Assembly: GCA_008125075.1 (NCBI GenBank) | Contig: VLTH01000003.1 | Span: forward strand, 593,398-657,397 | Direction: 5' to 3' | From: Acetivibrio alkalicellulosi | Lineage (GTDB): Bacteria; Bacillota; Clostridia; Acetivibrionales; Acetivibrionaceae | Length of the DNA stretch: 64,000 nucleotides | Shown: piece by piece, positions 1 to 64,000 of the stretch | Layout of the letters: the number at the start of each line of letters is the position of its first letter | How positions within the stretch are numbered: the stretch's first letter is position 1 | Program-made: the position numbers and the translations under genes | The notes under the pieces: generated by a model | What the model was told of the DNA's origin: nothing | What the model saw: the letters and a program-made list of their open reading frames with translations, nothing else | Database searches by the model: none

Positions 1-579
1 TTTGATGAGGCATTAAAAGTCCTGCCCAAAACAAAGAGAACCAAAACATGTGCAGCCCAAGAAGGTTTAGACTTTTGTAATAAACTTTTTGATATAGAAA
101 AAGATCTAAAAGAAGTAAGTGTAGAAGAAAGATATGCATTAAGGCTGGAAAAAAGCAAACCAGTATTAGATGATTTCTATAGCTGGTTAAAAATTCAGCG
201 TAAAGTTCTAACTCCTAAAAGTGCTACAGGAAATGCAATTCAATACTGTTTAAACCTTTGGGACAAGCTTTGTGGTTTTCTACTAGATGGAAGACTTTAT
301 ATTGACAATAACATTACTGAGAGGAGCATAAAATCATTTGTAATAAGTAGAAAAAACTTTTTGTTTTGTAACACTCCAAGTGGAGCTACTGCAAGTGCAA
401 TTATTTATAGTATAATTCAAACAGCTAGAGAAAATAACCTAAAGCCTTTTGAATATCTAAAATATCTATTACACATGTTGCCTAATTCAGATGTCAATGA
501 TCAAAAAATATTAGACTCATATTTGCCTTGGTCTAAAGACATTCCAGAAGTCTGTAAATTTAATAATAATAGCATATAA
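1..579 (+). CDS. IS66 family transposase (TnpC), C-terminal part
   Basis: Reading frame 1 is open from the window edge to the stop at 579, about 192 residues. It contains the IS66 signature DNNITERSIKSF (the conserved DNN..ER containing the last catalytic Glu), then RKNFLF and IIYSIIQTARENNL, and the C-terminal tail with PFEYLKYLL. This is the DDE transposase of IS66 elements, which acts with small accessory proteins encoded upstream (not visible here). The N-terminal zinc-finger and first catalytic Asp residues are outside the window. Nothing in the visible part is broken, so the element may be intact. The family assignment is firm. Confidence 0.93.
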   Translation, partial: FDEALKVLPKTKRTKTCAAQEGLDFCNKLFDIEKDLKEVSVEERYALRLEKSKPVLDDFYSWLKIQRKVLTPKSATGNAIQYCLNLWDKLCGFLLDGRLYIDNNITERSIKSFVISRKNFLFCNTPSGATASAIIYSIIQTARENNLKPFEYLKYLLHMLPNSDVNDQKILDSYLPWSKDIPEVCKFNNNSI

Positions 580-622
580 TAAATTTGTAATTTTTTTTAG
601 GTGGGTATTATATGACGCTTAC
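1..622 (+). mobile_element. IS66-family insertion sequence, right-hand part
   Basis: The window opens inside an IS66-type element. Its transposase ends at 579, and the element ends at 622 with ...GACGCTTAC, the complement of the GTAAGCGTC terminal repeat typical of IS66 elements. The sequence from 623 onward is a reading frame (amidoligase, minus strand) that breaks exactly there, so 622/623 is the insertion junction. The left end and the target duplication lie outside the window. Confidence 0.85.
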
Positions 623-1205
623 TTTCCATCTTTGTCTGGCTGTATCAAGAGGTTCTACTCCTATATGAACATGAGCACCGCACTTTTGATTTATTCTGGC
701 TCCATGACGTTTTGCCACTTCACAGATTTTTTCAATTGTACGCCAAGTTTTAGGAGTATCACGAAGGACTGGAGAAACTAATTCTCCGCCTTCACTTCCT
801 TCTGATACAGAGCCGTCTCTTTCAAGTTTCCACTTACATGATACCTTACCCTGTGGTCATAGCCGCATATTCCTAATTCATATAGTTCACGTGCAATTGC
901 ATCTGCGTTTCCTCCTGAAAATTCAAGCTCTATACCAAATGTGTTTTGGCTGCCGTTTAGAGCATTCTCATATTCATATGTCAATGACTCTTGAGAAGAC
1001 CTTTCTAATACCTGGTTAAATTCTTCCTTATTATCATTATAGAAGAACTCATCATCTTCAAATTCAGCGTTTATGTTTTCACGCAAGGTTTCTTCCTCGG
1101 TATTATAATAATGTGCCAATGAATCATGGGGTTATAATGGGAATTTTCTTAAATAGACTTCGTGGAATCCCTCTTCAACTCCAATTCTCTCATAACCTAC
1201 CAGTT
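623..1205 (-). pseudogene. amidoligase-family protein, disrupted
   Basis: On the minus strand the frame running left from about 1119 encodes NTFGIELEF and continues to GYDHRVRYHVS. After a frameshift near 831-845 it resumes as KWKLERDGSVSEGSEGGE, LVSPVL, then CGAHVHIGVE, ending at 623 where IS66 is inserted. FGIELEF, W.LE.DGS, GGELVSPVL and G.HVHIG are hallmarks of the putative amidoligase family (ATP-grasp-related, COOH-NH2 ligase fold), often found on mobile elements. Upstream, GYERIGVEEGFHEVYL is in frame but separated by a stop near 1137. At least three lesions (5' stop, frameshift, IS) make it a pseudogene. Family membership is from motif recall. Confidence 0.8.
973..1103 (-). repeat. 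131-bp duplicated segment, copy 1
   Basis: This part of the amidoligase pseudogene recurs at 3128-3258 in the same orientation with about three mismatches. Both copies encode the acidic stretch EEETLRENINAEFEDD and end at the same bases, so it is a discrete duplication, not homology between whole genes. Confidence 0.9.
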
Positions 1206-1364
1206 ACAATGGTTTAAAAAAATTATCTAAATTGTAATCAAAATGTAATATTCCCAATTAATTTGTTGTGATATAATATGCGTGTACTTAAAAAAAGGTA
1301 AAATATGCACACATTACCGAAAATTAATAAGTTATGCTTTACACAAAAAAAAGGAGGATCTATT

Positions 1365-1826
1365 ATGAAAAAGTTTGGAGCATTTTTAGTAGCAGGAGCG
1401 TTAACAATATCCATGTCTGTTTCTTCTTTTGCAAATAGTGCAGTTTCACATGTGGAAGAAGATGGGACGGTTGTAAGAGTTGTATCAACACCACTATCAA
1501 GTTTCTTGCAAAAAGGGGATTTTTCACTACAAATGACAATAGGTTCAGCAACATTGACAGGTGAAAACCGATTATTTTTTAAACCTAGAGCAGAAGCCTC
1601 AACATCTACTTTAAATGGTGCTATTGCATCGATCATTTCAGCTAAAACTGATGTTAATAATAATGGTCAAAGCACTAATACAACAGGGTGGAAAAACCTT
1701 TATAACACAACTCAAGCAAATTCTGGTTGGCTAAGCGCAAGTACTAATACATGTACATTTAATGGTTTTCACAGCCTTACAGTAAACGGAAATAATGGAA
1801 GTACAACTACTACTTTAAGTTATTAA
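1365..1826 (+). CDS. secreted protein of unknown function
   Basis: The gene encodes 153 residues. The start is the ATG preceded by AAAGGAGGATCTATT; an upstream in-frame ATG lacks a ribosome binding site. Residues 1-23 (MKKFGAFLVAGALTISMSVSS) form a clear signal peptide. The mature part is Ser/Thr/Asn-rich, with a short region of alternating polar residues and a C-terminus ending TTTTLSY, and has no cysteine pair of note. No family was recognised. It is followed after 33 bp by a membrane-anchored protein in the same direction, probably one transcript. The pair lies between two copies of a duplicated pseudogene fragment, so it was likely acquired by rearrangement. Confidence 0.7.
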   Translation: MKKFGAFLVAGALTISMSVSSFANSAVSHVEEDGTVVRVVSTPLSSFLQKGDFSLQMTIGSATLTGENRLFFKPRAEASTSTLNGAIASIISAKTDVNNNGQSTNTTGWKNLYNTTQANSGWLSASTNTCTFNGFHSLTVNGNNGSTTTTLSY

Positions 1827-1859
1827 TGTGGTAAGATATAAAAATTGGAGGAATAATGC

Positions 1860-2882
1860 ATGTTTAAAGGTTTTCTACATAATAATAAAAAATTAATAAT
1901 TTTTACGGTTTTAATAGTTGCTATAACTACAATTGCTTTGGCTATTTATGTAAACAATGATACACTACCTTCAAAAAATATACCTAAAGATAATGTATCA
2001 TATAGTTCTATTAGTCAAGATGATATTGAGTCTATGTTCCAATCAGGTTATGTTTTGTTTGTAGGTAATGATAATTTCTGTGAAACTTCTCATAGTACTA
2101 TTTATATAGATAATTTGAAAGATGAATTACAAGTTGATTTTACTAATATGTCTGGGAAAAATGAAAAGAGCAAATTTATACTTAAAATATTTTATGATTA
2201 CAAAGAAATAAACTTTAAAGTTGGTGATGGTATTTTTAATAATGAGTACGAGTTCAGTCTGGATGACTCAACAAAAATCTCCTTGTCAGTATATTTATCA
2301 GACGAAGTTCAAAAAGATGATAAGTCTCATAAATTATTGGTTTCAGTTTTAGCGGCTCCTCAAAAGCATGCAAAAGAAATAGATGCAATGACAAATTTTT
2401 ACGGAACAACATATGCTTATGATGTAGTGTTTAGCGAAGGAAATAAAAAGTTTTTTACTGAACATAAATTTGATAAACCTATGAAAGAATATAAGTGCCA
2501 GTATCAAGGACTAATGATAAATATAGATTTTGATAATTTCTCAGAGAAAGAAGTATACTTTCCACCTACTTTTATAACTTCAAAGACAAGTGAAAAAATC
2601 CAACTTGCCTATAGAATGGGGAATTATTCTGGTATAGAGGAATATCTGATGATTATTTTGCTTGATTGGAAGCAATGCTACTTTGATGATAAGCCATATA
2701 AATTATTAAGAATAGCTGATTCAAAAATAGGATATGGTACATTTGACATAATTGCTCCAGATAAACCTGGTTTGTATGAAATAGTCGGTTATGTTGTTCC
2801 AGCTCCATTTGAAGACAAAGGCCTTTATGATTACCGTCAGATAGATACATCATATAGATTTACTTTAGAAGTTCAGGAATAA
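1860..2882 (+). CDS. membrane-anchored extracytoplasmic protein, unknown
   Basis: The gene encodes 340 residues. The ribosome binding site TTGGAGGAA lies just before the ATG. Residues 12-31 are one hydrophobic segment preceded by HNNKK, giving a type II anchor or uncleaved signal. The remaining ~300 residues are predicted outside the membrane and rich in Asp/Lys/Tyr, with beta-strand-like alternation near the C-terminus (GTFDIIAPDKPGLYEIVGYV), which looks like an Ig-type beta-sandwich domain. No catalytic motif is visible. It is cotranscribed with the secreted protein ending at 1826, so the two may act together at the surface. Function is not recognised. Confidence 0.65.
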   Translation: MFKGFLHNNKKLIIFTVLIVAITTIALAIYVNNDTLPSKNIPKDNVSYSSISQDDIESMFQSGYVLFVGNDNFCETSHSTIYIDNLKDELQVDFTNMSGKNEKSKFILKIFYDYKEINFKVGDGIFNNEYEFSLDDSTKISLSVYLSDEVQKDDKSHKLLVSVLAAPQKHAKEIDAMTNFYGTTYAYDVVFSEGNKKFFTEHKFDKPMKEYKCQYQGLMINIDFDNFSEKEVYFPPTFITSKTSEKIQLAYRMGNYSGIEEYLMIILLDWKQCYFDDKPYKLLRIADSKIGYGTFDIIAPDKPGLYEIVGYVVPAPFEDKGLYDYRQIDTSYRFTLEVQE

Positions 2883-2980
2883 GGTTAGTGTTAGAACAAA
2901 ATGGGGTATTGAACCTACAGTGTATATTAATAAACAGAAATATGTCAGTGTTTTCGCTTTCTAAGTAAGAGTTGCTATGC

Positions 2981-3268
2981 TTAACATGAATCAGCTCTCT
3001 CCAGTACTCTTATAGCATCTATCTTAGCCAAAGAAAGAAGAAACTCTTTATCATTATCAACCCTTACTTTTACAGCATCATCACAATTAACATCATAATC
3101 TTCAGCAGCATAATTATCTGTTACAACTTCATATGTCAATGACTCTTGAGAAGACCTTTCTAATACCTGGTTAAATTCTTCCTCATTATCATTATAGAAG
3201 AACTAATCATCTTCAAATTCAGCGTTTATGTTTTCACGCAAGGTTTCTTCCTCAGTATCAAATGTCAT
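2981..3268 (-). pseudogene. fragment sharing its 5' part with the amidoligase pseudogene
   Basis: From an ATG at 3268 the frame reads MTFDTEEETLRENINAEFEDD and then meets a stop (TAG) where the copy at 973-1103 has a sense codon. Without the stop it continues through NQVLERSSQESLTYE, diverges at 3128, and ends VLERADSC at 2981. The last ~50 residues (DDAVKVRVDNDKEFLLSLAK and onward) are unrelated to the amidoligase. It is a chimeric, decayed fragment, not an expressed gene. Confidence 0.65.
3128..3258 (-). repeat. 131-bp duplicated segment, copy 2
   Basis: Near-identical to 973-1103, with differences that include the substitution creating an in-frame stop. The two copies flank the secreted-protein pair at 1365-2882 as direct repeats, a configuration that could arise from or promote recombination. 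Confidence 0.9.
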
Positions 3269-3351
3269 TTGATCTTGGATAGTATTTTTTATATTTATAT
3301 CAGGGGAAGGGGATTGATGGCTGCGTTGACCAAGGGCAATGCCAACTGCAT

Positions 3352-3768
3352 CTATATGACGGCATCTGTCTCCACGAATTCTATGATGAATGCATGTAAA
3401 GGAATCATTGATATAATCAACTTCATATCTTGTACCACTTTCAGAGTGAACTCGTGCGCGGCCAGGTCATCAAGAGTGTTTGCTGTATTTAGAGATAGTG
3501 TAAATAGTCTTTCATTATTGGAGCTTTGAACAAAATTTTTAAGTATGTATCTTTCATCATCCTCATCAATAGCTTTTTTTAAGGATTTTTCATTATTTAG
3601 AGTATTAAGAAGATATGGGGAAGAGGCACAATACCTGTTAAGCTCAATTAAAGCAATAAGATTTCCTTTGTTTGCACTTGCAACTGAAAGAAAAGATGCT
3701 ATGGTAGTCTTACCAACTCCTCCACAAGGGCTCCATACTATAGTTAGCTTTTTACCTACGGATTTCAT
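3352..3768 (-). CDS. ParA/MinD-type ATPase (CpaE-like), apparently truncated
   Basis: The start is the ATG at 3768, preceded by GGAGGTGAAGCTA, which overlaps the end of the upstream gene by 17 bp (translational coupling). The 138-residue product opens LTIVWSPCGGVGKTTIASFL, a deviant Walker A motif of the ParA/MinD/CpaE group, followed by a plausible switch region. Family members are normally 250-400 residues; this one stops at 3352 and downstream minus-strand sequence gives no continuation, so the C-terminal half is lost. With the CpaB-like gene upstream it looks like the remnant of a Tad/Flp pilus-assembly cluster. Probably non-functional. Confidence 0.6.
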   Translation of the reverse strand: MKSVGKKLTIVWSPCGGVGKTTIASFLSVASANKGNLIALIELNRYCASSPYLLNTLNNEKSLKKAIDEDDERYILKNFVQSSNNERLFTLSLNTANTLDDLAAHEFTLKVVQDMKLIISMIPLHAFIIEFVETDAVI

Positions 3769-4276
3769 TAGCTTCACCTCCAGGTTGGTGCAATTGCTCT
3801 TTTGATTGCTCTTCAAGTTCTTTTTTCTTTCTTTCAATAGCCCTCTTTAATCGATCTTCATATAGACTTTCTTGAAGATCATCATCCTGTAACTTTACTG
3901 GAAGCATTATCATATGCAGCTCGCCGCCATATTCACCCGATAATAGTGCTTCTACTTGATCACGTTTAGCATCAAATGTGGCGATTGCTGGCTTGCTTTC
4001 AGATTCGCTTGCTAGTATCCCTCCGTTTTTGTTAGTAGCATGTTTAATTTGTTCCCCTGATTGACTCTGAAGTGAAATAAGCTTTACAGCTTCAAGCTCT
4101 GCATAAGACAATACTTCTATCATTCGAGTTTGGGAATTTTGTCGAATTATCTTAATTTGTACCCAATCACCAGCTTTAGGTAAGCCTCCAACACTTTTAA
4201 CCAAATTTGTATTTATTGAAACAGCTCCAGACTTTATATCATACCGCGGTCTTCGACCGCAAGAATTCAGAACCAT
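3752..4276 (-). pseudogene. CpaB/RcpC-like pilus assembly protein, N-terminally truncated
   Basis: The product has 174 residues. The stretch AVSINTNLVKSVGGLPKAGD resembles the SAF-domain region of CpaB, and IATFDAKRDQVEALLSGEYG matches the repeated 'V-T-L-x-A-E-x-L-x-x-A' segment of CpaB-type proteins. The N-terminal membrane segment and first half are missing: the frame opens inside an inverted repeat (4275-4348) with no ribosome binding site. The C-terminus (ERKKKELEEQSKEQLHQ) is charged and helical. The next gene encodes a CpaE-like ATPase, consistent with the cpaB-cpaE order of Tad loci. The CpaB assignment is an inference from weak similarity. Confidence 0.5.
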
Positions 4277-4348
4277 AGAATTCAGAATTCAGTAGAAAAT
4301 CAAAATGCTTAATTCCAAATATTCTGAATACTGAATTCTGGATTCTAT
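4275..4348. repeat. 20-bp inverted repeat element (GAATTC-rich)
   Basis: The arms 4275-4294 and 4329-4348 are complementary at 19 of 20 positions, separated by 34 bp. The arm sequence (ATAGAATTCAGAATTCAGTA) is related to the inverted repeat at 57449-57507. The element abuts the truncated CpaB-like frame, so it marks a rearrangement point. Confidence 0.75.
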
Positions 4349-4377
4349 TTCAAGACAAGGTATCACTACGTTGTAGC

Positions 4378-4407
4378 AAAAAGTTTGCAAAAAAAACAAA
4401 CTTTTTT
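4378..4407 (-). terminator. hairpin terminator after the parA operon
   Basis: Stem AAAAAGTTTG / CAAACTTTTT with an A-rich loop. The minus-strand copy is followed by T-rich sequence and lies downstream of the stop at 4472. Confidence 0.5.
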
Positions 4408-4471
4408 AGAGGAATTATATATGAGTCATCTTTAAAAATCATAAATAATCTTTTCATGTTTAACACCTTCT

Positions 4472-5053
4472 TTAAATAATGTTCTGAATAGGCTGTATCA
4501 TAGATTTATGAATTAAATGTATTATTCCAAGCCATCCACCTCCAAGTAACAGGATTCCAACGAAGACTCCAATAAAGAGCCACAAAAAAAACTTCCCATC
4601 AAAGAAGCCATTTCCTAAAATCACTTTTAAGTATATGGTGTAGCGTTCAAGGGTGTTTTCATCAGTATTTGCTTTGATTATAAATTTGTTTACATTTTTG
4701 TAATCAGAATTGTTTACATCAATGTTTACATTGCTGTTTACACCTTTGTTTACACTTTTATCAACATTTGTGTTTGTGTTATTGTGGTCATATATGTTTA
4801 CATCAGTGTAAGTATTTTTATTTACATCTACATCAACGTTTGTATTTGTGTTTACTTGGTTGTAATCAGAATTGTTTACATTATTGTCTACATTAGTGTA
4901 TACATTTTTATCTACACATTCATCAGCATTTTTGTGTGTATTTAAGTCGACACTTTTACAAACATTTTTGTTGTTAGCCTCAGCCTTTAGCTTTTTTGCC
5001 AGCATAGACTGCTTTAATTTTTCAAAGTTGTTATCCAGTTTGTTCATCTCCAA
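4472..5053 (-). CDS. Asn-rich tetrapeptide-repeat membrane protein downstream of parA
   Basis: The gene encodes 193 residues; the TTG start at 5053 overlaps the parA end by 23 bp and has GGTTGGTG upstream. Residues 1-26 are helical and charged (KLDNNFEKLKQSMLAKKLKA). Residues ~30-125 are almost entirely Asn, Val, Asp, Thr and Lys in a four-residue rhythm (NVDNNVNNSDY, NVDVDVNKN, NVNIDVNNSDYKNVN). Residues ~155-180 (FFLWLFIGVFVGILLLGGGW) form one transmembrane segment near the C-terminus. No known family. Its position is that of the ParB-like partner in a partition operon, but it has no ParB domain. The DNA of the repeat region also carries regularly spaced octamers (separate entry). Confidence 0.75.
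   Translation of the reverse strand: MEMNKLDNNFEKLKQSMLAKKLKAEANNKNVCKSVDLNTHKNADECVDKNVYTNVDNNVNNSDYNQVNTNTNVDVDVNKNTYTDVNIYDHNNTNTNVDKSVNKGVNSNVNIDVNNSDYKNVNKFIIKANTDENTLERYTIYLKVILGNGFFDGKFFLWLFIGVFVGILLLGGGWLGIIHLIHKSMIQPIQNII
4687..4880. repeat. TGTTTACA octamer array with 12-bp periodicity
   Basis: Exact TGTTTACA occurs at 4687, 4711, 4723, 4735, 4747, 4795 and 4873. Four of these are spaced exactly 12 bp, and 4687 and 4795 fall on the same 12-bp register. Degenerate copies (TGTTTACT, TGTCTACA) fill gaps. The array encodes the NVxx repeats of the protein above, but could also be a binding array, as partition centromeres often are. Confidence 0.7.
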
Positions 5054-5798
5054 TTAGGGTCACCAACCTTTCTAGAACTTTAAAAAATTGATTTGCTGAC
5101 TCTTCGTCATATTCAAATACTGTTTTGCCAATTTTGCCTGCTTCGGTTATTTTAACTCTCCGATTTATAGGCTCTGTGAGAATGTCCTGATCATTGTAGA
5201 ATTCTCTTAAAAACTCTAGGTTTTCTTTAGCATTATTTGTCCTCTGATCATACATGTTTGGAACAACTAATGATACTAGAGCAGGATCCAATCGAAGATC
5301 AGAAAGGTATTCATATATATTTCCTACTGCTCTGACAGATGCTGCTTCAACTTGAACAGGCATTACAATATTATCAATGTAGCAAAGTACAGCATCATTT
5401 ATTTTAGTTCTCTGAGGTCCGCAATCAATTATTAGAAAATCATAGTCTGAAGTTTCAAGGTCTTTGAGATGTTCCTTTAGTATAATGTCAATTCTAGATG
5501 CTCTATGAAATTCTGCATTTATTTCTTCTATGTGGCTGCTAGGGAGGAGGTCTAAATTATGTCTTGCATTTATAATGCATTCTTCTATTTTTGAAGGGTT
5601 TCTTTTGTCCACAAGGTGATAAAAGGTTTTGTTGTACAGGTCTTCTGAAAAGCCTAGAAATAGGCTTGAATCATTTTGACCGTCCAGATCAAGTAGAAGT
5701 ACTTTAAATCCTAGTTTGGCTAAACCATGGGATAGCTGGACAGATATTGTGCTCTTTCCAACACCACCTTTATTGTTTAGTACTGCAATTTTTTTCAT
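5031..5798 (-). CDS. ParA family partition ATPase
   Basis: The gene encodes 255 residues. Start ATG with CAGGAGGAAACATAA upstream. The deviant Walker A motif KGGVGKST is at residues 10-17, LLLDLDGQNDSS provides the switch I Asp (Walker A'), and YDFLIIDCGP is Walker B. Length and motifs fit a full ParA that binds DNA non-specifically when ATP-bound and moves plasmids or chromosome origins along the nucleoid. There is no N-terminal helix-turn-helix, so it is a short (Soj/ParA Ib-like) form. The downstream overlapping gene takes the place of parB. This suggests an integrated or decaying plasmid segment. Confidence 0.9.
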   Translation of the reverse strand: MKKIAVLNNKGGVGKSTISVQLSHGLAKLGFKVLLLDLDGQNDSSLFLGFSEDLYNKTFYHLVDKRNPSKIEECIINARHNLDLLPSSHIEEINAEFHRASRIDIILKEHLKDLETSDYDFLIIDCGPQRTKINDAVLCYIDNIVMPVQVEAASVRAVGNIYEYLSDLRLDPALVSLVVPNMYDQRTNNAKENLEFLREFYNDQDILTEPINRRVKITEAGKIGKTVFEYDEESANQFFKVLERLVTLIGDEQTG

Positions 5799-5827
5799 TT
5801 ATGTTTCCTCCTGTTTTTTTGAAATAA

Positions 5828-5860
5828 AAAAACTACTTTCAAAAATTAAAAGTAGTTTTT
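5828..5860 (-). terminator. terminator between toxin-antitoxin operon and parA
   Basis: A perfect 12-bp stem, AAAAACTACTTT (5828-5839) with AAAGTAGTTTTT (5849-5860). On the minus strand it is followed by TTTATTTC and a T7 run, so it would stop leftward transcripts from the toxin-antitoxin genes before parA. Confidence 0.7.
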
Positions 5861-5991
5861 GTTAAAATATTTAATTGTACTTGAGTAGACATATCCTTTT
5901 GTTTGCAAGACTTCTGATTTTTGAACATGATTATTAAATACATCTTAATTCATATAATTAACTGCACAGTGTGTAGCTTTTTTAATTAAGT

Positions 5992-6327
5992 TCACAGTTT
6001 TTCTTCATTGTCTATTATTTCTCTCAATAAAATGCGCGTATAATCCCTTCGGCCATATAGAATTCTTGATACATAGACTATTTCATCATGATGCCTGTAA
6101 AAAATCAGGTAGCTATCACAGATCAGAAAACGATAGTCTGTCTGAATATCTATAATAGAAGATAGGGGTACACCAATTTCGCAATGCTCCGACAGATTAC
6201 GTATTTTCTTCATAATTTTTGATACTAAGTTTACAGCCGCCTGAACATTACAAAGCTCTTTAGAAATATAGTCTTTGATTTCCATTAAATCATTTCTAGC
6301 CTCTGGAGAAATTTTTATATTATACAT
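5992..6327 (-). CDS. RelE/ParE-family toxin
   Basis: The gene encodes 111 residues. It starts YNIKISPEARNDLMEIKDYI, typical of the ParE/RelE plasmid-stabilisation toxin fold, then has VPLSSIIDIQTDYRFLICDS and IVYVSRILYGRRDY, the conserved R.L...RDY end of the family. The gene overlaps the antitoxin gene by 8 bp, the normal coupled arrangement. Whether it poisons gyrase (ParE-like) or cleaves ribosome-bound mRNA (RelE-like) cannot be read from the sequence; the C-terminal pattern looks ParE-like. It appears complete. Confidence 0.9.
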   Translation of the reverse strand: MYNIKISPEARNDLMEIKDYISKELCNVQAAVNLVSKIMKKIRNLSEHCEIGVPLSSIIDIQTDYRFLICDSYLIFYRHHDEIVYVSRILYGRRDYTRILLREIIDNEEKL

Positions 6328-6574
6328 TATGGATACCTAGTTCTGCTTCTACTTCCTCAATGGTCATCCAGCCTTTTTCTTTTCCAATTTGCTCTCCTTG
6401 AGCAAGCTTTGACAGTAACTTTAGAGAAGCTTTTAATCTTTCATACTCTTTGATGTCCACAATAGCAAATTTCCCACGGCCATTTTTGGTCAAAAATACT
6501 GGTTCTCCAACTGAAATATCTCGCAAGACCTCATTATAATTCCTCAAGTCAGAAATAGGTTTTATATTTGGCAT
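6320..6574 (-). CDS. Phd/YefM-family antitoxin
   Basis: The gene encodes 84 residues from the ATG at 6574, chosen because GAGGAG lies 9 bp upstream; a TTG nine bases earlier sits too close to it. MPNIKPISDLRNYNEVLRDI is the typical Phd/YefM DNA-binding start, followed by PVFLTKNGRGKFAIVDIKEY. The C-terminal tail (MTIEEVEAELG) should wrap and neutralise the toxin encoded next. Such antitoxins also repress their own promoter, and a palindrome over the start region fits this. Confidence 0.92.
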   Translation of the reverse strand: MPNIKPISDLRNYNEVLRDISVGEPVFLTKNGRGKFAIVDIKEYERLKASLKLLSKLAQGEQIGKEKGWMTIEEVEAELGIHNV

Positions 6575-6578
6575 AAAT

Positions 6579-6629
6579 AACAACTCCTCTCGTTGTTATT
6601 ATTATACCCTTATTATTCGTAAAATTCAA
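6579..6629 (-). promoter_or_regulatory. toxin-antitoxin promoter and operator
   Basis: Minus strand: TTGAAT (6629-6624), 17 bp, then TATAAT (6606-6601), a near-consensus sigma-A promoter. Immediately downstream is the imperfect palindrome AACAACGAGAGGAGTTGTT (6597-6579), covering the ribosome binding site of the antitoxin. It is a candidate autorepression site for the Phd-type antitoxin. Confidence 0.7.
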
Positions 6630-6778
6630 CAGCAGATTTCATATGATTATCTCTTCGAGTATTGATTGAAACCAGCAGGTATAAATGTTTGTTCATGCTG
6701 TATTGAATAACTAATATAGACCTGGTGAGACTATTTCAGATATTCGTTGACTATTGTGTTTAAGAGACACTTACTCAT

Positions 6779-7570
6779 GTGGTGGATCCTAAAAATCCAG
6801 GAGCTGTTGATGAAATTATTCATTTAGGTGACTTTTGGGATGAAGATGAAATTAGAATAAATAAGGATAAGATAATTAAGTGTAATAAAGATGTAGGTAA
6901 CAACTTTAAAAGGGCGTATAAATACATAAGGGCTGCTTATTTAATTTATGAAGATAGCATTGAAATAATAAAAAATTCAACTGATAGCGGAAAGATAAAT
7001 CAAATCAGTAATACGGTGTTTGAAAGTATTTTTAAGAATACATCCATAGCAGAAAAAGAAGGTAGTGATAGGCGTCTTTTTGCAAGTGCAATAACACCAA
7101 AAGGACTTATAAATTATCTTGATACAGTTTTAAATACAAGTAAAATATATAATGTAAGGGGAAAATCAGGAACAGGCACAGAGAAGTTTCTTGAGAAAAT
7201 TAAAATTGGAGCTATTGAAAGAGGACTTAATGTAGAGTCATTTTACTGTGCTTTAAATCCTTTTAAACTTGAGCATCTGATAATAAGGGACTTAGATGTT
7301 TCTTTTACAACTTCAAATGAGTATCATAGTGTACATGTTGAGGCATTTGAAGAAATTGATTTTGATGAGTGTATTGACAGGTATTCTTTAAATGAATTGG
7401 TTCTAGAGGAAAATAGACAAAATTTTAGTTTCTTACTGGGGGTAGGAATTCAAACTATTGCTAAAGCAAAAAGTATGCATGATGATATGGAGGCTTATTA
7501 TATACCTAATATGGATTTTGAAGCAGTTCAACTGTGCTTTGAATCAACTTTGGCCAGAATTTTAAAATAA
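6779..7570 (+). pseudogene. 5'-truncated P-loop ATPase (PRK06851-like)
   Basis: The open frame of 263 residues begins VDPKNPGAVDEIIHLGDFWD without a ribosome binding site and is blocked upstream by TAA at 6761. The body (FKRAYKYIRAAYLIYED, then GKSGTG, then AIERGLNVESFYCALNPFKL, then IIRDLDVSFTTSNEYHSV) matches my memory of a ~370-residue two-P-loop clostridial protein of unknown function. About 100 N-terminal residues, including the first P-loop, are missing. The second P-loop reads GKSGTGTEKF and lacks the Lys after GTG. Both lesions point to a dead gene. Confidence 0.65.
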
Positions 7571-7668
7571 ATTCTAGGCGACAGTGAGTGACAGAGGTTG
7601 TGACACCTAGTTGTCACCGCCCTGTTACCCATTGTTTATGTTGAAATAAATGCTATAATTTTACTGTC

Positions 7669-7728
7669 AAAAAAGTCAATTTTCTTTTAAGGAAAGTCAT
7701 AGTTTTTTATATGTAAGGTTGATATCAT
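7669..7728 (+). promoter_or_regulatory. bipartite-operator promoter of the esterase gene
   Basis: AAAAAAGTCAATTT at 7669-7682 is followed 21 bp later by GGAAAGTCATAG (GTCA at 7675 and 7696). A -10 box TATCAT lies at 7723-7728. The same two half-sites and -10 recur at identical spacing before the GH51 operon and the xylanase gene. The second half-site overlaps where a -35 box would be, as for AraC-type activators. This implies a ~200-nt leader before the esterase start. Confidence 0.7.
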
Positions 7729-7773
7729 GGTGTATATAGGTGTTGAATAAACCATATTTTTAAGAAAAGTCAA

Positions 7774-7874
7774 TTAGGATTGATTAAAATACAACTTCAC
7801 TACTATTTCACTGCAGGCCGTATTTGATGCCAAATAGGCTCCGTGAAAAGTGGAATATTTCAGATAATTCTTAA
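7774..7874. repeat. family-1 palindromic intergenic repeat
   Basis: Ends TTAGGATTGATTAAAAT and ATTTCAGATAATTCTTAA are inverted relatives. The core has CACTGCAGGCC, ATTTGATGCCAAATAGGC and TCCGTGAAAAGTGGAA. It aligns over its length with 13390-13479, and in reverse with 19387-19492 and 36029-36134. Confidence 0.75.
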
Positions 7875-7909
7875 TTGATCAAACTTTAAAATTCTTTGAC
7901 ACCAATTAG

Positions 7910-8800
<891 letters not shown>

Positions 8801-9002
8801 AATTTAGCGGCTCACTATCATTTACATCATATGGGTTAAATACTCCAATTGTAAAAGAAATATGAGTTTATGATGATATATCTAATGTCTTAGAATAAGA
8901 TTTATCTAAGAAGCACATGTTATGATTATATTAAAACAACGTGGAGCTAGCAAATTAAAAAGTGTTTTAATTACAAAGATATTTGACATATGATCTAATT
9001 TA

Positions 9003-9032
9003 TTGACAAATGAATAACATTTACACGATAAT
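9003..9032 (+). promoter_or_regulatory. candidate sigma-A promoter for GH43
   Basis: TTGACA at 9003-9008, 18 bp, GATAAT at 9027-9032. It lies 175 bp upstream of the GH43 start. The bipartite operator seen before the esterase is absent here. Confidence 0.5.
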
Positions 9033-9123
9033 AAAGGTAAGTAAATTATTAAAAGTGTTTAGTAAAGTGTTCAAATTGTAAAGGTGTTAATTATAGTTTT
9101 ATTGATTAGGTGCATTATATATG

Positions 9124-9174
9124 AAAGTAGAAGCTCCGTGAAAAGTTGAACTAATATTTGAAGCTAATCCTTAA
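9124..9174. repeat. partial family-1 repeat
   Basis: AAGCTCCGTGAAAAGTTGAA followed by ATATTTGAAGCTAATCCTTAA matches the right half of the element at 7774-7874 in the same orientation; the left half is missing. Confidence 0.65.
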
Positions 9175-9206
9175 TCAGTTTATAAAATCAAAAGGAGAGA
9201 ATTAAA

Positions 9207-10622
9207 GTGTTAAAACAAGGATTAAATCCATACCTTCCATCATGGGAGTACGTTCCAGATGGGGAACCCTATGTTTTTAATAACAGAGTATATGTATATG
9301 GCTCTCATGATCGGTTTAACGGTTATGTATATTGTTTGAATGATTATGTGTGTTGGTCTGCTCCAGTTAATGATCTATCTAATTGGAACTATGAAGGTGT
9401 TATTTATAAAAGAACTGATATTCAAAATAATGAAGATTGTGACAGTTGTTTATATGCTCCTGATGTTACTATTGGCCCGGATGGAAGATACTATTTATAC
9501 TATGTTGACAGCAAACGATCAATAGTATCTGTTGCTGTCTGTGATACTCCTGCAGGAAAATATGAGTTTTATGGTTATGTGCATTATTCTGATGGAGCTA
9601 TTTTGGGCGAAAGAGAGGGTGATGAACCACAATTTGATCCAGGAGTACTTACCGAGGGAGATAAGACATATCTATATACAGGTTTTTGTGCAATTGGTGA
9701 CAAGTCAAGGTCTGGAGCCATGGCAACAGTTCTGGGGTCTGATATGCTTACAATTATTGAGGAGCCGGTTATTATTGCTCCAAGTGAACCTTATAGCAAA
9801 GGGAGTGGTTATGAGGGACATGAATTTTTTGAAGCCCCATCCATAAGAAAAAGGGGAGATACTTATTATTTTATCTATTCCTCAATAGTAATGCATGAAT
9901 TATGTTATGCCACCAGTAAACATCCCACTAAAGGTTTTGAATACAAAGGAGTTATTGTTAGTAATAACGATATTCATATTAGTTCATATAAACCTGCAGA
10001 AAAGCCTATGTATTATGGAGGTAATAACCATGGTAGTATTGTTGAAATAGATCAAAAGTGGTATATATTTTATCATAGGCATACCAATGGAACCAATTTC
10101 AGTAGACAGGGTTGTATGGAGCAGATACAAATTTTAGAGGATGGAATAATTCCTCAAGTTGAAATGACCTCCTGCGGTCCTAACAATGGCCCCTTAAAAG
10201 GATTTGGTGAATATCCTGCTTATCTGGCATGTAATTTATTCTGTAAAGATGAATCAATGTATACAGATTGTACTGGTGCTTGGATGGATAAACAATTTCC
10301 TAAGATCACTCAGGATGGAAGAGATGGAGATGAAGAAGTTGGCTATATTGCTAATATGAAACTTTCTGCTACGGCAGGTTTTAAGTATTTTGATTGTAAA
10401 GGAATAAAGAGAATAAAAATTAAAGTAAGAGGGTATTGTCAAGGTGATTTTGAAGTAAAAACCTCTTGGAATGGTCCAGCTCTTGGAACAATACGGGTAG
10501 GTTTTTCAAATGTGTGGAAAGAATATTCATCTGATATTACAATTCCAGATGGAATTCAGTCCTTGTATTTTACATATAATGGAGATGGAAGCGCCAGCTT
10601 AGCTTCCTTTAAATTAGAATAG
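9207..10622 (+). CDS. GH43 family glycoside hydrolase, cytoplasmic
   Basis: The gene encodes 471 residues from a GTG start preceded by AAAAGGAGAG. There is no signal peptide or dockerin, so it acts on imported oligosaccharides. Five-bladed propeller features of GH43 are visible: LYAPDVTIGPDGRYYLYYV (general Asp region), QFDPGVLTEGDKTYLYTG, HEFFEAPSIRKRGDTYYFIY (catalytic Glu) and NNHGSIVEIDQKWYIFYHRH. The N-terminal Asp region reads VPDGEPYVF. The C-terminal ~120 residues (IANMKLSATAGFKYFDCKG onward) form a CBM6-like beta-sandwich. Likely beta-xylosidase or alpha-L-arabinofuranosidase; GH43 specificity cannot be settled by eye. Confidence 0.85.
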   Translation: MLKQGLNPYLPSWEYVPDGEPYVFNNRVYVYGSHDRFNGYVYCLNDYVCWSAPVNDLSNWNYEGVIYKRTDIQNNEDCDSCLYAPDVTIGPDGRYYLYYVDSKRSIVSVAVCDTPAGKYEFYGYVHYSDGAILGEREGDEPQFDPGVLTEGDKTYLYTGFCAIGDKSRSGAMATVLGSDMLTIIEEPVIIAPSEPYSKGSGYEGHEFFEAPSIRKRGDTYYFIYSSIVMHELCYATSKHPTKGFEYKGVIVSNNDIHISSYKPAEKPMYYGGNNHGSIVEIDQKWYIFYHRHTNGTNFSRQGCMEQIQILEDGIIPQVEMTSCGPNNGPLKGFGEYPAYLACNLFCKDESMYTDCTGAWMDKQFPKITQDGRDGDEEVGYIANMKLSATAGFKYFDCKGIKRIKIKVRGYCQGDFEVKTSWNGPALGTIRVGFSNVWKEYSSDITIPDGIQSLYFTYNGDGSASLASFKLE

Positions 10623-10659
10623 ACATTCATTCTCATCATATAGGATGAAAAATTATAGT

Positions 10660-10690
10660 GTAGTGAAGTAGTAGTGAAGTAGTAGTGAAA
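10660..10690. repeat. 11-bp tandem repeat, nearly three units
   Basis: GTAGTGAAGTA occurs at 10660 and 10671 and again, incomplete, at 10682. It lies between GH43 and licB, just before a 70-bp segment shared with 13670-13733. Confidence 0.85.
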
Positions 10691-10697
10691 GCAATAT

Positions 10698-10766
10698 AAC
10701 AGGCTCTATAACTTACTTTACAGTGTTTCTTCCATATATATTTAAACACTAAAAATGTATGCACCC
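10698..10766 (+). repeat. 70-bp segment shared with the araC upstream region
   Basis: AACAGGCTCTATAACTTACT, TTACAGTGTTTCTTCCAT and ATGCACCC align with 13670-13733 (AACAGCTCTATGACTTGCT, TTACAATGTTACTTCCAT, ATGCACCC). Both lie 160-250 bp upstream of a gene (licB and the AraC regulator). Confidence 0.65.
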
Positions 10767-10782
10767 GCATGCAAGCTTTTGC

Positions 10783-10811
10783 TTGACATTACAAGAAAAA
10801 TATTCTATAAT
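10783..10811 (+). promoter_or_regulatory. licB promoter, consensus sigma-A
   Basis: TTGACA at 10783-10788, exactly 17 bp, TATAAT at 10806-10811. Both hexamers are perfect. It lies about 170 bp before the licB start and directly before a palindromic operator, so strong expression must be held down by a repressor. Confidence 0.85.
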
Positions 10812-10815
10812 TAAA

Positions 10816-10829
10816 CTAACGCGCGTTAG
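10816..10829 (+). promoter_or_regulatory. LacI-type operator in the licB leader
   Basis: CTAACGCGCGTTAG is a perfect 14-bp palindrome with the central CG common to LacI-family operators. It lies 4 bp after the -10 box, over the transcription start. It resembles the GCGCG-centred operator I recall for GlyR3 at celC of C. thermocellum. The LacI-type gene just downstream of licB is the obvious candidate ligand. Confidence 0.75.
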
Positions 10830-10983
10830 CTATTGTTATTCTATCAATTAATTCAATACACTTTAATTAATATTTCAAAAAAACACTTCTATATAGAAAT
10901 CGATCTATAAAATAAAATAACAATGGAGGTTACAAAACTTAACATGTTGTTTTTTAAAAGAATGTTTTTTTGGGAGGTATTAA

Positions 10984-12042
10984 ATGTTAAAAAAATTTTT
11001 ATTATCCATTACTATAGCAGTTGTACTTGTTTGTACAGTTGTCTTTTCTGTTCCTACAGAAAGTTATGCATCTAGGGAAATAAGAACAACAGCTTTTGAA
11101 GCTTATTTTTCGAATTACAACTCCAGTTTGTGGGAAAAAGCCGATTGGGATAATGGACAAATGTTTAATTGTATGTGGGTACCCAGCCAGGTTTCAATAG
11201 TAAACGGAAGAATGGTTCTTACATTAGATCAGGGTAACCCAGGATGCCAATATCCATATAAAAGTGGTGAGTACCGAACTACGGAATATTTTGGATATGG
11301 ATACTATGAAGTAAGAATGAAGCCAGCAAAAAATATCGGGACTGTATCATCCTTTTTTACATACACAGGACCTTGGGACGGTGATCCATGGGATGAAATA
11401 GACATTGAGTTTGTAGGAAAAGATACAACTAAAGTCCAATTTAATTGGTGGAAAGATGGAGTAGGAGGTAATGAGTATTATTACAACTTAGGTTTTGATG
11501 CATCACAAAGCTTTAATACATATGGCTTTGATTGGAAACGAAATTCAATTGATTTTTATGTAAATGGAGTTAAAGTTCATACCGGTAATAGAAACATACC
11601 AAATACTCCAGGTAAAATTATGATGAATTTGTGGCCAGGTATAGGTGTTGATGATTGGCTAGGGCCTTATTGTGGAAGAACTCCATTAACAGCAGAATAT
11701 GAATACGTAAAATACTTTCCTAATGGTTTTCCGGGGAATCAACCTCCACCTACAACTCCAACACCTACAACTCCACCACCTACAACTCCACCACCTACAA
11801 CTCCACCTACAGCTACACCTACAACTACACCTGTTACAATTACAAAAGGTGATATAAATGGAGATGGAGTAATAGACTCAACTGACTACATATTGATAAG
11901 AAGATACTTGCTTGGTATAATAACTGACTTTTCATATCAACATGGAAGACAAGCTGCTGATATAAATAATGATGGTCAAATCAACTCAACAGATGTAGCA
12001 TTGTTGAGGCGTTATATACTTGGGATTATACATAGTTTTTAA
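10984..12042 (+). CDS. licB: GH16 lichenase (LicB-like) with type I dockerin
   Basis: The gene encodes 352 residues after GGGAGG. Signal peptide 1-29 (ends SYAS). The GH16 domain, ~33-250, carries WDEIDIEF with nucleophile Glu138, Asp140 and acid/base Glu142, and is very similar to C. thermocellum LicB (YPYKSGEYRTTEYFGYGYYE). A Pro/Thr linker follows at ~252-288. The dockerin at 290-350 has two calcium loops, DINGDGVIDSTDY and DINNDGQINSTDV. It hydrolyses beta-1,3-1,4-glucan in the cellulosome. Transcription starts from a consensus promoter with a LacI-type operator, and a terminator follows. The assignment is firm. Confidence 0.96.
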   Translation: MLKKFLLSITIAVVLVCTVVFSVPTESYASREIRTTAFEAYFSNYNSSLWEKADWDNGQMFNCMWVPSQVSIVNGRMVLTLDQGNPGCQYPYKSGEYRTTEYFGYGYYEVRMKPAKNIGTVSSFFTYTGPWDGDPWDEIDIEFVGKDTTKVQFNWWKDGVGGNEYYYNLGFDASQSFNTYGFDWKRNSIDFYVNGVKVHTGNRNIPNTPGKIMMNLWPGIGVDDWLGPYCGRTPLTAEYEYVKYFPNGFPGNQPPPTTPTPTTPPPTTPPPTTPPTATPTTTPVTITKGDINGDGVIDSTDYILIRRYLLGIITDFSYQHGRQAADINNDGQINSTDVALLRRYILGIIHSF

Positions 12043-12084
12043 TATTAGGCATTAATGCCGTTAAATATACCCATTATTTTTTAT

Positions 12085-12126
12085 ACCAGCCGGTACAAGT
12101 AAAGTATTATCGGCTGGTTTATTTTT
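12085..12126 (+). terminator. licB terminator
   Basis: Stem ACCAGCCG (12085-12092) / CGGCTGGT (12111-12118) followed by TTATTTTTT on the plus strand. It overlaps the 3' end of the converging lacI gene. Confidence 0.85.
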
Positions 12127-13180
12127 TGCTTTTACAAGACTCTCTTTTTACGATTGAAGCATTAACTATTTTTTGAACAGGTGTTAAAGTGCCTTTTTCG
12201 ACGGATTGTATAAGTAACTCTGCGGTAGTTCTTGCAACGTCAGATAAGGATACACTTACAGTAGTAAGTGGTGGTGACATATATCCCGATATCTTAATGT
12301 TATCAAACCCAATTATTGATATATCATCGGGAATTTTCAGTTTTGATTCACTAATGGCAGTGTATGCTCCTACAGCCATGGTATCATTACTTACAAATAC
12401 AGCTGTTGGAGGATTATGGGACTGTAGAATTTTTTTCATAGCTACATATCCACTTGGTTCTGTAAAATCACCATATCCAATATACTCATCGTTAAGGTGT
12501 AATTTATAATCGTACAAAGCCTGCTTGAAACCATCAAATCTTTTTTTTCCTGATAGTTTTCCTAAATCTCCTGTAACTATGCCAATATTTCTGTGTCCAA
12601 GTTCAATAAGGTACTTTGCTGTATCATAAGCTGCCTGGTGGTTGTTTGTATTTATATATATAGCCTTATTTTCATTAAAACTCTCAATTTCAATATCCAC
12701 AGCAGCTAAAATAAAATTTTGTTTCATTTGCTGAAGTATTTTTTTATAATCTTCTTTGCCACTGCCAATAACTACTCCACCATCAATCCTTTTTTCGTGA
12801 AAAGCACTATGTATCTTCCACAATTCACTAGTACTATAAATAGTAGATACCAGCACATAATAGTGTGTTTTATTGGCCTGGTCAATAAATGCATTGGTAA
12901 ATGGTGCAAAAAAAGTATTATCATATAATAAAGCTTCATCATTTTTTATAACATGATGTGGATTTTCATTGTCTTTAATATCAACTACAAATATACCTAA
13001 TGTTGAATTTTTTATACCTGCTAGCCTTCTTGCAGAAGAATTTGGGTAATAATTATATTCTCTTATTGCGTTTAATACTTTTTCTCGTGTTGATGAAGGT
13101 ATATCTGGATAATTATTAATTACACGAGATACTGTGCTTCTAGATACTCCAACAATTTTTGCAATATCTTCACTTTTCAT
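12119..13180 (-). CDS. LacI family transcriptional repressor
   Basis: The gene encodes 353 residues from the ATG at 13180, preceded by AAAGGATGG; an upstream ATG at 13237 has no ribosome binding site. The helix-turn-helix MKSEDIAKIVGVSRSTVSRV and hinge (NYYPNSSARRLAG) are typical of LacI/GalR. The effector domain includes FVSNDTMAVGAY and DDISIIGFDN. It is convergent with licB, whose promoter carries a perfect LacI-type palindrome, so it likely represses licB and responds to a beta-glucan oligosaccharide, as GlyR3 does with laminaribiose. The ligand is an inference. No copy of the palindrome is seen upstream of this gene itself. Confidence 0.92.
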   Translation of the reverse strand: MKSEDIAKIVGVSRSTVSRVINNYPDIPSSTREKVLNAIREYNYYPNSSARRLAGIKNSTLGIFVVDIKDNENPHHVIKNDEALLYDNTFFAPFTNAFIDQANKTHYYVLVSTIYSTSELWKIHSAFHEKRIDGGVVIGSGKEDYKKILQQMKQNFILAAVDIEIESFNENKAIYINTNNHQAAYDTAKYLIELGHRNIGIVTGDLGKLSGKKRFDGFKQALYDYKLHLNDEYIGYGDFTEPSGYVAMKKILQSHNPPTAVFVSNDTMAVGAYTAISESKLKIPDDISIIGFDNIKISGYMSPPLTTVSVSLSDVARTTAELLIQSVEKGTLTPVQKIVNASIVKRESCKSKK

Positions 13181-13205
13181 AATCAACCATCCTTTTTGAA
13201 GAAGC

Positions 13206-13318
13206 TTAAATGCCATTGCAATTTGCTTACCTGGCAAACATGCATATGCGCAGTAAATTCATTCCCATTATACTTATAGTCTTATGTTGGTGAGCTTTTT
13301 GCTCATGAGTATATTGTA
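13206..13318 (+). repeat. family-3 structured repeat
   Basis: AAATGCCATTGCAATTTGCT, GGCAAACATGCATATGCGCAG, ATTCATTCCCATTATACTT and GTGAGCTTTTTGCTCATGAG align with 34934-35085 and, reversed, with 32102-32215. The hairpin TGAGCTTTTTGCTCA is perfect. The element overlaps the leader of the lacI gene. Confidence 0.7.
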
Positions 13319-13389
13319 ATAATTAAACCTATTTTCACACAAGAAGAAATACTCTTTTTAGATGTGTGTTAATAATGAAATGTAACTAC

Positions 13390-13479
13390 TTAGGATTGCT
13401 GAAAATCTATTTCAACGGCCTTAGTTGATGCCAAATAAGCTCCGTAAAAAGTGCAAGTATTATTTCAGACAGTCCTTAA
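13390..13479. repeat. family-1 repeat with internal deletion
   Basis: Ends TTAGGATTGCTGAAAAT and ATTTCAGACAGTCCTTAA are inverted relatives. The core GTTGATGCCAAATAAGCTCC matches 7774-7874, but about 16 bp of the left core are absent. Confidence 0.75.
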
Positions 13480-13480
13480 T

Positions 13481-13928
13481 TAAATTTCATTTTTTATATA
13501 TAGTATACCATATTCAATAGAATTTAAATATACGTTTCTACATAATGGTGCATTAAATAAAAGTATTTAAAAATATTCCGGAAACTCAAGTTTTACAGTT
13601 TAAAGCATGTAAATCCTTCTAAGGGGCGAGTAAAACTCGCTTTGGTCAAACAATGATCTCCGTCACATTAACAGCTCTATGACTTGCTTTACAATGTTAC
13701 TTCCATGTTTCTTCACTTAAATAATATGCACCCCTGAAAGTTAGTTTTATTTACGATACATTTTTTTGTTGTATGAAGATAATTATAATGCTCTAGTTAG
13801 AGTTAATTCAAGTGACTTACATCACAAAACATATACTTTAAATAACTTAAGTTTATGAAATTAAATTGACTATTTTTCCAGTGGTTTATATAATATATAT
13901 ATCAGTTAGTTTAAATAGGAGAAAAAGA
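13481..13928. other. intergenic region upstream of the araC-type gene
   Basis: AT-rich, without a convincing gene. It holds a small hairpin, GCGAGTAAAACTCGC (13625-13639), and a ~65-bp segment (13670-13733) homologous to the one upstream of licB (10698-10766). No confident promoter was assigned. Confidence 0.5.
13670..13733 (+). repeat. segment shared with the licB upstream region
   Basis: AACAGCTCTATGACTTGCT and TTACAATGTTACTTCCAT, then ATGCACCC, align with 10698-10766 at roughly three quarters of positions. Confidence 0.65.
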
Positions 13929-14702
13929 ATGATTAAAGTCATTTATTGTGGATATAATTATTATAATGCTGATTTTGATATAATTGACAGACCAAAAGGG
14001 AGTGGAGATTATTTACTTCTTTATTTTTTGACGCCCATGAAAGTAGAACTTGATAACAAGCTTGTGAAAGCACCTTCAAAAAGCTTTTTAATATATTCAC
14101 CAAATCACAAGCAATGGTATCAGGCATATAAAAGATTTGGAAATAGCTTTGTTCATTTTAGTGGTGATGATAAATTGATATCAGAGTTAGCCGTTCCATT
14201 AAACCAAATTTTTCATATTGAAAATACAGCAAAGATTCAAGAATATTTTCGTTGGATTGAAAATGAATTTATTAATCGAACACTTTTTCATGAACATCAA
14301 CAGGATGCTAATGTAAGAAGTCTTCTTGTGGAAATTGCCAGAAATCTTAGAAGTTCTGATACATGCATAGTCAAAAACACACGACGGCAAGAATTTGAAA
14401 AAATTCGCTATAAGATACTTGGTAATCTTGATTATCAATGGACTGCTGAAAAAATGGCGTCCCTTGCTCATATGAGTACAAGCCAGTTCTACTCCATTTA
14501 TCAAGAAGAATTTCATCAGTCTCCGAAGGCTGCCCTCATTGAAGCACGCATGGAATATGCCAAGTATCTATTAAGCAATAATTCTCTGAAAGTTAGTCAG
14601 ATCGCTAAAATGATTGGTTATGAAAACGAATATCACTTTATACGTCACTTTAAAAAACAGTTTGGAGTAGCACCAGGCCAATATAGAAAGTCATTAAGTT
14701 AA
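13929..14702 (+). CDS. AraC family transcriptional regulator
   Basis: The gene encodes 257 residues from the ATG after TAGGAGAAAAAGA; an upstream in-frame ATG has no ribosome binding site. The N-terminal ~150 residues are a cupin-like sensing domain (GSGDYLLLYFLTPMKVEL). The C-terminal ~100 hold the two helix-turn-helix motifs of AraC/XylS: WTAEKMASLAHMSTSQFYSI and SQIAKMIGYENEYHFIRHFK, then FGVAPGQYRKS. It is convergent with the GH51-araB-araD operon. It is the natural candidate for the activator that binds the 21-bp direct repeats upstream of the esterase, GH51 and xylanase genes; that link is inferred from spacing and location. Confidence 0.93.
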   Translation: MIKVIYCGYNYYNADFDIIDRPKGSGDYLLLYFLTPMKVELDNKLVKAPSKSFLIYSPNHKQWYQAYKRFGNSFVHFSGDDKLISELAVPLNQIFHIENTAKIQEYFRWIENEFINRTLFHEHQQDANVRSLLVEIARNLRSSDTCIVKNTRRQEFEKIRYKILGNLDYQWTAEKMASLAHMSTSQFYSIYQEEFHQSPKAALIEARMEYAKYLLSNNSLKVSQIAKMIGYENEYHFIRHFKKQFGVAPGQYRKSLS

Positions 14703-14712
14703 ATATTAACAT

Positions 14713-15411
14713 TTATTTCTGACCGTAATAAGCATTTGCTCCATGCTTTCTTAGATAATGCTTATCAATAAGTTCTTTCTGAATTGGTTCGACTTGAGGA
14801 TTTATCATAATAGTGTGCCATGCCATAAATGCAGTTTCCTCAAGTACAACAGCATTATGCACAGAGTTAAGGGCACTAGTTCCCCATGAAAAAGGGCCAT
14901 GAGAATATACAAGGCATGCTGGAATCTCTGTTGCACATATATTTCTTTCTTTTATTGTTTGAACAATTAAACTTCCTGTTTGAGCTTCATAACAATCACT
15001 TATTGTTTCCTTTGACATTTTTTTAGTACATGGAATTTCACCATAAAAATAATCAGCATGAGTTGTTCCAAATGGAGATATTCCCATTCCCGATTGAGCA
15101 AATATTGTTGCCCAGCGTGAATGGGTGTGTGTAATTCCACCAATTTGATCAAAAGCCTTATATAAAGCTAGATGAGTAGGTGTATCCGAGGAAGGATTGA
15201 AATTACCCTCTACTTTTTGCCCCGAGTTTAGTTCAACTACAACCATGTCTTCAGCTTTCATTTCATCATATTCAATGCCTGATGGTTTTATTACAACCAG
15301 ACCTTTTTCCCGGTCAATACCCGAAACATTACCCCATGTAAATGTAACAAGATTATATTTAGGTAAAAGCAAATTAGCCTTTAAAACCTCGTATTTAAGT
15401 TGTTCAAGCAT
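14713..15411 (-). CDS. araD: L-ribulose-5-phosphate 4-epimerase
   Basis: The gene encodes 232 residues, a class II aldolase/epimerase fold. [20 protein letters not shown], then [20 protein letters not shown], then the zinc ligands HTHS and, later, YSHGPFSWG are diagnostic. It converts L-ribulose 5-phosphate to D-xylulose 5-phosphate, the last committed step of arabinose use. The ATG overlaps the kinase stop (TAATG), so the two are translationally coupled. It ends 10 bp from the converging AraC-type gene, leaving no room for a separate terminator. Confidence 0.95.
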
Positions 15412-17030
15412 TACAAATCACCCCTTTTCATATCTTGCCATGATTCAATAACTGAAATTTCAGCTCCAAAACATTTTTTGTATACCTCTAAATACTTTTG
15501 AAAACCATCAATATCTGATTTACATGGATGAATAGTGCTAATTTGGGTCATGTTAAATACTTCAGTTGAAAGAAAGCTTTCTAGAGATAGGTATTTTTCT
15601 TTATTTAGCATGTATGATGCAAGTAAAGATATTCCCCATGCACCACCTTCGTCTGCAGTTTCTATAACAGAAATTGGAGTATTTAAAGCACTTGCCATGA
15701 ACCTTTGTGCTACTCCTTTTGTTTTAAATAAACCACCATGACCTACAAGGTGTTTTATTTTAACATTTTCTTTGTCAAATAATTTATCCATATTTATTTT
15801 CAGAGCAGCCATTGACGAATATAACTGTGCGCGCATAAAGTTTGCAAGATTGAAATTGGAATCAGGCATACGAACAAACATAGGCATTCCATTATCTATA
15901 TTGAAAATAGGCTCACCTGAAAGGAAATTATATGATAATAGACCTCCGCAATCACTATTACCATCAGTTGCCTTTTGATAAAGTTTTTCAAACACTATAT
16001 TCATATCTGTTTCTCCACCTAAAATAGAAGAAATCTCAGAGAATAACCTTACCCATGCATTTAAGTCAGATGTACAGTTATTACAATGTACCATTGCAAC
16101 AGGATTTCCTGTTGGTGTTGTAACCATATCAAATTCATGATTATTGCTTAAAGATGAGTTTTCCAAAACTACCATTGAAAATATTGAAGTTCCAGAGGAA
16201 ACACAGCCAGTATTTGGTGCTACACAGTTTGTAGCAGTTAGTCCCGTTGTTGCATCTCCTTCAGGTGGACAAAGTGGAATTCCAGATTCTAAGTTCTCGG
16301 TAGGGTCAATCATTCTAGCCCCGTCAGTAGTTAATTTTCCAGAAAACTCTCCAGCAAGCTTTATTTGAGGAAGAATATCTTTCAATTTCCAAGAGTAACT
16401 ATAATCACAAATAAGGTCATCAAAGATATTAATCATATTAGTGTTATAGGAATTATGCTCACTGTCAACAGGAAACATACCTGAAGCATCACCTATGCCT
16501 AATGCTTTTTGTCCTGTTAACTGCCAATGTATGTAGCCTGCCAATGTTGTTATAAATGAAATATCTTTTACATGTTTTTCACCATTAAGAATAGCTTGAT
16601 ATAGGTGAGCTATACTCCATCGCTGTGGTATATTAAAGGAAAATTTTGATGTTAAAGTTTTGGCAGCATTTTCAGTTGTAGTATTACGCCATGTTCTAAA
16701 AGGAACAAGAAGATTATCTTCACTATCAAAGGCAAGATACCCATGCATCATTGCGGAAAACCCCATGGCTGCCAGCTTTTTAATTTCTGTTCCATATTTT
16801 ATTTTTACATCATCACATAATGAACGATATGCACTTTGTAAGCCTGCCCAAACATCGTTGATATGGTAAGTCCAAAAACCGTCTTCAAGACGATTTTCCC
16901 ATTCAAAATAGCCTTTAGCAATTGGCTTGTTTGATTGATCAATTAGTACAGCTTTTATCCTTGTTGAACCAAATTCAACACCAAGCACAGCCTTACCAGT
17001 TTCAATAATTTCTTTTGCCGAAATCTTCAT
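15411..17030 (-). CDS. araB: FGGY-family ribulokinase
   Basis: The gene encodes 539 residues. It starts after GGAAGGTTCAAAT. The FGGY sugar-kinase fold shows the phosphate loop [30 protein letters not shown], and the C-terminal [20 protein letters not shown] and [15 protein letters not shown]. The family alone does not fix the sugar, but fusion of its stop to the araD start, the GH51 gene upstream and an isomerase nearby make L-ribulose the likely substrate. It belongs to the clostridial branch often annotated only as 'ATPase' or xylulokinase, not the E. coli AraB type. Cytoplasmic. Confidence 0.85.
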
Positions 17031-17139
17031 ATTTGAACCTTCCTTTAATTAATTTTTATACTTTTTAATATATAGTTAGTTCTCATAAATCAGTTTACTT
17101 CAAAATAATTTTAGAAAATTGGAAATTTATAATTTAGCA

Positions 17140-18642
17140 TTAAATTTTGCCAAGTATTATAACATTCCATGAATGTTTCTGCAATAACACTTGTAATATA
17201 CCCTCATCAATTTTTGCTCCTGAGATCAATGCTGGTGCAACATTATTTGGATTTACTTCAGTGTTAACTGCTTTTAGGTCAGAATGATATAATGCAATAT
17301 GTTCTTTTATAGTATAGTCGGCAAATTGTCTTATATCACATGTTACTTCCATATCTTCTTCTAAATCCTTGTTGACAGCCAAAATAACCAACTGGTCTTT
17401 TTCTTCATTTTGTATAATAACAGCATCTAAGAAGGGGACATCTGTGTAATCACTAGAATCATATTTAGGGCTGTAAACCAATGTGTTTAACACCTTACCA
17501 TTTGCATATGCTGATGCATGGGAAAAGGGATAAAAGGTTGTTTGGCGCCATGCTCCTGTGTCAGAAGTCATAATAGGAGCGATCACATTAATAAGTTGAG
17601 CCAGACAAGCCATTTTTACACGATCACAGTGTTTTAAAAGAGTTATCATCATGCTTCCTACTAATAAGGCGTCTTCGAAATTGTATACATCTTCTAATTG
17701 ATGGGGAGCATGTGTCCATTTTTCCAGTTTTTTATCGGATTCTAATGTATGATACCATACATTCCATTCGTCAAAGGAAAGGTTAATTTGTTTTTTAGAA
17801 CGTTTCTTTCCCTTTATAGCGTCACACATTGCTATAACAGAAGAAATGAAAGTTTCCATATCCATAGAATTAGCAAGAAAATTAGGTGTATCATCTGCCT
17901 GATTTCCATAATAAGAGTGAAGTGATATAAAATCTATATTATCATAACACCAGTCAAGTACTTTCATCTCCCATTCTCCAAAAGTAGGCATTCCACGTCC
18001 AGAACTTCCACATACCACTAACTGAAGATCTGGATCAATCATCTTCATAACCTTAGCAGTCTCGTTTGCAAGATGTCCATATTCATCAGCAGTCTTGCTA
18101 CCAATCTGCCAGTTACCATCCATTTCATTTCCCAGACACCATACTCTTATGTCATGTGGCTTTTCATAACCATGTTTTTTTCTCAAATCACTCCAGTAGG
18201 TACCACCTTTGAAGTTGCAGTATTCCAGCAGATTTTTTGCATCTGATACACCTCTTGTTCCAAGGTTTACAGCCATCATAGGTTTTGTGTTTACCTTATT
18301 ACACCATTCTATGAATTCGTTCAGACCAAACTGATTGGTTTCGATTGTACCCCAGGCTTCTTCTATCCTACATGGACGCTCATCTCTAGGGCCAATACTA
18401 TCCTCCCATTTAAAACCAGATACAAAATTACCTCCAGGATATCGTACTATTGGTACGTTTAATTCTGAAACCAGCTTCATAACATCTTTCCTTAAACCAA
18501 GTTCATCTGCAAAAGGACTATCTGGCTGATATATGCCTTCATATATTGCCCGTCCCATTTGTTCAACAAAGGATCCATAAATACGTCTATCAATTTCGCC
18601 AATTATAAAATTTTTATCAATAATTAATTTTGACTTTTTCAA
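17140..18642 (-). CDS. abfA: GH51 alpha-L-arabinofuranosidase, intracellular
   Basis: The gene encodes 500 residues, the usual GH51 length, without signal peptide. The start is TTG with AAAGGAAATAGAG upstream. The family marks are YGSFVEQMGRAIYEGIY, RYPGGNFVSGFKWED, acid/base Glu173 in CLGNEMDG and nucleophile Glu292 in FDEWNVW. It removes arabinofuranosyl side groups from imported arabinoxylan oligosaccharides. It is first in the operon with the kinase and epimerase, so the released arabinose is used at once. Its promoter carries the bipartite operator shared with the xylanase and esterase. Confidence 0.96.
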   Translation of the reverse strand: MKKSKLIIDKNFIIGEIDRRIYGSFVEQMGRAIYEGIYQPDSPFADELGLRKDVMKLVSELNVPIVRYPGGNFVSGFKWEDSIGPRDERPCRIEEAWGTIETNQFGLNEFIEWCNKVNTKPMMAVNLGTRGVSDAKNLLEYCNFKGGTYWSDLRKKHGYEKPHDIRVWCLGNEMDGNWQIGSKTADEYGHLANETAKVMKMIDPDLQLVVCGSSGRGMPTFGEWEMKVLDWCYDNIDFISLHSYYGNQADDTPNFLANSMDMETFISSVIAMCDAIKGKKRSKKQINLSFDEWNVWYHTLESDKKLEKWTHAPHQLEDVYNFEDALLVGSMMITLLKHCDRVKMACLAQLINVIAPIMTSDTGAWRQTTFYPFSHASAYANGKVLNTLVYSPKYDSSDYTDVPFLDAVIIQNEEKDQLVILAVNKDLEEDMEVTCDIRQFADYTIKEHIALYHSDLKAVNTEVNPNNVAPALISGAKIDEGILQVLLQKHSWNVIILGKI

Positions 18643-18731
18643 TTACTCTATTTCCTTTCATATTAATTTTATTATTATATCTTTTGAGTGCAATCAAAAA
18701 TGTAATTACTTAAATAATTGTGCACATTATA

Positions 18732-18791
18732 ATTATATTCCCCTTATAAATTATAATATATGATTTTCTTTGAAGATAAATTGACTTTTTT
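18732..18791 (-). promoter_or_regulatory. bipartite-operator promoter of the GH51-araB-araD operon
   Basis: Minus strand: AAAAAAGTCAATTT from 18791, AAAGAAAATCATAT with ATCA 21 bp after the first GTCA, and -10 TATAAT at 18737-18732. Half-site to half-site and half-site to -10 distances are identical to those at 7669 and 19010. Confidence 0.78.
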
Positions 18792-19009
18792 TACACAGTT
18801 ATTTAGATTACGAACATAAAACTTTTAATTTCTCGAAATAAATATCTTCTATAATTATGTAAGCTGATCTTACTACTTTGGTTGAAGCTTCTGTTATGAG
18901 AGTTAATTTATCTAGCTCTAAAGCCGAAATTTTTAATTTTAGCTAATCAAGTGGACTTACATATAGTTTTTAATTTTTTATAAGTAAATTAGATTAAATA
19001 ATCATAATA
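18792..19009. other. divergent intergenic region between GH51 and xylanase promoters
   Basis: AT-rich spacer between two divergent copies of the same promoter architecture. I see no gene. Degenerate AAAGTCA-like words occur but without the 21-bp partner. Confidence 0.5.
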
Positions 19010-19069
19010 AAAAAAGTCAATTTAACTTTAAAAAAAATCATAGAATTTTGTCTGTGAAGAGTATATTAT
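19010..19069 (+). promoter_or_regulatory. bipartite-operator promoter of the xylanase gene
   Basis: AAAAAAGTCAATTT at 19010-19023, AAAAAAAATCATAG with ATCA 21 bp after the first GTCA, and -10 TATTAT at 19064-19069. The leader to the xylanase start is ~460 nt and contains family-2 and family-1 repeats. Confidence 0.75.
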
Positions 19070-19219
19070 GATACATATATAGACATAAAAAATTAAAAAT
19101 ATATGAAGGGATGTATTGGAATTTAATTATCACGTCACAAAACTTACCCTAAAACAGACTCTAAAATTAAGAATGTAATTTACGTCAAATAAAAAGTCAA
19201 AGCTCATTATCAACAATTC

Positions 19220-19321
19220 TTTTATTAAAAGGTCTTTGAAGGTCAAGAAAGACTTAGGATCGAAGATGCTCTATGGATCGAGATTTTATTAGAAGTCTTG
19301 AAAGGTCGTAAAAGACGTAAA
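19220..19321 (+). repeat. family-2 two-hairpin repeat plus partial second copy
   Basis: TTTATTAAAAGGTCTTTGAA, GAAAGACTTAGGATCGAAG and GGATCGAGATTTTATT align with 25703-25773. A second partial copy (AGAAGTCTTGAAAGGTCG, AAAAGACGTAAAATCG) follows directly. The first hairpin GTCTTT/AAAGAC is kept. Confidence 0.6.
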
Positions 19322-19386
19322 ATCGAAATAAAGTTAAATTTAATAACTATATAAGAAGTACATTTTTTGAAGATGTGTTTTTTGTG

Positions 19387-19492
19387 TTAAGGAATGTTTG
19401 AAATACTACTTCCACTTTTTGCGTGGCCTATTTAGCATCAAATAAGGCCTGTAGTGAAATAAATGTGGAATTTATATTTCCAACATTCCTAA
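19387..19492. repeat. family-1 repeat, reverse orientation
   Basis: TTAAGGAATGTTTGAAATA at the left, ATTTCCAACATTCCTAA at the right, and core ATTTAGCATCAAATAAGGCC then GTAGTGAAAT. It aligns end to end with the complement of 7774-7874. It lies just before the xylanase ribosome binding site, within the leader RNA. Confidence 0.8.
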
Positions 19493-19534
19493 GCCAATAT
19501 AATAAATAAACTTTTAAACAAGGAGGAAGTGTAC

Positions 19535-22078
19535 ATGTTAAAAAAAATGAAATCATTTACTGTACTGGTAGTAGCTCTATTGCTATCACTTTTTGTGTTT
19601 CCAAGTATGGAAGTGCAGGCACGAACTGTAACAAGAAATGAACTGGGAACCCATGGAGGCTATGATTATGAATTCTGGGTGGACAGCGGGAATGGAAGCA
19701 TGACTTTAAATGATGGTGGTGCATTTAGTTGTCAGTGGAGTAATATAAACAATATATTATTCCGTAAAGGCAGAAGATTTAATGAAACTCAGACACATCA
19801 ACAAATAGGAAACATATCAATAAGATATGGTGTAGACTACAATCCAAGTGGTAATTCATACTTGTGTGTATATGGATGGACGGTTGATCCCCTTGTAGAG
19901 TACTATATTATTGATAGCTGGGGTGACTGGAGGCCACCAGGGGCACAATCAAAAGGTCAAATTAGCGTTGATGGTGGAACATATGACATATATGAAACGA
20001 CTAGAACCCAACAACCTTCAATTAAAGGAACTGCTACTTTCCAGCAGTATTGGAGTGTTCGTACTCAAAAGAAAACTAGTGGAACTATTTCTGTTAGTGA
20101 ACACTTTAGAGCATGGGAACGTATGGGAATGCGTATGGGAAGGATGTACGAAGTTGCTCTTACAATAGAAGGATATCAGAGTAGTGGTAGAGCAAATGTA
20201 CACACTAATGTATTAACAATAGGAGGTACTAACACAAATCCAACCAATCCTACTACTCCAACTACTCCAGCACTGCCAACAAATCCTGGCCCGGATTCTA
20301 GAAGTGCTACATCAAGAATTCAAGCAGAGGAGTATAACCGCGTAAGTTCTTCAACTATGGAAATAATAGGGATCGGCACTAATGGAAGTGGTATTGGATA
20401 TATAGAAAATGGTAATACCTTAACATTTAACAATATTAATTTTGGAACGGGAGCAAATACTTTTACTGCACGTGTTGCGTCTGATGCTGAAACACCTACA
20501 AATATTGAAGTTAGATTAAACAGTGCAACAGGAACACTTTTAGGCACATTGGCTGTGCCTTCGACAGGTGATTGGGATACATACAGAGAATTGACAACAA
20601 CCATTAGTAATGTGACAGGAACAAACAATATAGTTCTAAGATTTTCAGGACCTGTGAATATTGACTGGTTTACATTTGGATCAGGAGCGCAACAACCACC
20701 AAATCAACCGACACTACCAACTGAGCCAACACAGCCAACACAACCAACACAGCCAAGTGATCCATCACGTACGATAACAAGAAATGAAATTGGCACTCAT
20801 GGAGGTTACGATTTTGAGTATTGGGTTGACAGCGGGACTGGAAGCATGACTCTAACTGCTGGCGGGACATTTAGTTGTGAGTGGAGTAATATAAATAATA
20901 TATTATTCCGTAAAGGTAGAAAATTTGATGAAACTCAGACACACCAGCAAATAGGAAATATGTCAATAAGATATGGTGTAGACTACAATCCAAGTGGTAA
21001 TTCATATTTGTGTGTTTACGGTTGGACAGTTGATCCCCTTGTTGAGTATTATATTGTAGATAGCTGGGGCAGCTGGAGACCACCAGGAGCAACTTCAAAA
21101 GGTCAAATTACTGTTGATGGTGGAACATATGACATATATGAGACTACTAGACGTGAACAGCCTTCAATTAAAGGAACTGCAACTTTCCAACAATATTGGA
21201 GCGTGCGTACTCAAAAGAAAACCAGTGGAACTATATCTGTTAGTGAACACTTTGCAGCATGGGAACGTATGGGAATGCGTATGGGAAAAATGTATGAAGT
21301 TGCTCTTACAATAGAAGGATATCAGAGTAGTGGTAGAGCAAATGTACATACTAATGAATTAACAATTGGAGGAACTCCAACAACTCCAACGACACCAACG
21401 ACACCAACAACGCCAACAACTCCAACACTGCCAACAAATCCAGGGCCTGAGTCTAGAAGTGCTACATCAAGGATTCAAGCGGAAGAATATAATCGTGTAA
21501 GCTCTTCGACAATGGAAATAATCGGAACTGGAAGTGATGGAAGTGGAATTGGATACATAGAAAATGGTGATACCTTAACATTTAACAATATTAATTTTGC
21601 AACAGGAGCAAATACTTTTACTGCACGTGTTGCATCTGATGCTGAAACACCTACAAATATTGAAGTTAGATTAAACAGTGCAACAGGAACACTTTTGGGC
21701 ACATTGGCTGTAGCTTCAACAGGTGATTGGGATACTTATAGAGAATTGTCAACAACTATTAGTAATGTGACAGGAACAAACAATATAGTTCTAAGATTTT
21801 CAGGGCCTGTAAACATTGACTGGTTTACCTTTGGAGCATCTGGTGGACCGCAGCAGCCTACTCAACCAGTTGTAAGATATGGTGATTTAAATGGAGATGG
21901 AGCTATAGACTCAAGCGACTATATATTGCTTAGAAGATATGTTTTAGGAGTAACAACTTCTTTGCCAAATGCATCTGCTGCTGATTTAAATGGAGATGGA
22001 GCAATAGATTCTACCGATGTTATTTTACTTAGAAGGTATATATTAGAGCTTATTTCAGCTTTTCCAGTACAGAGTTAA
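19535..22078 (+). CDS. bimodular xylanase GH11-CBM6-GH11-CBM6-dockerin
   Basis: The gene encodes 847 residues from the ATG after AAGGAGG (8-bp spacing). Signal peptide 1-29. Domains: GH11 ~30-225 (nucleophile Glu122 in [12 protein letters not shown], acid/base Glu212 in [10 protein letters not shown]), Thr/Pro linker, CBM6 ~256-384 ([10 protein letters not shown]...NIDWFTFG), Gln/Pro linker, second GH11 ~412-608, linker, second CBM6 ~640-769, dockerin ~783-845 ([26 protein letters not shown]). It is an endo-beta-1,4-xylanase of the cellulosome. The two halves are highly similar in DNA and protein, an internal duplication. Known C. thermocellum GH11 enzymes have one such module. Both catalytic pairs are intact. 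Confidence 0.95.
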
Positions 22079-22129
22079 GCCTTTTATAGATTTATTCTAA
22101 GTGGAAGGTATATAAGAAATATATTCATA

Positions 22130-22170
22130 TTCCAAGGCTTCATCTTTTTAACAAAAGTGAAGTCTTGGAA
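22130..22170 (+). terminator. hairpin terminator after the xylanase gene
   Basis: A 13-bp stem, TTCCAAGGCTTCA with TGAAGTCTTGGAA (one G-T pair), ends ~90 bp after the stop. The T-run is weak. The remaining 230 bp up to the isomerase gene are AT-rich with no recognisable motif. Confidence 0.6.
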
Positions 22171-22400
22171 TTTAAGCATTAAAAGGGTTTTGTATTTTTA
22201 AAAAGCTACATTAATACGCTCATAACTGGGAAAGGGTGTTCTTATGCCAAAAACAAAAAAATACAATAAATATCTTTAACAAGGAGTAGTAAATAGGAGT
22301 TGATTATATTAGGTAGCTAATATAAAATTAATATATAGCAAAGTTTTTTGATAATTGATCCAACGAACTATTTCTAACAAAACATAGGAGGATAAAAAAA

Positions 22401-23891
22401 ATGAAGAACATTCCAAAAATTAAAATTGGTATTGTTGCAGTTAGTAGAGACTGTTTTCCAGAATCATTATCTGTAAATAGAAGAAAGGCATTAATAGAAG
22501 CATACACAAAAAAATATGATCAAGCTGACATTTATGAATGTCCAGTATGTATTGTTGAAAGTGAAATACATATGGTAGAGGCATTAGAAGATATTAAAAA
22601 AGCAGGATGTAATGCTCTTTGTGTATACCTTGGAAATTTTGGTCCTGAGATTGCTGAAACATTACTTGCAAAACACTTTGAAGGTCCTAAAATGTATATA
22701 GCGGCTGCTGAAGAAACATCTAAAGATGGAGGACTTATTCATGGGCGTGGTGATGCATACTGTGGTATGCTAAATGCAAGTTACAATTTAAAACTGCGTA
22801 ATATTAGGGCGTATATACCAGAGTATCCTGTAGGAACAGCTGAAGAATGTGCTGATATGATTAATGAGTTTCTTCCAATTGCTCGTGCTATTTACGGATT
22901 AAACAACTTAAAAATCATTTCATTTGGTCCACGTCCTTTAAACTTTTTAGCTTGTAACGCTCCAATAAAACAGCTTTACAACATGAATGTTGAAATTGAA
23001 GAAAATTCTGAATTAGATCTTTTTGAAGCTTTCAACAAACATGAAGGAGATAAAAGAATTCCTGCAATTGTTAAAGAAATGGAAGAAGAACTTGGAGCTG
23101 GCAATAAAAAACCAGAAATTCTTTCAAAGCTTGCCCAATATGAATTGACATTACTTGATTGGATTGAGGACCATAAGGGATACAGAAAATATGTTGCAGT
23201 AGCTGGTAAATGCTGGCCTGCATTTCAAACACAGTTTGGATTTGTTCCTTGTTATGTAAATAGTCGTTTGTCTGCAAAAGGCATTCCTGTATCCTGTGAA
23301 GTAGATATTTATGGTGCACTAAGTGAATTTATAGGAGCAGTTGTCTCAAAAGATATAGTGACTCTTTTAGATATTAACAATACTGTGCCTTCTGATATTT
23401 ACAATAAAGATATTAAAGGTAACTATGATTATACAGAGACAGATGTATTTATGGCGTTTCATTGTGGGAATACTGCAGCATGCAAATTATCCTCTTGTGA
23501 AATGAAATACCAGATGATAATGGCAAGAGCACTTCCGGAAGAGGTCACTCAGGGGACTCTTGAAGGAGATATAGTGCCAGGAGATATAACATTTTTTAGA
23601 CTTCAAAGTACTGCAGATGCTAAAATACGTGGATATATAGCACAAGGAGAAGTTCTTCCTGTGGCAACACGTTCATTTGGTGGAATTGGTATTTTTGCAA
23701 TTTCAGAGATGGCAAGATTTTATCGCCATGTGTTAATTGAAAAAAACTATCCTCATCATGGGGCAGTTGCTTTTGGGCACTTTGGTAAATCCATATATGA
23801 AGTGTTTAAATACTTAGGAGTTCCTGTAGATGAAATTAATTTCAATCAGCCAAAGAGTATGATGTACTCTACAGAAAATCCTTTTAAGTAG
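22401..23891 (+). CDS. L-fucose/L-arabinose isomerase family protein, probable arabinose isomerase
   Basis: The gene encodes 496 residues after AGGAGGATAAAAAA. FucI/AraA-like fold: KIGIVAVSRDCFPESLSVNR, IHGRGDAYCGMLNASYNLK, ISFGPRPLNFLACNAPIKQL, VDIYGALSEFIGA (metal-site Glu and Asp region) and VFMAFHCGNTAA. It is neither the standard AraA nor FucI of E. coli by appearance. Since kinase, epimerase and arabinofuranosidase lie nearby and no canonical araA is present in the window, it probably converts L-arabinose to L-ribulose. It is separated from the araBD operon by the xylanase gene and transcribed oppositely. Substrate is inferred from context. Confidence 0.82.
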   Translation: MKNIPKIKIGIVAVSRDCFPESLSVNRRKALIEAYTKKYDQADIYECPVCIVESEIHMVEALEDIKKAGCNALCVYLGNFGPEIAETLLAKHFEGPKMYIAAAEETSKDGGLIHGRGDAYCGMLNASYNLKLRNIRAYIPEYPVGTAEECADMINEFLPIARAIYGLNNLKIISFGPRPLNFLACNAPIKQLYNMNVEIEENSELDLFEAFNKHEGDKRIPAIVKEMEEELGAGNKKPEILSKLAQYELTLLDWIEDHKGYRKYVAVAGKCWPAFQTQFGFVPCYVNSRLSAKGIPVSCEVDIYGALSEFIGAVVSKDIVTLLDINNTVPSDIYNKDIKGNYDYTETDVFMAFHCGNTAACKLSSCEMKYQMIMARALPEEVTQGTLEGDIVPGDITFFRLQSTADAKIRGYIAQGEVLPVATRSFGGIGIFAISEMARFYRHVLIEKNYPHHGAVAFGHFGKSIYEVFKYLGVPVDEINFNQPKSMMYSTENPFK

Positions 23892-24032
23892 AGACAAGAT
23901 ATAAGAAACTGCAATCAAAAAAGTAAGTCTTAAGACAATAAAAAGAGTAACTAAAAAGCTGGCTTTTTTAGCAAGCTTTTTAGAAAAAGTATATAGAAAT
24001 GTGTACAACTCAATATTTTTGGAGGTGGAAAA

Positions 24033-25646
24033 ATGAAAGGTTATAAAAAAAGTGAGAAACTAATCAAGAAACTAGGTTGTTTAGTTTTTAGCCTTCTGTT
24101 TTTTTTAGTATCTAGTATGTCTGGTGTTTTTGCTAATACTAATTTTTATGAAACAGAAGAGGGTTCAATTACTTCAATAGAGATTTATGGAGACTTAAAT
24201 GGTGATGGGAAGGTAGATTCAACAGATTACATATTATTAAGAAGATATATACTTAATATTATTGATGAATTTCCCGTTGGAACTTTAAAAGTAGCTGACT
24301 TAAATGGAGATGATAAAATAAACTCTACTGATGCTATACTTATGAGAAGATATATACTAGGCATCATTGATGAATTTCCTGTTGCAATTAATCTTATATC
24401 AGGTAATATTGATGCTAATATAAAACATCAGACAATTGAAGGGTTTGGGGCATCAATTGCATTTTATCAAAACTGGCTGATAGATCATCCAAATAAGGCA
24501 GAAATATACGATGTTATATTTAATGAACTTGGATTAAGTGTCCTAAGACTTAATAATTGGTACATTACATATGAAGGTGAAACTCCATTTGACCCTTCAG
24601 CTAAAGAGATTGTTGAAGAGGCAAAAAAATCTGTAGGTGATGATTTAAAAATAATGATGTCTTCATGGTCTCCACCAACATACTTGAAATCAAATAATGC
24701 CAATGCAGGTGGAACCCTTAAAAAGGAAAATGGAGAATTTGTGTATGATAAATTTGCAGACTTCTGGTATGAATCACTAAAAGCCTATGAGGAAATTGGA
24801 ATTGTACCTAATTATATTAGCATACAGAATGAACCTGATATGGATGCAGGCTATGAATCATGTAATTTTGACCAACATGAAAATGGAAGCAATGCTGTAT
24901 ATGGAAAAGCACTTGAAGCTGTTTATAACAAACTAAATAATAATATGAATAATACACCTAAAATATTAGGACCGGAAGTTCTTGGAATTGGATATAATAA
25001 TTTAAATGGTTACATGAGAACAGTGAATATTGATCATTTAGATGGAATAGCATTTCATTTATATCATGGAGGAGACGAAAATAATCCAGATTCTTTTAAC
25101 GTTGAATTAGAAAATGTCAACAAGAATTATCCTGATATACCAAAATATCAAACTGAGTACTACCGTGGTGATGCATTTAATACTGCTTGGATTATGCATA
25201 ATACCCTTACAGTAGGTAATGTGTGTATGTATTTGTATTGGGATCTTATATGGGAAAATGGAGGGCTTGTATCACTGGAATTTCCATGGGATAGAAGTAG
25301 ATGGACGACACCAAATGGATATATTATAAGTGATAAATATTATACTTTTAAACAATATTCAAAATTTATACAACCTGGTTACACTCGTGTTGATGCATCA
25401 GTAAATTCAAATGATGTAAAAATATCAGCATATGTTTCTCCAGATGGTAAATCCATATCAGTTGTTTTATTAAATACATCATCTTCTCCTGAAACAGTGG
25501 CATTAGACTTTAATGGTTTCTCAGGGGCTAATTCGAAAATATATAGAACCAGTGACAATGAAAAAACTACATTTATTGGAAGCCTTGGTCAGGGTAATAC
25601 TGTTTATCTTCCTGCAAGATCAATAGCAACTGTTGTAATCGAATAA
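24033..25646 (+). CDS. GH30 xylanase/glucuronoxylanase with N-terminal dockerin
   Basis: The gene encodes 537 residues after GGAGGTGGAAAA. Signal peptide 1-35. The dockerin is at ~52-118 (DLNGDGKVDSTDY and DLNGDDKINSTDA loops), ahead of the catalytic domain, whereas most dockerins are C-terminal. GH30 from ~125: TIEGFGASIAFYQNWL, MMSSWSPPTYLKSN, acid/base Glu267 in SIQNEPDM, nucleophile Glu375 in YQTEYYRGD. The beta-sandwich tail is at ~440-537 (RTSDNEKTTFIGSL). Closest in look to GH30 subfamily 8 glucuronoxylanases, but the arginine that reads glucuronate was not identified. In the second dockerin loop a glycine is replaced (NGDDK). Confidence 0.9.
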   Translation: MKGYKKSEKLIKKLGCLVFSLLFFLVSSMSGVFANTNFYETEEGSITSIEIYGDLNGDGKVDSTDYILLRRYILNIIDEFPVGTLKVADLNGDDKINSTDAILMRRYILGIIDEFPVAINLISGNIDANIKHQTIEGFGASIAFYQNWLIDHPNKAEIYDVIFNELGLSVLRLNNWYITYEGETPFDPSAKEIVEEAKKSVGDDLKIMMSSWSPPTYLKSNNANAGGTLKKENGEFVYDKFADFWYESLKAYEEIGIVPNYISIQNEPDMDAGYESCNFDQHENGSNAVYGKALEAVYNKLNNNMNNTPKILGPEVLGIGYNNLNGYMRTVNIDHLDGIAFHLYHGGDENNPDSFNVELENVNKNYPDIPKYQTEYYRGDAFNTAWIMHNTLTVGNVCMYLYWDLIWENGGLVSLEFPWDRSRWTTPNGYIISDKYYTFKQYSKFIQPGYTRVDASVNSNDVKISAYVSPDGKSISVVLLNTSSSPETVALDFNGFSGANSKIYRTSDNEKTTFIGSLGQGNTVYLPARSIATVVIE

Positions 25647-25674
25647 GTTAGTAAATTACATCTACATAAAAAGC

Positions 25675-25705
25675 AAAAGGGGGCAAAGGCCCTTTTTTGT
25701 TTTTT
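25675..25705 (+). terminator. GH30 terminator
   Basis: AAAAGGG stem pairing with CCCTTTT around a GC-rich loop, followed by TTTTTTGTTTTTTT. Strong intrinsic terminator 30 bp after the stop. Confidence 0.85.
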
Positions 25706-25773
25706 TATTAGAAGTCTTGGAACGAAGTGAAAGACTTAAAAGCGCAGGGGCTCGATGCCCCAAGCTTTTTATT
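25703..25773 (+). repeat. family-2 two-hairpin repeat
   Basis: Hairpin 1: AAGTCTT ... AAGACTT. Hairpin 2: AAAAGC-GCA-GGGGC-TCGAT-GCCCC-AA-GCTTTT. The same layout with base-pair changes on both sides occurs at 46962-47030 (outer stem AAAATCT/AGATTTT). Confidence 0.75.
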
Positions 25774-25844
25774 TATAATGAAAAGAAGACAAAGGGAATG
25801 TTGGAGTAAAAGCTCGGATGACAAATTTAACATTGTGACTACTC

Positions 25845-25925
25845 TAATTTTATGTGGATGCAATTTGTTTGTTGCCTTAAGAATGCACATACACAGCCAC
25901 ATTGTTTTATTCTTATTATGGTGGT
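25845..25925 (+). repeat. family-3 repeat, degenerate
   Basis: CTAATTTTATGTGGATGCAA, TTTGTTTGTTGCC, AATGCACATACACAG and GGTGGTGAGCTTT follow the order of the conserved blocks at 34956-35073. It abuts the 3' end of gatD. Confidence 0.6.
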
Positions 25926-25930
25926 GAGCT

Positions 25931-26674
25931 TTAAATTATTCGTTTAATCATTGAATTATGAGCTTTTGATTCAAAACCGTCATTTAAGGACTGTAGAGCA
26001 ACAAAGTCCTTGTATTTCTGTCTTAGTGCTATACTGATCAAGTGATCTGCCAAAGTTGGGTTTTTAGGAAGAAGGCTTCCATGAGAGTAAGAGCAATAAA
26101 CATTTTTATATATTGCTCCTTCTGTTTTATCTTCCCCATTGTTTCCAAAACCCTTTATAATTTTACCTAAAGGTTTTACACCATCCCCCAGGTAAGTTTT
26201 ACCTGAATGGTTTTCAAAGCCAACAATTTTACCATCACAATTCTCGTCCATAAGAAAATCACATTCAAATACAAAGTTGCCTATCATTCTTTCTTTACTA
26301 CCGATAGTCCATATATTTAATGCTCCTAATAATTCAATTTCTTTTTTATCCCATGTAGTATAATAATTGCCTAAGAGCTGAAACCCACCGCATATTGTAA
26401 GAAAAACTTTTTCACTGTTTATTGCGTTTTTAACTTCAGACCCTTTTTCTATTAATAGGTCATTTTGAAGTATCTCTTGCTCATAATCCTGCCCGCCACC
26501 AATAAAGATAATGTCATGCTGCTCAGCATCAAAAATATCTCCTATAGATATGTTTGAGATAGTGACGTCAATTCCTCTCCAACTACAACGTTTTTCTAAA
26601 GCTATTATGTTTCCTCTGTCTCCATAAAGGTTTAATATGTCAGGATATAAGTGGCATATATTTAATTCATACAT
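25931..26674 (-). CDS. gatD: lipid II isoglutaminyl synthase, glutaminase subunit GatD
   Basis: The gene encodes 247 residues, a CobB/CobQ-type glutamine amidotransferase: HLYPDILNLYGDRGNIIALE at the start, IIFIGGGQDYEQ, nucleophile Cys95 in TICGGFQLLG, and the catalytic His in SHGSLLPKNP. It supplies ammonia to MurT, which amidates the D-Glu of the peptidoglycan stem to iso-glutamine. The start lies one base from the end of murT, so the pair is one operon. The gene sits directly beside a repeat element at its 3' end. Confidence 0.94.
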   Translation of the reverse strand: MYELNICHLYPDILNLYGDRGNIIALEKRCSWRGIDVTISNISIGDIFDAEQHDIIFIGGGQDYEQEILQNDLLIEKGSEVKNAINSEKVFLTICGGFQLLGNYYTTWDKKEIELLGALNIWTIGSKERMIGNFVFECDFLMDENCDGKIVGFENHSGKTYLGDGVKPLGKIIKGFGNNGEDKTEGAIYKNVYCSYSHGSLLPKNPTLADHLISIALRQKYKDFVALQSLNDGFESKAHNSMIKRII

Positions 26675-26675
26675 A

Positions 26676-28064
26676 CTATTTCCAAAACTCCTTTAAATTA
26701 TATTTTTTCTTCAGAAAACTTCTAATGTCAAGCATAGCTGTGTAGGTTGGAAGTATATAAAAACTGTGTCCCTCAAGAGTATTTGAAAGACCTTTTTGAA
26801 CAAGTTCTTCATAATCTTTTGTAATTTGAATTTTACTGCTGTAAAGACCTGCATATTTCAACCTTACAGCCATATCCTCCCCTCTAATTCCTGATGTATA
26901 AAAATTAGAAACTGTTTCTTGTATATCTATAAGCTTTTCAAAGTCTACATCCCATAGCCAGGATATGTCGGTTCCATCTGCAAGTTTATCATTTATAATA
27001 AAAGCAATTTGTGTTTGTTTATTTTCAGTTAAGAGAAAATTTAACACCTGGTTAAAACCAGTTGGGTTTTTTACTAAGATTAGTTTTATTGTTTTGTTGT
27101 CTGTTTCTATAGTTTCCATCCTACCAAAGCCACATTCGAAAGTCTCCAAAGCATTTATAAGGCTATCAGAAGGTAGGTTTAAAGCATGTCCACATGAGAC
27201 AGCAGCTAAGGCGTTGTATGTATTGTAAAGTCCAGGAAGATTTATTTTTGCTTTGTAGCTATTATTTGAGTCATTAATTGAAAGCTCAATTTTGCTGTAT
27301 GAACTATTTAATTCTTCAACATTTAAACATGTAACATCTGAATCAGGACGCTTAAAACCACATGAAGTACACTCAAAACCTCCTAGATGACTGTATACAC
27401 GGTTTTTATACTCATATTTGTTTTTACAGTAAATACAAAAAGTAGCATCTGAATTAAAGAGGTCTTCATCTCCTTCATATGCATTTTCACTATAGCCATA
27501 GAATAAAACATCCCCGCTGTGATTTTTACTTAAGGAAGCACATAAAGAGTCATCTGCGTTTAAAACAAGTTTAGCATCGGGAGATTTTTCAATTCCTGAT
27601 TTTACACTTTTTAATGTTGAATATAATTCACCATAACGGTCAAGTTGATCACGAAAGAAGTTTGTGACAACTAAAACATGTGGCTGTATGTGATCAGTTA
27701 TTACGTTGAAAGCAGCCTCATCCACTTCAATTAATGCAGTTTGGTGTTTGCTTATGCCGGAAATGTTAACTGAATCAATAAAAGTAGTGATTATGCCACT
27801 AACTAAGTTTGCTCCAGATTTATTTGTAATATAGTCAATATTATTTTCTTTGAGTATTTGTCCAATGATTCTTGTTGTTGTGGTTTTACCATTTGTTCCT
27901 GTAACCATTATAATTTTAAGATCCTTTGAAATGTTTTTTATGATTCCTGGATAAATTTTGCATGCAACTTTACCAGGAAGAGTAGTACCGCCCCGTCTTA
28001 GAAATCTTAATATAAAAACTAGTAATTTAGTAATTACAATGGTAAAAGTAAGTCTTAAATTCAT
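26676..28064 (-). CDS. murT: lipid II isoglutaminyl synthase, Mur ligase-like subunit MurT
   Basis: The gene encodes 462 residues. Mur-ligase ATP loop VTGTNGKTTTTRIIGQIL, VDEAAFNVITDHIQPHVLVV, the family-specific zinc ribbon (CIYC and CTSC, 22-residue spacing), then LNADDSLCAS and the C-terminal domain with NPTGFNQVL. The first ~20 residues are hydrophobic, which would keep it near lipid II. With GatD it amidates lipid II. The region upstream (28065-28230) is short and AT-rich, divergent to the murA fragment. Confidence 0.95.
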   Translation of the reverse strand: MNLRLTFTIVITKLLVFILRFLRRGGTTLPGKVACKIYPGIIKNISKDLKIIMVTGTNGKTTTTRIIGQILKENNIDYITNKSGANLVSGIITTFIDSVNISGISKHQTALIEVDEAAFNVITDHIQPHVLVVTNFFRDQLDRYGELYSTLKSVKSGIEKSPDAKLVLNADDSLCASLSKNHSGDVLFYGYSENAYEGDEDLFNSDATFCIYCKNKYEYKNRVYSHLGGFECTSCGFKRPDSDVTCLNVEELNSSYSKIELSINDSNNSYKAKINLPGLYNTYNALAAVSCGHALNLPSDSLINALETFECGFGRMETIETDNKTIKLILVKNPTGFNQVLNFLLTENKQTQIAFIINDKLADGTDISWLWDVDFEKLIDIQETVSNFYTSGIRGEDMAVRLKYAGLYSSKIQITKDYEELVQKGLSNTLEGHSFYILPTYTAMLDIRSFLKKKYNLKEFWK

Positions 28065-28230
28065 CTATTACCCCTGCTTTATAATAATATATTTATATAA
28101 CTTTAAAATTATAACATATCGAAGGGGAAGCTGCAATCAGGCATATTTTTCTGGGGTGCATATTATTTATATTTTTTATGTTGCGGCTTACCCTGCTATG
28201 TTATATACAAGTATTTCCCTAAAAAAACAA

Positions 28231-28259
28231 TTGATACGTATTTTATGAAGTGATAAAAT
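28231..28259 (+). promoter_or_regulatory. promoter upstream of the murA fragment and ftsQ
   Basis: TTGATA at 28231-28236, 17 bp, TAAAAT at 28254-28259. The predicted start falls within a few bases of the first possible codon (28270), so the RNA would be almost leaderless for the murA frame and probably serves to express ftsQ and beyond. Confidence 0.7.
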
Positions 28260-28269
28260 AAATATTATA

Positions 28270-29223
28270 TTGAACTATTGTGCCAATAAAGTTTTACACT
28301 CAGGTGGATGTGAAATAGGTCCACGACCAATTGATATGCATATTAAAGCATTAAGAAAAATGGGTGTTAGGGTACACGATGCCCATCATGGGTTTTTATA
28401 TTGCGAAGTTGAAAGGTTAAAGGGATGTGATATACAACTTGATTTTCCAAGCGTAGGAGCTACTGAGAATATAATGCTTGCAGGAGTTTTCTCAGAAGGG
28501 GAGACTATAATACGTCAAGCTGCAAAAGAGCCTGAGATAGTTGATCTTCAAAATTTCCTTAAAGCAATGGGGGCTAATGTATCCGGAGCAGGAACAAGTG
28601 TTATAAAAATTATTGGAACATCAAAAAAATTAAATAATGTAGAACATAAGGTTATATCCGACAGAATTGTTGCAGGCACATATTTGACAGCAGCAGGAAT
28701 TACAGGCGGTGATCTTACATTAAAAAATGTTTCGGCAGAACATATAAATTCAGTTATATCTTATTTGAGAGACAGTGGTTGCCGTATTAATGTAAAAAAG
28801 AATTCATTACATATATATGGTCCTGCAAGACCTAAGGCAATAGATGTTATAAGGACTCTTCCTTATCCTGGTTTTCCAACTGATATGCAGTCCCAGTTTG
28901 TCTCAGTGCTATCTATAGCTAGAGGAACCAGCATAATTGTTGAAACAATATTTGATAATAGATATAAACATGTTGAAGAACTCCTTAGAATGGGGGCTGA
29001 TATTAAACTAGAAGGCTCATTAGCTGTAATAAAGGGAGTAAAGAAACTTACTGGAGCAAATGTTTATGCAAGAGATTTAAGAGGTGGAGCAGCGTTGGTT
29101 GTAGCAGCACTTGCAGCTGAAGGTACAACTGTGATACATGGAACTAAGCATATAGACAGAGGATATGAAGATATTGAAGAAAAGTTTAAGAGTGTAGGAG
29201 CCTTAATAAAAAGAGAGAAATGA
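28270..29223 (+). pseudogene. murA: MurA (UDP-GlcNAc enolpyruvyl transferase) lacking its N-terminal ~110 residues
   Basis: An open frame of 317 residues, against ~420 for MurA. It begins just before SGGCEIGPRPIDMHIKALRK, the catalytic-Cys loop (Cys115 in E. coli numbering), and continues intact to the end: VGATENIMLAG, KNVSAEHINSVISYLRDSGC, YPGFPTDMQSQFVSVLSIA, RDLRGGAALVVAALAAEG, IDRGYEDI. The missing part forms half of the N-terminal domain, so activity is unlikely. There is no ribosome binding site; the only start is TTG at 28270. A promoter lies immediately upstream. Its last codons overlap ftsQ (ATGA). The upstream mur/spoVE/murG genes usual here are absent, so a rearrangement joined murT-gatD to this site. 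Confidence 0.8.
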
Positions 29224-30086
29224 GGAACTATAAATTGAAAATACGAGAATTAACAATTGGAAAAGAACAATATGAAAGAAAGCTTAAAATAAAAAAAAAG
29301 AGAAGAAGAAAAATAATTAAAATTATTAAATTTTTTATTGGTATGATACTTTCGATAATGGCCTTAGTTGGAATTGCATTATCGCCTTTGTTTTATGTAA
29401 ATAGCATTGAAGTTTATGGCAATAAGCATTATAATAACAGTGAAGTAGTTAATATGTCAAAAATAAGGTTAGGGGAAAATTGGTTTAGAGAATTAGGTTT
29501 TGAATTAAAGGGGATTTTGACTTTTAGATCAGTTGAGGCAGAAAATAATATATTAAAAGGATGTCCCTATGTAAAAGATGTTGATGTTAAAATGAGTTTT
29601 CCCCGACGAGTAAAAATTAATATTACAGAGAGAGAACCCTTTGTTTTGTTGCCATATATTAGTACAAGTCTTGTGGTAGATTACGATGGATATGTTTTAG
29701 ATACTGTAAATGAATCTATTAAGAGTACTTTACCTGTAATAAGAGGACTTAATATAAGTCGATATGCGTTAGGACAGAGGTTGGAGTTAGAGGATTTTAA
29801 AGGATTCAATACATTTGTGGAAATTTATGATATTATAGATATGGTACAAAATGATATAAATAAAAAAAGATTAGATCAATATATCGTTTATATTGATGTT
29901 TCTGATGTGGAAAACATTATAATGTATGTTGATTCTAGAATAACTGTTAATTTGGGAAGTTATAGAGATTTGAGTGAATACAATATTGTGTTTTTAAAAG
30001 AAATGTTTTTTAATAGAATTGGCTCTGAAGAAAAAGGATATATTGATTTTACTACAGGAAATAATCCAACATTTATTCCTGAGTAA
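29220..30086 (+). CDS. ftsQ: cell division protein FtsQ/DivIB
   Basis: The gene encodes 288 residues and overlaps the murA frame by ATGA. Basic cytoplasmic N-terminus (KLKIKKKRRRKIIK), one transmembrane segment at ~38-60, then the POTRA domain (FYVNSIEVYGNKHYNNSEVV) and the beta domain (CPYVKDVDVKMSFPRRVKIN, ITEREPFVLL, VVDYDGYVLD). It is a bitopic divisome protein that links FtsL/FtsB-type partners to septal synthesis. It heads the sbp-ftsA-ftsZ group. Confidence 0.93.
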   Translation: MRNYKLKIRELTIGKEQYERKLKIKKKRRRKIIKIIKFFIGMILSIMALVGIALSPLFYVNSIEVYGNKHYNNSEVVNMSKIRLGENWFRELGFELKGILTFRSVEAENNILKGCPYVKDVDVKMSFPRRVKINITEREPFVLLPYISTSLVVDYDGYVLDTVNESIKSTLPVIRGLNISRYALGQRLELEDFKGFNTFVEIYDIIDMVQNDINKKRLDQYIVYIDVSDVENIIMYVDSRITVNLGSYRDLSEYNIVFLKEMFFNRIGSEEKGYIDFTTGNNPTFIPE

Positions 30087-30110
30087 AAATATAATGAAAG
30101 GAAGATATGA

Positions 30111-30476
30111 ATGATTCCACTTTTTGGCTTGATAATTGGGATAATACTTGGCATTTTTATCCCTTATGATATTCCACCTGAGTATTCAAGTTATGTAGCT
30201 ATAGCAATACTTGCTGCACTTGATTCAGTTTTTGGAGGAATAGTTTCCACTCTTCAAAAGAAATTTGACATGAAAGTGTTCCTATCTGGCTTTTTTGGTA
30301 ATGCACTACTGGCTGCAGGTTTGGCATATATTGGTGACAAACTGGGGATAGAAATATATTTAGCGGCAGTTTTTGCTTTTGGTAACAGATTATTTTTAAA
30401 TTTTGCTATTATTCGAAGATTTCTATTGAATAAATACTCAAAAAAAGATAATATAATAAATAATAACAATGTATAA
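30111..30476 (+). CDS. sbp: small basic protein Sbp (DUF1290)
   Basis: The gene encodes 121 residues after GGAAGATATGA. Multi-pass membrane protein: MIPLFGLIIGIILGIFIPYD, IAILAALDSVFGGIVS, VFLSGFFGNALLAAGLAYIG, YLAAVFAFGNRLFLNFAIIR. It occurs between ftsQ/divIB and ftsA in many Firmicutes; its exact role in division is not established. The length and position match the family. The hydrophilic tail (SKKDNIINNNNV) is Asn-rich. Confidence 0.92.
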   Translation: MIPLFGLIIGIILGIFIPYDIPPEYSSYVAIAILAALDSVFGGIVSTLQKKFDMKVFLSGFFGNALLAAGLAYIGDKLGIEIYLAAVFAFGNRLFLNFAIIRRFLLNKYSKKDNIINNNNV

Positions 30477-30605
30477 AGTATTATTATGATTATAATATAG
30501 ATAGACAAGTAGAAACTAAAATATATGAGTATATTAATTTGCAAAATTTTATGGCTTATGTGTTCTTGATGAAAAAAGATGTAATAATTTAGGAGGCTTA
30601 CATAA

Positions 30606-31841
30606 GTGGAACGAACAATATGTTGTGTAGATATTGGTACATCAAAGATTTGTGCTGTAGTAGCTAAAGTGAATAGGTCAGGAGACATAGAAGTGCTGGG
30701 CAAGTCAATGAAACCCTGTGATTGTGTAAAAAAGGGAGTAATTGTTGATATAGATGAAGCCTCAAGCATTATAAAGAGTTGTATTTCAGAAATTAGAGCA
30801 ATAAAAAATGTTCAAATCAATTCTGCATATGTAAATATCATGGGTGCTCATGTTAGTATAATTTCCAACAGAAGTTCAGTTGATACATCTACCTCAAACC
30901 ACGAAATTAGTCAAGAAGATATTGAAAGGGTTTTAAGTAGGGTTGAAGATTTAGAATTTCCAAAGGATCGTCAAATTATTGATGTAGTTCCTAGACAATA
31001 TATTTTAGATGGTTGTGATGAAATAGTTGATCCTTTAGGAATGACAGGTATGAAGCTTGAGGTTGAAGCAGATATTATAGCAGGCAAGATTACTTCTGTT
31101 CAAAATATTATAAAAAGCATGAAAAAAGCAGATATGGAAGTTGAGGGTATTATTGTAGAATCTTTGGCTATCGGTGAATTGGCATTAACACCACAGGAAA
31201 AAGATATTGGTGTTGTTCTTATTGATATTGGAGGCGGGATAACAAATATTTCTGTATTTAAAAATAAAAAAATAGTGTTTTTTGACTCATTACCTGTGGG
31301 TGGGGATCATATATCAAATGATATATCAATTGGTCTTAGAATACCTTTTAATGAAGCAGAAAAGCTTAAAAGAGAATATGAACTGGCATTAACCTCTTTA
31401 ATAAAAAACGACCATGAGATAACTGTTAATGATGTTAATGATAATAAAAAGAAGGATATTAAAGTATCAGAAGTAGTTGAAATAATAGAAGCAAGAGTTC
31501 ATGAAATATTTTCTTTATGCAAAAATGTGCTTGATAAAAATCAAGTTTTAGATAGTTTTAATGGAAATGTTGTTTTAGCTGGTGGAGGAATTTCCTATGT
31601 TGACGGAAATATGCAGTTAGCATACGAAGTTTTTGAACTTCCAGCTAGAGTTGCCTACCATAAGATACCTGGAATTAGTAAACCGGAGTTTCTTACTTGT
31701 GTAGGTACTGTAAGGTATGTCGCTAGTAGATTGAAACTTAGTAAGAATGAAAGTGAAACAGAAAACAAAGTATCTAATAAATCAAGACCTAAGTTTGCTT
31801 TTCTGAAAAAAATATACAAGTTTTTTACTGGATTGTTTTAG
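30606..31841 (+). CDS. ftsA: cell division protein FtsA
   Basis: The gene encodes 411 residues from a GTG preceded by AGGAGG. Actin-like ATPase: phosphate 1 CCVDIGTSKICAVVA, the 1C domain (DRQIIDVVPRQYILDG), phosphate 2 VVLIDIGGGITNISVF, and VVLAGGGISYVDG. The C-terminus KFAFLKKIYKFFTGLF is the amphipathic helix that tethers FtsZ filaments to the membrane. It is followed by ftsZ after 484 bp that contain a family-3 repeat. Confidence 0.95.
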   Translation: MERTICCVDIGTSKICAVVAKVNRSGDIEVLGKSMKPCDCVKKGVIVDIDEASSIIKSCISEIRAIKNVQINSAYVNIMGAHVSIISNRSSVDTSTSNHEISQEDIERVLSRVEDLEFPKDRQIIDVVPRQYILDGCDEIVDPLGMTGMKLEVEADIIAGKITSVQNIIKSMKKADMEVEGIIVESLAIGELALTPQEKDIGVVLIDIGGGITNISVFKNKKIVFFDSLPVGGDHISNDISIGLRIPFNEAEKLKREYELALTSLIKNDHEITVNDVNDNKKKDIKVSEVVEIIEARVHEIFSLCKNVLDKNQVLDSFNGNVVLAGGGISYVDGNMQLAYEVFELPARVAYHKIPGISKPEFLTCVGTVRYVASRLKLSKNESETENKVSNKSRPKFAFLKKIYKFFTGLF

Positions 31842-32325
31842 TGACAAAGTTCTTTTTTTCAATATACTTATTTTAATTTTTAGATTATAATAATTATTAT
31901 ATAATGTTATCATAAAATTAGTCGATATATATAGTTGATAAAGGTTGTTAAAAAAAGACTATTTTTAAGTACAATTTAACCACTTGGATATATATTATAT
32001 GGTAATAAGACAAAAAATTTATGAATTTTAAAATACGTTCTTGCGTTAACTTCAATAATAATATATCATTTAATATTGAGGGAATATATGTAACGTATTA
32101 ATAGACATTCATGAGCAAAAAGCTATCAACATTGTATGAAAAGTATAATGGGAATGAATGTCTATGCACACGTGACTGTATGACAAGAAAATAAATGGCA
32201 CGTGCATAAAACCAAAAGCTACTATACTAAAAAAGCATTTTCGGTATAGTGATGAATATTAATTGTAGATTTGTATAAAGCAGTATTAGTGTAGTCATTA
32301 CAAATGAAAAGAAGGGGGACTTAAA
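31842..32325. other. ftsA-ftsZ intergenic region
   Basis: AT-rich 484 bp. It contains the family-3 repeat at 32102-32215 in reverse orientation. The remainder has several TATAAT-like words, none with a convincing -35, so ftsZ may have its own promoter here but I cannot place it. Confidence 0.5.
32102..32215 (-). repeat. family-3 structured repeat, reverse orientation
   Basis: On the minus strand: TTTTATGCACGTGCCATTTA, TGTGCATAGACATTCATTCC, CATTATACTTTTCAT, and the closing TGAATGTCTA. The arms GACATTCAT and ATGAATGTC (complementary) enclose a hairpin AGCTTTTTGCT. Aligns with 34956-35085. Confidence 0.78.
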
Positions 32326-33426
32326 TTGCTGGAGTTTGATGTTGATATGGAACAATTTGCCCAGATAAGAGTAATAGGTGTTGGTGGTGGTGGAAATAAT
32401 GCAGTTAACAGAATGATAACTGCAGGTCTTCGTGGAGTAGAGTTCGTATCTGTAAATACTGATAAGCAAGCTTTATTTTTATCAAAAGCAAATACCAAAA
32501 TTCAAATTGGAGACAAGTTAACAAAAGGCCTTGGAGCAGGAGCAAATCCTGAAATTGGAGAAAAGGCTGCTAATGAGAGTAGGGATGAAATTGCTCAGAC
32601 AATAAAGGGCGCAGATATGGTTTTTGTAACTGCTGGTATGGGTGGTGGAACAGGAACTGGAGCAGCTCCTGTTGTTGCTCAAATAGCAAAGGAAATGGGA
32701 ATTTTAACTGTAGGTGTTGTAACTAAACCTTTTATGTTTGAAGGAAGAAAAAGAATGCAGCATGCTGAAAGAGGTGTAGAAACACTTAAAAACACTGTTG
32801 ATACACTGGTTACCATTCCAAATGACAGACTATTACAGGTAGCAGAAAAGAAAACTTCCATTGTAGATGCATTTAGAATTGCAGATGACGTATTAAGACA
32901 GGGTGTACAGGGTATATCCGACTTAATTGCTGTTCCTGGATTAGTAAACTTAGACTTTGCAGATGTTAAAACTATTATGTTAGATACTGGACTTGCCCAC
33001 ATGGGAATAGGAAGGGCATCAGGTGAGAGTAGGGCAGAGGAAGCTGCAAGGCAGGCTATTCAAAGTCCTCTTTTAGAAACATCTATTGATGGAGCTAGAG
33101 GGGTGCTTTTAAATATTACTGGAGGTCCTGATTTAGGACTGTTTGAAGTAAATACTGCCGCTGAACTGGTTCAAAAGTCAGCTGATCCTGATGCAAATAT
33201 AATCTTTGGTGCTGTTATTGACGAAAACTTAAAAGATGAAATATTGATTACTGTAATTGCAACAGGTTTTGACAGAGTACCTGCTAAGAAGAAGGTTGAA
33301 AAGGTAATATCAACATCAGCTTCAGAGGTGAAATCTCAGCCTGTTAAAGAGGAAAGGGTTGCAGTTGAGGAAGAATCTGATGAGTTAGAAATACCAACAT
33401 TTTTAAGAAGAAATAGATTTAAGTAA
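32326..33426 (+). CDS. ftsZ: cell division protein FtsZ
   Basis: The gene encodes 366 residues from a TTG after AGAAGGGGGAC; the product then begins [14 protein letters not shown], as clostridial FtsZ proteins do. Tubulin signature [28 protein letters not shown] at the nucleotide site, T7 loop [11 protein letters not shown]. The C-terminal peptide [13 protein letters not shown] recruits FtsA/SepF-type partners. It forms the cytokinetic ring. A strong terminator follows. Confidence 0.97.
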
Positions 33427-33462
33427 GTTTAAGAAGATATAAGTCTTAGTTATATACTAAGT

Positions 33463-33502
33463 AAAACAGGGGGCTTTAGTCCTCTGTTTTGAGTGTTTTT
33501 TT
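33463..33502 (+). terminator. ftsZ terminator
   Basis: AAAACAGGGGGC and TCCTCTGTTTT form the stem, followed by GAGTGTTTTTTT. It closes the ftsQ-ftsZ unit. Confidence 0.85.
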
Positions 33503-33703
33503 CTAGATTACTAATTCTACATTCGTAAGGTGAAGTTTATCTTATAATCTTACGTTGGAGCACATTCTATCCATGAAGCCTCTAAGTTTAGTTTTAGCTA
33601 AATCATTTCACTACAGGTACTCTTTAGCAGTTTACAAAAACACAAGATTAATAAGTAATTATTGTGTTTTTTTTGTATAACTTTTTTGTCACACATTTTT
33701 TTT

Positions 33704-33750
33704 TTCTACAGTTCAGTTTGACAAAAAAAAAAGATTTTTCAATGTATAAT
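33704..33750 (+). promoter_or_regulatory. spoIIG promoter with long spacer and Spo0A-box-like words
   Basis: TTGACA at 33718-33723 and TATAAT at 33745-33750 are separated by 21 bp, too long for ordinary sigma-A use but close to the 22-bp spacer of the Spo0A-activated B. subtilis spoIIG promoter. TTCTACA (33704-33710) and TTTGACA (33717-33723) each differ by one base from the Spo0A box TTCGACA, one of them over the -35. Confidence 0.6.
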
Positions 33751-33797
33751 AATAATAAAAATACATGCTTTTGCATATAAGTTATTAGAGTACTATC

Positions 33798-33861
33798 TTA
33801 GGAACGCTGAAAATATAACTTACAATGGTCCCGTGAAAGTTATATTTCAGACATTCCTTAA
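33798..33861. repeat. family-1 repeat, short form
   Basis: TTAGGAACGCTGAAAATATA and TATATTTCAGACATTCCTTAA are a near-perfect inverted repeat; the core is reduced to GGTCCCGTGAAAG. It sits between the spoIIG promoter and spoIIGA, so it will be transcribed as a stem-loop. Confidence 0.8.
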
Positions 33862-33914
33862 TATATAATAAAAATTTTTACAGTCATTTATAGGTTATTT
33901 CAGGGAGGTCCTAA

Positions 33915-34811
33915 ATGGAAATATACATTGATATATTGATATTACAAAACATTGTTATGAATTATTTAATTTTATTAATGACTGTTAAATTATCAAAAAT
34001 GCATATATCTAGTTTTCGGATATTTTTAGGTTCATTAATTGGTGCATTATATGTAGTTTTTTTATTATTGTTCCCCGATATAGAAGTATATTATACCACT
34101 GCTGCTAAAGTAGCGTTATCTTTTTTAATTGTTGCAGTAACTTTTTATCCACCCAAAATAATTACATTTATAAGAATACTGGCTATATTTTACATATCGA
34201 CTTTTGTATTTGCAGGAGCTGCATTTACATTCCTTTATCTAAATAAAACTGGTGGATTAGTTCAAAATGGAATAGTATATGTTTTTTGGGAATCTAAATG
34301 GACGGTTTTGTTTTTTTCAGTTATAACAGTATACATAATTGTAAAAATATTCTGGGATCTAATCCAAGATAGGATTCTAAAGGACAATCTACTTATACCA
34401 ATTAAAATTACATTTGAGAATGGGACAATAGATTTATTTGCATTGGTTGATACAGGTAATTCTCTCTATGATCCGTTGACTAATGTACCTGTTATAGTTG
34501 TTGAATTTAAGGCAGTAAGACATATACTTCCTTTAGATATTCAAAAGATTTTTGAACAATCTAAAGAGGATGATTTAATATGTGTCACAAGAGTAATATC
34601 TGATTCAAAATGGTTTTCACGGTTTAGACTTATTCCGTATACATCTTTAGGTAAGGAGAATGGAATGTTAATAGGTTTTAAACCTGATTATATTGAGATA
34701 GGGGACAATACGGATAAGAAGGGGGTATCGAATGTGATTATAGGAATATATAATAGAGCTTTGTCAAAAAATAATAATTATAATGCACTTCTTAGCCCTG
34801 AACTAATGTAA
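33915..34811 (+). CDS. spoIIGA: sporulation sigma-E processing peptidase SpoIIGA
   Basis: The gene encodes 298 residues after GGGAGGTCCTAA. The N-terminal half has five hydrophobic segments (NIVMNYLILLMTVKL through FSVITVYIIVKIFW). The C-terminal half is the aspartic-protease-like domain with ALVDTGNSLYDPLTNVPV, the catalytic DTG. It cleaves the pro-sequence of sigma-E in the mother cell on a signal from the forespore. Followed by sigE, as in other spore formers, but separated here by a ~300-bp gap with a family-3 repeat. Confidence 0.95.
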   Translation: MEIYIDILILQNIVMNYLILLMTVKLSKMHISSFRIFLGSLIGALYVVFLLLFPDIEVYYTTAAKVALSFLIVAVTFYPPKIITFIRILAIFYISTFVFAGAAFTFLYLNKTGGLVQNGIVYVFWESKWTVLFFSVITVYIIVKIFWDLIQDRILKDNLLIPIKITFENGTIDLFALVDTGNSLYDPLTNVPVIVVEFKAVRHILPLDIQKIFEQSKEDDLICVTRVISDSKWFSRFRLIPYTSLGKENGMLIGFKPDYIEIGDNTDKKGVSNVIIGIYNRALSKNNNYNALLSPELM

Positions 34812-34933
34812 GGAGTATTTAGTAATGGCTAAGAAATAACATCCAATCCTCATCGCCCAAAACCCGTTAAAACATCGGGATTTTGTACTTGAGAATATGA
34901 AGTTATTTCTAAGGCGTTCCTTATTAGTAAGTT

Positions 34934-35085
34934 TGCTATTCGTAAGAATACTTTTTAAGAATAGCACCTTTGATTTTATGCGCGTGCAACTTGTCTGCTG
35001 TCGCAAACATGCACATGGGCAGAGACATTCATTCGCACTATACTTTTCATCTTATATTGATGAGCTTTTATGCTCGTATATGTCT
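34934..35085 (+). repeat. family-3 structured repeat between spoIIGA and sigE
   Basis: 5' hairpin GCTATTC ... GAATAGC (34935-34965), then CTTTGATTTTATGCGCGTGC, GCAAACATGCACATGGGCAG, GACATTCATTCGCACTATAC and GATGAGCTTTTATGCTCGT. It is the most complete copy with 37237-37345. It occupies most of the gap between spoIIGA (ends 34811) and sigE (starts 35120). Confidence 0.78.
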
Positions 35086-35119
35086 ATTTATTATAAAGGT
35101 AGAAGGGAGAATATTAATA

Positions 35120-35854
35120 ATGTATTTTTTAAAAAAACTAAAGCTATATGCAATAATTAAGTATATCGATGTTCTTAATAAGCTCAAGATATATAAAAAA
35201 TATCCCATTTATTATATTGGAGGAAGTGAAGCTTTACCGCCACCACTTAGTAATGATGAAGAGAGTTATCTTATAAATAAACTTGAAAAAAGTGACTATG
35301 GAGTAAAAACCATTTTGATCGAAAGGAATTTAAGATTGGTTGTGTATATTGCCAGGAAATTTGAGAATACAGGGGTTGGAGTAGAGGATTTAATTTCCAT
35401 TGGTACTATAGGCCTTATTAAAGCAATAAATACTTTTAATCCAGGGAAGAATATTAAACTTGCTACATATGCATCACGATGTATTGAAAATGAAATTTTA
35501 ATGTATTTAAGGCGAAATAATAAAATGAAGACGGAGATATCAATAGACGAACCTCTAAATATTGATTGGGATGGAAATGAATTACTTTTATCTGATATTT
35601 TAGGTACAGATAATGATTTAATTTATAGGAGTATTGAGGATGAGGTAGATAAAGAACTATTAGAAATTGCAATGAGAAAATTGTCTATGAGAGAAAAGAA
35701 AATAATGGAACTTAGATTTGGTCTTGCTAATGGAGGTATAGAAAAAACTCAAAAGGAAGTAGCTGATATGCTTGGAATATCACAATCATACATATCAAGG
35801 CTTGAAAAAAAGATTATAAGCAGGCTAAAAAAAGAAATTAGCAGAATGATTTAG
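35120..35854 (+). CDS. sigE: sporulation sigma factor sigma-E
   Basis: The gene encodes 244 residues from the ATG after GAAGGGAG; the open frame upstream runs through a repeat element and is not coding. The N-terminal ~30 residues ([20 protein letters not shown]) are the membrane-associated pro-sequence removed by SpoIIGA. Conserved [14 protein letters not shown] follows, then region 2 ([37 protein letters not shown]) and region 4 ([20 protein letters not shown]). It directs early mother-cell transcription. Confidence 0.97.
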
Positions 35855-36155
35855 TAAATGGCACGTGCATAATATCAAATGTAAAATATATTTGTATAGG
35901 CATAAAATACCATAAAAATATGAGAGTAGTAGTTCCAATTAGTACAGGGTTTGTCAAGGTGTTTGAGCAAAATTTTATGGGTTATTTTACAGTATAAAAA
36001 TATGCTCTATGGCAATAATGATACTGACTTAAGGAATGTCTGAAATATTCTTTTTGCTTTTCGCTAGGACTTTTTTGCATCAAATAAGGGATGCAGTGAA
36101 ATAGTAGTGGAAGATATAATTTCAGCTTTCCTAAATACATTGCCGGGAGGTTTTT
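35855..36155. other. sigE-sigG intergenic region
   Basis: About 300 bp. It begins with a family-3 fragment (35857-35882: AATGGCACGTGCATAATATC on the plus strand, matching the end of 32102-32215) and ends with a family-1 repeat (36029-36134). No separate gene or confident promoter was seen. Confidence 0.5.
36029..36134. repeat. family-1 repeat upstream of sigG
   Basis: TTAAGGAATGTCTGAAATAT at the left, ATTTCAGCTTTCCTAA at the right, core TTTGCATCAAATAAGGGATG then CAGTGAAATAGTAGTGGAAG. Same orientation and length as 19387-19492. It ends 22 bp before the sigG start. Confidence 0.8.
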
Positions 36156-36929
36156 ATGCTAATCAATAAAGTTGAAATATGTGGTGTTAATACATCTAAA
36201 CTGCCAGTACTATCTAATGAACAAAAAAAGGTTCTCTTTGAAAGAATGCATAAAGGAGATACCACGGCAAGAGAGGAATTTATTAGAGGGAATTTAAGGC
36301 TTGTACTAAGTGTTATTCAGAGATTTAACAATAGGGGAGAATATGTTGATGACCTTTTTCAAGTGGGTTGCATAGGTTTGATTAAGGCAATTGATAATTT
36401 TGATGTTTCTCAAAATGTTAAATTCTCTACTTATGCCGTTCCAATGATAATAGGTGAAATAAGACGATACTTACGTGACAATAACTCTATTCGTGTTAGC
36501 AGGTCATTAAGAGATATTGCATATAAGGCATTGCAGGCAAAAGAAAGGCTAACTAACGTAAACTCAAAAGAGCCAACAATAGACGATATTTCAAAGGAGC
36601 TTGCTATTCCAAAAGAAGATATTGTTTTTGCTCTCGATGCAATACAAGACCCTATTTCATTATTTGAATCGGTATATCATGACGGTGGAGATGCAATATA
36701 TGTTATGGATCAGGTAAAAGATGAAAAAAATCATGATGAAAATTGGCTAGAAGGTATTGCTCTAAATGAAGCATTGAGAAAACTAAATGAAAGGGAAAAA
36801 CTTATACTTAATCTTAGATTCTTTGATGGAAGAACTCAGATGGAAGTTGCAGAGGAAATAGGGATTTCCCAGGCACAGGTATCCCGGCTAGAAAAAACTG
36901 CATTAATGCACATGAGAAAGTATATATAA
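36156..36929 (+). CDS. sigG: sporulation sigma factor sigma-G
   Basis: The gene encodes 257 residues after GGGAGG. KVEICGVNTSKLPVLSN is the typical sigma-G start; region 2 VDDLFQVGCIGLIKAIDNFD and FSTYAVPMIIGEIRRYLRDN; region 3 TIDDISKELAIPKEDIVFAL; region 4 RTQMEVAEEIGISQAQVSRL. It directs late forespore transcription. The family-1 repeat directly upstream would lie in its leader. Confidence 0.97.
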   Translation: MLINKVEICGVNTSKLPVLSNEQKKVLFERMHKGDTTAREEFIRGNLRLVLSVIQRFNNRGEYVDDLFQVGCIGLIKAIDNFDVSQNVKFSTYAVPMIIGEIRRYLRDNNSIRVSRSLRDIAYKALQAKERLTNVNSKEPTIDDISKELAIPKEDIVFALDAIQDPISLFESVYHDGGDAIYVMDQVKDEKNHDENWLEGIALNEALRKLNEREKLILNLRFFDGRTQMEVAEEIGISQAQVSRLEKTALMHMRKYI

Positions 36930-36965
36930 TTATAAAGGTAGATATTTTTTATTTGGGGTGTTAAT

Positions 36966-37220
36966 ATGAATAGGACATCAGATTTTAGGCAAAAGGAAGT
37001 AATTAATGTTAGTGATGGGAAAAGACTTGGATTTGTATGTGATGTGGAGATAGATTTAGAAAGTGGAAGGTTAAAATCCATTGTAATTCCTGGAGGAAAC
37101 AGATTGTTTGGGATTTTTGGAAAAGATGAAGAGTATGTTATAACTTGGGACAGAATAAAGAAAATTGGTGAAGACATAATTTTAGTAGATATAGATGATA
37201 AAAAAAAGCGAAATTTCTAA
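36966..37220 (+). CDS. ylmC: YlmC/YmxH family PRC-barrel protein
   Basis: The gene encodes 84 residues. DFRQKEVINVSDGKRLGFVC, then DVEIDLESGRLKSIVIPGG and WDRIKKIGEDIILVDID are typical of the small PRC-barrel proteins that follow sigG in clostridia. Their role in sporulation is not well defined. The start is ATG with GGGGTG upstream. Confidence 0.9.
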   Translation: MNRTSDFRQKEVINVSDGKRLGFVCDVEIDLESGRLKSIVIPGGNRLFGIFGKDEEYVITWDRIKKIGEDIILVDIDDKKKRNF

Positions 37221-37236
37221 CTAAAATAGATTAACA

Positions 37237-37345
37237 TCTATTCTGAAAATACTTTTTAAAATAGAACCTTTGATTTTATGCGTGTGCCATTTGTTTCCTT
37301 CGCAAACAGGCACATGCCCAGAGAAATCATTGCTTATACTTATAT
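37237..37345 (+). repeat. family-3 structured repeat upstream of nrdR
   Basis: CTATTCTG...AAAATAG hairpin, ACCTTTGATTTTATGCGTGT, GCCATTTGTTT, CGCAAACAGGCACATGCCCA, GAGAAATCATT. ATGCGTGTGCC pairs with GGCACATGC across a TTTG/CAAA extension. The 3' third is more degenerate than at 34934-35085. Confidence 0.78.
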
Positions 37346-37512
37346 AAATTTTGCAGTATAATTAGTTTAAGAGAAAAAAGTGTGTAAAAACAAACTTTTA
37401 TACGTTAATTATATATAAATAAAAGGATATAGTGTATAGTGTGTAGTATAAGTTATATAGGTATTTAATTAATGTTTATGTAAAATTTTATATTGTATTT
37501 TGGAGGAAGTTT

Positions 37513-37968
37513 ATGAAATGTCCATATTGTGGCTTTGAAGAGGACAAGGTAATTGATTCAAGGCCAACAGATGAAGGTTCTGCTATAAGAAGACGAAGAG
37601 AGTGCTGTAAATGCCAAAAGAGATTTACCACTTATGAAAAAGTGGAAAGTCTACCTCTTATGGTTATTAAAAAGGATAAGACAAGGCAGGTTTTTAACAG
37701 GGAAAAATTATTGACAGGCCTTCTAAGAGCGTGTGAGAAAAGACCTGTATCAGTAAATGATTTAGAGCAATTGGTAGAAGGCATAGAAAGCCAAGTATAT
37801 AACTCTTTACAAAGAGAAGTAACTTCAAAGGCAATTGGTGAAATGGTAATGTCAAAACTTAAGAATTTAGACGAAGTTGCATACGTAAGATTTGCATCGG
37901 TATATAGACAGTTTAAAGACATAAATACATTTATGGATGAGCTCCACAAGCTGCTAAAAGAAAAATAG
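37513..37968 (+). CDS. nrdR: transcriptional repressor NrdR
   Basis: The gene encodes 151 residues after TGGAGGAAGTTT. N-terminal zinc ribbon MKCPYCG...[12 protein letters not shown] with four Cys, then the ATP-cone ([29 protein letters not shown]) and [18 protein letters not shown]. It senses ATP/dATP and represses ribonucleotide reductase genes. The length matches the family. No NrdR box pair was looked for beyond this gene's own upstream region, where I saw none. Confidence 0.97.
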
Positions 37969-38001
37969 GATACCATTATGTAAACCAAGATAAATTTTGT
38001 A

Positions 38002-38030
38002 CTGACAAGCAGTAGGGATTATGGTATAAT
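38002..38030 (+). promoter_or_regulatory. promoter of the cohesin gene
   Basis: CTGACA at 38002-38007, 17 bp, TATAAT at 38025-38030, with TGG just before it (extended -10). The start point would be ~25 bp ahead of the coding region. Confidence 0.75.
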
Positions 38031-38063
38031 AGATATAAAATATACCATAACGAGGTGCAAAGG

Positions 38064-38807
38064 ATGAAAAAAATTATTTGTGGTTTAATTGCAGGTGTTA
38101 TTTTAAGTACTTCTATTTTAGCATTAGCAGCAGCTAATCAGTGGGTAGCTTTAAGCCCAACCTTTCAGGTTTTTGTAAGAGGAAGTCTGTTTCAACCTAC
38201 TGATCCTGTTGTAGTTGTTGAAGGTAGGACATATTTACCATTAAGAGCTATGGGTGATGCTTTAGGAGTTCCTGTAGAATGGAATGCAGAGAAAAGACAG
38301 GTTGAAGTTGATATGACAGGTGGAAGTACACCAACACCTCCAAAAGTTGAGCATGTTTTATCAGCAAAAGGTGCAGTTGTAACAAGTGAATTTATACAAG
38401 CAAAACCAGGAGAAACTGTTGAGGTACCTGTAATGATGTCTAACGTTCCTTCAAGAGGTATAAATGGTCTTTATTTAAGGTTATTATATGACAATAATTT
38501 AATTGATGTTACAAATATAAAACCTGGGGACATAATAAATGACCCTGATAAAGATTTTGCTTATAACGTTGCTGAGAACACTGGAACAATTGTGATTTTA
38601 TATACAGAAGACAGCCAAACAGGTAAAGGAATGATTGATACTGATGGAGTATTTATGACGTTAGAAGTTAAGGTGAAAGATAACGCTCTTTCAGGAACTG
38701 ACAGTGTTTATGCAGCAATAAGCGTGGACAGTAGTTCAGTTAGTGATTTTGATTTAAAAGAAATTGAAACTGCTTTTTCACTTAGAGGAGTAAAAATAAC
38801 AAAATAA
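38064..38807 (+). CDS. olpC: OlpC-like surface protein: stalk domain plus type I cohesin
   Basis: The gene encodes 247 residues from the ATG after CGAGGTGCAAAGG. Signal peptide ~1-24. Residues ~35-90 form a copper amine oxidase N-terminal-like 'stalk' domain (VVVVEGRTYLPLRAMGDALG, VEWNAEKRQVEVD). After a short linker, residues ~105-245 are a cohesin: VPVMMSNVPSRGINGLYLRL, LIDVTNIKPGDIINDPDKDF, TIVILYTEDSQTGKGMI, DGVFMTLEVKVKD. It should hold one dockerin enzyme at the cell surface. The architecture and neighbourhood match my memory of C. thermocellum OlpC. No S-layer homology repeats or LPXTG anchor are present, so the stalk domain may bind the wall. Confidence 0.88.
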   Translation: MKKIICGLIAGVILSTSILALAAANQWVALSPTFQVFVRGSLFQPTDPVVVVEGRTYLPLRAMGDALGVPVEWNAEKRQVEVDMTGGSTPTPPKVEHVLSAKGAVVTSEFIQAKPGETVEVPVMMSNVPSRGINGLYLRLLYDNNLIDVTNIKPGDIINDPDKDFAYNVAENTGTIVILYTEDSQTGKGMIDTDGVFMTLEVKVKDNALSGTDSVYAAISVDSSSVSDFDLKEIETAFSLRGVKITK

Positions 38808-38824
38808 AATACATAATGAGCAAA

Positions 38825-38853
38825 AAAAGAGCCTTAAATCAGGCTCTTTTTTT
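38825..38853 (+). terminator. terminator of the cohesin gene
   Basis: GAGCCT-TAAATC-AGGCTC flanked by A7 and T7. With its own promoter it makes the cohesin gene a single-gene transcript. Confidence 0.9.
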
Positions 38854-38953
38854 ATCCTTTTATTTAATGCATTTTTTTTAAAAACAAATGTAAAGTATAA
38901 GTTAAACTTTTCCGAAACTAGTCATATAGTATTTTCTTCTAACGAGGTGAAAT

Positions 38954-40492
38954 ATGCTTTCTAAAATTAAAAGTTTAGGCCTTATGGGCATCGATGGCTG
39001 TATTGTATTAGTTGAAACAGATATTTCAAAGGGACTTCCTTCTTTTGATATGGTTGGATTAGGTGATACTGCTGTCAAAGAATCTAAGGAGCGGGTAAGG
39101 GCAGCAATTAAAAATGCCGACTTGGATTTTCCTATTAAGAGGATTACAATAAATCTAGCACCTGCCGACAAGAAAAAAGAAGGCTCAGCTTTTGATCTTC
39201 CTATAGCACTAGGAATACTTGCAGCTACAGAGCAAGTTAACATAAAAGACATTGAAAATTATGGGTTTTTAGGGGAACTATCTTTAGATGGTGAAATAAA
39301 GCCTGTTAAAGGAATATTGCCGATGGTTATAAGTGCAAGGGAAAATGGCCTTAAAAGCATTATTTTACCTTTAGAAAATGCAGATGAAGCAGCTGTAGTA
39401 AATGGTTTAAATATTCTTCCAGCAGGAAGTATTAAAGATGTGGTTAATCATTTAAATGGGCTTAAAAAAATAAATAAATATTCTGTAGATATAGATAATA
39501 TATTTAGAAATAATATTTCCTATGATGTAGATTTTTCAGATGTCAAGGGACAAGAAACTGTAAAGAGGGCTCTTGAAGTTGCAGCTTCTGGTGCCCATAA
39601 TTGCGTTATGATCGGAAGCCCAGGTTGTGGTAAAACAATGATTGCTAGAAGACTTCCCACAATTCTACCTTCCATGACTTTTGAAGAAGCTTTAGAAGTA
39701 ACGAAAATTCATAGTATTGCAGGTACACTTGCCACCAATACTTCTTTAATAACACAAAGGCCCTTTCGTGCTCCACATCACACCATCTCAAATGTGAGTC
39801 TTGTGGGCGGTGGGCGACATCCGAAGCCAGGAGAAATAAGCCTTGCCCACTATGGTGTCTTATTTTTAGATGAGCTTCCCGAGTTTAATCGAAGTGCATT
39901 AGAAGTACTAAGACAACCACTAGAAGATGGAGTTGTTACAATCTCAAGAATAAATGCAACATTAACTTATCCTGCTAGAACAACTCTTATATGTGCGGCA
40001 AATCCTTGTAAGTGTGGTAATTACCTTGATCATTCAAAGGAATGTACATGTACACCAAAGCAGATTGGACAGTACCTTAGTAAGCTATCAGGGCCATTAT
40101 TAGACAGGATAGATTTGCACATAGAAGTATCCTCTATACAATATAAAGATCTTGATAGCAAGAAAGAAGAAGAAAAATCAAGTGATGTGAGAGAACGTGT
40201 AAACAGGACAAGAAAGATTCAGCAGGAAAGATATAAAGGCATGAATATATACTCTAATGCAGAACTTTCACCTGCTATGATTAAGAAATATTGTAAATTG
40301 GATGTTCAATGTAAAAATATACTAGAAAATGCATTTGAAAGATTGGGTCTAAGTGCTAGAGCTCATGGAAGGATACTAAAAGTAGCTCGAACAATAGCAG
40401 ACATGGAAGAGTGTCAAGATATAAAAACTCATCATTTACTTGAGGCTATACAGTACAGAAGTCTTGACAGAAAAATCTGGAGTGGACAATAA
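38954..40492 (+). CDS. comM: YifB/ComM family Mg chelatase-like AAA ATPase
   Basis: The gene encodes 512 residues after CGAGGTGAAAT. N-terminal Lon-like S16 domain (MVGLGDTAVKESKERVRAAI), then AAA core with Walker A IGSPGCGKTMIARRLP, FLDELPEFNRSALEVLRQPL (Walker B) and the zinc-finger-like CAANPCKCGNYLDH. C-terminal helical domain GLSARAHGRILKVARTIAD. ComM helicases aid branch migration in natural transformation. Its neighbour dprA fits that pathway. Confidence 0.95.
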   Translation: MLSKIKSLGLMGIDGCIVLVETDISKGLPSFDMVGLGDTAVKESKERVRAAIKNADLDFPIKRITINLAPADKKKEGSAFDLPIALGILAATEQVNIKDIENYGFLGELSLDGEIKPVKGILPMVISARENGLKSIILPLENADEAAVVNGLNILPAGSIKDVVNHLNGLKKINKYSVDIDNIFRNNISYDVDFSDVKGQETVKRALEVAASGAHNCVMIGSPGCGKTMIARRLPTILPSMTFEEALEVTKIHSIAGTLATNTSLITQRPFRAPHHTISNVSLVGGGRHPKPGEISLAHYGVLFLDELPEFNRSALEVLRQPLEDGVVTISRINATLTYPARTTLICAANPCKCGNYLDHSKECTCTPKQIGQYLSKLSGPLLDRIDLHIEVSSIQYKDLDSKKEEEKSSDVRERVNRTRKIQQERYKGMNIYSNAELSPAMIKKYCKLDVQCKNILENAFERLGLSARAHGRILKVARTIADMEECQDIKTHHLLEAIQYRSLDRKIWSGQ

Positions 40493-40596
40493 GCATTTTA
40501 TTTTTATACTTGACTATGATGTAAATACATGATAAATTGATTGCGGTGACAAAGAATAGCATATTTTTATATTCTTTTGCAAAAAGGAGTGCTGTA

Positions 40597-41709
40597 ATGG
40601 TTGATAATAAGCAGTATTGGGTATGGCTAAGTTCACTTCCTGGTATTGGTGCTGTCAAGTCAAAGGCCTTGTTAAATCATTTTGAAGATCCATATAATAT
40701 ATGGAATGCAAAAGAGAATGAATTAAATAAACTGCCTTTTCTTACCAGTAAAGATGTTGGTAATTTAATAAACATAAAAATTAAGGAAAGTGCAAAAATA
40801 CATTTAGACAATATATTTAAAAATAATATAAAGATTTTAACAATTAATGATGAACTATATCCGTATTATCTTAAAAATATATATGACCCACCTAGTGTGC
40901 TTTATGTAAAAGGTGATATAAGGATAAATGATAAATATATAGCTGTTGTTGGATCAAGAAAAGCAACTTCTTATGGACTTAGTATGGCTCACACTATATC
41001 TTGTGAACTGTCACGATATGGTATCACTGTTGTAAGCGGAATGGCAAGGGGAATAGACTCTTATGCTCATAAAGGAATATTGAGTGTGGGAGGAAGGACT
41101 ATAGCTGTTTTGGGATGTGGACTAGACATTGTTTACCCAAATGAGAACAAAAAACTTATGGATTCTATTATAGAAAATGGAGCTTGTGTATCGGAATACT
41201 TACCTGGAATAGCTCCATTAGCCAATAATTTTCCAGCACGTAATAGGATTATAAGTGGAATATCTTTAGGGGTAATAGTTATAGAAGCTGGTGAACGCAG
41301 TGGATCACTTATTACCGCAAACTTTGCTTTAGATCAAGGAAGAGAAGTTTTTGCTCTTCCGGGAAATGTTTGCAGCATAAATAGTACAGGAACAAATAGA
41401 CTAATTAAAGAAGGGGCAAAAATGGTAACGGGTATTGAAGATATTCTAGAAGAGATCAATATAAGTTTTAGCAATGAAAATATGGAAAACTTTTTTACTG
41501 GAAGTTTTGCAAATGATAAACTTTTTAAAGATCTTGATAAAGAAGAAATAAAAATAGCTTCATGCCTTAAGACAGAACCTCTTCATATAGATAATATTTC
41601 AAAAAAGACAGGTTTTAGCATTCAACTTGTTAGCTCTGTACTAATTATGTTGGAGTTAAAAGGGATAGTTGAACAACTTCCCGGAAAGATATACAAATTA
41701 AAGTATTAA
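40597..41709 (+). CDS. dprA: DNA-processing protein DprA
   Basis: The gene encodes 370 residues from the ATG after AAAAAGGAG; a frame-open ATG 60 bp upstream lacks a site. N-terminal SAM/HhH-like region (LSSLPGIGAVKSKALLNHF), Rossmann core VVGSRKATSYGLSMAHTIS, GMARGIDSYAHKGILSVGG, LGCGLDIVYPNENKKLM, EAGERSGSLITANFALDQGR, FALPGNV, and the C-terminal winged domain. It loads RecA on incoming single-stranded DNA. It pairs with comM upstream and precedes topA, the common Firmicute order. Confidence 0.97.
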   Translation: MVDNKQYWVWLSSLPGIGAVKSKALLNHFEDPYNIWNAKENELNKLPFLTSKDVGNLINIKIKESAKIHLDNIFKNNIKILTINDELYPYYLKNIYDPPSVLYVKGDIRINDKYIAVVGSRKATSYGLSMAHTISCELSRYGITVVSGMARGIDSYAHKGILSVGGRTIAVLGCGLDIVYPNENKKLMDSIIENGACVSEYLPGIAPLANNFPARNRIISGISLGVIVIEAGERSGSLITANFALDQGREVFALPGNVCSINSTGTNRLIKEGAKMVTGIEDILEEINISFSNENMENFFTGSFANDKLFKDLDKEEIKIASCLKTEPLHIDNISKKTGFSIQLVSSVLIMLELKGIVEQLPGKIYKLKY

Positions 41710-41786
41710 ATAATTATTTGCATAATGACAATATATAATATTATAATATTATATTGTTAACTGATAATTTTAACTGGAGGAAAAAA

Positions 41787-43889
41787 ATGGCGGAAAAATT
41801 AGTTATTGTTGAGTCTCCTGCAAAGGCCAACACTATTGGCAAGTTTTTAGGAAAGGACTATAAAATTGTTGCATCTGTGGGTCATGTGAGAGACCTTCCT
41901 AAGAGTCAGATAGGAATTGATTTAGAAAATCATTTTGAGCCTAAGTACATTACTATAAGAGGAAAGGGCGATGTTATTTCTAAGCTGAAAAAGGAAGCTA
42001 AAAATGCAAAAAAGATATATCTTGCTACTGACCCTGACCGTGAAGGAGAAGCAATATCATGGCATTTAGCATATTTGCTTAAACTAAATGAGGGTGAAAA
42101 ATGCAGAGTAACTTTTAATGAAATAACAAAAAATGCTGTTAAAAATGCAATAAAAGCTCCAAGACAAATTGATATGGCTCTAGTAGATGCTCAACAGGCA
42201 AGAAGAATTTTAGATAGGATAGTAGGTTATAAAATAAGTCCTATTTTGTGGAGAAAGGTTAAAAAGGGACTAAGCGCGGGAAGAGTTCAGTCAGTAGCTT
42301 CAAGGCTTATTTGTGACAGAGAGGAAGAAATAGAAATCTTTGTACCAGACGAGTATTGGACAATTACTGCCATACTTAATAAAACACAAAACAAATCCAA
42401 TATTAATGCTAAATTTTATGGAACTGATGGCAAAAAGTTAGAACTAAAAAATGAAGAACAAGTTAATAAGATATTAGAAGAACTAAAAAAGGAAAAATTT
42501 ATAGTTGATAAAATAAAAAAGAGTGAGAAAAAGAAATCACCCTCTGCTCCATTTATAACAAGTACAATGCAGCAGGAAGCTTCCAGAAAACTTGGGTTTT
42601 CCACCAAAAAAACAATGATTGTAGCTCAACAGCTATATGAGGGAATTGAAATAAAAGGTGTTGGTACAATGGGTCTTGTTACTTATATTCGTACAGACTC
42701 TACTAGAGTTTCTGATGAGGCTTATAAGGATACTGAAAGCTATATAAAGGGTAAATATGGAGAAAAGTTTCTTCCTGAAGCAAAGAGAGTTTATAAAAAC
42801 AAATCAGCATCACAGGATGCACATGAGTGTATCAGACCTACTGATGTTAATATTCAACCAGATGATATAAAAGCATCATTATCAAGGGAACAATATAAGT
42901 TATATAAGCTTGTTTGGGGAAGATTTGTTTCAAGCCAAATGGCTTCAGCTATTTATGATACTATAAGTGCAGATATTTTTGCAGGTAGGCATATATTCAA
43001 AGCAAAAGGTTCAACTATTAAGTTCCAGGGTTTTATGGTACTCTATCAGGAAGGCAAGGACGATGAAAGCGAAGAAGAAGAACTAGTGTTACCTGAATTG
43101 ACAGAGAAGGAAGAGTTAAAACAAAAAGGTATTGATCCAAAGCAACATTTTACTCAACCTCCTCCAAGATACACAGAGGCAACTTTAGTTAAAGCTTTAG
43201 AAGAAAGAGGAATAGGTAGACCAAGTACGTATGCACCGACAATTTCCACAATTTTGTCCAGAGGCTATATAGTAAAAGAAGGAAAGTCCTTAATGCCTAC
43301 TGAGTTAGGGAGAATAGTAACAGATATAATGAAGAATTATTTTCATGATATTGTTGATATAGAATTTACCGTTCAGATGGAAAAAAAGTTAGATGATATA
43401 GAAGAAGGGGATAAAAAGTGGGAAGAGATTATAGAGAACTTTTATACCCAGTTCGTGGATGTATTAAAGGATGCAGAAGAAAAAATAGGTAATGTTGAAA
43501 TTCCAGATGAAGTAACTGATGAAATATGTGAAAAATGTGGTAGGAATATGGTTATAAAGATGGGAAGATACGGAAAGTTTCTTGCCTGTCCAGGTTTTCC
43601 AGAATGCAGAAATGCAAGGCCTATTCTTGATGATGCTGGTGTGTTATGTCCTAAGTGTAGTGGTAAGGTATATATTAAAAAGACAAAAAAGGGCAGACAG
43701 TATTTAGGATGTGAAAACAATCCTACATGTGATTTTATGACATGGGATAAACCTTCTAAAGAAAAGTGTCCTAACTGTGGTAACTTTTTAACTAAGAAAT
43801 ATTCTGGGAAAAAGGCTCAACTAAAATGTAGTAGTGAAAGTTGTGATTTTAGTAAGATCGGTGAAAATGAAGAAGATAAAGAACAGTAA
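41787..43889 (+). CDS. topA: DNA topoisomerase I
   Basis: The gene encodes 700 residues from the ATG after TGGAGGAAAAAA. TOPRIM domain MAEKLVIVESPAKANTIGKF, ATDPDREGEAISWHL, the catalytic Tyr in TYIRTDSTRVS, and GIGRPSTYAPTISTIL. The C-terminus has three four-Cys zinc-binding modules (CEKCGRNM..., CPKCSGK..., CPNCGNFL...) each ending in a C-x(n)-C pair. It relaxes negative supercoils. A second frame-open TTG upstream is disregarded for lack of a binding site. Confidence 0.98.
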   Translation: MAEKLVIVESPAKANTIGKFLGKDYKIVASVGHVRDLPKSQIGIDLENHFEPKYITIRGKGDVISKLKKEAKNAKKIYLATDPDREGEAISWHLAYLLKLNEGEKCRVTFNEITKNAVKNAIKAPRQIDMALVDAQQARRILDRIVGYKISPILWRKVKKGLSAGRVQSVASRLICDREEEIEIFVPDEYWTITAILNKTQNKSNINAKFYGTDGKKLELKNEEQVNKILEELKKEKFIVDKIKKSEKKKSPSAPFITSTMQQEASRKLGFSTKKTMIVAQQLYEGIEIKGVGTMGLVTYIRTDSTRVSDEAYKDTESYIKGKYGEKFLPEAKRVYKNKSASQDAHECIRPTDVNIQPDDIKASLSREQYKLYKLVWGRFVSSQMASAIYDTISADIFAGRHIFKAKGSTIKFQGFMVLYQEGKDDESEEEELVLPELTEKEELKQKGIDPKQHFTQPPPRYTEATLVKALEERGIGRPSTYAPTISTILSRGYIVKEGKSLMPTELGRIVTDIMKNYFHDIVDIEFTVQMEKKLDDIEEGDKKWEEIIENFYTQFVDVLKDAEEKIGNVEIPDEVTDEICEKCGRNMVIKMGRYGKFLACPGFPECRNARPILDDAGVLCPKCSGKVYIKKTKKGRQYLGCENNPTCDFMTWDKPSKEKCPNCGNFLTKKYSGKKAQLKCSSESCDFSKIGENEEDKEQ

Positions 43890-43910
43890 AATAAAGGACT
43901 GGATATTAAA

Positions 43911-45221
43911 ATGAATGATTTTATAAATGTTATAGGTGCGGGACTTGCAGGGTGCGAAGCTTCATGGCAGATCGCAAAAAGAGGCATAAAGGTGAAGCTT
44001 TATGAGATGAAGCCAGTATCCTTTTCACCAGCACACCATTTAGATACTTTTGCAGAGCTTGTGTGCAGTAATTCTTTTCGTTCTGACCAACTAGAAAATG
44101 CTGTTGGTTTATTAAAGGAAGAAATGAGGCTTTTAGACTCCTTAATTATTAAATGCGCAGATGAAACAAGAGTTCCAGCAGGTGGAGCATTGGCAGTAGA
44201 TAGGGAGAAATTCTCAAAGCTTGTTACAGATTGTATAAAAGCAAATGATAATATTGAGATAGTAACTGAAGAAGTAACGGATATTCCAAAAGAGGGAATT
44301 ACTGTAGTGGCCTCGGGACCTTTAACGTCAGAGTTATTGTCAGAAAGTATAGGTCAACTAATAGGTGAGCAGTATCTTCATTTTTTTGATGCAGCAGCTC
44401 CAATTGTTACATTCGAATCTATTGATATGACTAAAGCTTTTAGAGCTGCTCGTTACGATAGAGGAACAAAGGATTATATAAATTGTCCTATGACAAAAGA
44501 AGAGTATGAGAACTTTTGGAATGAACTTACTAATGCCCAGTTGGCAGATGTAAAAGACTTTGAAAAAGAGGTAGTATTTGAAGGGTGTATGCCAGTTGAG
44601 ACAATGGCTAAAAGGGGTATTGATACTTTGAGATTTGGACCTTTAAAGCCTGTTGGATTAATTGATCCTGCTTTAGGTAAGGAAGCATATGCAGTTGTTC
44701 AACTTAGACAGGATAATGAGGAAGGAACCCTATATAACATGGTAGGGTTTCAGACACGTTTAAAGTGGCCAGAGCAAAAGAGAGTGTTAAGAATGATACC
44801 TGGCCTTGAAAATGCTGAGTTTGTAAGATACGGAGTAATGCATAGAAATACCTTTTTAAATTCACCAAAGCTTATAAATTCTGACTACTCACTTATAAAA
44901 AGTCCAAATATATATTTTGCAGGACAGATAACAGGTGTGGAAGGTTATGTTGAATCTGCATCTTCAGGTATGTTGGCGGGAATAAATAGTGCTATGGACT
45001 TCTTAGGAAAGGAAAGAATTACTTTTCCTAAAATCACAGCAATTGGGGCACTGAGTAATTATATATCAGACAAAAATATTAAAAATTTTCAACCAATGAA
45101 TGTAAACTTTGGTCTTATGGATAGTTTGAATGCTAAGATAAAAGATAAGAGGAAAAGATATTATGAGATCTCCATGAGGTCACTTGAATTTATAAAAAGT
45201 GAAATAAAGGGATGTTTTTAA
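43911..45221 (+). CDS. trmFO: methylenetetrahydrofolate-tRNA uracil-54 methyltransferase
   Basis: The gene encodes 436 residues. FAD-binding start [20 protein letters not shown], then [76 protein letters not shown] and the closing [20 protein letters not shown]. It makes m5U54 in the T-loop of tRNA using a folate methyl donor. It follows topA, as in B. subtilis and many clostridia; the hslVU and codY genes that often follow are absent. Confidence 0.97.
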
Positions 45222-45721
45222 AAACAGTCTCTTTTTTTTATCTATTATTATATTAGTTGGAAACAAGCGAATTCGTATCTTATTCTAAGAGGATGATGCT
45301 TAAAAACTAATAAAGTTTAATTAAGTTATAAATGCAAGCGGGATTGTGTGTTTTCCTTTGTTTTTTTAATTTTTTTAATTTTTTAATAAGTATGGTTGTA
45401 ATTTAAAAAGAATTATGTTAATATCATAATAAGGTGTTCATATAACGCTTATATTAAGCAGATCTTATTGGTTCTTTTGGCAAAAAGTTGGAATGGTTAA
45501 AAAATAAATTTAAGCTTTTTTACTTGAGATTATTTTTTAGCTATTCTTGGTTTTTTCAAATTAATACATTCAAATTTACAAATTTTATTTTACTGATTCT
45601 TTTTCTATTGATTTTTTGAAAGAAAAAAATTAAATATGCCGAAATTTATTATGTAAAGAAAAGTTGATATTTAATCGAAGCTAATTTTTAGTAAACCTTT
45701 AATTTGTAGGAGGTGTGTTCG
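45222..45721 (+). other. trmFO-flgB intergenic region
   Basis: 500 bp, very AT-rich with T-runs. A candidate promoter lies at 45396-45424; between it and flgB is a ~290-nt leader without a recognised riboswitch. In particular I found no c-di-GMP aptamer core. Nothing else is supported. Confidence 0.55.
45396..45424 (+). promoter_or_regulatory. candidate promoter of the flagellar operon
   Basis: TTGTAA at 45396-45401, 17 bp, TAATAT at 45419-45424: sigma-A-like. It is the best match in the gap before flgB. No sigma-D-type motif was seen. Confidence 0.5.
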
Positions 45722-46135
45722 ATGCTTGAAAGAATCCTATATCGCACTATGCCTTTAGAGAAATCTCTAGATGCTGTTTTACTTAGAAATGAAGCTATAT
45801 CTCAAAACATTTCCAATATTGATACGCCTAATTACAAAAGAAAAACCGTAGCTTTTGAGGAGTATCTTAATGATGCCTTGGGAAATAGTGGAATAAGAGG
45901 AACAAAAACTGACAGTAGACATATACCTATTGGTAAAAGGAACTTTGATGATGTAAACATTAAAATAACTGAAGACGGAAGAGCTCTTGAAATGAGACTT
46001 GATGGAAATAATGTTGATATTGAAAGTGAGATGGCACAAATGGCAAAAAACTCAATTAAGTATGATGTTTTGGTTCAAAGAATAAATGGTAGTTTTCAAA
46101 GAATTAAATCTGTAATAAGTGAAGGGAGAAGATGA
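45722..46135 (+). CDS. flgB: flagellar basal body rod protein FlgB
   Basis: The gene encodes 137 residues from the ATG after AGGAGGTGTGTTCG. N-terminal AVLLRNEAISQNISNIDTPN is the rod-protein signature, with NVDIESEMAQMAKNSIKYDV and QRINGSFQRIKSVI at the C-terminal coiled coil. It forms the proximal rod. First gene of the fla/che operon. Confidence 0.96.
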   Translation: MLERILYRTMPLEKSLDAVLLRNEAISQNISNIDTPNYKRKTVAFEEYLNDALGNSGIRGTKTDSRHIPIGKRNFDDVNIKITEDGRALEMRLDGNNVDIESEMAQMAKNSIKYDVLVQRINGSFQRIKSVISEGRR

Positions 46136-46138
46136 TAG

Positions 46139-46570
46139 ATGGGATATTTTAGTTCTCTTGATATAGGTGCTTCTGGACTCACAGCTCAAAGGCTTAGAAT
46201 GGATACAATTTCACAAAACATTGCAAATGCAAATACTACAAGAACTCAAAATGGTCAGCCCTACAGGAGAAAAACAGTTATATTTGAAGAAAAAACTCCT
46301 GGAACTACTTTTTCTGATTATTTAGATGCAAGTAAAGCGGGAAAAGGTGTAAGAGTTGTTCGTATTGTAGAGGACATGACTCCATTTAGGAGACAGTATG
46401 ATCCAGCCCATCCCGATTCTGATGAAGATGGATATGTATTAATGCCAAATATTGATGTTATTACTGAAATGGTTAATATGATATCTGCTACAAGGGCATA
46501 TGAGGCAAATGTTACCGCAATAAATACCTCAAAAAGCATGGCAATGAAGGCACTTGAAATAGGAAGGTAA
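46139..46570 (+). CDS. flgC: flagellar basal body rod protein FlgC
   Basis: The gene encodes 143 residues, three bases after flgB. ASGLTAQRLRMDTISQNIAN at the start, PDSDEDGYVLMPNIDVITEM (the FlgC insertion and 'V..PN..' motif), and the C-terminal SATRAYEANVTAINTSKSMA. Proximal rod component that pairs with FlgB. Confidence 0.97.
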   Translation: MGYFSSLDIGASGLTAQRLRMDTISQNIANANTTRTQNGQPYRRKTVIFEEKTPGTTFSDYLDASKAGKGVRVVRIVEDMTPFRRQYDPAHPDSDEDGYVLMPNIDVITEMVNMISATRAYEANVTAINTSKSMAMKALEIGR

Positions 46571-46583
46571 GGGGGGTTTTTAG

Positions 46584-46895
46584 GTGGATATTAAAATTAC
46601 TAATACAATTGGAAGAGAATTTGGTTCTGTTTCAGGTACAAGTCTTATTGGAAACAAAAGAGATAATAACATAATTGGCAATTTTGGAGAGTATTTAAAT
46701 AATGCCATAAAAAGGGTAGATGAGCTGGAAAAAGACTCTAGAACAATAACAGAGGATTTTGCAGCAGGAAGGACAGATAACATTCATCAGGTTATGATAG
46801 CAGCTCAAAAATCTGAAATTGCTCTTCAATTTACCATGCAAATTAGAAATAAAATAATGGATGCTTATAATGAAATTATGAGAATGCAAATATAG
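46584..46895 (+). CDS. fliE: flagellar hook-basal body protein FliE
   Basis: The gene encodes 103 residues from a GTG with GGGGGG upstream. FGEYLNNAIKRVDELEKDSR, then DFAAGRTDNIHQVMIAAQKS and IRNKIMDAYNEIMRMQI match FliE. It joins the MS ring to the rod. A 190-bp gap with a family-1 repeat separates it from fliF. Confidence 0.95.
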   Translation: MDIKITNTIGREFGSVSGTSLIGNKRDNNIIGNFGEYLNNAIKRVDELEKDSRTITEDFAAGRTDNIHQVMIAAQKSEIALQFTMQIRNKIMDAYNEIMRMQI

Positions 46896-46910
46896 TAACT
46901 TTCATAAAGT

Positions 46911-47064
46911 AAGGATTAGTTTAAATATTGCTTTTACTTTTCACTGACCTATTTGGCATCAATTAAAATCTCGGGGTGTCGAGTACCTTAGATTTTAAGC
47001 CTTTCATTTGTTCTAAGACTTTTAAAAAGGCCTGTAGTGGAAGGTATATTTTCAACAATCCTAA
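46911..47064. repeat. family-1 repeat carrying an inserted family-2 repeat
   Basis: Left AAGGATTAGTTTAAATATTG, core CACTGACCTATTTGGCATCA, then after ~70 foreign bases AAAGGCCTGTAGTGGAAGGT and right ATTTTCAACAATCCTAATT. Removing 46962-47030 leaves an ordinary family-1 element in the orientation of 19387-19492. Confidence 0.78.
46962..47030 (-). repeat. family-2 repeat nested in a family-1 repeat
   Basis: On the minus strand: TTTTTAAAAGTCTTAGAACA, TGAAAGGCTTAAAATCTAAG, GTACTCGACACCCCGAGATTT. It aligns with 25703-25773. Hairpin 1 AAGTCTT/AAGGCTT (one wobble) and outer stem AAAATCT/AGATTTT differ in sequence from that copy but keep pairing. Confidence 0.72.
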
Positions 47065-47085
47065 TTATACAAAAGGGGGTATTTT

Positions 47086-48651
47086 ATGCCCGAAATAATA
47101 ACTAAAATACAAAATCAGCTTAATGATTTATGGAAAAACCTTGACAAGTCACAAAAGAATAGGATTTACATAATTTCAGCCATTCTTATGGTAGTAATTA
47201 CTGTGGGTATTATTTTGCTTACAAGAACCACATATGTTCCTCTTATGACAATTGATGACCCAAGAGATGCTTCCGAGATTGAGAGAGTTTTAAATGATAG
47301 AAATATAAAGTATAGACATGGGGATAGAGGAAGGATTTTAGTCGACTCAAGGGATAAAAACAAGGCAGAATTTGCAGTGGCCTCATCAGGATTAAATATA
47401 AGTGGAATGACTTTTGAAGATGCATGGAGTCTTCTTAGTATAAGCTCTACTGAAAGTGACAAAAAACACTTGTGGCAAAATTTTAAAAAAAATAGTTTGG
47501 TAGCAAAACTTAAAATGTTTGATAATGTTAGAGATGCTGATGTAGACCTGGCCTTACCAGAGGAATCTATGTTTTTTTCTGGAAGTTCAGTCAGGGAAGC
47601 AACGGCATTTGTTAGAATCACACCAAGAGGAGAAATCACTTCAGAGCAGGTAAATGGAATAGTTCAAGTAGTTGCATCTTCAATTGAAGGCTTAAATCCT
47701 AAAAATGTTACAGTTGTAGACAATAATTTTAATATTTTGAATTCTGATATGGCAGGTGCAATGAATGTGCCTTCAAGTCAGTATAAACTTACCCTTAAGG
47801 TTAAAGAAGACTTAGAAAGAAACATTAAAATGTTATATGCAGGAAGATCAAATAACTACGACTTTATAAGTGTTGTTGCAAACCCTGTCTTAGATTTTGA
47901 TCAGGTTACAACTAAAAGAAATGAGGTTGCAAAACCTACTGACTTAGATGAAGCTATTGTAAGTAGTCAAACTACTAAAGAGACATTAGAAAATATTGGG
48001 CCGGGAAATCTTGCTCCAGGTATGGATGCAAATCCTGGAGTTGGAGAAATACCTGAGTATCCAATGGGCGGGGGAGAAAATTCTTCTTATGAAAAAAAGA
48101 GTGAAATAATAAATAGAGTTTTTACTGAGATTTTGACACAGGAAGAAAGGGCTATTGGCACCTTAAATCCAGAGAGATCTTCAATGACAGTTGCACTGTG
48201 GTATGGTCAAAGAGTTACTGATGACTCTAATATAACTCCGGAATTTATAGATCAATTAAGAGCAGACGTAAGTACAGCTACAGGAATTCCAGCAGCAAGA
48301 ATATCAGTAAGTAAATATCCTTTAGCTCCTATAGAAGAAATTATAGAACCTTTAAGTGAAAGAATAAAAAGATTTGTGGACACTTATGGTTTCTTTATAA
48401 TAATGATTTTACTTATCATATCTTTGATGATTGCTGTAATGGTAAAGAAAAAAGAGCAGGAAGAGACAGTACCCGAACTTGCTACAGCAGGGGGGCCTTC
48501 TATTGCTATGGCTGAAATAGAAAATGAAATACAAGAAATTGATATGGAAGAACGTTCAGAAGTTAAGAAACAGATTGAAAAATTTGTTAAGGAAAAACCA
48601 GAGGCAGTTGCAAGTTTACTTAGAAACTGGCTTTCAGACGATTGGGATTGA
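47086..48651 (+). CDS. fliF: flagellar MS-ring protein FliF
   Basis: The gene encodes 521 residues after AAAGGGGGTATTTT. Transmembrane segments at ~25-45 (IYIISAILMVVITVGIILL) and ~433-455. YscJ-like domain with LLSISSTESDKKHLWQNFKK region and DVDLALPEESMFF; then the beta-collar region ending GEIPEYPMGGGE. The C-terminal ~35 residues (EKPEAVASLLRNWLSDDWD) bind FliG. It forms the membrane ring and export-gate housing. Confidence 0.97.
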   Translation: MPEIITKIQNQLNDLWKNLDKSQKNRIYIISAILMVVITVGIILLTRTTYVPLMTIDDPRDASEIERVLNDRNIKYRHGDRGRILVDSRDKNKAEFAVASSGLNISGMTFEDAWSLLSISSTESDKKHLWQNFKKNSLVAKLKMFDNVRDADVDLALPEESMFFSGSSVREATAFVRITPRGEITSEQVNGIVQVVASSIEGLNPKNVTVVDNNFNILNSDMAGAMNVPSSQYKLTLKVKEDLERNIKMLYAGRSNNYDFISVVANPVLDFDQVTTKRNEVAKPTDLDEAIVSSQTTKETLENIGPGNLAPGMDANPGVGEIPEYPMGGGENSSYEKKSEIINRVFTEILTQEERAIGTLNPERSSMTVALWYGQRVTDDSNITPEFIDQLRADVSTATGIPAARISVSKYPLAPIEEIIEPLSERIKRFVDTYGFFIIMILLIISLMIAVMVKKKEQEETVPELATAGGPSIAMAEIENEIQEIDMEERSEVKKQIEKFVKEKPEAVASLLRNWLSDDWD

Positions 48652-48689
48652 AAATGTAGAAAAAAACTAGAGTTTGGGGGTATCATATT

Positions 48690-49712
48690 GTGACTCGTGG
48701 TGGAGGATTTAAGTCAGATTTAACAGGTAAAGAAAAAGCTGCAATGTTACTTATTGCCCTTGGACCTGAAAAATCTGCAGAAATATTTAAGCATCTTAAG
48801 GAAGAAGAAATAGAACAGCTTACCCTTGAAATTGCCAATATAAGGACAGTATCTCCAGAAGATAAAGAAAAGGTATTAGAGGAGTTTTATCAGATTTGTC
48901 TTGCTCAAGAATACATTGCAGAAGGTGGAATAGGCTATGCAAAGGAAATACTTGAAAAAGCTCTTGGTACCCAGAAAGCACTTGACATTTTAAATAAGCT
49001 TACAGTATCTCTTCAAGTAAGACCTTTTGATTTTGTAAGGAAAGCAGATCCATCCCAGCTACTAAATTTTATTCAAAATGAGCATCCTCAAACAATTGCT
49101 TTAATTTTGGCATATTTAAAACCCGGGCAATCATCTGCGGTGCTATCGGCACTTCCACAAGAGAAACAGGCAGATGTTGCAAGGAGAATTGCCATAATGG
49201 ATAGAACATCTCCTGAAGTTATAAAGGAAGTGGAAAGAGTGCTTGAAAAGAAGCTTTCAGCACTTGTTACAGAAGATTTTACTGCAGCAGGAGGAGTGCA
49301 GTCAATTGTAGATATACTAAACAATGTGGACAGAGGAACAGAAAAGCATATAATGGAAACGCTAGAAATAGAAGATACAGATCTTGCAGAAGAAATCAAA
49401 AAGAGAATGTTTGTGTTTGAAGATATACTTAGTCTTGATAATCGTTCAATTCAAAGGTTCTTACGGGAAGTTGAGAATAATCAGATTGCTACTGCATTAA
49501 AAGGTGTGTCAGAAGAAGTTCAAAATAAGATATTTTCTAACATGTCTAAACGTATGGCAGAGATGGTAAAAGAGGACATAGAGTTTATGGGGCCTGTGAG
49601 ACTTAAAGATGTTGAGGAATCACAGCAAAAGGTGGTTAACATTATAAGGAAACTTGAAGATGCTGGTGAAATAGTAATTTCCAGAGGCGGGGGAGATGAA
49701 ATAATTGCATAA
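48690..49712 (+). CDS. fliG: flagellar motor switch protein FliG
   Basis: The gene encodes 340 residues, GTG start with GGGGGTATCATATT. Conserved LTGKEKAAMLLIALGPEKSA, the middle domain with NEHPQTIALILAYLKP (EHPQTIA), and the C-terminal torque helix KKRMFVFEDILSLDNRSIQR with the charged residues that contact MotA. Switch-complex rotor protein. Its 3' end overlaps fliH by 8 bp. Confidence 0.98.
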   Translation: MTRGGGFKSDLTGKEKAAMLLIALGPEKSAEIFKHLKEEEIEQLTLEIANIRTVSPEDKEKVLEEFYQICLAQEYIAEGGIGYAKEILEKALGTQKALDILNKLTVSLQVRPFDFVRKADPSQLLNFIQNEHPQTIALILAYLKPGQSSAVLSALPQEKQADVARRIAIMDRTSPEVIKEVERVLEKKLSALVTEDFTAAGGVQSIVDILNNVDRGTEKHIMETLEIEDTDLAEEIKKRMFVFEDILSLDNRSIQRFLREVENNQIATALKGVSEEVQNKIFSNMSKRMAEMVKEDIEFMGPVRLKDVEESQQKVVNIIRKLEDAGEIVISRGGGDEIIA

Positions 49713-50463
49713 TAAAGTTTTTAAAAGTAATCAAATTAATGTAGGTATTCCAGTTCAAATACGAACGCCTATAAACTTTCATACAATAAAAAAAATAGAG
49801 CAGCCTCAAATGGATAATGAAGACTTAATAAATGAACAAAAAGAAAGAGCAGATAGGATTATAGATGATGCTAAAGAACTAGCAGAAGATATTATAAAAG
49901 AAGCTGAATTAGAGGCTGTAAAGCTAATTGAGGCAGCTCAAAGAGAAGGAGACAAATTAATGGCCTCAATAGAGGAGGAAGCAAGAAGTAAAGGCTTTGA
50001 GAAGGGATATAATGAGGCAAAAAAACAGTACGAAGACCTATTGCAAGAAGCAGAGTCTACAAAGGAACATGCAAGTTTAGAGTATAGAGAAATAATTGAA
50101 GGAATTGAAAGAGATATAGTAGATATTATTTTAGATGTTGCAAAAAAGGTAATTGGTGAAGAGATTACTCTAAATAAAGAAAACATATTGGAGTTAATCA
50201 GGCAAGGAGTTGAAAAGTGCTCTAACAAAGAGCATATTACAATAAAAGTTTCACCACAGGATTATGATTTTGTTATAGAAAACAGGGATAAAATTTATAC
50301 ATTAGCAGAGGGAATAGGAAAGCTTGACATAAAAAAGGATCTCTCATTAAAGACAGGAGCTTGTATAATTGAAACACCTTATGGAATTGTAGATTCAGGA
50401 GTTGGTACAAAACTTGATAAGATAGAGGAAGCTTTTTTGAAACTTTTAGGTAAGAATTATTAA
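49705..50463 (+). CDS. fliH: flagellar assembly protein FliH
   Basis: The gene encodes 252 residues, TTG start with GGGGGAG 11 bases upstream, overlapping fliG. Long Glu/Ala-rich coiled coil (~40-120: AEDIIKEAELEAVKLIEAAQ) followed by the FliH/V-ATPase E-like domain (VDIILDVAKKVIGEEITLNK, IKVSPQDYDFV, GACIIETPYGIVDSGVGTKL). It regulates the FliI ATPase at the export gate. Confidence 0.93.
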   Translation: MHNKVFKSNQINVGIPVQIRTPINFHTIKKIEQPQMDNEDLINEQKERADRIIDDAKELAEDIIKEAELEAVKLIEAAQREGDKLMASIEEEARSKGFEKGYNEAKKQYEDLLQEAESTKEHASLEYREIIEGIERDIVDIILDVAKKVIGEEITLNKENILELIRQGVEKCSNKEHITIKVSPQDYDFVIENRDKIYTLAEGIGKLDIKKDLSLKTGACIIETPYGIVDSGVGTKLDKIEEAFLKLLGKNY

Positions 50464-50479
50464 AACAAGAGGGGATTAT

Positions 50480-51787
50480 ATGGCAATAATTAATCTTTCA
50501 AAATATAAAGATGTTTTAAATGCCTATGATTTTATTGAGTGTACAGGAAAAGTATCAAAAATTGTGGGACTTACAATTGAGTCAGTAGGACCTGAAGCTA
50601 ACATAGGTGAACTGTGTAGAATACATGGAAATAAGAAGGAAATAATGGCGGAAGTAGTTGGCTTTAAAGACAATAAAGTGCTTTTGATGCCTTTAGGTGA
50701 TATGAGTGGGATTGGTTCAGGAAGCATGGTTTTTGGAACAGGGCAGCTTTTGAGTGCAGATGTAGGGGACAATCTTATAGGAAGAGTTATTGATGGCATG
50801 GGAAATCCCATTGATGACAAAGGAGATATAAAAGCACATTGTACTTATCCTGTAGAAAATATGCCACCACGTCCTTTAGACAGATCAAGAATACATGAGC
50901 CACTACCTTTAGGAATTAAAGCTATTGACGGTCTTTTAACAGTTGGAAAAGGACAAAGGGTAGGGATTTTTGCAGGAAGTGGAGTTGGTAAAAGTACACT
51001 GATTGGTATGATAGCTAGAAATACAAAAGCAGATGTAAATGTTATAGCATTAATTGGTGAACGGGGAAGAGAAGTTAGAGAATTTATTGAAAAGGACTTA
51101 ACTGTCGAAGGTTTAAAAAGATCTGTTGTGGTAGTTGCAACTTCAGATCAGCCTGCATTAATAAGGCTAAAGGGAGCATTGATGGCAACGGCTGTAGCTG
51201 AGTACTTCAGAGATCAGGGCAAAAATGTACTGCTATTAATGGATTCTCTTACAAGATTTGCAATGGCACAAAGAGAAGTAGGGCTTGCAGTGGGAGAACC
51301 TCCTGTGTCAAGAGGATATACACCTTCTGTTTTTGCTATCCTTCCTAAACTTTTAGAAAGAGCTGGAAATTCTGATACAGGGTCAATAACAGGACTATAT
51401 ACTGTACTTGTTGATGGTGATGACCTAACGGAACCAGTAACAGATACCGCTCGTGGTATTTTAGATGGACATATTGTTTTATCTAGAGCATTGGCAAACA
51501 GAAACCAATTTCCTGCCATTGATGTTCTTGCAAGTGTAAGTAGAGTTATGTCAGAAATCATAACTGATAATCATAAACAAATTGCTGCCAAAATAAAAAA
51601 AGTAATGGCTATATATAAAGATGCTGAGGATCTAATAAATATTGGAGCTTATGTAAAGGGAAGCAATGATAAAATTGATTATGCAATAGAAGTTATTGAT
51701 AATATAATCAGTTTTATTGAGCAGGGAGTCAATGACAAATTTACATATGATGATGTTATAAAAATGCTAGAGAATATACTGGTTTAA
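50480..51787 (+). CDS. fliI: flagellum-specific ATP synthase FliI
   Basis: The gene encodes 435 residues. Walker A GIFAGSGVGKSTLIGMIARN, Walker B NVLLLMDSLTRFAMAQREVG, and the F1-beta-like PPVSRGYTPSVFAILPKLLE. It powers early steps of flagellar type III export with FliH and FliJ, encoded on either side. Start ATG after AAGAGGGGATTAT. Confidence 0.98.
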   Translation: MAIINLSKYKDVLNAYDFIECTGKVSKIVGLTIESVGPEANIGELCRIHGNKKEIMAEVVGFKDNKVLLMPLGDMSGIGSGSMVFGTGQLLSADVGDNLIGRVIDGMGNPIDDKGDIKAHCTYPVENMPPRPLDRSRIHEPLPLGIKAIDGLLTVGKGQRVGIFAGSGVGKSTLIGMIARNTKADVNVIALIGERGREVREFIEKDLTVEGLKRSVVVVATSDQPALIRLKGALMATAVAEYFRDQGKNVLLLMDSLTRFAMAQREVGLAVGEPPVSRGYTPSVFAILPKLLERAGNSDTGSITGLYTVLVDGDDLTEPVTDTARGILDGHIVLSRALANRNQFPAIDVLASVSRVMSEIITDNHKQIAAKIKKVMAIYKDAEDLINIGAYVKGSNDKIDYAIEVIDNIISFIEQGVNDKFTYDDVIKMLENILV

Positions 51788-51824
51788 AGTATAATAATTG
51801 CCATGTATATGGGTGGTGAATTTA

Positions 51825-52265
51825 TTGGGTAATTTTATATTTAGGTTACAGTCTCTTTTAAATGTAAAGAAACAAATAGAAGAAAGCCTTAAAAATGAAC
51901 TTGGCAAAGCTGTTTTGGAATATGAAAATCAAAAGAACACTTTAAATCAAATTGAAAATGAAAAAGAAGAACTTATTGGACATATAAATGATGAAACTAA
52001 AAAAGGTATTTTAATTAGTGTTTTAAGAGATTACAGAAAACATATAGAGTATATGAATGATAGAGTAAAGGCTCAGAAAGAAAAGGTAATGATGGCTGGA
52101 AATAATGTCGATAAATATAGGGAAGAGCTTATTAAAGCTGCTAAGGAAAAACAAATTTTAGAAAAATTAAGGGAGAAAAAATACACTGAGTACCAAAAAG
52201 AACAGCTAAAGAAAGAGCAAAATTTTAATGATGAAATAGCTGCATACAAATATATTGATATCTAG
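51825..52265 (+). CDS. fliJ: flagellar export protein FliJ
   Basis: The gene encodes 146 residues. I choose the TTG at 51825 because GGTGG lies just upstream and the product then begins GNFIFRLQSLLNVKKQIEES, the family's typical start; an open frame upstream to 51798 lacks a site. It is all-helical coiled coil, Glu/Lys-rich (YEKQK..., KEKQILEKLREKKYTEYQKE). It couples FliI to FlhA. Confidence 0.88.
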   Translation: MGNFIFRLQSLLNVKKQIEESLKNELGKAVLEYENQKNTLNQIENEKEELIGHINDETKKGILISVLRDYRKHIEYMNDRVKAQKEKVMMAGNNVDKYREELIKAAKEKQILEKLREKKYTEYQKEQLKKEQNFNDEIAAYKYIDI

Positions 52266-52337
52266 GATAAAGACGCTTGTATTCTTAACTCATAAGGCTT
52301 TACTCATTAAAAATTTTTGTCGTCATAGGAGACGAAA

Positions 52338-53159
52338 ATGGCAAAGGGAAAAAAGGAACTTAATGATTTGGAAAATGAAAATAACGAAGAAAGCAAAAAA
52401 AGTAAAAGAGGTCTTTTGTTTGGAGTATTTGCATTTCTGACAGCTTTAGCTATTATAGCTGTTGCATTTGGAGGCGTATTTTATATCATTATAAGAAATA
52501 ACATTAATGGCTTAGCAGAAAATCACAGGAATGATATAAAAAGAATTCCTATATTAAATAAGGCATTACCTCCACCACCTATAGAATATGATCCATATGA
52601 TCCTGTAAATTTAAATGAGAAAGAATTATTGGAGATGTATAGTGAGTTTAGAAGAAAAAACAGTGAAATTAATAAAGAGTTAGAGGAAGCTGAAAAAGTA
52701 ATAATACAGCTTAGAGAAATTGAGGATAAGTACGAAAAACTTCAAAATGAATATGAGATTATAAAAAATGATTTAGACAGTCAAAGAGCCAGACTTAAAG
52801 AGAAAGAAATGCTGGTTGATGAGCTTATTGCATCAGGAGATAAAGAAGGATTTAAGGATTATTTTATAAGGATTGATAAAGAAAATGCAGAAAAAATATA
52901 TATGGAATTATTAAGAGAACAAAAAATTGATGAAGATGCTAGAGAGTTTGCAAAGATATATGAAAATATGGATGCAGGAGCTACAGCAAAAATATTTGAA
53001 CAACTTGGAACTATTAATGTTGATCTGGTGGTAAATACCTTAAAGGACATGAATACAAAAAAAGCAGCTGAGGTATTAGAAGAAATGGATGAAGCTTATG
53101 CAGCAATTGTAACAGAAAAACTTTCTAAGGAATTTGGTATTATAATTCCATTTAATTAA
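52338..53159 (+). CDS. MotE-like membrane coiled-coil protein of the flagellar operon
   Basis: The gene encodes 273 residues after TAGGAGACGAAA. Charged N-terminus, one transmembrane segment at ~25-50 (LLFGVFAFLTALAIIAVAFG), a coiled coil at ~95-160 (EINKELEEAEKVIIQLREIE), and a C-terminal MgtE-N-like helical domain (ENMDAGATAKIFEQLGTINV, DLVVNTLKDMNTKKAAEVLE). Same layout and place as MotE/YlxF-type proteins between fliJ and fliK. MotE chaperones MotB in other bacteria; whether this one does is inferred. Confidence 0.82.
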   Translation: MAKGKKELNDLENENNEESKKSKRGLLFGVFAFLTALAIIAVAFGGVFYIIIRNNINGLAENHRNDIKRIPILNKALPPPPIEYDPYDPVNLNEKELLEMYSEFRRKNSEINKELEEAEKVIIQLREIEDKYEKLQNEYEIIKNDLDSQRARLKEKEMLVDELIASGDKEGFKDYFIRIDKENAEKIYMELLREQKIDEDAREFAKIYENMDAGATAKIFEQLGTINVDLVVNTLKDMNTKKAAEVLEEMDEAYAAIVTEKLSKEFGIIIPFN

Positions 53160-53196
53160 TTTTTTAGGATCATAAATCATGAAAGGAGGTGAAAAG

Positions 53197-54690
53197 ATGA
53201 AAAATACATGCATAGAGTTATTTGCAAAACCTACAAATTCAGTTAAAGAACCAAATAATAGAATAAGGGATAATCTTTCTTTTCAGTTTAGAGACACTTT
53301 TAATATGGTAGTTGACAAAAAAACATTTAGTAAAGCTAATGATATAAAAATCTCTTATGCTAAAAGTGATAAACTGGAATATGAAAGAAGAAGTAGTTTT
53401 CAAAACTCTCAAAAGTACAATTACCAGAATGAATCAACAAAGGAGACTTTGAAATCAACTAATAAGGAAATGAATAATGGTGTCTGTGAAGATTTAACTG
53501 ATGATATTGACAGAAGAAAAAAAGCTGTAAAAGAGAGTTTGGCACAAATTCTAGGAATAGGTATTGAACAATTGACAACTATGTTGGAATTTCTGAATGT
53601 TGATTTTAATGAGGATTTTATACCTTCAGAATTGGTAGAAGAGTTATCTGTTTTTTTAGAACTTGACTCAAGTGAACAAACTACTTTATTAAGCATTGTA
53701 GACCTTATAGAAGAGAAAATAGATAATGTTACCAGTGAAGAATTTCAAGATGTTGAGCCTAACCAAGCATTACTCGAAAAAAATAATTTAGTTATATCAG
53801 AAGATTTATTAGAAACAGTTGAAGAGGTAAGTGACTCCTTTAAAGAAGAAATAAGTTTAAAGATTAAGGGGAAGCTTAAGGAATTAGCAGAAAAAGAGAC
53901 TGTAAATCTTTCAAGGGAAATAACTGAAATTTTTGATCGGGTTATTGTAAGTGAAATTTCCAGTGATGAAATTGTTTTGCCAGAAAATGAAGAGGTATTA
54001 TCAGTTAATTTAAATGTTAATGAAACAAAATTAGAAAGGCAAGCATCAGCAGACACAGAATCAAAAGAAGGCAGTGAAAGTGAAAAAGACAACAACGAAT
54101 ACTTAATGGAAGACACATTTACTCAAAAAAATGAAGCAACTGGGGTTATACAAAATGAAACTTATGTCGAAGGAATAGGCAGCATATCTAATGAGCATAG
54201 CCAAAGTCAGCAAGAAATAAAAGAACTAGTTGGTGATCAGAAACCTGAAAATGTAAGTAAAAAAGAAATTGCATCCCAAATTGTTGAAAAGGCAAAAGTT
54301 CTTTTAGATGGAGACAAAAGTGAGATGGTTATAGACTTAAAACCTGATCACTTAGGAAAGATGGCATTGAAAGTTGTTACTGAAAGAGGTCTTGTCATTG
54401 CCAAATTTGTAACAGAAAGTGAACAGGTAAAAGCTGCAATTGAAGCAAATATGGATACACTTAAAGAATCACTGGAAAAGCAAGGATTTTCAATACAGGG
54501 ATTTAGTGTATCAGTAGGTCAGAATAAAAACAGAAATTTTAAGGGAAACAGTGAAAACCAGAGTAATTTTGGTAGTAAGTCCTTTAGAGAAAGAGAAGGG
54601 GTTTTTGTAAGTGGAGTAGATGTCAATACCATGCATAACAAGCTAAACCCTTATAACATAGGCGGCAGTAGTATAAATCTTACGGCATAG
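53197..54690 (+). CDS. fliK: flagellar hook-length control protein FliK
   Basis: The gene encodes 497 residues from the ATG after AAAGGAGGTGAAAAG (the earlier ATG is part of that site's upstream codon). It has a long, acidic, poorly conserved N-terminal ruler region (~1-360) and the conserved C-terminal domain SEMVIDLKPDHLGKMALKVV, then VTERGLVIAKFVTESEQVKA and LEKQGFSIQGFSVSVGQ. It measures hook length and switches export specificity. Asn-rich tail. Confidence 0.92.
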   Translation: MKNTCIELFAKPTNSVKEPNNRIRDNLSFQFRDTFNMVVDKKTFSKANDIKISYAKSDKLEYERRSSFQNSQKYNYQNESTKETLKSTNKEMNNGVCEDLTDDIDRRKKAVKESLAQILGIGIEQLTTMLEFLNVDFNEDFIPSELVEELSVFLELDSSEQTTLLSIVDLIEEKIDNVTSEEFQDVEPNQALLEKNNLVISEDLLETVEEVSDSFKEEISLKIKGKLKELAEKETVNLSREITEIFDRVIVSEISSDEIVLPENEEVLSVNLNVNETKLERQASADTESKEGSESEKDNNEYLMEDTFTQKNEATGVIQNETYVEGIGSISNEHSQSQQEIKELVGDQKPENVSKKEIASQIVEKAKVLLDGDKSEMVIDLKPDHLGKMALKVVTERGLVIAKFVTESEQVKAAIEANMDTLKESLEKQGFSIQGFSVSVGQNKNRNFKGNSENQSNFGSKSFREREGVFVSGVDVNTMHNKLNPYNIGGSSINLTA

Positions 54691-54736
54691 AATATTAATT
54701 TTAAAACAAAATTCACCATAGAAAGGAGGAGTAAAA

Positions 54737-55612
54737 ATGCCTGTAAATGGTGTAAACCATCAAAAGACTATGCAAGAGATAATAAACATGACTGAAAACA
54801 AAGCTAAGGAAAGAAACACAGATGGACTTGGTAAGGATGACTTTCTAAATCTTTTAATAATGCAGCTTCGTTATCAGGATCCACTAAACCCAGTAGAAGA
54901 CAAGGAATTTATAGGACAGATGGCTCAATTTAGTGCTTTAGAACAAATGCAAAATATGAATAGCAGCTTTAAAGACTTAAAAGCATTTGGCTTAATTGGA
55001 AAAAATGTAATTGCAAGTATTCTAGATGAAGTAACTAGAGAAATGAATTTGGTGCAAGGACGTGTAGAAAGTGTTAATCTTGATGGCGGTAAGACATTTT
55101 TAGTTGTCAATGGGCGGGATGTACCGGTAGAAAGTATAATCAGTGTTGAAGATGGAAGTGGTAGGTATAATGATGGAGACATATCAAGGTATACAGCTCT
55201 AATTGGACACAAAGTTGAAGGAGTAGTGTACGATCCTTTTACAGCAGATATAGTTGGAGTTACTGGTGTTGTTATGGAGATTCAAAAGGGAAGATATGAA
55301 AACTATGCTGTAATGGATGGTGTATCTGTAAATGTAGCATCAATAGATACCACTCTTACCTCAACAAACCCTGAATTTAGAAAAGACTATTTGACAAACA
55401 ACATTGGACAGGAAGTTGATTTGATAATATCTGATGATAGAAACAGAGAAGTTCCTGTTACAGGAATTTTAAGAAGCTTTGAAATAGCAGAAGACGGGAA
55501 GATTACAGCAGTTTTAGACAGAATGCTTGTACCTGTTGACAGCATTCATAACATAAAAACAAAGTATATTCAGGGAAATAACATAAACGAAGGAGAAGAG
55601 GTGGAAGAATGA
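54737..55612 (+). CDS. flgD: flagellar hook assembly protein FlgD
   Basis: The gene encodes 291 residues after AAAGGAGGAGTAAAA. N-terminal LGKDDFLNLLIMQLRYQDPL, NPVEDKEFIGQMAQFSALEQ is the FlgD export/cap domain. The C-terminal part (from ~100) contains two repeated beta segments beginning LIGKNVIASILDEVTR and LIGHKVEGVVYDPFTAD. It caps the growing hook. Its 3' end overlaps the next gene. Confidence 0.96.
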   Translation: MPVNGVNHQKTMQEIINMTENKAKERNTDGLGKDDFLNLLIMQLRYQDPLNPVEDKEFIGQMAQFSALEQMQNMNSSFKDLKAFGLIGKNVIASILDEVTREMNLVQGRVESVNLDGGKTFLVVNGRDVPVESIISVEDGSGRYNDGDISRYTALIGHKVEGVVYDPFTADIVGVTGVVMEIQKGRYENYAVMDGVSVNVASIDTTLTSTNPEFRKDYLTNNIGQEVDLIISDDRNREVPVTGILRSFEIAEDGKITAVLDRMLVPVDSIHNIKTKYIQGNNINEGEEVEE

Positions 55613-55998
55613 TTATAAATAATAATTTTAGATCAAATATAGGAAGGGTTTCCACTGAAAAAACATCTCCAATCCAGAGTAAAACAAATGATAAGAAACA
55701 GAGCAGTTTTGAAGAAGTATTAAAGAGTAAGACAGGTGAGAATTTAAGTGTAAAGTTTTCAAAGCATGCACAGCTTAGACTTGAAACAAGAAATATCAGC
55801 TTATCTGATCAACAAAAGGAAAAAATATCACAAGCGGTGAAGAAGGCAGAACAAAAAGGTGTAAGAGATTCATTGGTTTTACTTGATGATATGGCTTTTG
55901 TTGTAAATGTAAAGAATAGGACAGTTGTTACTGCTGTTAGCAGTGGAGAACTTAAGGAAAATGTATTTACTAATATTGATGGTGCAGTAATAACATAA
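55609..55998 (+). CDS. TIGR02530-type flagellar operon protein
   Basis: The gene encodes 129 residues and overlaps flgD by 4 bp (ATGA). FSKHAQLRLETRNISLSDQQ, then ISQAVKKAEQKGVRDSLVLL and VNVKNRTVVTAVSSGEL match the conserved small protein found between flgD and flgE in clostridia and bacilli. Its role is uncertain. The N-terminus is polar, disordered-looking and Ser/Lys-rich. Confidence 0.9.
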   Translation: MIINNNFRSNIGRVSTEKTSPIQSKTNDKKQSSFEEVLKSKTGENLSVKFSKHAQLRLETRNISLSDQQKEKISQAVKKAEQKGVRDSLVLLDDMAFVVNVKNRTVVTAVSSGELKENVFTNIDGAVIT

Positions 55999-56016
55999 TT
56001 AAAATTAATGAAACAT

Positions 56017-56068
56017 GTAGCTGGACCCTTTCGGGGAGCTACCTATTCCGGACTGATAGAAGGAATAG
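56017..56068 (+). promoter_or_regulatory. tandem hairpins in the flgE leader
   Basis: Hairpin 1: GTAGCT (56017-56022) with AGCTAC (56037-56042) and inner CCC/GGG closing a TTTC loop. Hairpin 2: CTATTCC (56043-56049) with GGAATAG (56062-56068). They stack end to end and finish ~9 bp before AAAGGAGG of flgE. No T-run follows, so they are more likely an RNA stability or processing element than a terminator. Confidence 0.6.
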
Positions 56069-56092
56069 TTGACTCAAAGGAGGTCAAAAATT

Positions 56093-57427
56093 ATGATGAG
56101 ATCCATGTTTTCCGGAGTTTCCGGTCTTCGTGCTCACCAGACGAGAATGGACGTAATAGGTAACAATGTTGCAAATGTTAATACAATTGCTTTTAAATCA
56201 AGTAGAGTAACATTTCAAGAAGTGTTTAACCAGACATTAAGAGGAGCAGGAGCTCCTGATGCTGCTACTGGTCGTGGAGGAACAAATCCTATGCAGGTAG
56301 GACTAGGTATAGGGGTTGGTTCAATAGATACTATAACTACCAGAGGAAGCCTGCAAAGGACAGATAATCCTACAGACCTCTCTATAGAAGGTGAAGGTTT
56401 CTTTGTTGTAAGAGGTGGACATGCTGATACTTTCAGGTTTACACGAGCAGGGAACTTTGGTATAGACAGACTAGGGAATCTTGTCACAGGAAGTGGAATG
56501 AATGTTTATGGGTGGCATGGATACACTAGGGAAAACGATGGTAGCTATACATATGATACAGAAAACCCTATAGAACCTATAAACCTTTATGTAGATGAAC
56601 CAAATAAAAATAAAAGAATGATTGCTGCCAAAGCTTCTAGCACTGCTTTGTTTGCTGGAAATCTTGACTCTTCAAATGCTGCACTTGGTGATGATGCAGG
56701 AGGGGCAGAAAACGTGCAGTTTATGGTTCCTGTTACTGTATATGACTCACTAGGTAATGATTACAGAATAAGTGTTAATTTTTGGAAATCAGAAGTGGTA
56801 GATGAAGGTACTACCTGGTTGTGGTCTATTGATCCAGGAGCAGGAGTTGAGTCGGCACAAGATACAGCAAGTGGAGAAATCAGATTTGATACTAGAGGAC
56901 AGGTAATTGGGGGAGACGAAAACTTTAATGTTTTCCCTCAGATACAGATTATACCACCTGATAGTGTTGGAAGTGAAGATATTTTTGTAAATCTTGATTT
57001 TTCAAAGCTTACAATGTATTCAGCAGATAGTTCTGTTAAACCAACAAATGTTGACGGCTACTCAACAGGTTCCCTTGTAACATTTAATATAGGTTCAGAT
57101 GGAATAATTACAGGTATTTATAGTAATGGTCAGCAGCAGCCTTTAGGACTTATTGCTCTTGCAGGATTTGAAAACCCTGCTGGTCTACAAAAAGTAGGAG
57201 ACAATATGTTTATTCCAACTACAAACTCAGGAGATTTTGAAAAAGCTGTAAAGGCAGGATCAGAAGGAGTCGGAACACTAAATCCTGGTACTCTTGAAAT
57301 GTCCAATGTTGATCTTTCTAGAGAGTTTACCGATATGATTGTAACTCAAAGAGGGTTTCAGGCTAATAGTAGAATAATAACCACATCTGACGAAATGCTC
57401 CAGGAGTTGGTTAACTTAAAGAGATAG
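56093..57427 (+). CDS. flgE: flagellar hook protein FlgE
   Basis: The gene encodes 444 residues from the ATG after AAAGGAGGTCAAAAATT. MMRSMFSGVSGLRAHQTRMD, VIGNNVANVNTIAFKSSRVT is the hook/rod N-terminal helix; DNPTDLSIEGEGFFVVRGG follows. The C-terminus LSREFTDMIVTQRGFQANSR, IITTSDEMLQELVNLKR is the matching helix. It polymerises into the hook. Expression may be set by the two hairpins upstream. Confidence 0.97.
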   Translation: MMRSMFSGVSGLRAHQTRMDVIGNNVANVNTIAFKSSRVTFQEVFNQTLRGAGAPDAATGRGGTNPMQVGLGIGVGSIDTITTRGSLQRTDNPTDLSIEGEGFFVVRGGHADTFRFTRAGNFGIDRLGNLVTGSGMNVYGWHGYTRENDGSYTYDTENPIEPINLYVDEPNKNKRMIAAKASSTALFAGNLDSSNAALGDDAGGAENVQFMVPVTVYDSLGNDYRISVNFWKSEVVDEGTTWLWSIDPGAGVESAQDTASGEIRFDTRGQVIGGDENFNVFPQIQIIPPDSVGSEDIFVNLDFSKLTMYSADSSVKPTNVDGYSTGSLVTFNIGSDGIITGIYSNGQQQPLGLIALAGFENPAGLQKVGDNMFIPTTNSGDFEKAVKAGSEGVGTLNPGTLEMSNVDLSREFTDMIVTQRGFQANSRIITTSDEMLQELVNLKR

Positions 57428-57448
57428 TAATATAAAATTAATACTTTA

Positions 57449-57507
57449 AATTTAGGATTCAGAATAAAAAAAAGAAATCATTTTTAATTTATTCTGAATC
57501 CTGAATT
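57449..57507. repeat. 20-bp inverted repeat after flgE
   Basis: Arms 57449-57468 (AATTTAGGATTCAGAATAAA) and 57488-57507 complement at 19 of 20 positions. Related to the element at 4275-4348. It could act as a terminator or stabiliser between flgE and flbD. Confidence 0.75.
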
Positions 57508-57653
57508 ATAGTATAGAAGCAAGTTTATAAGAACATGTTTTACAACTTATAAAAATTGAAAAAAAAGCAAATTTTTTGAGAAGAATAGCAAAAAAGAGCA
57601 TATATTTTCGAAAAAATATAAATTTACTATTGTGTTTTTGAGGTAAAAATATT

Positions 57654-57866
57654 ATGATTAATATAACAAGATTAAACGGATCAAAATTTGTTCTGAATTG
57701 CGAATTTATAGAAACTCTTGAAAAAACCCCAGACACTGTTATTACTACAATAAATGGTAAAAAGATTGTTGTTACCGAAACTATTGAAGAAATAGTTGAA
57801 AAGGTAATACAATATAAGAGGAAGATATCTTTTAACAATGATGAAAACCTCTTAAACAAGTATTAA
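57654..57866 (+). CDS. flbD: flagellar protein FlbD
   Basis: The gene encodes 70 residues. MINITRLNGSKFVLNCEFIE, TLEKTPDTVITTINGKKIVV is the FlbD/YlzI family of small proteins that follow flgE. Function unknown. The motA-motB genes that usually follow in clostridial operons are missing; fliL comes next after 64 bp. Confidence 0.93.
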   Translation: MINITRLNGSKFVLNCEFIETLEKTPDTVITTINGKKIVVTETIEEIVEKVIQYKRKISFNNDENLLNKY

Positions 57867-57930
57867 TGCTCTTTAATTTCTGTATTACACATTTACTATG
57901 CTAGTTAAAATGATTAAGGGGGCATAACAT

Positions 57931-58440
57931 TTGGCAGGAAAAAGTGGTTTTTTTGTTCTTATTGGAGTAGTAGCATTTCTTTCATTGACCCTTGCGTTGC
58001 TTGCAGGTTATGTGTTTTTTGTACAAGGAGGAAGTTCTAAACCTGTTGACGCGAAAGATTCAAATAATATTGAAATAAATATTCCATCAGAAAGTGAGCT
58101 AATAAGAGAAAGGCTTTTTGATGAAAGATCACCTTTTAATTTAAAAAGTACTGATGGTAATATATCAGTTATTGTTGTAAGCATTGAAATTTCTTACCAC
58201 AAAAAGGTAAAGGGAATAAGGGATACAACTTTAAAAATAGAATCAAACAAAAGTAAACTACAGGAAATGGTAGGTACATACTTTCAGAGTTTGACTATTG
58301 ATGAAGTTAAATCTGTTGAAGCTAAAGAAAAGGCTCGTACTGAATTGACCAAAGCAATGAATGAGTACTTACTAATGAACGAAGAGCGTAAAAACGATAT
58401 TATTTATACTATTACATTTGATCAATGGTTTTATCAATAG
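57931..58440 (+). CDS. fliL: flagellar basal body-associated protein FliL
   Basis: The gene encodes 169 residues, TTG start after AAGGGGGCATAACAT. One transmembrane segment at ~7-32 (VLIGVVAFLSLTLALLAGYV), then the FliL domain (VIVVSIEISYHKKVKGIRDT, RTELTKAMNEYLLMNEERKN, IIYTITFDQWFYQ). It sits around the stator. The C-terminus 'F..WFYQ' fits the family. Confidence 0.92.
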   Translation: MAGKSGFFVLIGVVAFLSLTLALLAGYVFFVQGGSSKPVDAKDSNNIEINIPSESELIRERLFDERSPFNLKSTDGNISVIVVSIEISYHKKVKGIRDTTLKIESNKSKLQEMVGTYFQSLTIDEVKSVEAKEKARTELTKAMNEYLLMNEERKNDIIYTITFDQWFYQ

Positions 58441-58452
58441 GAGGTGCTATTC

Positions 58453-59439
58453 TTGGGTGATATAATGTCACAAAATGAAATAGACGAACTATTAAATGCC
58501 CTAAACACTGGTGAGATAGATGTAGAAGAAATTAGCAATTCTAAAGAAGAAAAAAAAATCAAAATCCATGATTTTAGAAGGCCGAGTAAATTTGCTAAGG
58601 ATCATATGAAGACCCTTAATATTATATATGACAACTATGCAAGACTTGTAACAAATTTTCTTTCAGGATATTTAAGAACTTTAGTTCAAGTTAATGTTAT
58701 TTCTGTTGAAGCTATAGCCTATTATGAATTTAATAATTCAATATCAAATCCTGCAATACTTGCTGTAGTTGATTTCTCACCTTTGTCAGGTTCTATTATT
58801 TTCGAAATGTCACCACCTATGGCATATGCTTTAATAGACAGGATTCTAGGAGGAAAAGGATTTCCTATTGATAAAATAAGGGAATTTACTGAAGTAGAAA
58901 CTGCAATTATTGAAAGAATAATTGTTCAGATACTTAATTTAATGAGAGAACCATGGGAAAATGTTATAGCAATAAGACCTAGACTTGAAAAAATAGAAAC
59001 TAATGCACAATTTGCTCAAATTGTGTCAGCAAATGAAATGATAGCCTTGATAACCTTAGGAGTAAGAGTTGGTGAGGTTGAAGGTATGATCAATATATGT
59101 ATTCCCCATATGGTTGTTGAACCTATAGTTTCAAAATTGAGCACTAAATTTTGGTTTTCAACTGTCGAGAAGGAAGCAACTAAAGAAAACAAAGATACTA
59201 TTGAACATAAAATAGGTAGCACAAAAGTACCTGTAAGAGCAGTTTTAGGAAGAACTACTATTCCAGTAGGTGACTTTATTGAATTGCAGCCAGGGGATGT
59301 TATACCATTAGATACCAATGTTGATAATAATTTGGAAGTATTGGTGGGTGAATTGTTAAAATTTTATGGAACTCCTGGAGTTAAGAAAAACAAAGTTGCT
59401 ATAAAAGTAACTGAAGTTGTAGGAAAGGAGGATGAGTAG
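58453..59439 (+). CDS. fliM: flagellar motor switch protein FliM
   Basis: The gene encodes 328 residues. Start taken as TTG at 58453, 7 bp after AGGAGGTG, giving [17 protein letters not shown], the conserved CheY-P binding peptide; ATG at 58465 is the alternative. The middle domain [20 protein letters not shown] and the GGKG loop ([13 protein letters not shown]) are conserved; the C-terminal SpoA domain includes [20 protein letters not shown]. Rotor switch protein that reads CheY-P. Confidence 0.95.
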
Positions 59440-59440
59440 T

Positions 59441-60634
59441 TTGAGCGATATGTTGTCACAAGCGGAGATAGATGCGTTATTACGAGGCGATGACCCTGTT
59501 GAGGATATTCAAGAAGGAGAAGAATTGTCTTCGCAGGAAATAGATGCATTAGGAGAAATAGGCAACATAAGCATGGGTACTTCTGCTACAACTTTGTATT
59601 CGCTCCTTGGGCATAAAGTCTCTATAACTACACCTCAAGTTTCAATTGTTGCATGGCAGGATTTGGCTGAACAATATAAGGTTTCTTATGTAGCAGCTAA
59701 AGTTGAATATATTGATGGTTTGCATGGAAGTAATCTTCTTTTACTTGAGGAAAAGGATGCGAAGATTATAACTGACTTAATGATGGGCGGAGATGGAAGT
59801 AATACTGAAGGAGAATTATCGGATTTACATATAAGTGCTATTGCTGAAGCTATGAATCAGATGATAGGTTCAGCAGCTACATCCATGTCTTCTATGTTTG
59901 ATAAAAGAATAGATATTTCTCCACCTAAAGCTTTTTCAATAAAAATTGAGCCTGATAATCAAGATGCTATATTTGAAAAATCAGGAAAAGTTGTGAAAGT
60001 ATCATTTAAAATGGTAGTTGGAGAACTTATCGATAGTGAGATTATGCAGCTTGTACCAATTGAGTTTGCTAAAGAACTAGTTGAAAATCTTTTTAAATCA
60101 GAAGCTGAGTTATATGAGGGAGGTGAGGCGCAACAGCAGTCTCAACCGCAATCGCAACCAGATTTCCAATCACAGCCACAGCAACCACAACAGCCACAGC
60201 AGTTTCAACAGCCTCAGCAGTTTCAACAGCCTCAGCCGCCTCAGCAACCACAACAAATGCAGTATCATCAAAATGTTCAACAACAGCCACAATTTGAAAC
60301 AGATTATTCCAATAAAAGATCTCAGCCAGTAAATGTGCAGCCAGCTAGTTTTGAGTCATTTGATCAAGATATAATATCAGTTGAAAGAAAAAATATTAGT
60401 CTTATAATGGATGTGCCATTACAAGTTACTGTTGAGCTTGGGAGAACCAATAAATTTATAAGGGAAATATTAGAGTTTGGACCAGGTTCAATAATAGAGT
60501 TAGACAAGTTAGCAGGTGAGCCGGTAGATATACTAGTAAACGGGAAGCCTATAGCTAAAGGTGAAGTGGTAGTTATAGATGAAAGCTTTGGTGTGAGAAT
60601 AACTGATATAATTCATCCATCAAAGAGACTATAG
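59441..60634 (+). CDS. fliY: flagellar motor switch phosphatase FliY (FliN-type)
   Basis: The gene encodes 397 residues. Start TTG at 59441, 8 bp after AAAGGAGG; the ATG at 59432 would abut that site and is rejected. [17 protein letters not shown] repeats the FliM-like CheY-P peptide. Two CheC-like phosphatase halves follow ([40 protein letters not shown]). Then a ~75-residue Gln/Pro-rich linker and the C-terminal SpoA/FliN domain ([20 protein letters not shown]). It dephosphorylates CheY-P at the switch. Confidence 0.95.
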
Positions 60635-60689
60635 TTTAAGTTAATTGTATGCAGTTATATAGACTATATAATTAAGGAGAGGATAAACA

Positions 60690-61052
60690 ATGAGTAAAAA
60701 AATACTTATAGTTGATGATGCGGCTTTTATGAGGATGATGATTAAGGACATTTTAACAAAGAATGGATATGAAGTTGCAGGAGAAGCAGAAAATGGAGCA
60801 AAGGCAATTGACAAGTATAAGGAATTAACCCCTGATTTAGTTATAATGGATATTACTATGCCAGAAGTAGATGGTATTGCAGCTGTTAAGGAAATTAAAA
60901 AAATTAATTCAGATTCTAAAATAATAATGTGTTCAGCTATGGGTCAACAGGCTATGGTTATTGAATCTATTCAAGCTGGAGCAAGAGATTTTATTGTAAA
61001 GCCTTTTCAGGCTGAAAGGGTAGTTGAGGCAGTTAAAAAAGTGTTAGGATAA
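60690..61052 (+). CDS. cheY: chemotaxis response regulator CheY
   Basis: The gene encodes 120 residues, a single receiver domain. ILIVDDAAFMRMMIKDIL with the acidic pair, phospho-acceptor Asp54 in VIMDITMPEVDG, Ser/Thr in MCSAMGQQ, and Lys in FIVKPFQAERV. It binds FliM/FliY when phosphorylated. It lies between fliY and fliO, as in the B. subtilis fla/che operon. Confidence 0.97.
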   Translation: MSKKILIVDDAAFMRMMIKDILTKNGYEVAGEAENGAKAIDKYKELTPDLVIMDITMPEVDGIAAVKEIKKINSDSKIIMCSAMGQQAMVIESIQAGARDFIVKPFQAERVVEAVKKVLG

Positions 61053-61107
61053 ATTTTATTTTTAGTACAAGTTGTATAAGTTTATTACATTGAGGGAGGA
61101 GTACCAA

Positions 61108-61470
61108 ATGGATACTCTTGTTAGTGTTGTAGCATTTTTTATTGTTTTTGGCTCCATCCTGTTTTTAGCTTATGTTACTACAAAGTATATAGGTAATAAA
61201 ACAAATCGTATAATGAAAGGTAAACATATATCTGTTATGGAAACAGTGAGTCTAGGATTTGACAGTAGATTGCACTTAGTTAAGGTAGGCAATGACATGA
61301 TTTTGATATCTTGTTCAGGTAAAAATATACAATTACTTAAAACAATTGAACTAGATGTGAAACAAGAAGATATAAATACACACAATTCAAGCATAAGTAG
61401 TTTTTCACATACTTTAAATAAATACTTAAATAAATTAAAAGAAAAAAAACAATGGTTTATTTATAAATGA
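61108..61470 (+). CDS. fliO: flagellar biosynthesis protein FliO, short frame
   Basis: The gene encodes 120 residues from the ATG after GAGGGAGGAGTACCAA. One transmembrane segment (~4-28), then the FliO domain (KHISVMETVSLGFDSRLHLV, KVGNDMILISCSGKNIQLLK). The frame ends at 61470, just after an A8 run at 61442-61449. Loss of one A would join it to an open frame (NEGKDEVSSNLEGEVFKSN...) that runs to 61606 and overlaps the fliP start. So this FliO is either truncated or its sequence has a homopolymer error, or the run slips. Confidence 0.85.
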   Translation: MDTLVSVVAFFIVFGSILFLAYVTTKYIGNKTNRIMKGKHISVMETVSLGFDSRLHLVKVGNDMILISCSGKNIQLLKTIELDVKQEDINTHNSSISSFSHTLNKYLNKLKEKKQWFIYK

Positions 61471-61595
61471 AGGGAAAGATGAGGTAAGCAGTAATCTTGA
61501 GGGGGAAGTTTTTAAGAGCAATATACAAAGGTTAAAGTCAATTAATGTGGAACTATCAGGCAATAAGACATCAAAAGATGGAGATGAATTTACAA

Positions 61596-62384
61596 ATGAC
61601 AATTAAGGTTAAGTATCTTAAAATAGTAATATTAATTATAATGATTCTTATGTTGTCCGTATTAAATGTTTATGCCGAACCGGATACCGATACAATAACT
61701 TTTCCACGCATTGGTATAAACTTAGATACGTCGGATAATGCTGAAGATGTTAGCTCTAGTATACAAATTTTGCTGTTGCTAACTATATTAGCGTTAGCTC
61801 CATCTATCTTGATAATGATGACAAGTTTTACAAGAATAATAATTGTTTTATCTTTTTTGAGAAATGCAATGGGAACTCAGCAAATGCCGCCGAATCAAGT
61901 TTTGATTGGGCTAGCTTTGTTTTTAACATTGTTTATAATGAGCCCTGTATTAACAGAAATGAATGAAAAAGCACTAAAACCTTATTCAAATGAAGAAATA
62001 AGTCAAGAAGCAGCATTAGAAGAAGCATCAAGTATTATAAAAGGCTTTATGCTAAGGCAAACAGCAAAGAAAGACTTAGGGCTTTTTGTATCTTTGTCTG
62101 GAGTGACTACTCCTATAAATGAAGAAGATATTCCTAAATTGCCTTTGACAACCATTATACCTGCTTTTCTAATTAGTGAATTAACAACTGCCTTTAAAAT
62201 TGGTTTTTTAATATATATACCTTTTCTTGTAATTGACATGGTGGTTTCTAGTACACTGATGTCAATGGGAATGATGATGCTTCCACCAGTAATGATATCT
62301 CTGCCATTTAAAGTTTTATTATTCATAATGGTGGGGGGATGGAATCTTGTTACACAATCGCTTGTCAATAGTTTTGCTACCTAA
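61596..62384 (+). CDS. fliP: flagellar export gate protein FliP
   Basis: The gene encodes 262 residues. I take the ATG at 61596, which overlaps the stop of the extended FliO frame; ATGs at 61578 and 61584 are alternatives. A cleavable signal (VILIIMILMLSVLNVYAEP), then membrane spans with ILIMMTSFTRIIIVLSFLRN, QMPPNQVLIGLALFLTLFIM and the conserved IPFLVIDMVVSSTLMSMGMM, MLPPVMISLPFKVLLFIMVG. It forms the core of the export gate with FliQ and FliR. Confidence 0.95.
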   Translation: MTIKVKYLKIVILIIMILMLSVLNVYAEPDTDTITFPRIGINLDTSDNAEDVSSSIQILLLLTILALAPSILIMMTSFTRIIIVLSFLRNAMGTQQMPPNQVLIGLALFLTLFIMSPVLTEMNEKALKPYSNEEISQEAALEEASSIIKGFMLRQTAKKDLGLFVSLSGVTTPINEEDIPKLPLTTIIPAFLISELTTAFKIGFLIYIPFLVIDMVVSSTLMSMGMMMLPPVMISLPFKVLLFIMVGGWNLVTQSLVNSFAT

Positions 62385-62399
62385 AGGGAGGTTATAAAA

Positions 62400-62669
62400 A
62401 TGGATGAGGGAATGGTGATAGATTTAGCTCAAAGGTCTCTTTTAACAGTTATTTATGTAGCTGCTCCAATGCTAGGTTTAAGTCTTATTGTAGGTCTTGC
62501 AATTAGTATTTTTCAAGCAACAACCCAGATACAAGAACAAACATTGACATTTATACCAAAAATATTAGCTGTTTTAGGTGGTATAGCTATATTTGGCTCC
62601 TGGATGCTTAAAATATTAATGGAGTTTACTCAAGGAATTTATATGAATATAAATCAATATATAAGATAA
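62400..62669 (+). CDS. fliQ: flagellar export gate protein FliQ
   Basis: The gene encodes 89 residues after AAAGGGAGGTTATAAAA. Two transmembrane helices; APMLGLSLIVGLAISIFQAT, TQIQEQTLTFIPKILAVLGG is the family core. It packs around FliP/FliR in the export gate. Confidence 0.97.
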   Translation: MDEGMVIDLAQRSLLTVIYVAAPMLGLSLIVGLAISIFQATTQIQEQTLTFIPKILAVLGGIAIFGSWMLKILMEFTQGIYMNINQYIR

Positions 62670-62702
62670 AACTAGCCATTACAAAAATTGGAGGACAAAA
62701 AA

Positions 62703-63491
62703 TTGTTTTTACTAGAAGGAGTTTTGCTAAATGGTATAGAAGTATTCTTGTTAGTGTTTGTCAGAATGACTGGACTTTTCGTCATTGCTCCTATTTTTGG
62801 TAGGAGAAATATTCCAGCGTATTTTAAAATTGGCTTTTCATTTATGCTAGCTCTTATGCTTGTAAGTTCTTTAGAAGTTAAAAATGTACTATATTTTTCA
62901 AATGTTTATGAATATTTTATTTTGGTATTAAAAGAGTTTGTAGTGGGAATTACCTTAGGATATGTGTCATATGCAATATTTTCAGCAATTTATTTAGCAG
63001 GACAGCTTATTGATATGAAAGTAGGATTTGGAGTTGTAAATGTAATTGATCCCTTAAGTAATATACAGGTGCCTATTACGTCAACTTTTTATTTTATAGT
63101 TTGTATGTTAGTTTTTCTTATTTGTAATGGACATCATATACTAATTAGAGCACTATTTTACAGTTATGATTATGTACCATTGGGCGAAGTTTTTTTTAGC
63201 AATGAATTGTTAAATGATATAATAAGAATTTTTGGTAATATATTTCTTATATCATTTAGGATAAGTGGACCTGTGGTAGCTGCAATATTAATTTCAGATG
63301 TAGCTTTGGGGATTCTTTCAAAGACAGTGCCCCAATTAAATGTATTTGTTGTTGGAATGCCTCTTAAGATACTTTTGGGATTATCTGTTATGATGCTGAC
63401 TATACCAATGTTTATATCTCTTATTGAATCTTTGATACGGGGTATGGATGGTGAAATGTATAATTTTCTAAGAGGTATGTCACCAAAATGA
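62703..63491 (+). CDS. fliR: flagellar export gate protein FliR
   Basis: The gene encodes 262 residues from the TTG at 62703, 8 bp after TTGGAGG (a TTG within that site is not used). Six hydrophobic spans; RMTGLFVIAPIFGRRNIPAY, FKIGFSFMLALML, and AGQLIDMKVGFGVVNVIDPL (typical GF.....DP). The C-terminus ends RGMSPK and overlaps flhB by ATGA. Confidence 0.95.
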   Translation: MFLLEGVLLNGIEVFLLVFVRMTGLFVIAPIFGRRNIPAYFKIGFSFMLALMLVSSLEVKNVLYFSNVYEYFILVLKEFVVGITLGYVSYAIFSAIYLAGQLIDMKVGFGVVNVIDPLSNIQVPITSTFYFIVCMLVFLICNGHHILIRALFYSYDYVPLGEVFFSNELLNDIIRIFGNIFLISFRISGPVVAAILISDVALGILSKTVPQLNVFVVGMPLKILLGLSVMMLTIPMFISLIESLIRGMDGEMYNFLRGMSPK

Positions 63492-64000
63492 AAAATGAAA
63501 ATATAAATTTACTATTATTAATTAGAAAAAACAAAAGATCACATAAACTTATACCTGTAAACCTTCAACTTTTTGCTGATAGTGGTGACAAAACTGAAAA
63601 GGCTACTCCTAAAAAGCGTTCAAAAGCAAGAGAAGATGGACAGGTACTTCAAAGTAAGGAAATGACATCTGCAATAGTACTGTTATGTATGTTTATTACT
63701 TTGAGAATCTCAGGCAAGTTTATATATGAAGGAATTTTAGATTTAATTAGAATATTTTTAACCCAATCACCATCAGTTGAAGGGTTGTTTACAATAAATG
63801 GAATGATTAAAATGTATAGTGAGGTTGTAATTGCTTTTTTAAAAATATCGGCACCAATATTTGTAGTAGCGTTACTTGCTGGATTAGTATCAGGTTATGC
63901 TCAAGTTGGCTTTTTGTTTACAACAAAAACTCTGCAGTTTAAATTTAGCAAACTAAATCCACTAAGTGGACTAAAGAGAATATTTTCTATAAGGTCATTA
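63488..64000 (+). CDS. flhB: flagellar export switch protein FlhB, 5' part
   Basis: ATG at 63488 overlaps the fliR stop (ATGA); the frame is open to the window end, 171 residues. VNLQLFADSGDKTEKATPKK, RSKAREDGQVLQSKEMTSAI is the conserved FlhB start, followed by two transmembrane spans and LLAGLVSGYAQVGFLFTTKT, KFSKLNPLSGLKRIFSIRSL. The autocleavage NPTH motif lies beyond the window. Confidence 0.96.
   Translation, partial: MKNENINLLLLIRKNKRSHKLIPVNLQLFADSGDKTEKATPKKRSKAREDGQVLQSKEMTSAIVLLCMFITLRISGKFIYEGILDLIRIFLTQSPSVEGLFTINGMIKMYSEVVIAFLKISAPIFVVALLAGLVSGYAQVGFLFTTKTLQFKFSKLNPLSGLKRIFSIRSL

Follow-up and report, generated by a model that had tools for sequence, protein, structure and literature searches.

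A dockerin-bearing GH30 gene ends at position 25646 of the window, the 64-kb stretch of Acetivibrio alkalicellulosi contig VLTH01000003.1 that was analyzed. It is followed by a terminator-like hairpin and by the best-kept of three window copies of a two-hairpin repeat, Family-2 (Table 1). The core of this copy is about 64 bp long and is flanked by two TTTTATT boxes. Its hairpin 2 resembles a terminator with its own T run. All three copies, the partial tandem copy behind the one at 19220 and the stem sequences in Table 1 were found as the initial annotation had described them. The hairpin test described below found no hairpin upstream of the copy at 19220. The window also contains a direct repeat of 131 nt (973-1103 and 3128-3258, 98% identity, 2155 bp apart).

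Table 1. Family-2 copies and associated features in the window.
Feature	Coordinates	Strand	Remarks
Hairpin with T run, intrinsic-terminator-like	25675..25699	+	Directly upstream of Family-2 copy; -20.0 kcal/mol
Family-2 element, best-kept window copy	25703..25773	+	Covariance model 101.1 bits
Hairpin 1	25712..25737	+	Stem AAGTCTT/AAGACTT; conserved loop GGAACGAAGTGA
Hairpin 2	25738..25769	+	Outer stem AAAAGC/GCTTTT, inner stem GGGGC/GCCCC; conserved TCGAT loop
Family-2 copy, degraded	19220..19290	+	69.2 bits; stem GTCTTT/AAAGAC
Tandem second unit	19284..19331	+	3'-truncated; hairpin 1 present, hairpin 2 gone
Family-2 copy, degraded	46961..47030	-	68.8 bits; nested in MITE-B, between fliE and fliF; AAGTCTT/AAGGCTT with one G-T pair, AAAATCT/AGATTTT
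MITE-B without Family-2 element, natural empty site	7798..7850	+	
MITE-B without Family-2 element	36057..36109	-	
MITE-B without Family-2 element, partial	13417..13456	+	

Folded as RNA, the copy at 25703 has an energy of -22.6 kcal/mol and a z score of -3.35, matched by none of 200 shuffles. Folded as DNA, its z score is -3.9. The other two copies are degraded, with RNA-fold z scores of -1.23 and -1.05, and the three window copies alone are therefore no proof of structure. The initial annotation held that the two sides of a stem change together, and a larger alignment without covariation had been named beforehand as the result that would speak against this. We counted two-sided changes in an alignment of 76 matches, 74 of them distinct, from 68 hand-picked sources among the fetched loci. 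They occur at 12 of the 18 pairs, a number reached in 2 of 500 shuffles, in an alignment that leans towards structure because it was fitted to the covariance model, itself built from 11 copies. The covariation score of the 74 distinct copies is 0.342 versus 0.131 in the shuffles, none of which (0/500) reached it, and 94.1% of cells are paired versus 81.7% in the shuffles. The score falls to 0.013-0.088 when the partners are slid by 1-3 columns. For stem 1, the window's genome has AAGTCTT/AAGACTT, A. mesophilus and A. straminisolvens have GCCTCTT/AAGAGGC, and one copy of the related genome G005 has GCTCCTT/AAGGAGC. The hairpin-1 loop, GGAAYGAARTGAAA, is largely constant across these differing stems, and so is the TCGAT loop of hairpin 2. 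The top strand has 107 G-U and 70 A-C pairs, counted as cells and not as events, a weak hint that it is the folding strand.

A DNA search with the region around the copy at 25703 gave 59 matches in its own genome (5.3 Mb, three contigs; best non-self E 1e-28). The genome search with a two-stem model that the initial annotation had called for gave at least 150 covariance-model matches there (E up to 0.018), a lower bound because no more than 150 candidates were scored. In this genome, C1:497.3k, C1:581.5k and C3:510.6k hold arrays in which the repeat recurs every 63-64 bp. Matches at E 0.001 are present in 15 of 60 genomes, the own genome included. Family-2 is numerous in seven relatives from the same family, for which the counts are lower bounds with at most 83 candidates scored per genome: at least 17 in G002, 78 in G005, 82 in G006, 39 in G008, 34 in G009, 53 in G011 and 83 in G013. 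A. mesophilus has 111 model matches. At E 0.001, G007, G001 and G012 have one match each, and G003, G004 and G010 have none. A laxer search of G003, G004, G007, G010 and G012 gave weak matches only, some resembling decayed copies. Four genomes from other families of the order have one or two matches each, and a second covariance model, run on 58 members of the order, confirmed that Family-2 is nearly confined to the bacterial family of the window. An exact consensus pattern scan of named genomes, which may omit records close to the window's own genome, gave 48 matches in 46 stretches, all in A. straminisolvens, A. mesophilus and two Clostridiaceae MAGs. No match was found in viral contigs with one exact consensus pattern, in plasmids with the copy at 25703 as the query, or in phages with an A. 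straminisolvens copy as the query. The window has no Rfam match at gathering scores, and lax thresholds on one copy gave sub-threshold matches only. No description of the Family-2 repeat or of terminator-directed IS200 elements was found in searches of openly licensed papers.

Family-2 is located at intrinsic terminators, a feature that the initial annotation missed. Placement was scored as a hairpin of at least 5 bp and -8 kcal/mol or better that ends no more than 10 nt from the left edge of the element on the same strand. Such a hairpin lies immediately 5' of 67 of 71 sampled copies in A. mesophilus, mostly the best-scoring of its 111, with about 40 lower-scoring ones outside the sample. It is found at 47 of 50 sampled copies in A. 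straminisolvens/DTU079, whose loci were fetched with a strict consensus pattern, and at 31 of 74 in the own genome, which are the matches in the loci scanned out of at least 150. Three controls were scored: the stretch further upstream, the mirror image on the downstream side, and the downstream stretch on the same strand. In that order they gave 7, 4 and 4 of 71, 5, 5 and 6 of 50, and 9, 2 and 10 of 74. The set of 71 comes from 73 matches after removal of a duplicate place and a partial match; the set of 50 comes from 56 after removal of two from another species, three partial matches and one with a short flank. When the own-genome copies are classed by text patterns, the hairpin is present in 27 of 50 solo copies, 4 of 4 tandem copies and 0 of 20 copies that lie within two other small repeats. 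Inspection by eye shows that at least four of the 'solo' hairpins (L031, L042, L048, L082) belong, as hairpin 2, to a Family-2 copy further upstream and that two 'solo' rows (L107, L092:1479) appear to be nested.

Junctions were analyzed for 113 copies that passed the anchor filter, 106 of which have a hairpin of -8 kcal/mol or better. In Acetivibrio, 105 of the 106 differ in sequence, and a T-rich spacer of 9-13 nt separates the upstream hairpin from hairpin 1 in 73 of them. The T box alone does not explain the placement, because only 23 of 173 intergenic element-free TTTTATT sites in the same loci have such a hairpin (25 of 300 for all sampled sites). Where an upstream gene on the same strand exists, the median gap from its end is 74-75 nt in Acetivibrio and 109 nt in the own genome. 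The nearest upstream gene is on the opposite strand for 23 of 74 copies in the own genome, 7 of 27 in A. mesophilus, counted on loci of sufficient length, and 4 of 51 in a third set. Copies inside open frames of at least 100 codons number 3 in the own genome, 2 in A. mesophilus and 1 in the third set.

Comparison of A. mesophilus with A. straminisolvens revealed three empty sites (L155/L138, L302/L164 and L152/L185), at which the terminator is intact without the element and no target duplication is visible. These were accepted only from alignments read by eye, and the automatic empty-site flags contain errors. In a fourth case, L185/L152, the flanks have diverged and there is no clear terminator. 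In the alignment of L143 with L182, one species has two copies, and its additional copy seems to have been inserted between the terminator and the older copy. Family-2 has no terminal inverted repeats and its two ends differ, with one hairpin near each. The right end, GCTTTTATT, repeats the T-rich box of the left junction. ATT follows GAGCTTTT there at 83-92% per position. The left box is more variable, with a consensus of a T run plus ATTTG and an A at -5 in only 60%.

Two larger repeats contain Family-2. Some copies of MITE-B, which has the ends TTCCACT.../...AGTGGAA, contain a nested Family-2 and others lack it, and the junction appears to be always the same (window 46850-47150, 7760-7870, 13380-13470 and 36040-36140; L088, L109, L114, L118 and L120). 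MITE-A is about 200-230 bp long, with ends AAGTGAAGAAA/TTTCTTCACTT; it carries Family-2 and seems to have spread with it (L049, L050, L051, L053, L089, L113 and L119).

We propose, with a probability of roughly 0.55, that Family-2 is a non-autonomous, PATE-like 64-bp element that is moved in trans by a Y1 transposase and whose insertion is directed to terminators. Its near-identical scattered copies and the empty sites indicate that it was probably mobile recently, and it most likely has no job at a single site. It is a candidate member of the PATE class, since no parent IS sharing its ends turned up. The initial annotation had left a choice between selection on structure and upkeep of inverted repeats during spread; the evidence favors the latter, with structure kept while a mobile repeat spreads. 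Family-2 would travel in the form of single-stranded DNA, with a Y1 (HUH) transposase like that of IS200/IS605 elements as the enzyme. The enzyme would bind hairpin 1 as the left end and hairpin 2 as the right end and cut after TTTTATT, and the element would be joined 3' of the terminator T run. The target and the right end each have a TTTT complementary to the AAAA between the hairpins, and this AAAA could act as a guide of the IS200/IS605 type. Landing behind terminators breaks no gene and would therefore explain the high copy numbers. In the own genome, part of the copies may have spread passively, inside the two larger MITEs and by local tandem amplification.

IS200-type elements have the same address, and for this reason we favor, with moderate confidence, a Y1 transposase that acts in trans. 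Among 13 IS200-type loci of the same family whose left end could be read, 10 have a hairpin directly 5' on the same strand, versus 2 of 13 for a control stretch further upstream; the left ends were set by eye, and 7 of the 13 loci belong to a single IS that is present at separate sites in G007. At L216 and L222 the hairpin is slightly further off by eye. IS200-type elements behind terminator-like hairpins were seen at L196, L203, L208, L219, L195, L202, L197, L199 and L205. A point against this preference is that the known targets of IS200/IS605 elements are short sequences, not hairpins. We consider it possible, if somewhat doubtful, that IS200-type transposons and their 64-bp passenger recognize the terminator hairpin, or the paused transcription bubble, and not a fixed sequence. 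If true, this would be transposition aimed at gene ends, the DNA-transposon counterpart of group IIC introns. In the G007 IS, the hairpin downstream of tnpA holds 14 bases, GAACGAAGTGAAAG, of the hairpin-1 loop region; as one independent hit in about 240 kb scanned, this could be chance.

Y1_Tnp matches are present in 8 of 13 relatives. Of the genomes that carry Family-2, G000, G002, G005, G006, G008 and G011 have such a match. None was found in A. straminisolvens G013, a draft of 87% completeness with at least 83 copies, or in G009, which has at least 34 copies and an estimated completeness of 100%; these two absences count against a Y1 driver. A repeated IS easily drops out of a draft genome. 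Conversely, Y1 matches number three in G010, where Family-2 is represented at best by a single weak copy (E 0.003), and ten in G007, where all copies are weak, with one below E 0.001 and 16 at E values of up to 1. The own genome contains an IS605-type tnpA, a tnpA fragment and three longer Y1 genes, and the Y1_Tnp search saw no IS200-type gene in it. The gene-type names IS605, RAYT and tnpB are those we presume from Y1_Tnp matches and size. No full-length Family-2 flanks a Y1 or reverse transcriptase (RT) gene in 75 Y1/RT loci; a G011 copy lies about 900 nt from a Y1 gene, and a weak G002 match (E 0.027) is cut off by the contig end. Among the 13 relatives, RVT_1 matches are absent in G008, G010 and G011. 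Neither gene strictly tracks Family-2, since Y1 is missing in G013 and G009, and RVT_1 in these three.

The pattern of truncation also counts against a Y1 transposase. In A. mesophilus, 15-mer searches with one mismatch allowed gave 75 hits for hairpin 1 and 58 for hairpin 2. The right part is missing in 12 of the 75 and the left part in 2 of the 58, of which one right-end hit was left unread (Fisher p 0.02), a bias that a two-ended HUH reaction does not predict. These calls come from 34 left-end and 17 right-end apparent singles, 22 and 15 of which had the other end with more than one mismatch. By eye, 8 of the 12 3'-truncated copies stop at the boundary between hairpins 1 and 2, and most of the 12 are behind a terminator or another copy (C88:19840 is ambiguous). 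The window unit at 19284 belongs with them. Of the two copies with 5' loss, one may be a product of decay, because the sister species also has a copy there. The polarity of truncation is the main point in favor of a copying mechanism and is unexplained by simple two-ended cut-and-join. We also considered the truncated copies as left ends of an autonomous element and rejected this: the largest downstream frames of 10 of the 12 have no transposase by Pfam. These frames start within 900 nt downstream, or about 1.3 kb on for L259; eight correspond to a MoxR ATPase, a RhuM/EcoR124 fragment, an aminotransferase, RecJ, YmdB, a cytidylyltransferase, GH94 and an amidase, and two have no Pfam family.

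Copying is the core of a retro-element explanation, which we regard as unlikely. Here an antisense RNA with an A-rich 3' end, AAATAAAA, would be copied by target-primed reverse transcription from the nicked terminator T run, in the manner of a group IIC intron, and the truncated copies would be unfinished cDNAs. The fixed end at the terminator and the variable other end agree with this, as does the landing place, which is the same as that of class C group II introns in the accessible text of two reports (PMC8919778, PMC3898094). However, no RVT_1 match is present in G008 (at least 39 copies) or G011 (at least 53), and G004 and G007, with 4 and 12 RT matches, have no or only weak Family-2 copies. 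Neither the window nor the element has an Rfam group II intron match. The excess of G-U over A-C pairs on the top strand is opposite to that expected of a folded antisense RNA, although strand-biased mutation could mimic it. Group II introns were rejected as the driver: RT genes do not track Family-2, and the model finds no copy at ten own-genome RT loci (best E 0.2). Matches to the RNA families RT-5 and RT-14 were seen beside reverse-transcriptase genes at L237:1127-1228 and L231:1120-1275 (G005, A. straminisolvens).

Alternatively, Family-2 might have been recruited to terminators as a functional RNA or DNA, for instance a back-up terminator or 3' boundary, with selection keeping it at each site. 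We find this improbable. The terminator-like hairpin 2 with its T run fits such a role, and structure and loops are strongly conserved. At ten sites filled in both A. mesophilus and A. straminisolvens, the element is also more conserved than its flanks, with 606 of 710 positions identical versus 331 of 466 in the 45 bases before it and 325 of 506 in the 50 behind, but orthology is doubtful for two or more of the ten pairs, and higher identity can stem from reinsertion at the same terminator. Against per-site selection, some copies at these common sites have decayed in different ways, and a neighboring species lacks a copy at the same terminator. In addition, Family-2 is missing at E 0.001 from G003, G004 and G010, and 20 of 74 own-genome copies were sorted as nested in other repeats, where no such upstream hairpin is found.

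Finally, a REP/REPIN-type repeat spread by the longer Y1 transposases of the own genome is very unlikely: hairpin repeats in intergenic regions and three own-genome Y1_Tnp genes of 257-268 aa, which we take to be RAYT-like from their size, would suit it, but the hairpin foot of the consensus has neither GTAG nor CTAC, and RAYT-like genes were rejected as the driver because the one at L011 is flanked by its own, different repeat and A. mesophilus, with 111 matches, has a single Y1 gene of IS200 size and none of RAYT size. The repeat at L011 is an inverted repeat around GGGACGGTTCTTGAATTGAATTT, at L011:1289-1315 and about 2278-2308.

To our knowledge, few mobile elements target transcription terminators. 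Family-2 is a small, easily synthesized substrate for asking whether an HUH transposase reads a terminator hairpin. It would also aid the annotation of gene 3' ends in cellulosome-forming bacteria.

The known systems closest to Family-2 include the IS200/IS605 elements and their palindrome-associated derivatives, the PATEs. In the accessible text of PMC7290912, IS200/IS605 elements have no terminal repeats, make no duplications, carry a hairpin at each end and insert 3' of a short motif. Family-2 is similar to them and to PATEs in having a hairpin near each end, no terminal inverted repeat and no target duplication. It appears to be inserted 3' of a short T-rich motif, with a similar motif at its right end, where the class uses a fixed tetra- or pentanucleotide. 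The local IS200-type copies also have the same terminator address. Unlike these systems, the target of Family-2 includes a generic terminator hairpin, and no IS with its ends was found; at 64 bp, it is also smaller than the PATE-like case in the part of that report available to us. REP/REPIN repeats are likewise high-copy intergenic hairpin repeats with tandem arrangements. However, the E. coli REP requires a GTAG foot, according to the accessible text of PMC8266576. Family-2 has no such foot, a different repeat lies beside the RAYT-like gene at L011, and Family-2 has one orientation at terminators. In staphylococci, IS1272 inserts at terminator stem-loops without target duplication, as described in the available part of PMC4923244, but it has inverted repeats and deletes part of the stem-loop. 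Insertion of the IS1272 kind was ruled out for Family-2 because the terminators are intact at its empty sites. Class C introns insert right after intrinsic terminators in the portions available of PMC8919778 and PMC3898094. Family-2 is likewise inserted directly after intrinsic terminators, a membership feature of group IIC introns; unlike them, it is only 64 bp long and has no RT, and no Rfam match to the group II domains D1-D6 was found in it. By analogy, Family-2 appears to work as a PATE does while landing where group IIC introns insert.
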